Source of the DNA: Flavobacteriales bacterium | Lineage (GTDB): Bacteria > Bacteroidota > Bacteroidia > Flavobacteriales_G > JALEGO01 | Length of the DNA stretch: 38,794 nucleotides | Reading direction: 5' to 3' | NCBI GenBank assembly: GCA_020631045.1 | Contig: JAHDHZ010000012.1 | Span: forward strand, 1 to 38,794 | In this document: positions 1 to 38,794 of the stretch, one piece after another | How the letters are laid out: every line of letters starts with the position of its first letter | Position numbering within the stretch: position 1 is the first letter of the stretch | Notes under the pieces: generated by a model | What the model was told of the DNA's origin: nothing | Seen by the model: only the letters and a program-made list of their open reading frames with translations | Database searches by the model: none | Program-made: the position numbers and the translations under genes

Positions 1-401
1 CCCCCTTTGTAGCAAATGCGCCTGAAGGGCTGTATCAATTACTGCAACAACTCAATGGTATTTTCTTTATTCCGATTGCCTCAGTTATCATTGCTGGCTT
101 TTTCTTTGATAAAGTTTCTGCCTTTGGCGCTCGAGTAGGCTTACTTTTTGGTCTAACATTTTATGTAGTCATGAACTTTGTGCTAGAAGTAAACCTGCAC
201 TTTGTACATATTTGGGGCATAGAATTTGTTCTAAATATCGCTGTGATGCACATCGGCTCATGGGTAAGGCCATCCACCCAAAAATTCATCATTCAAGATG
301 TTGGTGCAGTAGAAATCACCCCTTGGAAACATACTAAACTATTGAGTGCAATGCTTATTTTTATTACCATTGCCATATATGTGTTATTGGGCAATGTTTA
401 A
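1..401 (+). CDS. Sodium:solute symporter (SSS family), C-terminal fragment; probable myo-inositol or sugar importer
   Basis: This is the 3' end of a gene whose start lies outside the window. The frame is open from base 3 and ends with TAA at 399-401, giving about 132 residues. What remains is hydrophobic with at least three membrane segments: one around IPIASVIIAGFFF, one around GLLFGLTFYVVMNFVLE and a last one at the extreme C-terminus (LLSAMLIFITIAIYVLLG). The sequence resembles the last helices of SGLT-like sodium:solute symporters, inner-membrane proteins that import sugars or polyols with Na+. Nine bases separate it from a myo-inositol oxygenase gene, so the two are almost certainly co-transcribed, which makes inositol (or a similar polyol) the likely substrate. 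Family assignment is fairly secure; the substrate is inference from the neighbour. Confidence 0.75.
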   Translation, partial: PFVANAPEGLYQLLQQLNGIFFIPIASVIIAGFFFDKVSAFGARVGLLFGLTFYVVMNFVLEVNLHFVHIWGIEFVLNIAVMHIGSWVRPSTQKFIIQDVGAVEITPWKHTKLLSAMLIFITIAIYVLLGNV

Positions 402-410
402 ATCGAGACT

Positions 411-1241
411 ATGAGCCAGAAAAATGACTTAATCTTCAAAGACAACAATTATAGAGATTACACCGACGTGAAAGAGGCGGTAAAAGATCACTACAAAAAA
501 ATGCGTACTAATCAAACCTATGATTATGTAAAGCGCATGAAAAAGAAGTATTTGACCTTTGATAAGCCTATGATGCTCTGGGATGCCATGGAAAAACTCG
601 ATGCTTTAGTCGATGTGAGTGATCCTGATCTTGATTTACCTAACGTACAACATTTGATTCAATCAGCCCAAGCCATTCGCAAAGATGGTAGAGAAGATTG
701 GATGCAATTGGTCGGGCTAATTCACGACTTAGGCAAAGTCATGTATTTATGGGGCAGTGATGAAGACGGCACTTCTCAAGATGAGCAATGGGGCTTGGTA
801 GGCGATATTTTCGTGGTTGGATGTAAATTTCCTGACACTTGTACCTACCCTGAATTCAATGCCTTGAACCCAGATATGCAAAACCCTAAATACAATACTG
901 AATTGGGTGTTTATCAGCCAAATTGCGGATTAGACAACTTACACCTTGCCTGGGGGCATGACGAATACTTATACCAAGTATTGAAAAACCACAAAGACAA
1001 CAAAATCCCTGAAGCAGGCATGGTGATGCTACGCTACCATTCTTTCTACCCTTGGCACACCAAAGGCAGCTACGAGCACTTACTTAGCCCTAAAGACGCT
1101 GAATACAAAGCAATTATCAATGACTTCAATACCTATGATTTGTATACAAAATGCGAGCGCATTACCCCTTTAGAAGAAATCAAAGACTATTATTTGCCTA
1201 TTGCTGAGAAGTATTTGGGTAAAGGGCCTATTTATTGGTAG
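411..1241 (+). CDS. Myo-inositol oxygenase (MIOX)
   Basis: A 276-residue cytosolic di-iron oxygenase that cleaves the ring of myo-inositol with O2 to give D-glucuronate. All six expected metal ligands of the HD-domain family can be seen: His81 (NVQHLIQSA), His105-Asp106 (GLIHDLGK), His183 (WGHDEYLY), His210 (RYHSFYPWH) and Asp243 (TYDLYTK). The C-terminus GKGPIYW is typical of the family, and the length is close to the animal and plant enzymes, so the protein looks complete. The start ATG follows the stop of the symporter gene by 9 bases, without a Shine-Dalgarno sequence. A strong terminator follows. Together with the symporter this forms an uptake-and-oxidation unit feeding glucuronate catabolism; the later uronate enzymes are not in the window. 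Confidence 0.95.
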   Translation: MSQKNDLIFKDNNYRDYTDVKEAVKDHYKKMRTNQTYDYVKRMKKKYLTFDKPMMLWDAMEKLDALVDVSDPDLDLPNVQHLIQSAQAIRKDGREDWMQLVGLIHDLGKVMYLWGSDEDGTSQDEQWGLVGDIFVVGCKFPDTCTYPEFNALNPDMQNPKYNTELGVYQPNCGLDNLHLAWGHDEYLYQVLKNHKDNKIPEAGMVMLRYHSFYPWHTKGSYEHLLSPKDAEYKAIINDFNTYDLYTKCERITPLEEIKDYYLPIAEKYLGKGPIYW

Positions 1242-1260
1242 TACCTTTTCAAAACTTCAA

Positions 1261-1295
1261 AAAAAAGGGCAGTTGAATAATCAACTGCCCTTTTT
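1261..1295. terminator. Bidirectional intrinsic terminator between MIOX and glnA
   Basis: A perfect 10-bp stem (gggcagttga 1267-1276, tcaactgccc 1281-1290) with a 4-base loop ataa is preceded by a run of A (1257-1266) and followed by five T (1291-1295). It lies between two convergent genes, so it can serve the MIOX transcript on the plus strand and glnA on the minus strand. Confidence 0.93.
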
Positions 1296-1314
1296 ACTTC
1301 ATAATTCTTTTAGA

Positions 1315-2328
1315 CTATACTGCTGCTAATTTCGCTGCATTCACTGTCTCAATGATACGATCAACAATCTGATACGGATCAGCATTTGAAGCAGGTCTTC
1401 TGTCTTCTAAATATCCTTTCCAATCATTTTGCACTACTCCAACCGGAATACGAATAGAAGCCCCTCGATCACTCACCCCATAAGAAAACTTATCAATGCT
1501 TTGCGTCTCATGCAAGCCTGTTAAACGCAAATCATTGCAAGATCCATACACCGCGATATGCTCTTTGTGCACATCTGCAAATGACTCACAAATGCCTTTC
1601 ATATACGCCTCTCCACCCGTCTCTCTCATCTTTTTGTTAGAGAAGTTGGTATGCAAACCTGAACCATTCCAATCACCTTCTACTGGCTTTGGATGAAACT
1701 CGACTTTCATACCGTAACGCTCCGTGATTCTATACAAGAAATAACGTGCAAACCAAAGGGCATCACCAGCTGCTTTCGCGCCTTTACCGATTACTTGAAA
1801 TTCCCACTGACCCAACATAACCTCAGCGTTGATTCCTGTGATTTCAAGTCCCGCTTCTAAACAAATGTCTAAATGCTCTTCAACGATGTCTCTACCAGCC
1901 ACATTGCCTTGACCTACCGCACAATAGTAAGGACCTTGAGGGCCAGGGTACCCTTCTTCCGGAAAACCAATTGGTCTATTGTTTACCGTTAGGGTGTATT
2001 CTTGCTCAAATCCAAACCAAAAATCATCATTTCCGTCTTTGATAACGTTTCTTGTATTAGATGCATGTACGGTGCCGTCAGGATTCAATACTTCGCAAAG
2101 CACTAAATAAGCATTGATGCGCTCAGGATCTTCAATAATACTCACTGGCTTTAACAAACAGTCAGAAAAATTACCTTCGGCTTGCTTGGTAGAGCTGCCA
2201 TCATATGACCACATAGGGCAATCTTCTACCTTGCCAGAAAAATCTTCTGACACAATTTTTGTTTTACTTCTAAGGTTTGCTTCTGGCTGATAGCCGTCTA
2301 ACCAAATGTATTCGAGTTTTGTTTTCAT
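1315..2328 (-). CDS. glnA: Glutamine synthetase, type II (GSII)
   Basis: A 337-residue enzyme that makes glutamine from glutamate, ammonia and ATP in the cytosol. The order of motifs is that of the short, eukaryote-like GSII class: LRSKTK and a beta-grasp N-terminal domain with the YDGSSTKQAEG loop, then the catalytic domain with WFGFEQEYTL (metal-binding Glu), PQGPYYCAVG, INAEVMLGQWEFQV, GDWNGSGLHTNFS, SDRGASIRIP and YLEDRRPASNADPY. Length is normal for GSII and clearly shorter than GSI (about 450) or GSIII (about 700). The gene is monocistronic: a promoter lies just upstream and the bidirectional terminator follows. I see no nitrogen-control genes beside it. Bacteroidota often carry more than one GS type, so this may not be the only one in the genome. 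Confidence 0.95.
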   Translation of the reverse strand: MKTKLEYIWLDGYQPEANLRSKTKIVSEDFSGKVEDCPMWSYDGSSTKQAEGNFSDCLLKPVSIIEDPERINAYLVLCEVLNPDGTVHASNTRNVIKDGNDDFWFGFEQEYTLTVNNRPIGFPEEGYPGPQGPYYCAVGQGNVAGRDIVEEHLDICLEAGLEITGINAEVMLGQWEFQVIGKGAKAAGDALWFARYFLYRITERYGMKVEFHPKPVEGDWNGSGLHTNFSNKKMRETGGEAYMKGICESFADVHKEHIAVYGSCNDLRLTGLHETQSIDKFSYGVSDRGASIRIPVGVVQNDWKGYLEDRRPASNADPYQIVDRIIETVNAAKLAAV

Positions 2329-2358
2329 TTTAATTTAAAGCGCAAGAATTAATAACAG

Positions 2359-2389
2359 CAAAAATATACGATTATTTGAAGTTTATCAA
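2359..2389 (-). promoter_or_regulatory. Predicted promoter of glnA (TTG-N20-TATTTTTG)
   Basis: Read on the minus strand, TTG (2387-2389) is followed after 20 bases by TATTTTTG (2359-2366), matching the Bacteroidota housekeeping pattern TTG-N17-23-TAnnTTTG. The predicted start of transcription is about 25 bases before the glnA ATG. This is one of only two promoters in the window where both boxes are convincing. Confidence 0.65.
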
Positions 2390-2470
2390 CCTGTGCAATC
2401 TTACCAAATTATTAACAAAGGGTAACCTTTGAGATCTTATTTACGTTAAAATAGCAACAAACTCCTACTG

Positions 2471-5059
2471 ATGCGGTATTTTATTCTATTCATATTTTTA
2501 ATTTCACAACAACTCTCAACCCTAAGTCAAACCTGTGACTTAAGCAGTCAAGAAGACCTTCTTTTTCAAAGATACTGGGAGTTCAGAAAAATCTTTGATG
2601 AAAATTTCATTCACTACGACCTTGACGAACATGGCAATTTAACTTCTGACGGCATTGGCACTTGGGACCACACTACCCAAACATACTCATCAAAAGGCAA
2701 GGCCATTCCAATAGACGAGTTTAGATATAGTGATTATTACCAATCTTTGTACAATTATGTTGGAGAAAATCCAAAATTCGGTCACATCCTTAAACTTCTT
2801 TGTTTAGAGTACCGCCTTTTTCAACAACACGGACAAACTAGAGAAGCACAAACAACATTAAATAAAATCTTTCTTTCATTGCAAGCCATCAGAAGGTTAG
2901 ACATGACTGCAAATAAGCTAATGATGACTTATTACGCAAACAAAGGCTATGGCTGCACGAATCCACGCTTAAATACTTCAGGATATACTGGCTTTCAACT
3001 CAGAGACGACACAGATTACAACACCAATAAAGGACATCAAGCTTTCGGCTTCAACGTGAGTCACTCACAATCAATTTATGTCACTACTCAAATAACCATC
3101 AAAGACGACCAAGAGAACAGCTGCCCAAGCTCGCCCCACATGGCAGACCTTGTAAATTGCTTTCCACCAAATGAGACAAACTACAAAGAAATGGGAGAAG
3201 GATGGCAATACACTAAAAATGGTGGAGTAGTCAGCCAAGATCAGATTATCGGCAATGTCATGGGCTTGGCCTACGTCAGAAAATTGATTCCTACAACTGC
3301 TTTTGTAGAGTATAACGGCACTCGCTACTACCTTAGAGAGATCAACAAAAAAATTGCTCAAGGATACATCAACATAACCAGGCCAAATGGTCACAAAATG
3401 TATTACCCTGGGTGCTATGGCGATCAATTGGGCCCAAAAATTGAAGTAGGCGGTAATATTAGCGGATATTACTACGGCCTAAATCACACCCTTTCTTGGA
3501 TTGCAGATCAAAACCCCACTACAGGCACTGGAGATTATTTCAAATGGCAAGCAACCATCTCTGGAGTACTTACAGATGCTGCAGTAGGAAGTGGCCCTTT
3601 ATTTCACAACAACACTTTCAATGCAAGAATGGCTATGAAAATGATTTTAACATCAAACAAGCACGGATCTTGTAAAATGATGAAAGCAGCCTACAACTTG
3701 GGCTATTATCACGCTCCATTTGATGCAAAAATACTACACAACAGAACTTATGATTGTTCTATATGGGCATACAATGGACTTTACGCTCCTTACCCAACTC
3801 GTATCGACAAACAAATCAACAAAGAACTTTGCCAGGCACTTGGCCCCATGATTCAAAGCTGCAATCCCTTTGTATTCGTGAATGATGGGGATGACCCCAA
3901 TTTATTCAACATGCCAACAAATGTAGGCAATGACTTTGCTTGGTGTACCGGGGGCCCTACTTCAAATAACGATTTCAGAGACCAACCCTGCAAGTACAAA
4001 TGGTCTTCAATTGTCTCTCCGCTTGAATTCTTAACCTTCTACACCATGCTTAGATATACTGGCGAACTTGAGCATGATTTTTATGACCCTACCCGCCTTG
4101 TAGCTTCATCTGCTCTTGGTTTTGATTTTCAAGGGCTCTCTTCGGTTGGATGTGTTGGCTCTGCAGATGAAATTACTTTTTCAGGGCCTTCTTTTCTTTC
4201 AGACTTTAATTGGATTAGCTCAAGCAACCTATCTTTTTCTTCTGCCCAAGACAATCCAACCACATTGTTTACAGACCAAGATCAAGACAGCTCTTTTATT
4301 GGCATACAAGAGCAAACCACTCCAGATTACGATTGTAACATCGATTATAAAATCACCAAAGACTTTGCGATTGGCAACAATACTGAATTTTATGTGCAGA
4401 ATAATCCACTCAACGTAAATTCTGATTTGCTTTCTTCTTGCAGCAGAAGGGTTAAAATCAAAAGTGACGAAGTGGCTGATCAAGACATTGAAATACTTTC
4501 ATATAGCGTAGTGAGTTCTTGGGGAACTTTCTACCCCGCGCACCATCCACCCGCTCAAATCGGCATGCCCTTTTCGATTGTTCAACCCAACAACAACGGC
4601 CTTAAAATATTAGTCAAACCCAACCTAGAAGACTATGATGTAAGACAAGGCTATTCGATCGCAGTACAAGTAAGCTCTAACTGCGGAGCACCCGTCACCA
4701 AATACGTCTTTTTAGTCTTAACAGAATGCGCCTCCCTACCAGATATTGCATTAACCCCAGGCTCAAACTATCGCATTACTACAGCCCCCAACCCATTAAA
4801 GCTAGATGCTTTTAGTCAACTAACCATTCAGGTGCACTCACAAGATGATGAGCAAAACACAGACATGGCCGGAACCATTCAACTGGTGAGCAAAACAGGT
4901 CGAAATGTAACTTTAGGCAGAATAGAAAACAACCAAGCGCAGTCTAAAACATTACAGATTGATGCCAACCTTTTAAAACAAGGAGAAAACACAATTATAT
5001 TTATACCAGATCATAACAAGCAGGCAGCAACAGCCACAAAATTGATCGGCATTAAATAA
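2471..5059 (+). CDS. Large exported protein of unknown function, possible degenerate T9SS sorting domain
   Basis: An 862-residue protein that I do not recognise. Residues 1-20 form a signal peptide (MRYFILFIFLISQQLSTLSQ). The first 160 residues look largely helical; the rest is mixed, rich in Asn, Gly, Tyr and aromatic residues, with many cysteines typical of an oxidised extracytoplasmic protein (for example CKYKW, TYDCSIW and CASLP). The last 75 residues start with TAPNPLKLDAF and end TKLIGIK, which loosely resembles a type A T9SS sorting domain (a PNP motif followed by beta strands), but the usual GIY and KLVV elements are missing. It is alone on its strand: glnA diverges upstream, and birA converges downstream with an 8-base overlap of the 3' ends. 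Secretion is well supported; function is unknown and T9SS dependence is only a suggestion. Confidence 0.75.
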   Translation: MRYFILFIFLISQQLSTLSQTCDLSSQEDLLFQRYWEFRKIFDENFIHYDLDEHGNLTSDGIGTWDHTTQTYSSKGKAIPIDEFRYSDYYQSLYNYVGENPKFGHILKLLCLEYRLFQQHGQTREAQTTLNKIFLSLQAIRRLDMTANKLMMTYYANKGYGCTNPRLNTSGYTGFQLRDDTDYNTNKGHQAFGFNVSHSQSIYVTTQITIKDDQENSCPSSPHMADLVNCFPPNETNYKEMGEGWQYTKNGGVVSQDQIIGNVMGLAYVRKLIPTTAFVEYNGTRYYLREINKKIAQGYINITRPNGHKMYYPGCYGDQLGPKIEVGGNISGYYYGLNHTLSWIADQNPTTGTGDYFKWQATISGVLTDAAVGSGPLFHNNTFNARMAMKMILTSNKHGSCKMMKAAYNLGYYHAPFDAKILHNRTYDCSIWAYNGLYAPYPTRIDKQINKELCQALGPMIQSCNPFVFVNDGDDPNLFNMPTNVGNDFAWCTGGPTSNNDFRDQPCKYKWSSIVSPLEFLTFYTMLRYTGELEHDFYDPTRLVASSALGFDFQGLSSVGCVGSADEITFSGPSFLSDFNWISSSNLSFSSAQDNPTTLFTDQDQDSSFIGIQEQTTPDYDCNIDYKITKDFAIGNNTEFYVQNNPLNVNSDLLSSCSRRVKIKSDEVADQDIEILSYSVVSSWGTFYPAHHPPAQIGMPFSIVQPNNNGLKILVKPNLEDYDVRQGYSIAVQVSSNCGAPVTKYVFLVLTECASLPDIALTPGSNYRITTAPNPLKLDAFSQLTIQVHSQDDEQNTDMAGTIQLVSKTGRNVTLGRIENNQAQSKTLQIDANLLKQGENTIIFIPDHNKQAATATKLIGIK

Positions 5060-5804
5060 AACGAATTTCTCGCATCATAAAAGTATGCTCATTACCCGTT
5101 AAATCAATAGCTTTTAAAGCACCCGAGTCAAAATCAACACCTTGAATATTCAGTTGCTTTTTCTCGCCATGCACAAGGTAGGTGTGGTATTTTTCTTTTT
5201 GAAACAGCAAAGCCAAATAATCTTTCTGCAAAGTTTCAAAATCTTGAGCTAAAAATTGATCGTACCTATTTTGAAAACATCCTAAAAATACACTTAGCTG
5301 TTCTGCAAGGTCATATTTTTTTCTAGTAAGCACAAACAATGAACTTGGCGCTCTTTGAAAGCCATTAAGATGGTGAAACTCTTGGTTTATATTTAAACCA
5401 ATTCCAATCACAGATGCATCTATTTGCTGGTGAGACAAAATAGTCTCAATTAAAATCCCGGCAATTTTCTTACCCTCAATCAAAATATCATTAGGCCATT
5501 TTATAGCCAGACTCTTTAGTTGTTGATCAGCCAAATAGTCTGTGATGGCTAAGCTTGTCAAAAGGTTCAGTTTAAAAAAATGCTTTACTTCTATTTTCTT
5601 AGTTAACACTATAGAAAACAAAAGGTTTTTCACCGCAGCACTGTGCCAATGATTGCCCCTTTGGCCTTTGCCTTTAATTTGATGAGCAGCCCAAACAACT
5701 TCTCCATGTGTCATGTCATTTTGACGCAACTTTTGCATGGCATAATTGTTGGTACTTTCTAACTGATCAAAGAAATGGAGTTTATGTCCTATTTTAAGAG
5801 TCAT
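5052..5804 (-). CDS. birA: Biotin--[acetyl-CoA-carboxylase] ligase, short form without DNA-binding domain
   Basis: A 250-residue enzyme that activates biotin as biotinyl-AMP and attaches it to the carrier domain of biotin-dependent carboxylases. Visible family motifs are ESTNNYA near residue 17, the biotinyl-AMP loop GKGQRGNHW near 45-53, KWPNDI near 103, KKIAGILIE and GIGLNIN. The small C-terminal domain follows. There is no N-terminal helix-turn-helix, so this is the monofunctional form, not the E. coli-type repressor. It diverges from rsfS with 55 bases between starts; birA next to rsfS-ftsH is a common arrangement in Flavobacteriia. The last 8 bases of the gene overlap the end of the convergent exported-protein gene. 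Confidence 0.93.
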   Translation of the reverse strand: MTLKIGHKLHFFDQLESTNNYAMQKLRQNDMTHGEVVWAAHQIKGKGQRGNHWHSAAVKNLLFSIVLTKKIEVKHFFKLNLLTSLAITDYLADQQLKSLAIKWPNDILIEGKKIAGILIETILSHQQIDASVIGIGLNINQEFHHLNGFQRAPSSLFVLTRKKYDLAEQLSVFLGCFQNRYDQFLAQDFETLQKDYLALLFQKEKYHTYLVHGEKKQLNIQGVDFDSGALKAIDLTGNEHTFMMREIRFI

Positions 5805-5820
5805 TTGGCCTAGAATATGC

Positions 5821-5828
5821 TAAATTTG
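5821..5828 (+). promoter_or_regulatory. -7 box TAAATTTG for the rsfS-ftsH-cdsA-psd operon
   Basis: A perfect match to the Bacteroidota TAnnTTTG element 31 bases before the rsfS ATG. The nearest TTG (5805-5807) is only 13 bases upstream, closer than usual, so the -33 part is uncertain. Confidence 0.5.
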
Positions 5829-5859
5829 AAACCTTTAAGTTTTAAGATCTCAATTGTAA

Positions 5860-6249
5860 ATGTACGTTAAAAACAAAGAAGACAACACCTTAATCAAAGC
5901 AGTCATTGAAGGCCTTGAAGACAAAAAAGCCCTTGACATCACCTTAATTGACATTAAGTCACTCAACAGCTCAATTACAGATTACTTTGTAATTTGTCAC
6001 GCAAATTCAAGCACACACGTAGGCTCAATTGCTGATAATTTAGTTGAACATGTGCGTAAACAAACTAGCGAAAAACCTTTTCATAAAGAAGGCATGCAAA
6101 ATGCAGAATGGGTATTACTTGACTACAGCAATGTAATTGTACATGTTTTCTTAGAAGAAAAAAGACACTTTTACGACATTGAATCACTTTGGGCCGACGG
6201 AAAAATCACCCAAATCACCAACTCAGAGATGCCAATCTTAAATCAATAA
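5860..6249 (+). CDS. rsfS: Ribosomal silencing factor RsfS
   Basis: A 129-residue protein of the RsfS/Iojap family, which binds ribosomal protein uL14 on the 50S subunit and blocks joining with 30S when nutrients are scarce. Diagnostic stretches are DITLIDIKSLNSSITDYFVI, the GMQNAEWVLLDYSNVIVHVF region and HFYDIESLWADG at the C-terminus. Length is normal. It is the first gene of the plus-strand operon and ftsH starts 4 bases after its stop codon. Confidence 0.95.
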   Translation: MYVKNKEDNTLIKAVIEGLEDKKALDITLIDIKSLNSSITDYFVICHANSSTHVGSIADNLVEHVRKQTSEKPFHKEGMQNAEWVLLDYSNVIVHVFLEEKRHFYDIESLWADGKITQITNSEMPILNQ

Positions 6250-6253
6250 GTTT

Positions 6254-8254
6254 ATGAGCACACCCAAAAAGAAACCTAGTAACAGCATTAAAAATAAAAT
6301 GCCTAAGCTGCCCAAACCAAAATTCAATTTCTATTGGATATACGGTGCCTTAGCAATTGTATTAATCTCAATGAATTTAATGCAGTGGAAAGGCTTTACA
6401 AAACAAACAAGTAAGGCAAACTTCTTCAATGTCTTGATGCAAAACGGTGATGTTGAAAAAATCACAGTAATCAGAAACGAACTTGAAGTTCAAGTGTTTT
6501 TAGACAAAGAAGCACTTAAAAAACAAGAATTCTCTTCACTTAAAGAATTGAGAGACGGACCTCACTTCAGCTTTAGTATTGGGTCTATTGAATCCTTTGA
6601 AAATCAATTGGCAGAATTTCAAAAAGAACAGACCTTTAACTACAAAGACATAGAAGTAAAATATGAAACCACAGAAGACTGGGGTGCGGTGCTGGGTTGG
6701 TTGTTGCCAATTGTGATTATGATTGCCATCTGGCTATTCATTATGCGCCGCATGAGTGGAGGAGCAGGCGGCCCTGGAGGCCAAATCTTCAACATAGGCA
6801 AATCAAAAGCAAAGCTTTTTGATGCTGAATCTAAAATGAAAGTCACTTTTAAAGATGTGGCAGGACTTGAAGGAGCGAAACAAGAAGTTGAAGAGATCGT
6901 TGATTTTTTAAAAAATCCTACACGTTACACGCAGTTAGGCGCTAAAATACCCAAAGGGGCTTTGCTTGTAGGCCCTCCCGGAACAGGCAAAACCTTGCTT
7001 GCCAAAGCGGTTGCCGGAGAGGCAAAAGTGCCATTTTTCACGCTTTCTGGTTCTGATTTTGTTGAGATGTTTGTAGGGGTTGGCGCATCGCGAGTGCGTG
7101 ACCTGTTTAAAACTGCCAAAGAAAAATCGCCGTGCATCATCTTTATTGATGAGATTGACGCCATTGGCCGTGCGCGAGGAAAATCAGCTTCTTTCAGCTC
7201 AAATGATGAACGCGAGAACACCTTAAACCAATTGCTTACTGAGATGGATGGATTCGGCACCAATTCAGGAGTGATCTTATTGGCAGCCACTAACCGTGCA
7301 GATGTGTTAGACTCAGCGCTGTTGAGACCCGGAAGATTTGATCGGCAAATTTATGTTGATATGCCCAACTTAAATGAGCGTAAAGAAATTTTCGAGGTAC
7401 ACTTGCGCCCTTTAAAACTCAACAAGAAGCTCGATGTTGACTTTTTAGCCAAGCAAACCCCTGGTTTTTCTGGCGCAGATATTGCCAACATATGTAATGA
7501 AGCGGCTTTAATCGCAGCGAGAAAAAAGAAAAAGTCAGTAGATAAGCAAGATTTTTTGGATGCTGTTGATCGTTTTATTGGGGGGCTTGAAAAGAAAAAT
7601 AAAGTCATCAAAAAAGAAGAAAAACAGGCCATTGCTTACCATGAAGCAGGACACGCTACGGTAAGCTGGTTATTAGAGCACGCATCACCTCTTGTAAAAG
7701 TAACCATCATACCTAGAGGCCAATCTTTAGGCGCCGCCTGGTACTTACCTGAAGAGCGTCAAATCACCACTACTGAGCAATTAGAACATGAGTTATGCGC
7801 TGCTTTGGGCGGAAGAGCAGCTGAGGAAATCACCTTTGGCAAAATCTCTACTGGAGCACTTTCAGATCTTGAAAAAGTTACTAAACAAGCCTATGCCATG
7901 GTAACCGTTTATGGATTAAATGATAAAATAGGAAATGTCAGCTTTTATGATTCAAGAGGAGGCTCTGAGTTTCAAAAACCTTACAGTGAAAAAACAGCAG
8001 AAATCATTGACCAAGAGGTTAAAAAACTGATTGAAAAATGCTATAAGAAAGCCAAAACCATTTTAAATAAAAACAAAAAAGGGTTAAAAGAAATTGCTGA
8101 ACTCTTATTAGACAAAGAGGTTATCTTTAAAGATGATGTAGAAACGATTTTAGGCACTCGCCCAAATCAAGTCAACAAAGAATCTGAAGCACCTAAAAAA
8201 GCAGATACAAAAAAGACAACCACAAGAAAGAAAACAGAAACTCCTGAAGCATGA
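6254..8254 (+). CDS. ftsH: ATP-dependent zinc metalloprotease FtsH
   Basis: A 666-residue membrane-bound AAA+ protease that extracts and degrades membrane and some soluble proteins. Residues 1-25 are a basic, lysine-rich tail; transmembrane segments lie at about 26-45 and 143-165 with a periplasmic domain of about 95 residues between them. Then come the AAA module with Walker A GPPGTGKT (about 240-247), Walker [12 protein letters not shown], the second region of homology ([19 protein letters not shown]) and the M41 protease domain with HEAGH at 463-467 and the third zinc ligand Asp near 538 ([10 protein letters not shown]). The C-terminus is a Lys/Thr-rich tail. The stop codon overlaps the start of cdsA (ATGA), indicating translational coupling. 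FtsH beside phospholipid genes fits its known role in membrane quality control, though regulation of these enzymes by FtsH here is not shown. Confidence 0.97.
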
Positions 8255-9048
8255 GTGAGCTCACCAAAAGAATCATAACTGCTATTGTTGGCATTGCTAT
8301 TTTTATGCTTGGCATGCTATACAATCAACTGACTTACTTACTGTTATTTCTCTTGATCAGTAGCTTAACACTTTTTGAATACCTAGACGTATTTAATAAA
8401 AAATCATACAACTTCTCAAAAGTTCCTGCCTTAGCACTTAACTGTTTTGCCTTTTTAATCAGCGCTGGCTTTCTTGGCTCTTCACTTCAATTACAACTTG
8501 GTGTATTCTGTGTTCTTTTTAGCACAATGCTGCTGTTAAGTTTGTTTAAAAACGAACAAAAACCATTCATCAATTTTGCGATTCAAATCTCTGGTTTAAT
8601 TTACATAACACTGCCATTCATTCTAACTCAATTGATTGACCATCATGAAAAAAGTCTCATTGTTTTTGGTGTTTTCTTGCTTTTTTGGACCAACGACACC
8701 ATGGCATATTTTGTGGGTAAATCAAAAGGCAAAAACAAATTATTAGAGCGCATTTCTCCAAAAAAAACATGGGAAGGGTTTACTGGCGGAATTATTTTTA
8801 CACTCATCATTGCCACTTTATTGAGTTACACACTACACATTTACAGTTTGCCTGTATGGATCGCCTGCGCACTAATTGCATCTATCATAGGCACAATGGG
8901 AGATTTAGTAGAGTCTATGCTTAAAAGAAGCCTTGAAATTAAAGATTCCAGCGCTATCTTACCAGGTCATGGTGGTTTTTTAGATCGCTTTGACAGCTTT
9001 ATGATTGGTTTTCCTTTCATATATTTGCTACTGCATTTAGTACATTGA
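8251..9048 (+). CDS. cdsA: Phosphatidate cytidylyltransferase (CDP-diglyceride synthase)
   Basis: A 265-residue integral inner-membrane enzyme that converts phosphatidic acid and CTP to CDP-diacylglycerol, the precursor of all phospholipids. The protein is hydrophobic throughout with about six to eight membrane segments. The family signature sits near the C-terminus: MLKRSLEIKDSSAILPGHGG followed by FLDRFD, with the conserved KR, KD, HGG and DR-D residues all present; a second conserved stretch is ISPKKTWEGFTGG. The start overlaps the ftsH stop by 4 bases and the stop overlaps the psd start (TTGA), so the three genes are translationally coupled. Confidence 0.95.
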   Translation: MSELTKRIITAIVGIAIFMLGMLYNQLTYLLLFLLISSLTLFEYLDVFNKKSYNFSKVPALALNCFAFLISAGFLGSSLQLQLGVFCVLFSTMLLLSLFKNEQKPFINFAIQISGLIYITLPFILTQLIDHHEKSLIVFGVFLLFWTNDTMAYFVGKSKGKNKLLERISPKKTWEGFTGGIIFTLIIATLLSYTLHIYSLPVWIACALIASIIGTMGDLVESMLKRSLEIKDSSAILPGHGGFLDRFDSFMIGFPFIYLLLHLVH

Positions 9049-9695
9049 GAATACACAAAGAAGCAAAAACCACACTATTGATCTGCTTAACTAGCTTAAG
9101 CATGATTTGCATATTAAGCTATTTCAAAGCTCCAGGCATCTTTGCTTACTTAACTCTTGCAAGCGCTCTATTTTATTTATTTATTGTAAGTTTTTTTAGA
9201 GTCCCAGAAAGAAAAACATTTGTAAATCAAAACCATATTATTGCCCCTTGTGATGGCAAAGTAGTGGTCATTGAAAAAGTATTTGAAAGCGAGTACTTAA
9301 AAAAAGAATGCCTTCAAATTTCGATTTTTATGTCTCCATTAAACGTGCATGTAAACTGGCATCCAATTACTGGGGAAATTACTTACAGTAAATATCATCC
9401 TGGCAAACATCTGGTAGCTTGGCATCCAAAAAGCTCGACTGACAATGAGCGTACATCGATTGCGATCAAGCATCAAAATGGGAGTGAAATCTTGGTGCGC
9501 CAAATTGCAGGTGCTGTAGCCAGAAGAATTGTACACTACACAAAAGTTGGACAAAAAGTAAAACAAGGACAAGAACTCGGATTTATCAAATTCGGCTCTA
9601 GAATGGATGTATTTGTTCCTACTGACTCAAAAATCGCCCTTGAACTTGAGCAAAAATCAATTGGCAAACAAACCTTGATAGGCTCTTTTTCTTGA
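9045..9695 (+). CDS. psd: Phosphatidylserine decarboxylase, short (PSD-A) form
   Basis: A 216-residue proenzyme that decarboxylates phosphatidylserine to phosphatidylethanolamine. Two N-terminal membrane segments (about 8-45) are followed by FRVPERK, APCDGKVVVIE, ISIFMSPLNVHVNWHPI, YHPGKHLVAWHPKSS-type motifs, VRQIAGAVARRIV and the self-cleavage region GFIKFGSRMDVF, where cleavage before the Ser of FGS would create the pyruvoyl group. The length is normal for the short class found in Bacteroidota. The start codon is TTG at 9045-9047, overlapping the cdsA stop; no ATG is available before the conserved region. It completes a cdsA-psd pair; phosphatidylserine synthase is not in this window. Confidence 0.93.
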   Translation: MRIHKEAKTTLLICLTSLSMICILSYFKAPGIFAYLTLASALFYLFIVSFFRVPERKTFVNQNHIIAPCDGKVVVIEKVFESEYLKKECLQISIFMSPLNVHVNWHPITGEITYSKYHPGKHLVAWHPKSSTDNERTSIAIKHQNGSEILVRQIAGAVARRIVHYTKVGQKVKQGQELGFIKFGSRMDVFVPTDSKIALELEQKSIGKQTLIGSFS

Positions 9696-9722
9696 CTTGC
9701 TTTAATTTTTTCAAGAGATTTG
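9692..9722 (+). promoter_or_regulatory. Possible promoter of the small lipoprotein (TTG-N20-GAGATTTG)
   Basis: TTG (9692-9694) is followed 20 bases later by GAGATTTG (9715-9722), which differs from TAnnTTTG at the first base only. The ATG of the lipoprotein is 8 bases further on. It overlaps the psd stop codon, so the lipoprotein may be transcribed both from here and by read-through. Confidence 0.35.
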
Positions 9723-9730
9723 AGCACATA

Positions 9731-10180
9731 ATGAGCTCAAAAACTATATTTACCCTATTCGCATCGTCTCTTTTTTTTATTGTTTTAAATTCTAGCGTTG
9801 GCTGTAAAAAGAAAAAAGACAAACAAGATTTTGAAGACGATCACAACATTATGCCTTTTTGCCCTACATGCGATTACAAAGAAGAAAAACTTTGTTACAG
9901 CAGCACATTTAACATTGAAGAAATCATTACTCAAAACAATTGGGTTTCTCAAAAAATCAAAGCAAACCAGGCCAATATTTCAGAGCTAAGAATCTATTTA
10001 AATTATATATCTGCCAGCTACAATTACGTATTTGTTTACCATAATTCTAATTCAAGCATTTTTGACTGCAACGGCACGCAGAAATGCGAACTGAATGATT
10101 CTCAAGAAAGCTCTGAATGCCTTGAACAAAATGGTATCGTCTTAAACCAAGACCAATTCATTGCAACAAAAACATTTTAA
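9731..10180 (+). CDS. Small lipoprotein of unknown function with a CxxC motif
   Basis: A 149-residue protein that I do not recognise. I chose ATG 9731 over the in-frame TTG at 9692 because it places a clean lipoprotein signal at the N-terminus: a charged start, a hydrophobic stretch and a lipobox SVGC with Cys25 as the lipidated residue. The mature part begins with a lysine-rich stretch (KKKKDK) and then contains CPTC (a CxxC motif) and four more cysteines in the second half, so disulphide bonds or a metal site are possible. It follows psd by 35 bases and ends 5 bases before the convergent gene at 10186. The context suggests an envelope role, nothing more. Confidence 0.7.
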   Translation: MSSKTIFTLFASSLFFIVLNSSVGCKKKKDKQDFEDDHNIMPFCPTCDYKEEKLCYSSTFNIEEIITQNNWVSQKIKANQANISELRIYLNYISASYNYVFVYHNSNSSIFDCNGTQKCELNDSQESSECLEQNGIVLNQDQFIATKTF

Positions 10181-10185
10181 TCTCA

Positions 10186-10752
10186 CTAAACCAACCTCTT
10201 GTTAAAAACTTTACGAACCTGCTCAAACAATCCATTAGGGTGCATGGTTCTCCAATTTGGCTGGTCAACATCTTTTCCGCACAGTAAATACTGATCGATC
10301 TGCGCATCAGCAAACTCTTCTATGACGTGTTCTCTAAAATTGAGCAAACAAATCCATCCATCCGGAACATCATCAAACCACTCCTCATAGTAACAATCAT
10401 CTGAGGCGTGAAAGTTTAAAACATTTTCTCCGATTAAAATAAACTTATCAATACCATTATCAATCATCAAATCAATGAAATCTCTTTTTAGCTTCATAAT
10501 GTCATTATCTATGCAATCATTCCACTCACCTATAAATTCTATGATTGTGAAACCCTTGTCATAATCAACATAGAGCACTTTTAGAAACAAAGCTTGACAA
10601 TTCACATCATCCCACTGAGGATGAATGTAATAGTTGTATATCTTATCAGAATACTGAAACTCACTATAGACTGTACCATAAAACGGTGAATAAGGGTCTT
10701 CAGAAGCAATGTAAAGCCCCCTCCAATTGTAATATGGCTCAATGGTGTGCAT
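10186..10752 (-). CDS. Conserved Bacteroidota protein of unknown function, 188 residues
   Basis: A soluble, acidic protein without signal peptide or membrane segment. It is rich in aromatic and acidic residues, with stretches such as NWRGLYIASEDPYSPFYG, IYNYYIHPQWDD, FILIGENVLNFHASDDCYYE and WICLLNFREHV, which I recognise as the style of a conserved hypothetical family of Bacteroidota; no function is known to me. The clustered His, Asp, Cys and Glu residues (FHASDDCYYEEW) might bind a metal, but this is speculation. It diverges from dxr; the two promoters lie back to back in the 56-base gap between the two chosen starts. Only 5 bases separate its stop from the convergent lipoprotein gene. Confidence 0.8.
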   Translation of the reverse strand: MHTIEPYYNWRGLYIASEDPYSPFYGTVYSEFQYSDKIYNYYIHPQWDDVNCQALFLKVLYVDYDKGFTIIEFIGEWNDCIDNDIMKLKRDFIDLMIDNGIDKFILIGENVLNFHASDDCYYEEWFDDVPDGWICLLNFREHVIEEFADAQIDQYLLCGKDVDQPNWRTMHPNGLFEQVRKVFNKRLV

Positions 10753-10758
10753 CTAAAC

Positions 10759-10766
10759 CAAATATA
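10759..10766 (-). promoter_or_regulatory. -7 box TATATTTG of the 188-residue conserved gene
   Basis: On the minus strand TATATTTG is a perfect TAnnTTTG match whose last base is 6 bases from the ATG at 10752. Transcription would start at or next to the start codon. No TTG is found at a suitable distance upstream. Confidence 0.45.
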
Positions 10767-10783
10767 TTGTTTCAAAATGATTG

Positions 10784-10791
10784 TACCTTTG
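10784..10791 (+). promoter_or_regulatory. -7 box TACCTTTG of dxr
   Basis: A perfect TAnnTTTG match 17 bases before the proposed TTG start of dxr at 10809. The nearest TTG upstream (10767-10769) is only 14 bases away, shorter than the usual spacing. Its position rules against the longer reading frame that would begin at 10686. Confidence 0.5.
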
Positions 10792-10808
10792 AGCTAGAAC
10801 ATTATTTT

Positions 10809-11972
10809 TTGGAAAAAGAAAAAAAACACATCACCATTTTAGGATCAACTGGTTCTATTGGCACGCAGACTCTTGAGGTTATTGAACAAAACATTGAGCA
10901 ATTTGAAATCGATGTACTCACTGCACGAGCAAACGCCGAGCTGTTAATTCAACAAGCTCTAAAATTCAAACCCAACTCAGTGGTTATTACAGATGAGTCA
11001 AAATACAACATGGTTCAAAATGCTTTGTTTGACCATGACATTAAAGTCTATACAACAGATCAGGCATTGTGCGAGGTTGTTGAAATGCAAAGCACTGATA
11101 TTGTAGTTACCTCAATGGTTGGATATGCTGGTCTAAAGCCCACACTTTCAGCAATTAAAGCAGGCAAAAACATTGCACTTGCAAATAAAGAAACCTTGGT
11201 GGTTGCAGGAGAAATCATCACAAAGCTAGCACGTGAAAAGGGTGTAAACATCTACCCTATTGATTCTGAACATTCTGCTATTTTTCAATGTATTGTGGGA
11301 GAATTTCACAACAAAATTGAAAAAATCATACTCACCGCTTCAGGCGGGCCTTTTAGAGGAAAAACTAGAGCTGAGCTTGAAAAAGTTACCAAAGCTCAAG
11401 CACTCAAACATCCTAATTGGGATATGGGCGCTAAAATCACCATAGACTCTGCCTCATTGATGAATAAAGGATTAGAGGTCATTGAAGCAAAGTGGCTATT
11501 CGGGCTTAAAACCGACCAAATTGAAGTAGTCGTGCATCCACAATCCATCATACATTCTGCCGTACAATTTCAAGACGGAAGCATCAAAGCACAAATGGGT
11601 CTTCCTGACATGAAAATACCTATTCAATATGCTTTAACCTATCCGAACAGAATTTACAACTCATTTAAGCGCTTTAACTTTTTAGATTACTCTAATTTAA
11701 GCTTTGAGGCTCCAGATTTAGAAACCTTTAAAAACTTAAAACTAGCCTTTCAAGCTCTTGAAAAAGGCGGCAACATGCCCTGTGTATTGAATGCTGCCAA
11801 TGAAATTGCTGTTGAATTGTTTTTAGAAGAAAAAATTTCGTTTTTACAGATGAGTGAGTTAATTGAAAAATGCATGCAACAAATCACCTTTATCAAGACT
11901 CCTAGCCTTGAAGACTTAATTGCCTCAGATCAACAAACAAGGTTGTTCGCACGCAATAAAAAAAGGGCTTAA
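10809..11972 (+). CDS. dxr: 1-deoxy-D-xylulose 5-phosphate reductoisomerase
   Basis: A 387-residue enzyme that converts DXP to 2-C-methyl-D-erythritol 4-phosphate with NADPH, the committed step of the MEP isoprenoid pathway. Visible motifs are the NADPH-binding GSTGSIGTQTL just after the start, IDSEHSAIFQC (metal-binding Asp/Glu), TASGGPFRG, the substrate loop HPNWDMGAKITIDSASLMNKG, VHPQSIIHSAVQF and LNAANEIAVELFL. The open frame extends up to 10686, but that part lies within the divergent gene and upstream of the -7 box; starting at TTG 10809 gives MEKEKKHITILG and the usual family length. It is followed by a terminator. Here dxr stands alone, although in many Bacteroidota it lies next to rseP, which here is about 1.7 kb away with two minus-strand genes between. 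Confidence 0.93.
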   Translation: MEKEKKHITILGSTGSIGTQTLEVIEQNIEQFEIDVLTARANAELLIQQALKFKPNSVVITDESKYNMVQNALFDHDIKVYTTDQALCEVVEMQSTDIVVTSMVGYAGLKPTLSAIKAGKNIALANKETLVVAGEIITKLAREKGVNIYPIDSEHSAIFQCIVGEFHNKIEKIILTASGGPFRGKTRAELEKVTKAQALKHPNWDMGAKITIDSASLMNKGLEVIEAKWLFGLKTDQIEVVVHPQSIIHSAVQFQDGSIKAQMGLPDMKIPIQYALTYPNRIYNSFKRFNFLDYSNLSFEAPDLETFKNLKLAFQALEKGGNMPCVLNAANEIAVELFLEEKISFLQMSELIEKCMQQITFIKTPSLEDLIASDQQTRLFARNKKRA

Positions 11973-11999
11973 GCTCGTGTAAACTTAAACCCTTTTCTT
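11957..11999. terminator. Bidirectional terminator between dxr and the 157-residue lipoprotein
   Basis: Arms aaaagggcttaag (11961-11973) and cttaaaccctttt (11984-11996) form a 13-bp stem with a single c/a mismatch and a 10-base loop. It overlaps the dxr stop codon. A runs on the left and T runs on the right let it work on both strands between the convergent genes. Confidence 0.8.
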
Positions 12000-12026
12000 C
12001 TGATGAATGATTTGTTTCTACCTACA

Positions 12027-12500
12027 CTATTCTAAAGCTCTTAAAATCATTCTAGTAATGTCTGAATCTATTAAATCATGTGCATTGGCTCTAATTTGAT
12101 CAGCCAGAGCACTATAATCTCTTTGATCTAGAGGATTTGATAAATGTGAAAGCAGCGCTGAGAGTTGAAAACTTGACGAGAGTAAGCTTTGCTGATTGAC
12201 TACTGCAATAAAATTAGCCGGATCAGCTGCTATACGTTCAAACAATGATCGATTTAAATCTAATAAACCAGCATTTTGGTCTCGAATATCAGTCAGTAAA
12301 TCAATTGCAGATCTTTGCGAGAATTGATTTAAAAATTCAGCCATTTCTTGCTGAGCCAACTGTTGAGCTTGAGCCAAAGCAGGATTTTGAGAAACCTGAT
12401 TTACTGTTGTTGCTCCTAACAACTCATCTTTCTCACAAGAAGTAGTTGAGAGCATTAAACCTGTTGAGAGCAATCCTAAGAAAAAATTTCTTGAGTTCAT
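12027..12500 (-). CDS. Lipoprotein of unknown function, Gln/Ala-rich helical
   Basis: A 157-residue protein with a lipoprotein signal: a basic start (MNSRN), a hydrophobic stretch, and Cys22 in STTSC. The residues after the cysteine are acidic (CEKDE), which in Bacteroidota can act as a surface-export signal for lipoproteins; whether it does so here is inference. The rest is predicted by eye to be almost entirely helical, with a Gln/Ala-rich section (ALAQAQQLAQQEMAEFL) and no cysteines, so a small coiled or helical-bundle protein is likely. It does not match a family that I know. It is monocistronic: dxr converges on it with a terminator between, and the upstream gene on the same strand ends 85 bases away. 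Confidence 0.7.
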   Translation of the reverse strand: MNSRNFFLGLLSTGLMLSTTSCEKDELLGATTVNQVSQNPALAQAQQLAQQEMAEFLNQFSQRSAIDLLTDIRDQNAGLLDLNRSLFERIAADPANFIAVVNQQSLLSSSFQLSALLSHLSNPLDQRDYSALADQIRANAHDLIDSDITRMILRALE

Positions 12501-12585
12501 GTACGTTTTTTATTTGGTTAATGAGGTCTTGTACCGTAAACCAAAACAAAAAGTTTCAAGAAGCACAAAAAACTTATCTCTAAAA

Positions 12586-13560
12586 CTAAAAATGATACAC
12601 GCCTTCCATCCTAGGAATAATCACTTTGGTTTGCTCTTGCAATAAATGCTCTTTGATGTAAGCACATTTTTCTTTGGTATCTGAACCTGGAATAAAGACA
12701 TTGTCTTGCTTGGTTACAAAACAATTCCAATGCCCCAAAAAAGCAACTTTCGCTCTAGTCATATTGATCAGCTCACTGATGTTTTTTGAAGAACGGGGCT
12801 TTTGACCAAAACCTGTGAGCAAGATATCAGCACCTTTCTGTTCAACGATCTGAGGAATCTGCACTTTAGATTTTTGATTGGTATAATCTCTAAAAAACAG
12901 AGAAGTTGAATCATCAAAAATAATATAGAATGAATAGGCTTGTCCGCACAAAAAATCATTTACTTTTCTAGATGGCTCATCAAAAGGTTGTTTGAGCTCA
13001 CCACTGTAGAACTGATGATTTACCAAATGGGGTGGATGCTCTTCTAAGAAAGCCATCATTTTAAATCCATCAAAATTATACCAAACATTTTCTTTCACTT
13101 CTGACACCTCAAAAGCGTAAGGATTGAACAGATACTTTAACGTTTTTGATCCAAAAACCTGGGCGTTTGCGCTTTGCTGCTGCACATACGGTAAATCTAA
13201 ACAGTGATCAAAATGCGCATGAGAAACAAAAAGATGGCTCAGTGTTTCAAAATCATTTTTATATCTTTTTTGTTTAACTGAGTCGTATTCAACATCTGCA
13301 TTGAACAACAAAGGCAGAGCATTTTGGTGCGAAAAAAAAGGATCAAACCCAATTTTTACTCCCTGCTTTTCTACAACATAGAAATCAGTACCATAAAATT
13401 TAATGCCAACCCCTAAATCAAATACTTCACTGCTCTGCTGCACATATTCTAACTCTTCTGTAAGTGGGGCCAAAAAAAAGTTGTATCGCACCAACAGAAA
13501 CACAAAAAAAGAAACCAGCAAAAGCACAAACACCAATAGTGCGATCAAGACTCTACGCAT
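12586..13560 (-). CDS. Membrane-anchored metallo-beta-lactamase-fold hydrolase
   Basis: A 324-residue protein with one N-terminal membrane anchor (about 4-28) and then a metallo-beta-lactamase fold. The metal motif HxHxDH is present as SHAHFDH near residues 113-119, preceded by IGFDPFF (the DP turn common to the UlaG-like branch) and followed later by TGFG and LGHWNCF, which may supply the last ligand. There is no second domain. The anchor would place the catalytic part in the periplasm if the orientation is N-in. The family covers many hydrolases acting on esters, lactones, phosphodiesters and N-acyl phospholipids, so the substrate cannot be told. It diverges from rseP with 73 bases between starts. 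Confidence 0.8.
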   Translation of the reverse strand: MRRVLIALLVFVLLLVSFFVFLLVRYNFFLAPLTEELEYVQQSSEVFDLGVGIKFYGTDFYVVEKQGVKIGFDPFFSHQNALPLLFNADVEYDSVKQKRYKNDFETLSHLFVSHAHFDHCLDLPYVQQQSANAQVFGSKTLKYLFNPYAFEVSEVKENVWYNFDGFKMMAFLEEHPPHLVNHQFYSGELKQPFDEPSRKVNDFLCGQAYSFYIIFDDSTSLFFRDYTNQKSKVQIPQIVEQKGADILLTGFGQKPRSSKNISELINMTRAKVAFLGHWNCFVTKQDNVFIPGSDTKEKCAYIKEHLLQEQTKVIIPRMEGVYHF

Positions 13561-13619
13561 AAGCTGTTAAAAGGTCTTAAATATACAAAACAATAGCGGG
13601 TCAATTGCATTTTTTTTAC

Positions 13620-13627
13620 GAGATTTG
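13620..13627 (+). promoter_or_regulatory. Weak -7 box GAGATTTG before rseP
   Basis: The same octamer as before the lipoprotein at 9731, one base away from TAnnTTTG, and 6 bases before the rseP ATG. No -33 element at normal spacing is visible. Confidence 0.3.
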
Positions 13628-13633
13628 GCCCCT

Positions 13634-14971
13634 ATGGAATATTTAATTATCGCACTTCAACTCATCTTAAGCCTCTCTATTTTAGTAGTTGTTCACGAAT
13701 TTGGACACTTCTTACCTGCCAAACTCTTTAAAACTAAAGTTGAGAAGTTCTATTTGTTTTTTGACCCTTGGTTTTCACTTGCTAAAAAGAAAATTGGCGA
13801 AACTGAATGGGGCATCGGATGGCTGCCTTTGGGTGGATATGTTAAGATTGCCGGCATGATTGATGAGTCTATGGACAAAGACCAAATGGACAAACCAGCA
13901 GAACCTTGGGAATTCAGAGCAAAACCAGCATGGCAGCGCTTAATCATTATGGTTGGAGGAGTAACTATGAATGTTATTTTAGCTTGGTTGATTTACACAT
14001 TTATGCTTATGCATTATGGTGAAGAATACCTGCCTGTTGAACATGCAAAATATGGAGTGGTCTGTGATTCAGTACTACTTAATTATGGCTTTCAAAACGG
14101 AGATGTCATCACGCACCTTGAAGGTCGGGTTCCAGAAAAATTCAGCAACATCAACAAACAAGTCTTACTTGAAGATGCTCGAGCATTTACTGTTCAGCGA
14201 GAAGGTCAGTCAATTGACATTCAATTGCCTGAAGATATCGTAGGTATTTTATTAGGCGCTGGGGCTAAAAATTTATTCTCACCTGCTGTTCCATTCATAA
14301 TTGATACGATTCTACCAGGCTCAACAGCAAGCAAATCTTCGCTTCAAAAGAATGATCAAATCATTGCCATCAACGAAAAACCAACCCCCTTTTTTCAAAC
14401 TTTTGTACATGAAGTGCAAGCCTTCAAAAATCAGACAGCCTTTTTAACGATCTTAAGAAATAGCGATACCTTAAAAATTGAAAGCAATGTATCAGAAGAA
14501 GGAAAACTTGGCATTGGCAACAAGGCCCCAAGTGATTACTTTGATTTTGCTAAAATTGATTATGGATTCTTTGCAGCATTAAGCAGGTCAGTAGACAAAA
14601 CATACGGCATGTTATCAGCGCAAGTCAAACAACTAAAACTTTTTAAAAACAAAGAAGCAAGAAAACAAATTGGAGGATTCGGAGCCTTTGCAAACCTATT
14701 TAGCCCTGTTTGGAACTGGCAAATTTTTTGGGAGATGACCGCTCTGTTATCACTTGTATTGGCATTCATGAACATCTTACCCATTCCGGCATTAGATGGC
14801 GGACACGTGGTCTTTTTAATTTACGAAATGATTACAGGCAGAGCTCCACATCAAAAAGTACTTGAATATGCTCAAGTAGCTGGCATGTTGCTGTTGTTTG
14901 GATTAATGATTTATGCCAATGGCAATGATGTTGTACGTTCAGAATGGTTTCAAAATCTAATGGGTAAATAA
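13634..14971 (+). CDS. rseP: RIP metalloprotease RseP (site-2 protease)
   Basis: A 445-residue inner-membrane zinc protease that cuts transmembrane segments of regulatory proteins such as anti-sigma factors and cleans up signal peptides. The active site motif HEFGH is at 21-25 in the first membrane helix; the second motif NILPIPALDGGH near the C-terminus supplies the Asp ligand at about 388. At least one PDZ domain, probably two, lies between (about 125-300; INEKPTPFFQ belongs to the second). I prefer ATG 13634 to the TTG at 13625 because it gives the usual MEYLIIALQL start directly before the first helix. No sigma factor or anti-sigma gene is nearby, so its substrate is unknown. Its stop is 5 bases from the convergent gene. 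Confidence 0.93.
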   Translation: MEYLIIALQLILSLSILVVVHEFGHFLPAKLFKTKVEKFYLFFDPWFSLAKKKIGETEWGIGWLPLGGYVKIAGMIDESMDKDQMDKPAEPWEFRAKPAWQRLIIMVGGVTMNVILAWLIYTFMLMHYGEEYLPVEHAKYGVVCDSVLLNYGFQNGDVITHLEGRVPEKFSNINKQVLLEDARAFTVQREGQSIDIQLPEDIVGILLGAGAKNLFSPAVPFIIDTILPGSTASKSSLQKNDQIIAINEKPTPFFQTFVHEVQAFKNQTAFLTILRNSDTLKIESNVSEEGKLGIGNKAPSDYFDFAKIDYGFFAALSRSVDKTYGMLSAQVKQLKLFKNKEARKQIGGFGAFANLFSPVWNWQIFWEMTALLSLVLAFMNILPIPALDGGHVVFLIYEMITGRAPHQKVLEYAQVAGMLLLFGLMIYANGNDVVRSEWFQNLMGK

Positions 14972-14976
14972 CACAT

Positions 14977-17622
14977 TTAACGCACAACGACTACTTTTCC
15001 TGTTTGCTCTAGTGTTTGATCGTCAATCACAAAGCTCCCCTTAAGGTCATACAAATAAACTCCAGGCTGAACTAGATTGCCTTTGCTATTCGTACCATCC
15101 CACCAAGCATTCTGATCGGTAGTTTCAAATACAACATTTCCCCATCTATTCATGATTTTGAGGCTGTAATCATTTAAACCATTGTGAATAGGCTTCCATT
15201 TTGAATTCAACTGATCATTATTCAAAGGACTAAAGGCCGTAGGTACATAAATCAAATTAGGCGAGCGCACCTTCAGTGATGCCGAATCTTTACAACCATG
15301 TATGTCTTCTACAAATAACTCTACTGTATACTCTCCCTGATCAGGACTGTAACTGTAGGTTAAAATAGAATCAGAAGAAAAGAATCCATCACCCAAATGC
15401 CAGTCATACAGAACAGGATCTCCTTCAATTAAACTAAAAAAATCAACATCTTTCAAATCATAATAATCGGCTGAAATCTTTACATCAATCTCATACACCC
15501 CAACGATAATATCTTTAGTTGCTGCATTATTACAAGCATCAAACACAACCAATGAAATCAACTCATTTTCTTGCAGTAAAACACTTGCCACATTGGTATT
15601 GGCTGGATTGTGCGACCAATTGTAGGTATAAGGAGGCAATCCATCATTGACTGAAACTGCTAAGGTTTCATAAGCGCCTTTACACCCTTTAATGCTGTCA
15701 TCAGAAATAATTTGCATAGGCACATAATTGTCTACATTTACCCTAAAGGTTAAACTGGCTGTGTCTTTGAAACAATTGTCTGTTACCTGAAGAGTATATT
15801 CTGTTGAGACCATTGGCGAATCTGTTAAAATAGAATCTGCCGTTGAAATCAACCAATCATTCCAGGTATAAACATAATTTCCTGTTCCGCCAGTGAATGC
15901 AGGTTCTACTCGAATGGGCGTTCCTGGACATTCATGGTCAATATCATTGATTGCCACAATTTGAGGAGCATCAAATAAATTTACAAACATCGTATTTGAA
16001 ACCGTATCATTAGGGCAAGCATCAGCAGCATAAAAAGTAAACACCTCAGGCTGATCTGCTGTTTGAATGATGTTTCCTTGATCTGAGTTGCCAGAAGCAG
16101 ATTCCCACCAAAACTTGTAGGGTGCTACACCTCCTGAAACTTCAGGTAAAATTGTAGCTGCACTATTTTTACATAAAAGTGTATCGTTGACTTCTAACTC
16201 AATTTGCATGTCTGGTTGAAACAATTCAACTTGCCCCACCCCACTATTTACTGCACAACCGTCAGTTACCGTCACAAAAACAGTTTGGGTTCCACCAGCG
16301 TTTGAAAGTCTAATAAAATTAGTATCTAAAGAAGAAGTATACACCTGGCCCGTAGACCATTCTAAAGTATAATCAAGCAATCCGCTGCTCACCACTACAC
16401 CAACCTCTGTTGAGTCTTGAGGGCATCCAGCCGTATCATTTAAAGCTTGAAGGGTTACCTGTGGAGGATCAATGATCAACAAAGTATCAGAAATTGCAGC
16501 ATTGGCACACAATCCAACCAATCCAAAAGCAATTGACTCAACCCCTTCATCTAAATTATCTTCAATGGTTTGCACTTGAATAATAACCTCATCAACTCCA
16601 ACCGGAAAAGTAATAGAATCAGGAAAATCAACATAATCTACCCCTTCTATAGCATCGCCAGCAACCACAAAATAAATCGTCTCACTATTTGAAACATCAT
16701 CTCTAGTAAGTTTCACATCAATGCTCCCACAGCCCTCAAAAACCTCATTGGCCTGTAAACTTGGATTCGTATATGACGGAGAGGCTGAAATATTCAAATC
16801 AATATTGGCACTAAAACTGCCCTCTTCTAAAAAGATTGCAGAGAGTAAACTTGCATCTGATCCATCAGCAATGGCGAGCTTAATATGATAGGTTTCTCCG
16901 CACTGCACCTGGGCTTTTGCCTTAATAGGAATAGTCACTCCATCTATTTGATCAATCTGACTAGAGGCATTAAAATTTTGATAATACCCAGCATTTAAAA
17001 ATGAGTTCACTGAGCTTATGGTAATGGGCAGAGGTGGATTTGACCCTGGAACAATAGCAATGTTTTCAGCTCCGTTAGGAAAACCCGGAGGGCTCACGTA
17101 CTGACCATTAAACCCCGGACCTGAAATCAAAAAGGCAAACACATCGTTAAACTGAGTGTTTTCAAAGGCATTGTACTCAGCAGAAGCAAATACAAAGTTA
17201 AACTCTACACTGTCAGAAATCGGAACAAAATCAAATTCTAGCAATGCAATGTCATTGACTGAATTCACTGTAAAATTTTGCCCAATCAAAGGTGGCACTG
17301 AATTGGCAATGTTTAACAAATCAAAATCATTGATGCCATTGATAACAAAATCTCCGAAAGGCACATTGGGATCTAATTCTTCTATATCATCAGTACACAG
17401 AACAACTCCGGTATTTATGCCCAATCCTGTTCCGGTGGCATCAAAGTAACCCATCTGAATATCATCACCTAAAAAGGTAATGTTTGAAGCTACAATACCA
17501 TTCCCCAACAAGACGTTATTGATCAAATTATCAGCATTGTCATACATCACAGAAATCTGTGCAAAAGGGCTTTGAAAAAGCAACAAAAAGCTCAAGAGTG
17601 ATAGTATGCGTGTGATTTTCAT
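14977..17622 (-). CDS. Secreted multidomain protein with choice-of-anchor-L, Calx-beta-like and PKD domains and a type B T9SS sorting domain
   Basis: An 881-residue cell-surface protein. I chose ATG 17622 over TTG 17688 because MKITRILSLLSFLLLFQSPF is a clean signal peptide. After it comes a choice-of-anchor-L domain (about 20-250; NLINNVLLGNGIVASNITF and FDATGTGLGINTGVVLCTDD), a Calx-beta-like domain (about 260-380), several Ig/SprB-like repeats with Cys and WS-type cores, a PKD domain (YDWHLGDGFFSSDSILTYSY) and, in the last 95 residues, the type B 'gliding motility' sorting domain (YVPTAFSPLNNDQLN, LKIMNRWGNVVFET, WWDG, GVYLYDL). Type B domains direct export by T9SS; the mature protein probably acts as an adhesin or surface-layer part. 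It is monocistronic, convergent with rseP and divergent from the peptidase gene. Confidence 0.9.
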   Translation of the reverse strand: MKITRILSLLSFLLLFQSPFAQISVMYDNADNLINNVLLGNGIVASNITFLGDDIQMGYFDATGTGLGINTGVVLCTDDIEELDPNVPFGDFVINGINDFDLLNIANSVPPLIGQNFTVNSVNDIALLEFDFVPISDSVEFNFVFASAEYNAFENTQFNDVFAFLISGPGFNGQYVSPPGFPNGAENIAIVPGSNPPLPITISSVNSFLNAGYYQNFNASSQIDQIDGVTIPIKAKAQVQCGETYHIKLAIADGSDASLLSAIFLEEGSFSANIDLNISASPSYTNPSLQANEVFEGCGSIDVKLTRDDVSNSETIYFVVAGDAIEGVDYVDFPDSITFPVGVDEVIIQVQTIEDNLDEGVESIAFGLVGLCANAAISDTLLIIDPPQVTLQALNDTAGCPQDSTEVGVVVSSGLLDYTLEWSTGQVYTSSLDTNFIRLSNAGGTQTVFVTVTDGCAVNSGVGQVELFQPDMQIELEVNDTLLCKNSAATILPEVSGGVAPYKFWWESASGNSDQGNIIQTADQPEVFTFYAADACPNDTVSNTMFVNLFDAPQIVAINDIDHECPGTPIRVEPAFTGGTGNYVYTWNDWLISTADSILTDSPMVSTEYTLQVTDNCFKDTASLTFRVNVDNYVPMQIISDDSIKGCKGAYETLAVSVNDGLPPYTYNWSHNPANTNVASVLLQENELISLVVFDACNNAATKDIIVGVYEIDVKISADYYDLKDVDFFSLIEGDPVLYDWHLGDGFFSSDSILTYSYSPDQGEYTVELFVEDIHGCKDSASLKVRSPNLIYVPTAFSPLNNDQLNSKWKPIHNGLNDYSLKIMNRWGNVVFETTDQNAWWDGTNSKGNLVQPGVYLYDLKGSFVIDDQTLEQTGKVVVVR

Positions 17623-17731
17623 AAACTGTGTTTTGAATGCTAACGATAAAAAACCAAAAGGTTGCCTATCTGATTCAAGGAATTTCAAAAATACGAACCG
17701 ATTAAATGTATGTCAAGAATATTTTATGTGT

Positions 17732-17739
17732 TATTTTTG
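17732..17739 (+). promoter_or_regulatory. -7 box TATTTTTG of the M20 peptidase
   Basis: Perfect TAnnTTTG match 17 bases before the ATG at 17757. No TTG stands 17-23 bases upstream. The box lies downstream of ATG 17706, which argues against that longer start. Confidence 0.45.
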
Positions 17740-17756
17740 AGACTCAACCATTCACT

Positions 17757-19127
17757 ATGCAACATTTAAAGCCCATTATTGAACAAAACAAGCAACGATA
17801 CATCGATGAACTGATCGAACTGTTAAAGATCCCTTCTGTAAGTGCAGATCCCGCCTATCGTGAAGATGTTTTTAAAACTGCTGAAAAAATCAAAGAAAAA
17901 TTTATCTCTATCGGGCTTGATAACGCACAGTGCATTGAAACACCTGGCTATCCGGTTGCATATGCCGAGAAAATCATTGATGCTTCAAAACCTACGGTAT
18001 TGGTTTATGGTCACTATGATGTACAACCTGCAGACCCTATTGAATTGTGGGACTCCCCTCCTTTTGAGCCTGTAATTAAAAACGAAAAGATCTATGCTCG
18101 CGGAGCAGCTGATGACAAAGGGCAAATGTATATGCATGTTCTGGCCGTGCAGAACATGCTTGAAAATAATTGCTTGCCTTGTAATGTAAAGTTTTTGATT
18201 GAAGGCGAAGAAGAAGTAGGTTCTGACAACTTAGAAGGGTTTGTGAAAAAACACAAAGAACTTTTAAAAGCTGATGTGATTTTAATTTCTGACACAGCGA
18301 TTATTGACAATGAGAATCCGTCAATTACTGTTGGGCTTCGAGGTTTGTCGTATGTCGAGGTAGAGGTCACTGGCCCTAACAGAGATTTGCATTCAGGAGT
18401 GTATGGGGGTGCGGTGGCCAATCCGATCAATGTGTTGAGTAAGATGATCTCATCAATGTTTGATGAAAATAACCACATTACTATTCCTGGCTTTTATGAT
18501 GATGTACAAGAGTTAAGCGCCACTGAACGAGCAAGTTTAGCTGAAGCTCCATTTAACGAAGAGGCCTATAAAGAAGAATTACAAATCGAAGCCGTATATG
18601 GTGAAAAAGGTTATGAAACTCGCGAGCGCTGTTCAATCAGACCTACCTTAGATGTAAATGGCATGTGGGGCGGATACATAGGAGAAGGCGCAAAAACAGT
18701 ATTGCCCTCAAAAGCCTATGCGAAAATATCGATGCGTTTAGTGCCTAACCAAAGCAGTGATAAAATCACTGAACTGTTCACCAAACACTTTGAATCAATA
18801 GCGCCTAAAGGTGTTAAAGTCAAGGTAAAACCTCATCACGGCGGAGAGCCTTTAGTGGTACCCACTGACTTTGATGCTTATAAAGCAGCAGAAATGGCCA
18901 TGCAGCAAACATTTGGCAAAAAGCCGGTGCCAGAGCGTGGGGGCGGAAGTATTCCGATTGTAGCGCTTTTTGAAAAAGAATTGGGCTTAAAATCTATTTT
19001 AATGGGCTTTGGATTAGACACCGATGACATTCACTCCCCAAATGAACATTACGGCATTTTCAATTACTTAAAAGGCATTGAGACCATTCCGTATTTTTAT
19101 CAGTATTACGCTGAGATGAAGGCCTAA
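17757..19127 (+). CDS. M20 family metallopeptidase (dipeptidase, CNDP-like)
   Basis: A 456-residue zinc peptidase, cytosolic as no signal peptide is seen. Ligand and catalytic motifs of the M20 family are present in order: GHYDVQPA (His86, catalytic Asp88), ARGAADDKGQ (bridging Asp119), EGEEEVGS at 149-156 (catalytic and metal Glu), a DTAI-type motif near 180 and DDIHSPNE near the C-terminus with the last His. The dimerisation domain lies between, beginning around VEVTGPNRDLHSG. It resembles the group that hydrolyses dipeptides such as carnosine or Cys-Gly. ATG 17757 gives MQHLKPIIEQ, the usual beginning of the family; the longer start at 17706 would lie before the promoter. It is monocistronic. 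Confidence 0.92.
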   Translation: MQHLKPIIEQNKQRYIDELIELLKIPSVSADPAYREDVFKTAEKIKEKFISIGLDNAQCIETPGYPVAYAEKIIDASKPTVLVYGHYDVQPADPIELWDSPPFEPVIKNEKIYARGAADDKGQMYMHVLAVQNMLENNCLPCNVKFLIEGEEEVGSDNLEGFVKKHKELLKADVILISDTAIIDNENPSITVGLRGLSYVEVEVTGPNRDLHSGVYGGAVANPINVLSKMISSMFDENNHITIPGFYDDVQELSATERASLAEAPFNEEAYKEELQIEAVYGEKGYETRERCSIRPTLDVNGMWGGYIGEGAKTVLPSKAYAKISMRLVPNQSSDKITELFTKHFESIAPKGVKVKVKPHHGGEPLVVPTDFDAYKAAEMAMQQTFGKKPVPERGGGSIPIVALFEKELGLKSILMGFGLDTDDIHSPNEHYGIFNYLKGIETIPYFYQYYAEMKA

Positions 19128-19156
19128 TCTAAGAAATATAATTTCTGAAATTCACC

Positions 19157-21316
19157 CTACTGAACCACTAACCTTTTTTGAAAGCCCCCTTTAAATTGAT
19201 CATTTAGCTCAATAATATAAATACCAGCTTTTAATGCAGATGTATTTAAATGAACATTTTTTGCATTTACTTCAAAACGCTGAATGACACTACCTGAAAC
19301 ATTTTTAACAAATCCCTGGACATTATTTTTTCGATTTTGATTTGTTAAGAACAATTCAATCGATGGTCTGCCTTGTTGAATAACATTCGGAAACAATTCA
19401 AACTTGCCTTTATGACTATTGTAATCAAACACATGAATCACTTCAATTGAAGAATACTCAAATCTCCCATCAAAATCAACTTGTTTCAATCTGTAATAAA
19501 TCAAATCTGATTGAAATGAATGATCAATAGCCTCATAATATTGCGCGGCGTTAGAGTTTCCGTTACCTTGAATGATGTCAATAGTTTCAAAGTCTACTCC
19601 ATCATATGATCTTTGTACTTCAAAATAATCATTATTAATTTCAGAAGCTGTCGCCCAAGAAACCACAATACCTTGATTATCATTTAATTGCAAATTAAAA
19701 CTAACCAATTCAACAGGCAAAGCACTGGCTCCTGCTCCAACACCAAAAGGAGAAAATCCATCGTCATAATTTGAAATTTCAGCATACCTCATCACTCCAT
19801 TGGTAAAAGTAGCCGAATATTCTTCCCAACCTGAATCGTAGTGACCAATAAAAATACCATTTGGTATGTTCGCATTGAAGTTTGCCCCTTCATTTCCAGG
19901 CTCCCAACCAAGTTTTATATCAAATCTTTGAGTAGCATCTGAATTACTTAAATCCCAATAATGGCTTACATTTCTTGACGCATCAGAAACCATAGGGTGA
20001 GCTCCATCATAAGCAACAGCATTAAACTCATTCAACACTGCTGTTGTTGGATTCACAAAAACAGGTGTAAATGCAGTTGATGTACCAATTGGAATCTCAT
20101 AAACTACGTTACTAGCCCCATCTTCTATAATCATGCCTGGAGAGACATATGACGATACACTACCAGAATTCAACAAAGTACTTGAGGTACCTGAAGCATA
20201 ATCTAGATAAATATGTGTTCCTGGGTCTCCTGAATTGCCATCAAACAAAATACCATCAATTAAATTCAAGCTACTTGTTGCAATCTCCTCACCATCTTGT
20301 AAAGTAACACCAGTTGCACTCCTATTTTCAATAACTAAATTAGGAATATCTATAGTAGCCACATTTGGCAATTGTATTACATCTGAAACTTCTACTCCTG
20401 TTGTTTGAGCAACCAGCCCACTATACTTTAAAACAGTAGAGGCATTTTTATAAACTATATATCCGCTTGATGGTGTAGAGCCAGTCGGTGACTTTACAAT
20501 TTGAGCAGCTGAGGCCATTTCTAAAGTATCAGTAATTACTAAATAATCAACATCTGTAAAAGTTTTATCACCACTTCCATTAATCTTCAACTTAGAAAAC
20601 TCATTATTAGCAATGGTAATTGTTTGAGCTCCACCATCTAACTCAAACAAACCTGAATCACATATAACCTGAGCAGATGCCACAACAGGAGACGCATGAC
20701 AACAAGCATACACTGAATCTGCAGCCATTAATTTACTTGATGGATTTCCTTCAAAATCTATTTTTGAGACCACTGAAGCATCAGATACACTAAACCCAAT
20801 CGCTCCATTTGCATTAAGGGTACCTCCTCCCAAATATATTGCTGCATTAAAATTTAAGCTAACATCTACACCTGAAACAAGTTTTATTCCGCCATCAACA
20901 GTCATGCTTCCTCCATTCAAATCAATATAGTTCTCATAAGTTCCTGCAAAATAAACACAAGTCGATGCAATTGATATTGACACATCTCTTCTGACTTGTA
21001 ATGAAGAGGTTGCACCAGCAAATAGTAAGATTCCTTCATCTGGAGCTGCACCCGCACCACAATACGTTGAACTACCAACATCAAGTGTATTTGCTTCAGC
21101 AGCAAAAGAGGCCGGTATTGTCACTATTGTATTGGGAGATATATCTACATCATCAGAAATTCCTGGGTAGTCTATTCCAGGAATACAACCTGTGGTACAT
21201 AGCCCCCCCCAAGTTGTCCCGACATTCCAATTACCGTTAGATCTACTACTAAAAGTAGCTGCAATCAAGCTAGATGCACTAAATAAAAAGATGATATGTA
21301 ACAGAAGTCTTTTCAC
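19157..21316 (-). CDS. Secreted beta-rich surface protein with type A T9SS sorting domain
   Basis: A 719-residue exported protein. It starts with GTG (21314-21316), giving a signal peptide to about residue 19 (MKRLLLHIIFLFSASSLIA). The mature N-terminus (FSSRSNGNWNVGTTWGG) is the type found before parallel beta-helix adhesin-like regions, and the next 500 residues are Ser/Thr/Asn/Gly-rich with repeated short beta strands. A fibronectin-III-like segment follows (about 533-640; LPVELVSFNLQLNDNQ and WATASEINNDYFEVQRS are stock phrases of T9SS cargo). The last 75 residues end in GIYIIELND and KRLVVQ, a type A sorting domain. It is monocistronic, and an 8-G tract lies early in the coding strand. 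Role: probable surface adhesin or matrix protein. Confidence 0.87.
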   Translation of the reverse strand: MKRLLLHIIFLFSASSLIAATFSSRSNGNWNVGTTWGGLCTTGCIPGIDYPGISDDVDISPNTIVTIPASFAAEANTLDVGSSTYCGAGAAPDEGILLFAGATSSLQVRRDVSISIASTCVYFAGTYENYIDLNGGSMTVDGGIKLVSGVDVSLNFNAAIYLGGGTLNANGAIGFSVSDASVVSKIDFEGNPSSKLMAADSVYACCHASPVVASAQVICDSGLFELDGGAQTITIANNEFSKLKINGSGDKTFTDVDYLVITDTLEMASAAQIVKSPTGSTPSSGYIVYKNASTVLKYSGLVAQTTGVEVSDVIQLPNVATIDIPNLVIENRSATGVTLQDGEEIATSSLNLIDGILFDGNSGDPGTHIYLDYASGTSSTLLNSGSVSSYVSPGMIIEDGASNVVYEIPIGTSTAFTPVFVNPTTAVLNEFNAVAYDGAHPMVSDASRNVSHYWDLSNSDATQRFDIKLGWEPGNEGANFNANIPNGIFIGHYDSGWEEYSATFTNGVMRYAEISNYDDGFSPFGVGAGASALPVELVSFNLQLNDNQGIVVSWATASEINNDYFEVQRSYDGVDFETIDIIQGNGNSNAAQYYEAIDHSFQSDLIYYRLKQVDFDGRFEYSSIEVIHVFDYNSHKGKFELFPNVIQQGRPSIELFLTNQNRKNNVQGFVKNVSGSVIQRFEVNAKNVHLNTSALKAGIYIIELNDQFKGGFQKRLVVQ

Positions 21317-21337
21317 AACAATTTCTACGCACTTTTA

Positions 21338-21345
21338 CAAACATA
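21338..21345 (-). promoter_or_regulatory. -7 box TATGTTTG of the 719-residue surface protein
   Basis: Perfect TAnnTTTG match on the minus strand, 21 bases before the GTG start. It supports transcription directed at this gene; no matching -33 TTG was found. Confidence 0.45.
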
Positions 21346-21426
21346 GGTTTCAAAAACTTATACACACTTTTTATAAACAAGCTCAGATCTTGAAACTTGC
21401 TAAAAATATTACTTTAATTTTAATAT

Positions 21427-22338
21427 ATGGCTAAAAAAGTTCTTATTTCTGGCGGATCAGGCCTGATCGGAAAAAAACTCTCAAATCTTTTAGTTCAAAA
21501 AGGGTATATTGTACATGTCTTGAGCCGCTCAAAGAGACAAAACCAAAATGGCATTTACTATTTTGTGTGGAATGTGCATAAACAAGAAGCCGAGCTAAAG
21601 GCATTTAAAAACATTGATATATTTATTCATTTGGCAGGAGCATCCATCGCTGAAGGTAGATGGACCTCTGCAAGAAAACAGCAAATTATTGATTCTCGAG
21701 TTAATTCTATGCAATTGGCTTTTGATAGTTTTTCAAAAGTGGGAGCATTTCCACCCCAAGTAATCTCTGCTTCAGGTATAGGTTTTTATGGAGCTAAAAC
21801 TACCAATCAAATTTTTAAAGAAACTGATCAAGCTGTTTCAAATGACTTTGCCGCTCAAGTATGTCAACAATGGGAAGCTGCAGCTCAAGTTTTTCAAAAC
21901 AAAAGCATTGTAAGTATCTTACGAACTGGTATTGTGCTAAGTAAATCGGGTGGAGCTTTACCCGTTATTGCCAAACCCATTCGCTTTTTTGCAGGAGCTG
22001 CTTTAGGCTCAGGCAAACAAATCATGCCCTGGATTCACATCAATGATTTATGTGCCTTGTTCTTTTTTGTAATCGATCAAAATTCGGGTGGAATATTCAA
22101 TGCTGTGACAGACAATGCTTCAAATAAAACCTTTAGCAAAACGCTTGCTAAAATTTTAAAGCGCCCGTTATGGCCTATTCATGTGCCCGCTTTTGTGCTT
22201 AAGATCATATTAGGTGAACAAGCTGAATTAGTCTTAGAAGGATCAGCTGTTAGCAGTAAAAAAATCAAGCAAGCAGGATTCAGCTTTGAATTTAAAACCT
22301 TAGAACAAGCTTTTGCAAAGGAGTACCAAAATCTTTAG
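21427..22338 (+). CDS. TIGR01777 family epimerase-like protein (atypical SDR, YfcH/SDR39U1 type)
   Basis: A 303-residue cytosolic protein with an N-terminal Rossmann fold. The dinucleotide-binding motif GGSGLIGKKL is at about 8-17; IHLAGASIAEGRW, ISASGIGFYG and LRTGIVLSKSGGALP are characteristic of the TIGR01777 branch, and MPWIHINDL precedes the C-terminal DUF1731-like domain (KRPLWPIHVPAFVLKIILGE, ELVLEGSAVSSKKI). The family is called nucleoside-diphosphate-sugar epimerase by similarity, but no reaction is established for most members. It stands alone between a divergent surface-protein gene and a structured non-coding stretch. Confidence 0.92.
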   Translation: MAKKVLISGGSGLIGKKLSNLLVQKGYIVHVLSRSKRQNQNGIYYFVWNVHKQEAELKAFKNIDIFIHLAGASIAEGRWTSARKQQIIDSRVNSMQLAFDSFSKVGAFPPQVISASGIGFYGAKTTNQIFKETDQAVSNDFAAQVCQQWEAAAQVFQNKSIVSILRTGIVLSKSGGALPVIAKPIRFFAGAALGSGKQIMPWIHINDLCALFFFVIDQNSGGIFNAVTDNASNKTFSKTLAKILKRPLWPIHVPAFVLKIILGEQAELVLEGSAVSSKKIKQAGFSFEFKTLEQAFAKEYQNL

Positions 22339-22367
22339 ACTTTTTATTAAAAACTTCTCTCTCACCG

Positions 22368-22477
22368 CACAAAAATGTCTAAAAAAATTGGCAAGCCCTC
22401 CCAAAAGTTCAGAAATTGAGCTAAACTTTTTGGCGCACAGACTCACGCTGCCTTGCCATTTTTTTGACTTTTTTGTG
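22368..22477. repeat. Nested inverted repeat, possible composite terminator
   Basis: Outer arms 22368-22395 and 22452-22477 are near-complementary over about 26 bases, with one mismatch and two single-base bulges; the core is tggcaag/cttgcca flanked by A7 and T7 tracts. Inside the 56-base loop lies a second pair, ccaaaagtt (22401-22409) and aactttttgg (22424-22433, one extra t). It occupies most of the 239-base gap between 22338 and 22578. The T7 after cttgcca could end the upstream transcript and the A7 before tggcaag gives the same on the other strand, but the loop is far longer than in ordinary terminators. No gene is seen in this gap. Confidence 0.6.
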
Positions 22478-22565
22478 ATGGTTCATTCGAACTTTTTAAT
22501 AAAATCTAGGAATTTCTTTTTAAGATGTTTTAACAACAAAATATTATCATCCACCCATAAAGGCC

Positions 22566-22573
22566 TACCTTTG
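22566..22573 (+). promoter_or_regulatory. -7 box TACCTTTG directly before the TonB-receptor-like gene
   Basis: Perfect TAnnTTTG match with only 4 bases between its last G and the ATG at 22578, so the transcript would begin at or inside the start codon. No -33 TTG at normal distance. Confidence 0.45.
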
Positions 22574-22577
22574 AATT

Positions 22578-25001
22578 ATGAATAAATGTCTAGCACTTTT
22601 ACTTTTTTTCTTGAATAGCCTAATGGTTTTCGGGCAAAATCAATACACACTTTCAGGAAAACTGATCGATCAAGAAAACGCTCCAATTGCCTTTGCTACT
22701 ATTGCTCTTTTTGAGAACACGTCTAATAAACTTTTAAAGGCCAGCACAAGTGATGTAAATGGTTTGTTTGAGGTTGAGGCACTTAAAGCAGGTACATACA
22801 CCCTTAAAATATCATTCGTAGGATTCACAAATTATGAAAAAATACTGGAGATAAAAAAAGACACTGATTTGAAAACAATTGCCTTAAGCACTTCAGTGAA
22901 TAACCTCAAAACAATCGAAGTCTCTGCCCTTCGCCCTTTGGTTGAAATTAAGCCCAACAAAACAGTCTTTAATGTAGAAGGCACCATCAACGCTTCAGGT
23001 TCTGATGGGCTTGAATTGTTAAGAAAAGCTCCGGGCGTGATTGTAGACAATGACAACAACATCTCTTTGAAAGGCAAAAGCGGAGTACAAATTTATATTG
23101 ACAATAAACCCACTCAAATGGATGGTGAAGATTTAACAGCTTATCTTGAAAGTTTAAGTGCAGATCAAATTGACAACATTGAAATTATTTCTAATCCATC
23201 AGCCAGATTTGATGCTGCAGGTAGTGGCGGAATCATCAACGTAATTCTAAAAAAACAAAAATTAGAACACCTCAATGCAACGATTAACGCAGGATACAAT
23301 CAAGGGTTTTATCCGAAATTTAATCTTGGAACAACACTCAATTACAGAAAAAACAAGACCAATTTTTTCTTTTCTTACAATTATAGAGATCGGAAAATGC
23401 GCTCAGAGCATTCTTTTTATAGAGAGCAAAATGATTTTGTGTTACAATCTGACGCCTCTACATTGCGAGTAAGAAAAAGCCATAATTTAAAAACTGGAAT
23501 TGATTATTCTTTAAATAAAAAAAACACTATTGGGTTTTATGTTGAGGGTAACTTTACGCCTAACGGCAACTCTTTAGGATTGAATGATGCACAAATTGGG
23601 CCTTTAACTTTAGGCTTTGAAGAATTATTAAACACCTATGACTACACCTTAACAAGCAGAAACAACCGCGCCATAAACCTAAACTATTTATATAAAGACA
23701 CCAACGATCATGTTTTTATGATCAATCTAGATTATGGCCAGCGTACTGTTCAAAGCGATGTCAACCAACAAAACAACTGGCTAGCTCTTACAGACTCTAG
23801 TTTCTTAAGAGCTGAAGATATCATAAATGAACGGGCAACCCAAATTGACTTAGCCTCAATCAAACTTGATTATCAAGTACCCCTTTGGGACGGAAATTTA
23901 GCTCTAGGACACAAAACCAGTCAGGTAAATACAACGAATGATTTTTTATTTTATGATGTTATCTCAGGCAATAAAATCATCAACACAGACCAGACCAATG
24001 ACTTCGAATATAAAGAAACAGTCTACGCCTTTTATATAGAATATCAAAAGACTATCAAGAAATTTGATTTATCGCTTGGATTGCGTGACGAATACACAGA
24101 TTCAGACGGACGACTTACAAGCTTAGACACCACTCAGAACACCACCATCAAAAGAGACTACAACGATCTTTTTCCTTCATTTGGAGTAAGTTACAATGCT
24201 AGTAAAAAACAATCTTTTAGTTTAAACTACTCAAAAAGATTAGACCGTCCTAGCTTTAGAAAGCTAAACCCTTTTCAATACCGAATGAGCAGCATTACCT
24301 ATAGAGCAGGCAACCCTTTACTTACCCCACAATACACTCACAACATTGAACTCTCACACAGCTTTAGAAGATTTTTAAATACTTCAGTCAGTTATACTCT
24401 AGTGCAAGATTTTACCGCTGATGTCGTAAAAGCTCTTGATTCAAACATCACCATTCAAAAACCTTATAACATTGAAAATCAAAAGATCATTAGTCTAAAC
24501 AATTCACTGTACATTCCTGTTTCAAAAAAATATACGGTATATCTATCGAACTCTTTATCTAATATTAAAAATCAAAGTTTTATTGACTCATCTACCACCA
24601 TTGATTTAAATGTAACGGTGTGGAATTTATACATGCAAAACACCTTTACTATTTTTAATGATGTAAAAATGGAAGTGAGTGGATGGATCTCTTCTCCTGG
24701 AATTTGGCAAGGCAACATGCCCTATAAATGGCAAGGAAGTTTAGACTTAGGCTTTCAAAAGAAAATCATGAAAGAGCGTGGAAAAATCAGGTTGTCTTTC
24801 AGTGACATTCTATTTACCTCCCCTTGGCGTGTTGAAGCACAAACTGATAATCTGTATTTATTAGGTGGAGGAAACTGGGAATCACGTCAAGTGCGCCTAA
24901 ATTTCTCTTACACCTTTGGCAATCAAAAAATCAGAGCTAAGCGCATAAAAACAGGGCTTGATGATGAAAATAAACGCGCCTCAGGAGGTGAAGGTAGATA
25001 A
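22578..25001 (+). CDS. Outer membrane beta-barrel protein, TonB-dependent-receptor-like (OMP_b-brl_3 type)
   Basis: An 807-residue outer-membrane protein. A signal peptide covers about residues 1-20 (LLFFLNSLMVFGQ). A carboxypeptidase-regulatory-like Ig domain follows (about 22-105; SGKLIDQENAPIAFATIAL, FVGFTNYEK), then a plug-like domain (about 120-215; GLELLRKAPGVIVD, KSGVQIYIDNKPTQM, IEIISNPSARFDAAGSGGII) and a beta-barrel of about 590 residues (LNYSKRLDRPSFRKLNP is typical of the family). The C-terminal end carries the charged DDENKR tail after the last strand, as seen in this group. Members are thought to import or sense an unknown ligand. There is no SusD-like partner. The convergent gene's stop is 2 bases away. 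Confidence 0.9.
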   Translation: MNKCLALLLFFLNSLMVFGQNQYTLSGKLIDQENAPIAFATIALFENTSNKLLKASTSDVNGLFEVEALKAGTYTLKISFVGFTNYEKILEIKKDTDLKTIALSTSVNNLKTIEVSALRPLVEIKPNKTVFNVEGTINASGSDGLELLRKAPGVIVDNDNNISLKGKSGVQIYIDNKPTQMDGEDLTAYLESLSADQIDNIEIISNPSARFDAAGSGGIINVILKKQKLEHLNATINAGYNQGFYPKFNLGTTLNYRKNKTNFFFSYNYRDRKMRSEHSFYREQNDFVLQSDASTLRVRKSHNLKTGIDYSLNKKNTIGFYVEGNFTPNGNSLGLNDAQIGPLTLGFEELLNTYDYTLTSRNNRAINLNYLYKDTNDHVFMINLDYGQRTVQSDVNQQNNWLALTDSSFLRAEDIINERATQIDLASIKLDYQVPLWDGNLALGHKTSQVNTTNDFLFYDVISGNKIINTDQTNDFEYKETVYAFYIEYQKTIKKFDLSLGLRDEYTDSDGRLTSLDTTQNTTIKRDYNDLFPSFGVSYNASKKQSFSLNYSKRLDRPSFRKLNPFQYRMSSITYRAGNPLLTPQYTHNIELSHSFRRFLNTSVSYTLVQDFTADVVKALDSNITIQKPYNIENQKIISLNNSLYIPVSKKYTVYLSNSLSNIKNQSFIDSSTTIDLNVTVWNLYMQNTFTIFNDVKMEVSGWISSPGIWQGNMPYKWQGSLDLGFQKKIMKERGKIRLSFSDILFTSPWRVEAQTDNLYLLGGGNWESRQVRLNFSYTFGNQKIRAKRIKTGLDDENKRASGGEGR

Positions 25002-25003
25002 AA

Positions 25004-27001
25004 TCAAAGACTTGTTGCCTTTTGCATATAGCGATCTGATGAGAGCTTGTCTCCAAGATAGAAGTAGGTTTTACCTATGTTTTCAAGTAAAGTCTTTTTA
25101 CCAGGCTCAATCTGTTCAGCTTTTAAAAAGTACTTGAGTGATGTTTTAAAATCACCAGAAAAACCATAGGCTACTCCTAAATTTTCAAGGGTGTGCAGGT
25201 TTTCAGGTTGTAATGCATGAGCCTTTAATAGATTTTCAATCGCCTTTGGTAAGTTCTGCAAGTTTTTACCGTACACCTCCCCTAGCTCATCAAATGCTCT
25301 ATGATTCTTTGGCAGCAAAGAGCTAAGCATTTCAAGGTACTTTACCGCCTCTTGTGGGTTGTTTGCTTTCACCAGGGTATCGGCAATGAAAAAAATAGCA
25401 TTTTCAATGTCTTTAAAATTAGGATTTTGTTTCAAACCACTTTCATAAGCATTGCGGGAGCCCTGGAAGTTTTGTGCTTCATATAATGTGTGGCCCAAAA
25501 GGGTTTTTGATTGAATATAATGGGGGTATAACCTTAAAGACTTTTGCAAAGCATTGGTAGCTTTGAGCAAGTACTCATTCTTTTTTGTAGCGTTTTTCTC
25601 TTTACGTGCCTTTTCATAGAAGGCTCCTCCTACCGACATATTCACCTTCGCACTCGCGCTAGAGGTCTTGTAATCTGCAATGGCTAGAGTATGATCGTTC
25701 TTCCAAACCGATGCCCTAGAAATGGTCTTAAAGCTGTAGAATCCAAACAATATTAGCGCAATGATTACCGCTTGTTTTTTGAGCCACTTATTCAAGATTA
25801 ACACTGTTGCAATGGCAAATGCAATAGAAGGCACATACATGAAACGTTCATTCATAAACACCCCTATTTCAAAAAACAGGTTGGTAAACAAAATAAAGGT
25901 GCCGATAAAAAACAGGGCTAAATAGCCCCAAATATTGGTGCGGTCTTTTAAGAGCTTATACACTCCAAAGGCAAGCATCAACAAATAGATGCCAATCGCC
26001 ATCCACACAAAAGCAGAAGAGAAATCTACATACGGAAAATCTTTTCCGTTATACACAAAATCTTCACTTCCAATTGGGTGCCAAGGATAGTAATCGTGCG
26101 TCAAGGGGTGCGGAAAAATCAGCAATTTCAAATACCAAAACATGCAAAAAAAGATGGTGGCCAACTTTTCAGAAGCACTCGCCTTTAAAAAGGGTTGATT
26201 CAACAGTTGCTCTTGCCCTGAAGTACTGATCTCTCCCAAGACTTGTGAGCGAATAAAAAAGTAGATCAAAAATGCCCCAAGCATTGGCAAGGTGTTTTTG
26301 ACGATCTCAGGAATTCTCATCTCAGATCGAAAGACATACAAGGTGAGTGGAATCACTCCTAAGAAGGTCACCACGGTTTCTTTGGCAAACACTCCAAATA
26401 AAAAGCTTAAAAAGGCCCAAATGAGTAATTTTTGGTTTTTTGTATCAACCGATCGAATACAAAAATAAAGTGCGCCTAAGCCCCCTAACAATGACCAAAT
26501 CTCATCTAATGATTTGATATTAGCGACTACCTCAGTGTGCAGAGGGTGGGCTAAATACAGTAGGGTCATTAAAAAGGCGGGAGTGAGGTAGAATTTTTGG
26601 GTGGATGTGAAAAGCTGTTGTAGGGTAATGAGCAGTAGTATTGCCGTGAGCCCGTAAAAAAGTGCGTTGCTGATGTGTAAAACATGGGCCAGGTTTTCTT
26701 TCTTTTTATTGTATTTAGCCGTGGGCAGGCCTTCTCTGGGGCCCAAAAACTCCCAAACAACAGCAAAATATGCTAAAGTGAGAGGGCGGTAACGACCCCC
26801 TTCGACCAAGTTTTTTTGTTTTCCAAAAAAGCCCGTAAAGGCATCGTGGGTAAAGATATCTGAGATTCCATCAAAGCCTTTTTTGGTGAATTGGTTGTGA
26901 GAGATCACAATTTTATCATCTAAGGCAAACTCATGTGAGAAGGTGCCAGCGTAGAGTAAAAATGCTGCTAAGAAAACAAGAACTTTATCTAAGTGTTTCA
27001 T
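25004..27001 (-). CDS. GT-C-like polytopic membrane protein with C-terminal TPR repeats (TMTC-like)
   Basis: A 665-residue inner-membrane protein. About the first 420 residues hold around ten membrane helices; the first loop contains HEFALDDKIVISHNQF, in which the DD pair and spacing recall the metal/substrate site in loop 1 of GT-C glycosyltransferases and of the TMTC O-mannosyltransferases, and GRYRPLTLAYFAV follows as in that family. Residues about 440-665 consist of tetratricopeptide repeats (ALQKSLRLYPHYIQSKTLLG, AIENLLKAHALQPENLHTLENLG and similar). Transfer of a lipid-linked sugar to proteins is the natural guess but no activity is established for the bacterial members. It has its own -7 box and lies last in the minus-strand run after asparaginase. 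Confidence 0.82.
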   Translation of the reverse strand: MKHLDKVLVFLAAFLLYAGTFSHEFALDDKIVISHNQFTKKGFDGISDIFTHDAFTGFFGKQKNLVEGGRYRPLTLAYFAVVWEFLGPREGLPTAKYNKKKENLAHVLHISNALFYGLTAILLLITLQQLFTSTQKFYLTPAFLMTLLYLAHPLHTEVVANIKSLDEIWSLLGGLGALYFCIRSVDTKNQKLLIWAFLSFLFGVFAKETVVTFLGVIPLTLYVFRSEMRIPEIVKNTLPMLGAFLIYFFIRSQVLGEISTSGQEQLLNQPFLKASASEKLATIFFCMFWYLKLLIFPHPLTHDYYPWHPIGSEDFVYNGKDFPYVDFSSAFVWMAIGIYLLMLAFGVYKLLKDRTNIWGYLALFFIGTFILFTNLFFEIGVFMNERFMYVPSIAFAIATVLILNKWLKKQAVIIALILFGFYSFKTISRASVWKNDHTLAIADYKTSSASAKVNMSVGGAFYEKARKEKNATKKNEYLLKATNALQKSLRLYPHYIQSKTLLGHTLYEAQNFQGSRNAYESGLKQNPNFKDIENAIFFIADTLVKANNPQEAVKYLEMLSSLLPKNHRAFDELGEVYGKNLQNLPKAIENLLKAHALQPENLHTLENLGVAYGFSGDFKTSLKYFLKAEQIEPGKKTLLENIGKTYFYLGDKLSSDRYMQKATSL

Positions 27002-27008
27002 GGTGAGA

Positions 27009-27016
27009 CAAAAGTA
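27009..27016 (-). promoter_or_regulatory. -7 box TACTTTTG before the GT-C/TPR gene
   Basis: Perfect TAnnTTTG match on the minus strand with 7 bases between it and the ATG at 27001, inside the 39-base gap after the asparaginase gene. Transcription from it would give a leader of a few bases or none. Confidence 0.45.
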
Positions 27017-27040
27017 CTTTAAATCAAAAAAAAAGTAAAA

Positions 27041-28063
27041 TTAGACACTAAGCTCTCCTCGTAAAGAAGTCGCTAAGTATTTCTTTTGGTCTGCAGCACT
27101 GAGATCTAGACTTAAGAGGTACATCATTTTTGTTATGGCAGCCTCAAGGGTCATGTCTTTGCCGTGTACAATGTTGTACTTCAAGGCTGAAGGGTTGGTG
27201 GCGTATTTTTCAGGATCAACAGAGCCAATATTGCATTGGGTAATGTTTAACAACAGTACGCCTTTTTCTGAAAGTGTTTTAATTAGTGTTGTAATTTCTG
27301 AAGTATTCGGTAGATTGCCTGCTCCGAAAGATTGAATGACCAGCCCCTTAAGGTTTTCAATTTGCACATAGCTTTGGAGTACTTCTTTGCTAATGCCCGG
27401 GTAAATGGTCAGTATCGCTACATCTGTACATAGGTTCTTGCGCACCACTAAGTCTTGGGGCTTTATTCTAAGCAAGTGCTCAAAATCATAGGTGATGTGC
27501 ACTCCTGCATTGGCCAGCACGGGGTAATTGGGCGAATGAAAGGCCTGAAAGTGCTCAGCATTAAACTTATGAGTTCTATTCGCTCTGTATAGCTGGTATT
27601 CAAAATAAATGCACACCTCTTGAATCAAGGGCTCATCGACATCTTTACTTGCCGCAATTTCAATGGCGGTAATGATGTTTTCTTTACCATCTGTTCTGAG
27701 CACTCCGATGGGCAATTGAGACCCTGTGAAAATTACTGGCTTTGCCAATCCTTCTAACATAAAACTTAAGGCTGAAGCCGTATAAGACATGGTATCTGAT
27801 CCGTGCAAAACAACAAATCCATCAACCTTATGGTAATGCGCTTCAATGATCTGAGCCAATTCATCCCAAATATGAGGTTGCATATTGGTTGAGTCAATTG
27901 GGGTTTGAAAACTAATGGCAGTTAATTCAGCATTCAGTTTTTTGAGCTCTGGTAAATGCTGGCTGGTGTGATTAAAATCAATGGGCGTGAGATGCCCTTC
28001 TAAATCTTCGATCATACCGATGGTTCCGCCCGTGTAGATCAGTAATATGTGAGGCTTAGACAC
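27041..28063 (-). CDS. ansA: Type I asparaginase
   Basis: A 340-residue enzyme that hydrolyses L-asparagine to aspartate and ammonia. It has no signal peptide, so it is the cytosolic type I form. The two threonine active-site motifs are clear: YTGGTIGM with nucleophile Thr14 and VLHGSDTMSYTA with the Thr-Asp pair near residue 91. TGSQLPIG and a small C-terminal domain with QSFGAGNLP complete the family pattern; length is normal. It lies 3 bases after the HIT gene on the same strand, so the two are co-transcribed. Confidence 0.93.
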   Translation of the reverse strand: MSKPHILLIYTGGTIGMIEDLEGHLTPIDFNHTSQHLPELKKLNAELTAISFQTPIDSTNMQPHIWDELAQIIEAHYHKVDGFVVLHGSDTMSYTASALSFMLEGLAKPVIFTGSQLPIGVLRTDGKENIITAIEIAASKDVDEPLIQEVCIYFEYQLYRANRTHKFNAEHFQAFHSPNYPVLANAGVHITYDFEHLLRIKPQDLVVRKNLCTDVAILTIYPGISKEVLQSYVQIENLKGLVIQSFGAGNLPNTSEITTLIKTLSEKGVLLLNITQCNIGSVDPEKYATNPSALKYNIVHGKDMTLEAAITKMMYLLSLDLSAADQKKYLATSLRGELSV

Positions 28064-28066
28064 GAT

Positions 28067-28459
28067 TTATAAATTTTCTTTGATGCGCTCGGCAATGGCT
28101 TGCATCTCTAGTTTTGAAAACTCTAGTTTTGGCTTTGCAAAATTCATATCTGCCACCGCATTGATCGGAATCAAGTGAATATGCGCGTGCGGCACTTCAA
28201 GGCCTACGACTGAAACCCCAATTTTTTTACAATCAAAACTTTGTTGCATGCCTTTGGCAACTTTTTTAGCAAAAAGATGCAGCCTAGAAAGTAGTTCATC
28301 ATCTAAATCAAAGATATTGTCGATTTCTTTTTTTGGAATCACCAAAACATGGCCCTTTGCAATCGGAAAGACATCTAAAAAAGCCAAGCAGTCTTCTGAT
28401 TCTGCTATTTTGTAGCAGGGAATTTCGCCGTTGATGATTTTTGTGAAGATTGAGGGCAT
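28067..28459 (-). CDS. HIT family protein (histidine triad nucleotide hydrolase)
   Basis: A 130-residue cytosolic protein of the Hint/HIT superfamily, which hydrolyses AMP-linked substrates such as AMP-lysine or Ap4A. The N-terminus IFTKIINGEIPCYKIAE and the signature HAHIHLIP at 91-98, giving the H-x-H-x-H triad (His91, His93, His95), are diagnostic; GHVLVIPKKE is the conserved strand before the helix. It is first in a two-gene unit with asparaginase. greA lies upstream on the same strand, with a long palindrome in the 129-base gap. Confidence 0.95.
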   Translation of the reverse strand: MPSIFTKIINGEIPCYKIAESEDCLAFLDVFPIAKGHVLVIPKKEIDNIFDLDDELLSRLHLFAKKVAKGMQQSFDCKKIGVSVVGLEVPHAHIHLIPINAVADMNFAKPKLEFSKLEMQAIAERIKENL

Positions 28460-28467
28460 TTTGTCGT

Positions 28468-28584
28468 GTTTGTATGTTTTTGGAGACGTTTTTTCCTAAG
28501 GCTTTTTCAGTTGTTATTTTTCATGACTGACAAACGTAAAGTTTGTAGGCCATGAAAAATGACAACTGAAAAAGCCCTACAAAC
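28468..28584. repeat. Long nested palindrome between greA and the HIT gene
   Basis: The main arms 28500-28525 and 28551-28576 pair over 26 bases with one difference (a G-U pair in RNA). The 25-base centre holds a further 6-bp pair, acaaac (28530-28535) and gtttgt (28541-28546). An outer 7-bp pair, gtttgta (28468-28474) and tacaaac (28578-28584), frames the whole. No T run follows the stem on either strand, so it does not look like an ordinary terminator. It begins 12 bases past the greA stop codon. It could be a RNA-processing or attenuation hairpin, or a REP/MITE-like palindromic unit; no second copy was seen in this window. Confidence 0.8.
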
Positions 28585-28588
28585 AATA

Positions 28589-29062
28589 TTATCTAGAGAT
28601 GTCAAGCACCTCAAATTTCATTTGGCCAGCTGGAGTGGTGACTTCTGCTATTTCACCGACTTTTTTGCCTAAAAGCCCCTTGCTTATTGGCGATTCAATT
28701 GAGATTTTTTTCTCAGCCAAATTCGCTTCATTTTCTGGTACCAATGTGTATTGCATTTCGGCGCCGTTGGCTGTGTTTTTGATCTTTACTTTTGAGAGAA
28801 TCAGCACCTTAGAAGTGTCGAGTTGAGATTCATCAATGATGCGTGCGTTGGCAATTTTTTCGTTGAGCTTTGAGATTTTCATCTCAAGCATGCCTTGTGC
28901 TTCTTTTGCAGCGTCATATTCTGCGTTTTCTGACAAATCACCTTTATCTCTTGCCGTGGCAATCTGTTGAGAGATTTTAGGGCGTTCTACAGACTCTAAA
29001 TGCTTTACCTCGTCTCTAAGCTTTTGTAAGCCTTCTTCTGTTACATGAACAACTTGACTCAT
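28589..29062 (-). CDS. greA: Transcription elongation factor GreA
   Basis: A 157-residue protein that enters the secondary channel of RNA polymerase and stimulates cleavage of the backtracked transcript. The N-terminal coiled coil (about 1-75) carries at its tip GDLSENAEYDAAKEAQ, including the acidic residues required for cleavage. The C-terminal FKBP-like domain (SPISKGLLGKKVGEIAEV) docks on the polymerase. Length and motifs are normal. It is separated by 72 bases from the PorV-like gene upstream on the same strand. Confidence 0.96.
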   Translation of the reverse strand: MSQVVHVTEEGLQKLRDEVKHLESVERPKISQQIATARDKGDLSENAEYDAAKEAQGMLEMKISKLNEKIANARIIDESQLDTSKVLILSKVKIKNTANGAEMQYTLVPENEANLAEKKISIESPISKGLLGKKVGEIAEVTTPAGQMKFEVLDISR

Positions 29063-29135
29063 ATCAATTCATTTAAACACAAAAGGATCTTCTCTTTTCA
29101 GAAAAAACCCTTTTGTTTGGTTTTATTATTTTTAG

Positions 29136-30215
29136 TTATAGATCTAACCTCAATGTAGCAGAGTGTGTTCCGCCAAATCTTGCAGTAGGTCTAAATGCAT
29201 AATCTACTCCGAGTACTTTACCCTCTGACCCCATAGGAATGTTAAATCCGACTCCTGCTGCAGGTCCTAGATAAGCATTGGTTAAATCAGCAGCATCTTC
29301 ATCTAAAGAAGAACCGTTTTCATGAGCATATCCCAATCTTAATCTAAAGATTTGCTTGTAAGCATATTCAAGTCCGGCAATGATTTGATCTTTGCCAAAC
29401 GAGTTAGACAAAAAGTTTACGTTTAACGTTAGAATGTTTGCTGGCTTCATTTTTTTATCAGAAGTAGAATCTTTGGCCATAGCGCCTCCTAAATGAAAAT
29501 CATAAGCAGCTCCAATGTTTAATAGGGCCGGCAATTCAAAACCTTGTGATCTTTGGCTTAAAGTATATTCAATATCATTGAAGATTACCTTCTCTGAAAA
29601 TCCATCACCAGAAAACTTCATCTTAGGACCAACATTTTTTAAAGAGATGCCAAACCGTGTTCTATCAAAATCTCCAGTCACATAACGAATACCAATATCA
29701 AAAGACATTCCTGAAGCTCCAGAGTTGGCAATTTGTTCAGAAATTGTACGCACAGTAATGCCTCCGTAAATACTGTTTGAAAAAGTCTTTGCATATGACA
29801 AACCAATGTTTAAAAAAGTTGGACTAAACGTACCAGCGCCTCCATCAGGTAAATTTGTTGTGGTGATGTCTATGTCTCCAAAGCTCATCGCAGAAACAGT
29901 TAATCCGAAAACTGAAGACTCTCCTACTTGCTGGCCAAAACCCAGAGAAGAGAAACTAATACCAGATCCTGTTAACCAGTTTTTATATCCAAACATGACT
30001 TCTGTTCCTTGAGTGAAAGCTAGACCTGCTACGTTGGTAGCCGCAGCCTCAATACCTAACACACTTGCTGTGTTAGAGCCTGCAAGACCAGAAGAAGCTG
30101 CCCATGGATTGATTTTAAGTTCTGAAGCACCTGCTTCACCGACGCGGTCTTCATTTCCGGCAAGGGCTGAAAACCCAAAGCCTAACATTGCAATACTTAA
30201 TAATATTCTATACAT
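29136..30215 (-). CDS. PorV/PorQ family outer membrane beta-barrel protein
   Basis: A 359-residue FadL-like barrel. A signal peptide of about 19 residues (MYRILLSIAMLGFGFSALA) precedes ELKINPWAASSGLAGSNTAS, and the pattern of alternating strands runs to the C-terminal aromatic/Leu end (HSATLRLDL). The stretch GIEAAATNVAGLAF is typical of PorV/PorQ (the 'DUF3308' family). PorV itself carries T9SS substrates from the SprA translocon to the PorU attachment complex. This copy is the last gene of an operon with a large T9SS cargo and a TonB-dependent receptor, so it may be a dedicated paralogue rather than the general PorV; I cannot tell which without the rest of the genome. Confidence 0.87.
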   Translation of the reverse strand: MYRILLSIAMLGFGFSALAGNEDRVGEAGASELKINPWAASSGLAGSNTASVLGIEAAATNVAGLAFTQGTEVMFGYKNWLTGSGISFSSLGFGQQVGESSVFGLTVSAMSFGDIDITTTNLPDGGAGTFSPTFLNIGLSYAKTFSNSIYGGITVRTISEQIANSGASGMSFDIGIRYVTGDFDRTRFGISLKNVGPKMKFSGDGFSEKVIFNDIEYTLSQRSQGFELPALLNIGAAYDFHLGGAMAKDSTSDKKMKPANILTLNVNFLSNSFGKDQIIAGLEYAYKQIFRLRLGYAHENGSSLDEDAADLTNAYLGPAAGVGFNIPMGSEGKVLGVDYAFRPTARFGGTHSATLRLDL

Positions 30216-30241
30216 AGTTTTTTTTCTTGTTGATTAAACAA

Positions 30242-33200
30242 TTAGAATGAGTCAAGATCTATTGGTCTGGTCATTCCGAACCATTTTAATACACGTTCAC
30301 CAATTCCTGGAGCTTCTACATGAATGATGTAAATACCTGATGCGATGGTAATGTTTGCATCGTTCTTTAGATCCCACTGAAGTGAAGTTGTTGAAGCATC
30401 ATCTTTGGTTAAGGTTCTTACCAACACACCATTTGTGGTATAAATTCTTACCGTACATCTATCAGGCAAGTTGGTAATCTTAATGCGGTTATCTAATCGA
30501 TCTGTTTCATACTGAGAGTATGCATAGTAAGGATTAGGCACTACATTGATAATGTCTAAACCATTTACTGCAGTCTGATTATCAGCCAATGCAACAGCAT
30601 ACTTATCTGTATTAAAAGTATACAATGGGCGACCATAGTTTTGGGTTAAAGCAACATTGTCTTCAGCATCAAGAGCACTCACAGTACCTGAACTTGAAAA
30701 AGAAGAAGTAGCAGTACCATCAAAATATTCACCATGATTGTAAACTGTACCGTTATAATCAATTGGACCTCTTAAGACATAGTACTTACCATCTTCAGGC
30801 AATTGCTCACCTACATCAATTAGGTTGTCAGTAGTCACATAATTTCTATAAGGCTTACGCACTCTTAAACGCACTCTTACAGAAGAAGGCACCAAACCAT
30901 CTGCCATAGATTTAAAAGCAAACCCAGGAGTTAATAGAGGTAGTGATGTCCAAGCTGCTGCTTGGTAAACGCTCTTAAAGTCTCTTGAATTGTACGCAGA
31001 AGTTAAAGAAGATGAACCTTCAGCTGAAACAAGCTTATCATAAATAAACTGACCTGCATCATATGATGGCATTTGTCTTGATTTTTGAATCCCAAAATTA
31101 TTTGCTGCAATTCCTGAAAGCTCGACACTCTTACGATCTTCAAACACATTGTTTCTAAAGACAATAATGTAATGCTTACCTCCTAAACGCACGTCATCAA
31201 AAGGCCCTTCAGTGATGTTCGAAGTAGGATTCCATTGCATGTCACCACCATTTTCTGATTGCAACCAAGAATCTTCACCGAAAGCAATATTTAAACGCTC
31301 ACCTGTTTCTTGATCAATGGCATACCCCGGAAACCAACTCATACCATAAGCACCAATGTAATTGGCATCGTCTTCATTGTTAGAACCAGAAGTTGATTGC
31401 CACCAATTGGCAACAGATTGATCAACAGAATAAGAATTTCCGTTTTTATCTAAAGAAGGAGACCTTCTTAAAAACCCTTTGTTAGCACCACCAATTGTAA
31501 CACCGTTATCACGCTGCATTTCAATTACAGCAGCACGCGTCCATTTACTCTTATCATCTGTTAATACTACATCAACATTGTTTAGATATTCTAAAGAATT
31601 ATTGATAAGGTGCGCTACTTGCGTGTAGTTATAAGTATTCAGGTTCGAAGGCACAGGACCTTCAGGCTCAATAGCACCTAATTTAAATGGCGCCCATGTA
31701 CCTCCTAAAATCTGCTCATAAATTTGAGCTGGATCTATCCAAGCCTTTACAGTGTTACCCGTAGCATGATCAGATAAATTCTGTTCATTAAAATTCGGTG
31801 TTGTAGGATCATCATCAGTAACATCAGAAAGACCTGCTCTAATCCAATTTGTACCATCAGAAGCTCCATCATTATCTTCAATAGCAGTAATCCACTGCTC
31901 ATCTGAATATTCAATGCTTGAAGTTAATACAGAGTTGATATAATCTATTGCCTCATCATCAGTCTGACCTGTTTGAGTGACTGGAGCCTGCTTAATATAA
32001 ACAGACAAACCAACTTCAGGCAAAATCTGCTCGTTACCAATTTGAATAGCCAAATCTGAAGTATACACAATCGTTTGAGAATCGCCCACAAAAGTAAGCT
32101 CCCAAGAAGCATCTGTTAGATCATAATTCTGAGTTGCAGAATCTTCTAATATCTTAAAAGTAAATGCTCCTTTAGGAACGATTAATGGGTCTACCACTTT
32201 AATTGAAACAGGGGTATAACCTTCTTGGTAAGTCACATCAGCAACCTTGTAAGGCCAACCGCTCATAATTCGATCTTCTGTCTCTTGAGTCATACGAATC
32301 TCGCGATTGCCATTGCCTATACCTTCAAGTCTGGTCAACTCAACCTCGTCACCATATTCTGAATTTTGAACAGTTCCTTCTGCTTCAACTTCTGGCTTGT
32401 GTGGCACAGCAGTAAATACTTTCACAGCAGTACCTGTAGCACTTTTACCACTCTCAATGTAGGGTAATTTTTGACCATTTAACAAAAGTGGGTCTGAAGG
32501 ATTAAACACATTAAACTCAGAATAGTTTACAGCATAAGCTACTGCCATATAATAAACTTCTTTGTGATTTATAAGTTTATTGTCTCCTTCGGCAAAAGCA
32601 TCGGTCAATAAATTGAAAGAATGAGAAATACCTAAATTTTCTCCTTCTGCTTTAAGCTTAGGAATTGTTTGTTGTAAATTCTCATCAAACTCATAATTGA
32701 TCAATGTAGTATGTTGATCTTCAATATCACACTGAAAGACTAATCGTGCCAAATCAGCATCATCTAAATCATTTACTGATACCGACTTGTTTTTTACTTG
32801 ATACACCTTATAACCCTGAAAATAATACCTTTCATAATCTTCTTTTTGTTGTGCGTTTAGGTTCTGATATACATTTACATTGGTAACAGCTCCAGATAAA
32901 ATAGGAATTGAATCAATTACAGCAGCTGACAAAAATGTTGAGTCAAGTGTTACTATATAATTGGTGTCATAATAAAAAGTTGATGGAGCTTGAACTAAAA
33001 TTGTATCGATCATCATCACAGAATCTAATGAGTAAGACCATAATGAATCAATAATCGGATTGTAACCTAAAGTATCAACAGTTCCTGCAGGAAGGGTTGA
33101 TAGTAAAACCGAATCAGGAGCATCTAAAGAAGGGTCTTTTTTAGCATAAGCTTCTTGATAGTTGTTAGAAGTCTGCGGATTAGACATAAATACTACCAAC

Positions 33201-34939
33201 TCTTGATCTAACTCTTGAAAGGTAAGCTCAGGAGCATTTGGTCCTTCTAAGATTTGAAAACAGTTGTTAAAGGCTGCTTGTGTTTTATTGTCAGCAAAGA
33301 TTAACTCATCAATTGAAGCTTGAGGACCTCCTGTAGAAGCTTGAGCCCAAACTACCCCAACAGTAATGTAATTTTTCGCTCCTGGCGCTAAGGTAAATGG
33401 ACCTGCTGATTGAGCAAAACGTCGATCGCCAGGTGTATTACCTGCTGTAACTTCTGTCCAGTTTTCTTCGGCAAAACCAGTTCCCCAATTTTGTTGATCT
33501 GATGGCCCAGGAAACATGAATGATGTTGGTCTACATGAAAATGGAGCAGAACATCCATTGATATGACCATTACCACCATGTACCATTTGTGTACCGTCTT
33601 TCCAAATACCTCTTAAATAATTATAGTAATCTGTTGCTGTGATTGGATCAAAGTTCGGAGAACCACTACCAATGTTGTGGTATAAAAATCTACGCATACC
33701 AAAACGCTCATTATCTACAATACTATCAGAATAGCCTACACCATTGCCTTCTACTGCCTGATTAAACCCTGTGCCCCACTCATTGTCTTCGCCGTCAGCA
33801 TCTTGAAAAGGTCCTTGAAAGAAATCAACTCCGATTGCAGGAGGTTGATCTAAGTAACCTAAAGCCCCATTTGCGTTGTCATCATAAGCATCACCATTGT
33901 AGCAATACCCTAAACCACGAGAAACATCACAACCAACATAATCATCATTTGCACCTCCTAAATCAGCATCTACCCAAAATCCAAAATAAGTTTCAGTTAA
34001 GGTAAAAGTAGATCTATTGATCAATTGATAATTGTAAAAGGTCATATTGTTTACCTCATCGTTGGTCGCGAAAGCAAAAGCCTGAGCACGAATCTCCATA
34101 CCAATAGCCTGAGCTGAACCTGACTCAGTATGAATGTTACCATTATCATTGAAAACCCACCATAAATTTTGATCACCGTAAACTTGATTTAAGTCTTCGG
34201 TATTGCACTCTCCGTCTCCTGCAAGATCATAAGCAGGATAATCGCCATCTTGCCACTCATATAATCCATTGCCATTTAAATCAACAAAAGGTGCAAGGTT
34301 AAATTCATACTGATTAGCATCAGCAATCCCTAAAACACCAGGATGTGCCGGCCACTCTTGAATGCTCAAAGGCACTGAATATCCAGGAAAATCTTCTTGA
34401 GCTGTTGATGTACCGTTAGCTGCATCAAATGCTTGAGCAGCATTCCAAGCAACAAACTGCTCTACTTCTTGCTTGGTTGTTTTAAAGTGTTTGTCAAATA
34501 CTTGACATACCTCAGCAGTAGTTTCAGCATTGTCAACTCGCAAAGGGCCTGTCCAGAAATCATTCCCTTGAGATCTAAAACGCTGTGCTGCTACCTTTAA
34601 TTGGTTTGAAACATCAACCCCACCTAGCCACAAAGAACCTGCAAAAATTGAAGTTTTTCCTGAACCTTTAGGTACTTCATATTTTGGTGTTTGCTGTAAA
34701 TCCCACCACATGTCACCACCTGTTTGAATCAATGCTCTAATGTTGTTGATGTCTAGATCTTCAGCTGATGAAGGGGGCAGACAACTAGCCGCTATTTTAC
34801 CAGATGCCCCAGCAGTAGTAGATGCAGATGAATTGTTGTTTAACTCTTCTAAGTTGATGTAAGCAAAAGCTTGAAAAGACACCATTAAAAAGGCAACTAA
34901 AAAGCTTAATGCGTAGTGTAATGTTTTATTCATGTTCAT
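30242..34939 (-). CDS. Very large secreted protein with conserved T9SS type A-like C-terminal domain
   Basis: A 1565-residue exported protein. A signal peptide (about 1-26, ending SFQAFA) is followed by a conserved N-terminal region with GDMWWDLQQTPKYEVPKGSG, IFAGSLWLGGVD, Asp/Asn-rich probable calcium loops (DLNGNGLYEWQDGDYPAYD) and GDQNLWWVFNDNGNIHTES. The middle part is long and Asp/Thr-rich without a domain that I can name. The last 101 residues begin NVVPNPYYAYSQYE and contain ITNLPDRCTVRIYT, WDLKN and GIYIIHVEAPG, ending KWFGMTRPIDLDSF: a type A-like sorting domain with an extra conserved tail. Two in-frame ATGs (34939 and 34933) are possible. It lies 19 bases after the receptor gene and 26 bases before the PorV-like gene. 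Function unknown; surface location is well supported. Confidence 0.85.
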   Translation of the reverse strand: MNMNKTLHYALSFLVAFLMVSFQAFAYINLEELNNNSSASTTAGASGKIAASCLPPSSAEDLDINNIRALIQTGGDMWWDLQQTPKYEVPKGSGKTSIFAGSLWLGGVDVSNQLKVAAQRFRSQGNDFWTGPLRVDNAETTAEVCQVFDKHFKTTKQEVEQFVAWNAAQAFDAANGTSTAQEDFPGYSVPLSIQEWPAHPGVLGIADANQYEFNLAPFVDLNGNGLYEWQDGDYPAYDLAGDGECNTEDLNQVYGDQNLWWVFNDNGNIHTESGSAQAIGMEIRAQAFAFATNDEVNNMTFYNYQLINRSTFTLTETYFGFWVDADLGGANDDYVGCDVSRGLGYCYNGDAYDDNANGALGYLDQPPAIGVDFFQGPFQDADGEDNEWGTGFNQAVEGNGVGYSDSIVDNERFGMRRFLYHNIGSGSPNFDPITATDYYNYLRGIWKDGTQMVHGGNGHINGCSAPFSCRPTSFMFPGPSDQQNWGTGFAEENWTEVTAGNTPGDRRFAQSAGPFTLAPGAKNYITVGVVWAQASTGGPQASIDELIFADNKTQAAFNNCFQILEGPNAPELTFQELDQELVVFMSNPQTSNNYQEAYAKKDPSLDAPDSVLLSTLPAGTVDTLGYNPIIDSLWSYSLDSVMMIDTILVQAPSTFYYDTNYIVTLDSTFLSAAVIDSIPILSGAVTNVNVYQNLNAQQKEDYERYYFQGYKVYQVKNKSVSVNDLDDADLARLVFQCDIEDQHTTLINYEFDENLQQTIPKLKAEGENLGISHSFNLLTDAFAEGDNKLINHKEVYYMAVAYAVNYSEFNVFNPSDPLLLNGQKLPYIESGKSATGTAVKVFTAVPHKPEVEAEGTVQNSEYGDEVELTRLEGIGNGNREIRMTQETEDRIMSGWPYKVADVTYQEGYTPVSIKVVDPLIVPKGAFTFKILEDSATQNYDLTDASWELTFVGDSQTIVYTSDLAIQIGNEQILPEVGLSVYIKQAPVTQTGQTDDEAIDYINSVLTSSIEYSDEQWITAIEDNDGASDGTNWIRAGLSDVTDDDPTTPNFNEQNLSDHATGNTVKAWIDPAQIYEQILGGTWAPFKLGAIEPEGPVPSNLNTYNYTQVAHLINNSLEYLNNVDVVLTDDKSKWTRAAVIEMQRDNGVTIGGANKGFLRRSPSLDKNGNSYSVDQSVANWWQSTSGSNNEDDANYIGAYGMSWFPGYAIDQETGERLNIAFGEDSWLQSENGGDMQWNPTSNITEGPFDDVRLGGKHYIIVFRNNVFEDRKSVELSGIAANNFGIQKSRQMPSYDAGQFIYDKLVSAEGSSSLTSAYNSRDFKSVYQAAAWTSLPLLTPGFAFKSMADGLVPSSVRVRLRVRKPYRNYVTTDNLIDVGEQLPEDGKYYVLRGPIDYNGTVYNHGEYFDGTATSSFSSSGTVSALDAEDNVALTQNYGRPLYTFNTDKYAVALADNQTAVNGLDIINVVPNPYYAYSQYETDRLDNRIKITNLPDRCTVRIYTTNGVLVRTLTKDDASTTSLQWDLKNDANITIASGIYIIHVEAPGIGERVLKWFGMTRPIDLDSF

Positions 34940-34958
34940 AGTCTTCTAATCTCTTTTA

Positions 34959-37900
34959 TTAAAAATCAATTCTTAACCCTACCTTAAATCTTCTAGGCAA
35001 AGTATAGTTTGCGCCTGTATTGGCACGAATAGCATATAAATCTCTAAAACTCTGCTCGTCATTTTGAGAGGTAATGAAGTTCTGAAATTTCTCTGAAGTT
35101 AAGAAACCATCATCTTCAGGATTACCAGTAAATCTGTATACATTGGCAATATTTAGAGTATTGAAAATGTTTTCAATTTGACAGTAAACCGTTAGAGGTA
35201 ATCCTTTTTTGTCTTCGCCAGCACCTAACATGAAGCGCTTGTCAACCCCAAGATTCACTGAAAAATTCCAAGGCAAACGAGCCCCATTCAATTGACCATC
35301 TAACAAAGCAGGATCAGCCGAAAACAAACCAGTCTGCGTTACATTTTTCTGTCTTGAATAAGGCGTTCCTGAACCTAGATTGATAACCGAATTTACTCCG
35401 AAGTTTTCAAATATTTTTCTCGCAAAACCATCAGGTCCGTTGTACTCTTTACCACCACCATAACGGTAATCAATATTGGCGATAATACCGTGTCTTTGAT
35501 CGTAAGAAAGCGGGATCAAATTTCTTAAGTTCGGCTTACCTGTTCTAGCAAGACCAAGCCCTGAAGTTTCATCAGAACCAGTACCTTCAGCAAATTGCAT
35601 GGTATATGAAATACGCCCTCTAATGTTACCCATTCTTCTTAAATCATAAGAAACTGTCAATCCTTTTACTGTAGCGAAATCACGGTTAGCATAAGTAATA
35701 TAACCATTCGGGAAAGCCTGCTGCAAGTTTACAATCTGTACCAAATCTCTTGATTCTCTATAAAAGGTCTCAATTGACAACGAAGAGAAATTGTTTAGCT
35801 TTTGCTTAAAACCTACTGCATAGTCAATGGTCTGCTCAAGCCCTAAGTCTGGGTTGGTTACCACATCATTACCCACAGAGTTGATGAAGAAATATTCAAT
35901 TGGATCTAACCTTGAGCCTGCTGTAGGTCTTTTGGTTAACACATCATAGTGCGCAAAGAAAAGCGCTTCATCAGAAATCGGAAACGAGAATGAAATACGA
36001 GGCATAATTGCCGTTCTAGGCTTGTAATCTCTAAATGAACCCTCAGCAGTCATCTCTTGAGTATTGGTAATGGTCTTGTCGACCAAAAGAGGCGCAATAC
36101 CTTGAGAACCCTCTAAGATTGAAGGGTCTTGAATCTCAATACCTTCTGCATTAAACCAAACATCGCCATCACGGTATCCAACTACTTCATTTGGATTGGT
36201 CACATTGTCTACATAGACCACATAATCATCACCAATATTGCCAGGTACAGCTACATTATTTAAGCCATGTACTGTTAAGTCTTCACCTGCTTTTACTGTC
36301 GGAAAGAACACATAAGGATCTTTCAAGACTGACTGGTTGGCATCGTAACGATCGACACGCACACCTACATTAAACACCAAGTCATCAAAAGAAAATTTAT
36401 CTTGAATAAATCCTGCTACATAAATGGGCTGAAAAGGGGCAATTGGTCTTGTGAAATTACCAAACTCGTCTTGAGCTGTGAAAAACTCATTTAACCAGTT
36501 GGCCGAGTAACCTCTTAACTTGTTACCTGCATGATCATAACCGTAGTAACTTACCAAATTGTTACCGTTGTTTAACAATTCATCAGCACTGAACATTTCT
36601 AAAGAGTATTGCTCAGGACCATAAGCATCAAAGTCAATGTAATCGGTTCCGTCAGGATTTAAACCTAAGTCTTTTCTTAGGTTGTAATCAAAGAAACTTT
36701 GTGGATCAGCTCCGTTGAAATCTCCGCCCCACTGATCGTCTGGAGCAGAATTTAAACGGTCGTAATTGATGATCGGGAACGTTCCTGTCTGCACAATCTG
36801 TGGATTTGAAAAATCTAAGTTTGAAATGTGACGATTGGTTAGCTGACGGCCAACAGTCCACAAGCCTCTTGGGTTTGAGAAAAACTCACGATCAACTCTT
36901 TGCTCATATTCAAAGCCTAAAGTAATGGCATGGTTGCCAATGTCTGCAGAACCGATTGCATTCAAACGGTATTGCTCACGATCAAGCACTGAATATCTGT
37001 TTGAAATAAAAGCAGGAGATCGCCACATTCCGTAAATGTCTCTGGGCGCATCACCATTTCTTAAACCACCTGCCAAAGCAATGTTGTTTAAGTTTCTTAA
37101 GTTCTCACCAGCCAAATCATAATCAACAATAGGATTGCCGTTTAAGTCAAATCCACCAAAACCATACAAATCATAGAATCCTTGTGTAATTGCTGCTCCA
37201 TCAGCATTGAAATCATAATTTGGCTCAAAAGTTACCAATGTATCAACATAAGTGGTTTGTACCAAGCCAAAAATTCCGGTAGCCGAATCTTGCCCACCGT
37301 CGTAATCTCTAGATTGATAAGTGTTGAATTTTCCGTAATAACCGTAAGCAAATAAATTGTCTTTCAAGTTTTCATCTTGCCACTTGGTTGTTGTGATTTG
37401 ATAATCTGCCTGAATTGAGTAATAGGCGTTTTTAATTCTTGATGCAGAAGCCGCTTCTTGGTCAGCAGTTGCATTGCCAAAACGTTGTGTCAAACGCACA
37501 TACCCTCTGTAAGTTGAGTTTGAAATTTGTGGATTATGGTGTGCATTAAAAAGCGTGTAAGAGTAAGAAGCCAAATCATTGCCATTAGAAATTCTAAATC
37601 GATCATCTGTTCTGGTATTGATGTCTGCCGCTCCACCAAAAGTAAGGGTCGTATTTTGTGTAAGGTTTAAATCAAGCTTAGCATTCAAGTTTAATCCCTG
37701 ACGCTCAACATTTAAACGCGTTTTTTTGTTTTCTAAATCATCTAAGTTTAAAAATTCTTGATTTAAAAAGGTTCCGTTACCACCTGCATTGAACCTTAAT
37801 GGATTTTGTTGTAATTCTTGAGCAACTTCATCTTTCACTCTATACATACCAATTGCAGAAGGCTGTGGATCTACAATTGAAGTAACATTACCCGCAACAA

Positions 37901-38765
37901 AGAATCCTAAAATCGGATCTTTTTTATTGCCAGCGGTATCTTTTCGCCAAACTAAAGGCCCTGTAGCATTAAACTCTAATAAGTTATACCCCATAGCATC
38001 TAGACCAATCACCTCACCTTCACCAGATTTAAATCCTGAGGTTAAATAATCAACTCCACCAGAATACTCTCTTGCTGCACCTCTAGTTGTAATACTTACA
38101 ATTGCCCCTGTAACATCACCATATTGTGCGGGTACTCCACCAGTAATCACAGAAACCTGCTCTAATGCTGCTTTAGGCAATGATGAACCCGCTCTTACCT
38201 TTACCCCATCAATGTATACAAAGTTGGCATCGTCACGCGCACCCCTTGAGTTTAAATCACCTGAACCATCATCTTTAGCATATACACCACCAACCGTCTT
38301 TGCTACATCTGTAGCGCCACGACCTGGCAAGTTTTGAATGTCATCACGCGTAATGGTCTCACCTGCTACAGTGTTATCTTTGTCAATCAAAGGCACCGTA
38401 TAACTAATGATCTCAACGGCTTCTAAGTTTACTGCCTGGGTTGTAATTTTAAAATCTTGAAAGGTTGTTTTATCTGACTTTACAACTACTCCTTGAATCA
38501 ATTGAGGCTGGTAACCTACAAAAGAAGCCTCAACATCATATAAACCTGGCTGCAAAGGCTTTATATTAAAAACTCCATCAAAATCTGTTTGAGCTCCTGT
38601 TACAATGTTTCCTTTTGATTTGACTGCAATGTTTGCAAACGGAATAGGTTCTCCTGATTCTTTGTCTAATACTTTTCCTTTTAAAGCACCTTGCCCTACT
38701 TGCGCCTCAACCACAGCACTTGTGAAAGCAAAAACGAGAAATAACAGTATATACTTTTTAATCAT
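34959..38765 (-). CDS. Large TonB-dependent receptor with carboxypeptidase-regulatory-like N-terminal domain
   Basis: A 1268-residue outer-membrane protein. A signal peptide ends near residue 21 (SAVVEAQ). An Ig-like regulatory domain follows (about 27-110; GKVLDKESGEPIPFANIAV, LYDVEASFVGYQPQL), then the plug (about 125-235; NLPGRGATDVAKTVGGVYA, SRGARDDANFVYIDGVKV, EQVSVITGGVPAQYGDVTG) and a barrel of about 1000 residues with long Asp/Asn/Tyr-rich loops, ending in RRFKVGLRIDF, a proper terminal strand with C-terminal Phe. It is the first visible gene of a minus-strand operon with the 1565-residue secreted protein and the PorV-like barrel; no SusD is present. Only 29 bases upstream of the start are in the window and I see no clear promoter there. 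Substrate unknown. Confidence 0.9.
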   Translation of the reverse strand: MIKKYILLFLVFAFTSAVVEAQVGQGALKGKVLDKESGEPIPFANIAVKSKGNIVTGAQTDFDGVFNIKPLQPGLYDVEASFVGYQPQLIQGVVVKSDKTTFQDFKITTQAVNLEAVEIISYTVPLIDKDNTVAGETITRDDIQNLPGRGATDVAKTVGGVYAKDDGSGDLNSRGARDDANFVYIDGVKVRAGSSLPKAALEQVSVITGGVPAQYGDVTGAIVSITTRGAAREYSGGVDYLTSGFKSGEGEVIGLDAMGYNLLEFNATGPLVWRKDTAGNKKDPILGFFVAGNVTSIVDPQPSAIGMYRVKDEVAQELQQNPLRFNAGGNGTFLNQEFLNLDDLENKKTRLNVERQGLNLNAKLDLNLTQNTTLTFGGAADINTRTDDRFRISNGNDLASYSYTLFNAHHNPQISNSTYRGYVRLTQRFGNATADQEAASASRIKNAYYSIQADYQITTTKWQDENLKDNLFAYGYYGKFNTYQSRDYDGGQDSATGIFGLVQTTYVDTLVTFEPNYDFNADGAAITQGFYDLYGFGGFDLNGNPIVDYDLAGENLRNLNNIALAGGLRNGDAPRDIYGMWRSPAFISNRYSVLDREQYRLNAIGSADIGNHAITLGFEYEQRVDREFFSNPRGLWTVGRQLTNRHISNLDFSNPQIVQTGTFPIINYDRLNSAPDDQWGGDFNGADPQSFFDYNLRKDLGLNPDGTDYIDFDAYGPEQYSLEMFSADELLNNGNNLVSYYGYDHAGNKLRGYSANWLNEFFTAQDEFGNFTRPIAPFQPIYVAGFIQDKFSFDDLVFNVGVRVDRYDANQSVLKDPYVFFPTVKAGEDLTVHGLNNVAVPGNIGDDYVVYVDNVTNPNEVVGYRDGDVWFNAEGIEIQDPSILEGSQGIAPLLVDKTITNTQEMTAEGSFRDYKPRTAIMPRISFSFPISDEALFFAHYDVLTKRPTAGSRLDPIEYFFINSVGNDVVTNPDLGLEQTIDYAVGFKQKLNNFSSLSIETFYRESRDLVQIVNLQQAFPNGYITYANRDFATVKGLTVSYDLRRMGNIRGRISYTMQFAEGTGSDETSGLGLARTGKPNLRNLIPLSYDQRHGIIANIDYRYGGGKEYNGPDGFARKIFENFGVNSVINLGSGTPYSRQKNVTQTGLFSADPALLDGQLNGARLPWNFSVNLGVDKRFMLGAGEDKKGLPLTVYCQIENIFNTLNIANVYRFTGNPEDDGFLTSEKFQNFITSQNDEQSFRDLYAIRANTGANYTLPRRFKVGLRIDF

Positions 38766-38794
38766 ATCTTTTAACGTTTTTTAACCAATTTTTT

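Follow-up and report, generated by a model that had tools for sequence, protein, structure and literature searches.

T9SS cargo proteins are currently divided into type A cargos, which share a single general PorV, and type B cargos, which depend on dedicated SprF-type carriers (PMC12618676, PMC12635249). The locus described here raises the question of whether a T9SS cargo may also be served by a carrier of its own from the PorV branch and act together with a co-encoded TonB-dependent receptor. The window, i.e., the whole stretch of DNA analyzed (38,794 nucleotides), represents an entire contig (C20) of the genome of a Flavobacteriales bacterium (G000), and its positions 29136-38765 are filled on the minus strand by three genes, for a receptor, a cargo, and a barrel, referred to here as the trio. 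An earlier note, made from the sequence alone, had placed these genes 19 and 26 bases apart, with which the ORF coordinates agree (Table 1). No terminator-like site was found in either intergenic gap of the trio, and promoter and terminator scans yielded chance-level matches only. The greA-like and HIT-like genes serve as anchors and lie outside the proposed mechanism. Elsewhere in the window, another T9SS type A cargo is encoded on the minus strand at 19157-21316, for which PF18962 gives a weak match at 19169-19345 (27.2 bits against a cut-off of 27).

Table 1. Features of the trio and its downstream anchor genes in the window.
Feature	Positions	Strand	Basis
TonB-dependent receptor, 1268 aa, first gene of the trio	34959..38765	-	ORF; signal peptide by eye
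Receptor N-terminal extension, CarboxypepD_reg, residues 28-106	38448..38684	-	PF13620, 60.1 bits, cut-off 32.3
Receptor Plug domain, residues 130-217	38115..38378	-	PF07715, 35.9 bits, cut-off 23.9
T9SS cargo, 1565 aa	30242..34939	-	ORF; signal peptide by eye
Cargo conserved N-terminal module, about residues 50-611, beta-rich	33107..34792	-	Alignments A2 and A4; AlphaFold2
Cargo disordered linker, about residues 620-685	32885..33082	-	pLDDT <50 at model residues 61-126
Cargo folded beta-rich middle and C-terminal part, about residues 690-1450	30590..32872	-	AlphaFold2
Cargo C-terminal sorting domain (CTD), about residues 1463-1565, predicted type-A-like fold	30245..30553	-	Foldseek
Cargo terminal tail KWFGMTRPIDLDSF, additional to an ordinary type A CTD	30245..30286	-	Conserved in clade
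Outer-membrane barrel of the PorV/PorQ family, 359 aa, putative dedicated carrier	29136..30215	-	NF033709
greA-like gene, directly downstream, syntenic anchor	28589..29062	-	Name from sequence alone
HIT-like protein gene, syntenic anchor	28067..28459	-	Name from sequence alone

The last gene of the trio encodes a PorV/PorQ-family barrel, as had been proposed: the family model NF033709 is matched with 146.9 bits against a cut-off of 90, and the barrel profile matches the PorV structure at 1.4e-14. The protein is distinct from the named members of this family, as it scores below the cut-offs of the equivalog models for PorV (NF033710, 67.5 against 250) and PorQ (NF033711, 74.9 against 220) and gives no match to that for PorV2 (NF052325) at E up to 1. 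An identity with PorV itself was considered and rejected; a true PorV is encoded elsewhere in the genome, on contig C78. Since PorQ (C50) and a PorV2-PorU2 pair (C27) are likewise encoded separately, the barrel represents an additional, fourth, unnamed member, and the count of PorV/PorQ paralogues suggested in the earlier note comes to PorV, PorQ, PorV2, and the trio barrel. On C27 (L081:3131-9310), PorV2 adjoins a PorU2 of 1703 residues whose CTD match is weak, which constitutes a second barrel-cargo pair in this genome.

The cargo is present as a single copy in the genome, and no lipobox cysteine directly follows its signal peptide. Its C-terminus remains below the cut-offs of the curated type A CTD models (TIGR04183, 17.8 against 23; FlgD_ig, 21.9 against 27), is absent from the 77 PF18962 matches of the genome, and gives no match to the type B model TIGR04131 at E up to 1. 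In Foldseek searches, the best PDB match of the C-terminal model is PorZ (5m11; E 4.6e-5, prob 1.00), and the CTD model matches the RemZ CTD in the SprA-PorV complex (8gl8_D; prob 1.00) with a TM(target) of 0.66 over 74 columns of a 75-residue chain. The predicted CTD fold is of the type A kind, matching solved T9SS sorting domains; the assignment of a sorting domain in the earlier note is thereby upheld by the predicted fold, although not by the curated type A models. The distinctive tail noted at its end, KWFGMTRPIDLDSF, is real and conserved, being kept as roughly KWFGxxRPxDLxxF in most Flavobacteriales homologues. AlphaFold2 models are beta-rich for both residues 23-640, comprising the N-terminal module (pLDDT 85.1, pTM 0.83), and residues 560-1565 (mean pLDDT 82.9, pTM 0.82). 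The very long middle region that had been emphasized is present, although it is mostly folded in the model and disorder is limited to about residues 620-685. Foldseek comparison of the N-terminal module with the PDB gave no confident known fold (TM 0.2-0.3), and an enzyme reading was rejected because the matches to GH94/GH116-type enzymes and dextran dextrinase reach only TM 0.2-0.3 with an rmsd of about 10, which was read as a beta-sandwich resemblance. No SusD-like fold was found in the beta-rich cargo model. Searching solved structures with the cargo sequence yielded chance-level matches or none, and a viral structure library gave no useful match.

The receptor passes the Plug cut-off and hence belongs to the TonB-dependent receptors; a conserved stretch precedes the plug in alignment A3, and no close paralogue is encoded in the same genome. 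Membership in SusC was rejected, with 40.2 bits against the TIGR04056 cut-off of 368. The combination of a CarboxypepD_reg extension with a Plug domain corresponds to the Oar subclass as defined previously (PMC6434023), although a similar extension is also known in SusC-type importers, that of a solved SusC homologue having been matched. The lack of SusD, which had been remarked upon for this locus, holds genome-wide, as neither PF07980 nor PF14322 gives a match; the genome contains 14 Plug matches, and no SusC over the cut-off.

Conservation of the trio was examined in a homologue scan across genomes, which gave 463 stretches related to the cargo, and 78 loci were fetched. Of the Flavobacteriales loci, 46 offer room on either side; the complete trio is present in 41 of these and both neighbors are missing in five, and a locus with exactly one neighbor was not encountered (0/46). 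Gene order, strand, and small gaps are preserved in these trios. Clustering of all neighboring ORFs revealed that, of 44 trio loci with room, 42 have the greA-like gene as the next gene downstream, in the same orientation and after a gap of 73-132 bases, and 43 have the HIT-like gene downstream at a distance within 1.5 kb; several more neighbors recur at larger distances. The trio is mostly a single copy at this greA site in Flavobacteriales, and its fixed position suggests vertical inheritance. In one locus (L029:5-15806), a receptor-cargo pair is followed by a receptor-cargo-barrel trio, such that two cargos may share one barrel gene, and another (L045:16684-21279) has an additional cargo copy a short distance downstream of a complete trio. 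A cultured relative, Crocinitomix catalasitica ATCC 23190 (L032), also contains the trio.

In a sample of 396 Bacteroidota genomes, the cargo profile matches 167 at 1e-15 and the barrel profile 186 at 1e-25. Full trios were found at 34 of 40 loci from 33 families that were picked by similarity to the trio barrel, and hence do not measure PorV-family genes at large; no counterexample was encountered, the remaining six being located at contig ends (L126, L127, L144, and L145) or containing split reading frames (L139 and L152). Thus, the survey of co-occurrence and adjacency called for in the earlier note finds the three gene families linked by a wide margin (41/46 and 34/40 full trios) rather than usually unlinked, and a local chance adjacency was rejected in view of conservation both within Flavobacteriales and across 33 families.

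Certain genomes contain many copies of the trio, which permits comparison of the three partners within one genome and thereby removes the species tree as a cause of any correlation. One genome (G244) has 31 PorV-family matches and no SusD, and full trios were found at 14 of its 19 PorV-family sites that were read; another (G268) has 14 trios at 20 sites, so that each of the two provides at least 14 trios. In G244, pairwise distances correlate between PorV and CTD (r 0.69), PorV and receptor (r 0.84), and CTD and receptor (r 0.67), each with a Mantel p of 0.0001, and the co-divergence also holds within two subgroups. In G268, r ranges from 0.67 to 0.84 (p 0.0002), with 0.84 for receptor and carrier. 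In a third genome (G030), with six full trios, barrel and receptor correlate (r 0.76, p 0.011), but PorV and CTD do not (r 0.19, p 0.32). Such co-divergence can arise solely from linked genes being duplicated together. A rearranged variant (L157) comprises, in this order, a CTD protein, two unassigned genes, a receptor, and a barrel. At L186, L203, L205, and L209, a receptor and a PorV-family barrel share a strand, and the profile used detected no CTD immediately ahead of the barrel; these are possibly trios with a CTD that escapes this profile.

Cargo copies lying apart from a trio, i.e., orphan cargos, bear on the relationship between cargo and barrel. Ten genomes with such extra unlinked copies encode exactly one trio-type barrel each. 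Of the nine barrels that were fetched, seven are located in full trios, one (L179) accompanies a cargo and a receptor of split frame, and one (L178), at the end of a contig, has the C-terminus of a cargo beside it. For each of the eight orphans compared, CTD similarity places the trio cargo of the same genome first or second among 53, and in L070, L074, and L078 its N-terminal module ranks only 27th to 35th. In these three, the C-terminal half is near that of the own trio cargo and the N-terminal module is far more divergent, as if heads had been exchanged on a constant, putatively carrier-binding part. The CTD pattern of the orphans, as read from sequence, fits a shared carrier that would constrain the C-terminal end while the head changes, although gene conversion could also produce it. 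A shared carrier has likewise been reported for orphan type B cargos (PMC12618676), and in type B/SprF systems the cargo is thought to stay on its carrier (PMC12618676, PMC12635249).

Among 22 genomes, hand-picked across two broad groups, higher PorV-family counts go with lower SusD counts (Spearman -0.68, p 0.0005), the value taking no account of phylogeny. The gene module and its co-inheritance are established by the results above, which can be accommodated by a mechanism in which the three genes represent one ancient outer-membrane module; that the trio is a functional unit is almost certain. The cargo would pass the inner membrane via Sec and the outer membrane via the T9SS translocon, at which its own PorV-branch carrier, encoded in the adjacent gene, would take it over instead of the general PorV. 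The barrel is probably this cognate carrier, a role for which linkage, co-divergence, the fold of the CTD, and analogues in the literature (PMC12618676, PMC12635249, PMC10202324) speak. The cargo would remain on the carrier through its uncleaved CTD and tail, like PorZ on PorQ and SprB on SprF, and such retention, judged by analogy, is somewhat favored. Held at the surface, the cargo would place its large N-terminal module at the extracellular face of the co-encoded receptor, where it would capture a ligand or hand it over, thereby performing the job of SusD via a T9SS-delivered protein. Whether the cargo is the extracellular partner of the receptor is evenly balanced, and a carrier-held T9SS cargo serving a receptor, taken as a whole, has slightly less than an even chance of being correct, although it is the best explanation. 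The proposal in the earlier note that the three proteins form one assembly has thus gained linkage, co-divergence, and precedents for a surface carrier (SprF, PorQ-PorZ, and PorV2-PorU2), whereas the three-way complex and the lid function of the cargo are what we infer, the latter from the presence of a receptor in the unit and from the SusD pattern. The single-copy trio at a fixed greA site differs from the variable, duplicated Sus loci, which could mean that its ligand is constant or housekeeping in nature.

A different reading of the same genes is that the dedicated carrier and the cargo form a static surface complex, such as an adhesin, an enzyme, or a structural protein, and that linkage of the receptor reflects co-regulation or a common pathway, with no docking of the cargo on it. 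Retention of CTD proteins on a barrel of the PorV or SprF type is known (PMC12618676, PMC10202324), Foldseek searches of the N-terminal module gave neither a ligand nor an enzyme assignment for the cargo, and orphan cargos without an adjacent receptor exist, so that a cargo does not always need a receptor beside it. Genomes with orphans, however, still carry a trio; furthermore, cargo and carrier without the receptor occur in none of the 46 Flavobacteriales loci with room, and co-divergence is strongest between receptor and carrier (r 0.84 in both G244 and G268). A static complex is considered rather unlikely, while still deserving consideration.

Two further readings appear improbable. The receptor may aid export or assembly of the cargo, which the PorV-like protein then anchors, by analogy with Oar of Myxococcus, a protein with CarboxypepD_reg and Plug domains that exports a protein and is needed for secretion of the protease PopC (PMC6434023). 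The Oar-type architecture of the receptor agrees with this reading, but a similar extension occurs in SusC-type importers, the cargo has a T9SS-type CTD fold as predicted, and the PorV and the 77 PF18962 matches of the genome indicate that an export route already exists. It is comparably improbable that the cargo is an ordinary type A cargo on the general PorV, next to a PorV-like protein of unrelated function. The type-A-like CTD fold and the true PorV in the genome would suit such a cargo, whereas its CTD scores under the type A cut-offs and carries an extra conserved tail, the barrel gene nearly always follows the cargo gene, and CTD and barrel co-diverge among paralogues.

A carrier-held cargo serving the receptor has relatives among known systems. 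In SprB-SprF and Fjoh_3952-Fjoh_3951 (type B), a cargo gene is similarly followed by the gene for its own PorV-like (FadL-type) barrel (PMC12618676, PMC12635249). The dedicated barrel gene lies directly downstream of the cargo gene in the trio as well, but this barrel belongs to the PorV family and not to SprF, the CTD resembles type A, and the pair has a TonB-dependent receptor gene ahead of it. A CTD protein paired with a PorV-family barrel is also found in PorZ-PorQ, in PorU-PorV of the attachment complex, and in PorU2-PorV2 (NF052324/NF052325); PorZ keeps its CTD, and the idea of its retention on PorQ has been published (PMC10202324). The trio cargo is none of these proteins, its barrel corresponds to no named equivalog, and a receptor is present. 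SusCD resembles the trio in co-encoding a TonB-dependent receptor with a surface partner, with numerous paralogues per genome in certain lineages, whereas the trio has no SusD, its receptor scores far under the SusC cut-off, and the partner is beta-rich and apparently T9SS-exported rather than a SusD-type lipoprotein. The Oar protein of Myxococcus xanthus shares the architecture of the receptor but acts with PopC, whereas the trio receptor, as read from genes alone, comes with a T9SS cargo and a PorV-family barrel. No earlier description of the trio was found in the open-access literature that was searched, the Caldithrix and Melioribacter genome papers included. What is added here to the known dedicated carriers, PorZ-PorQ retention, and SusCD is the trio combination, its spread, and its multi-copy expansion.

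If the proposed mechanism is true, type-A-like cargos with their own PorV-branch carrier and a receptor would constitute a third, phylum-wide T9SS arrangement, which would explain the occurrence of up to 31 PorV-family genes in some genomes and would render the role of PorV paralogues directly testable. We tentatively suggest, as a doubtful but conceivable extension, that such trios constitute one more general design for TonB-dependent uptake at the surface of Bacteroidota, in which a carrier-held T9SS lid replaces the SusD lipoprotein. In this view, lineages without SusD would have expanded the design to a dozen copies or more per genome, and the greA-locus copy of Flavobacteriales would be its conserved single-copy form. 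If the cargo serves the receptor, SusD-less lineages would have their own multi-copy uptake machinery; being kept across much of Bacteroidota and multiplied in such lineages, the trio may be an overlooked outer-membrane uptake machine.
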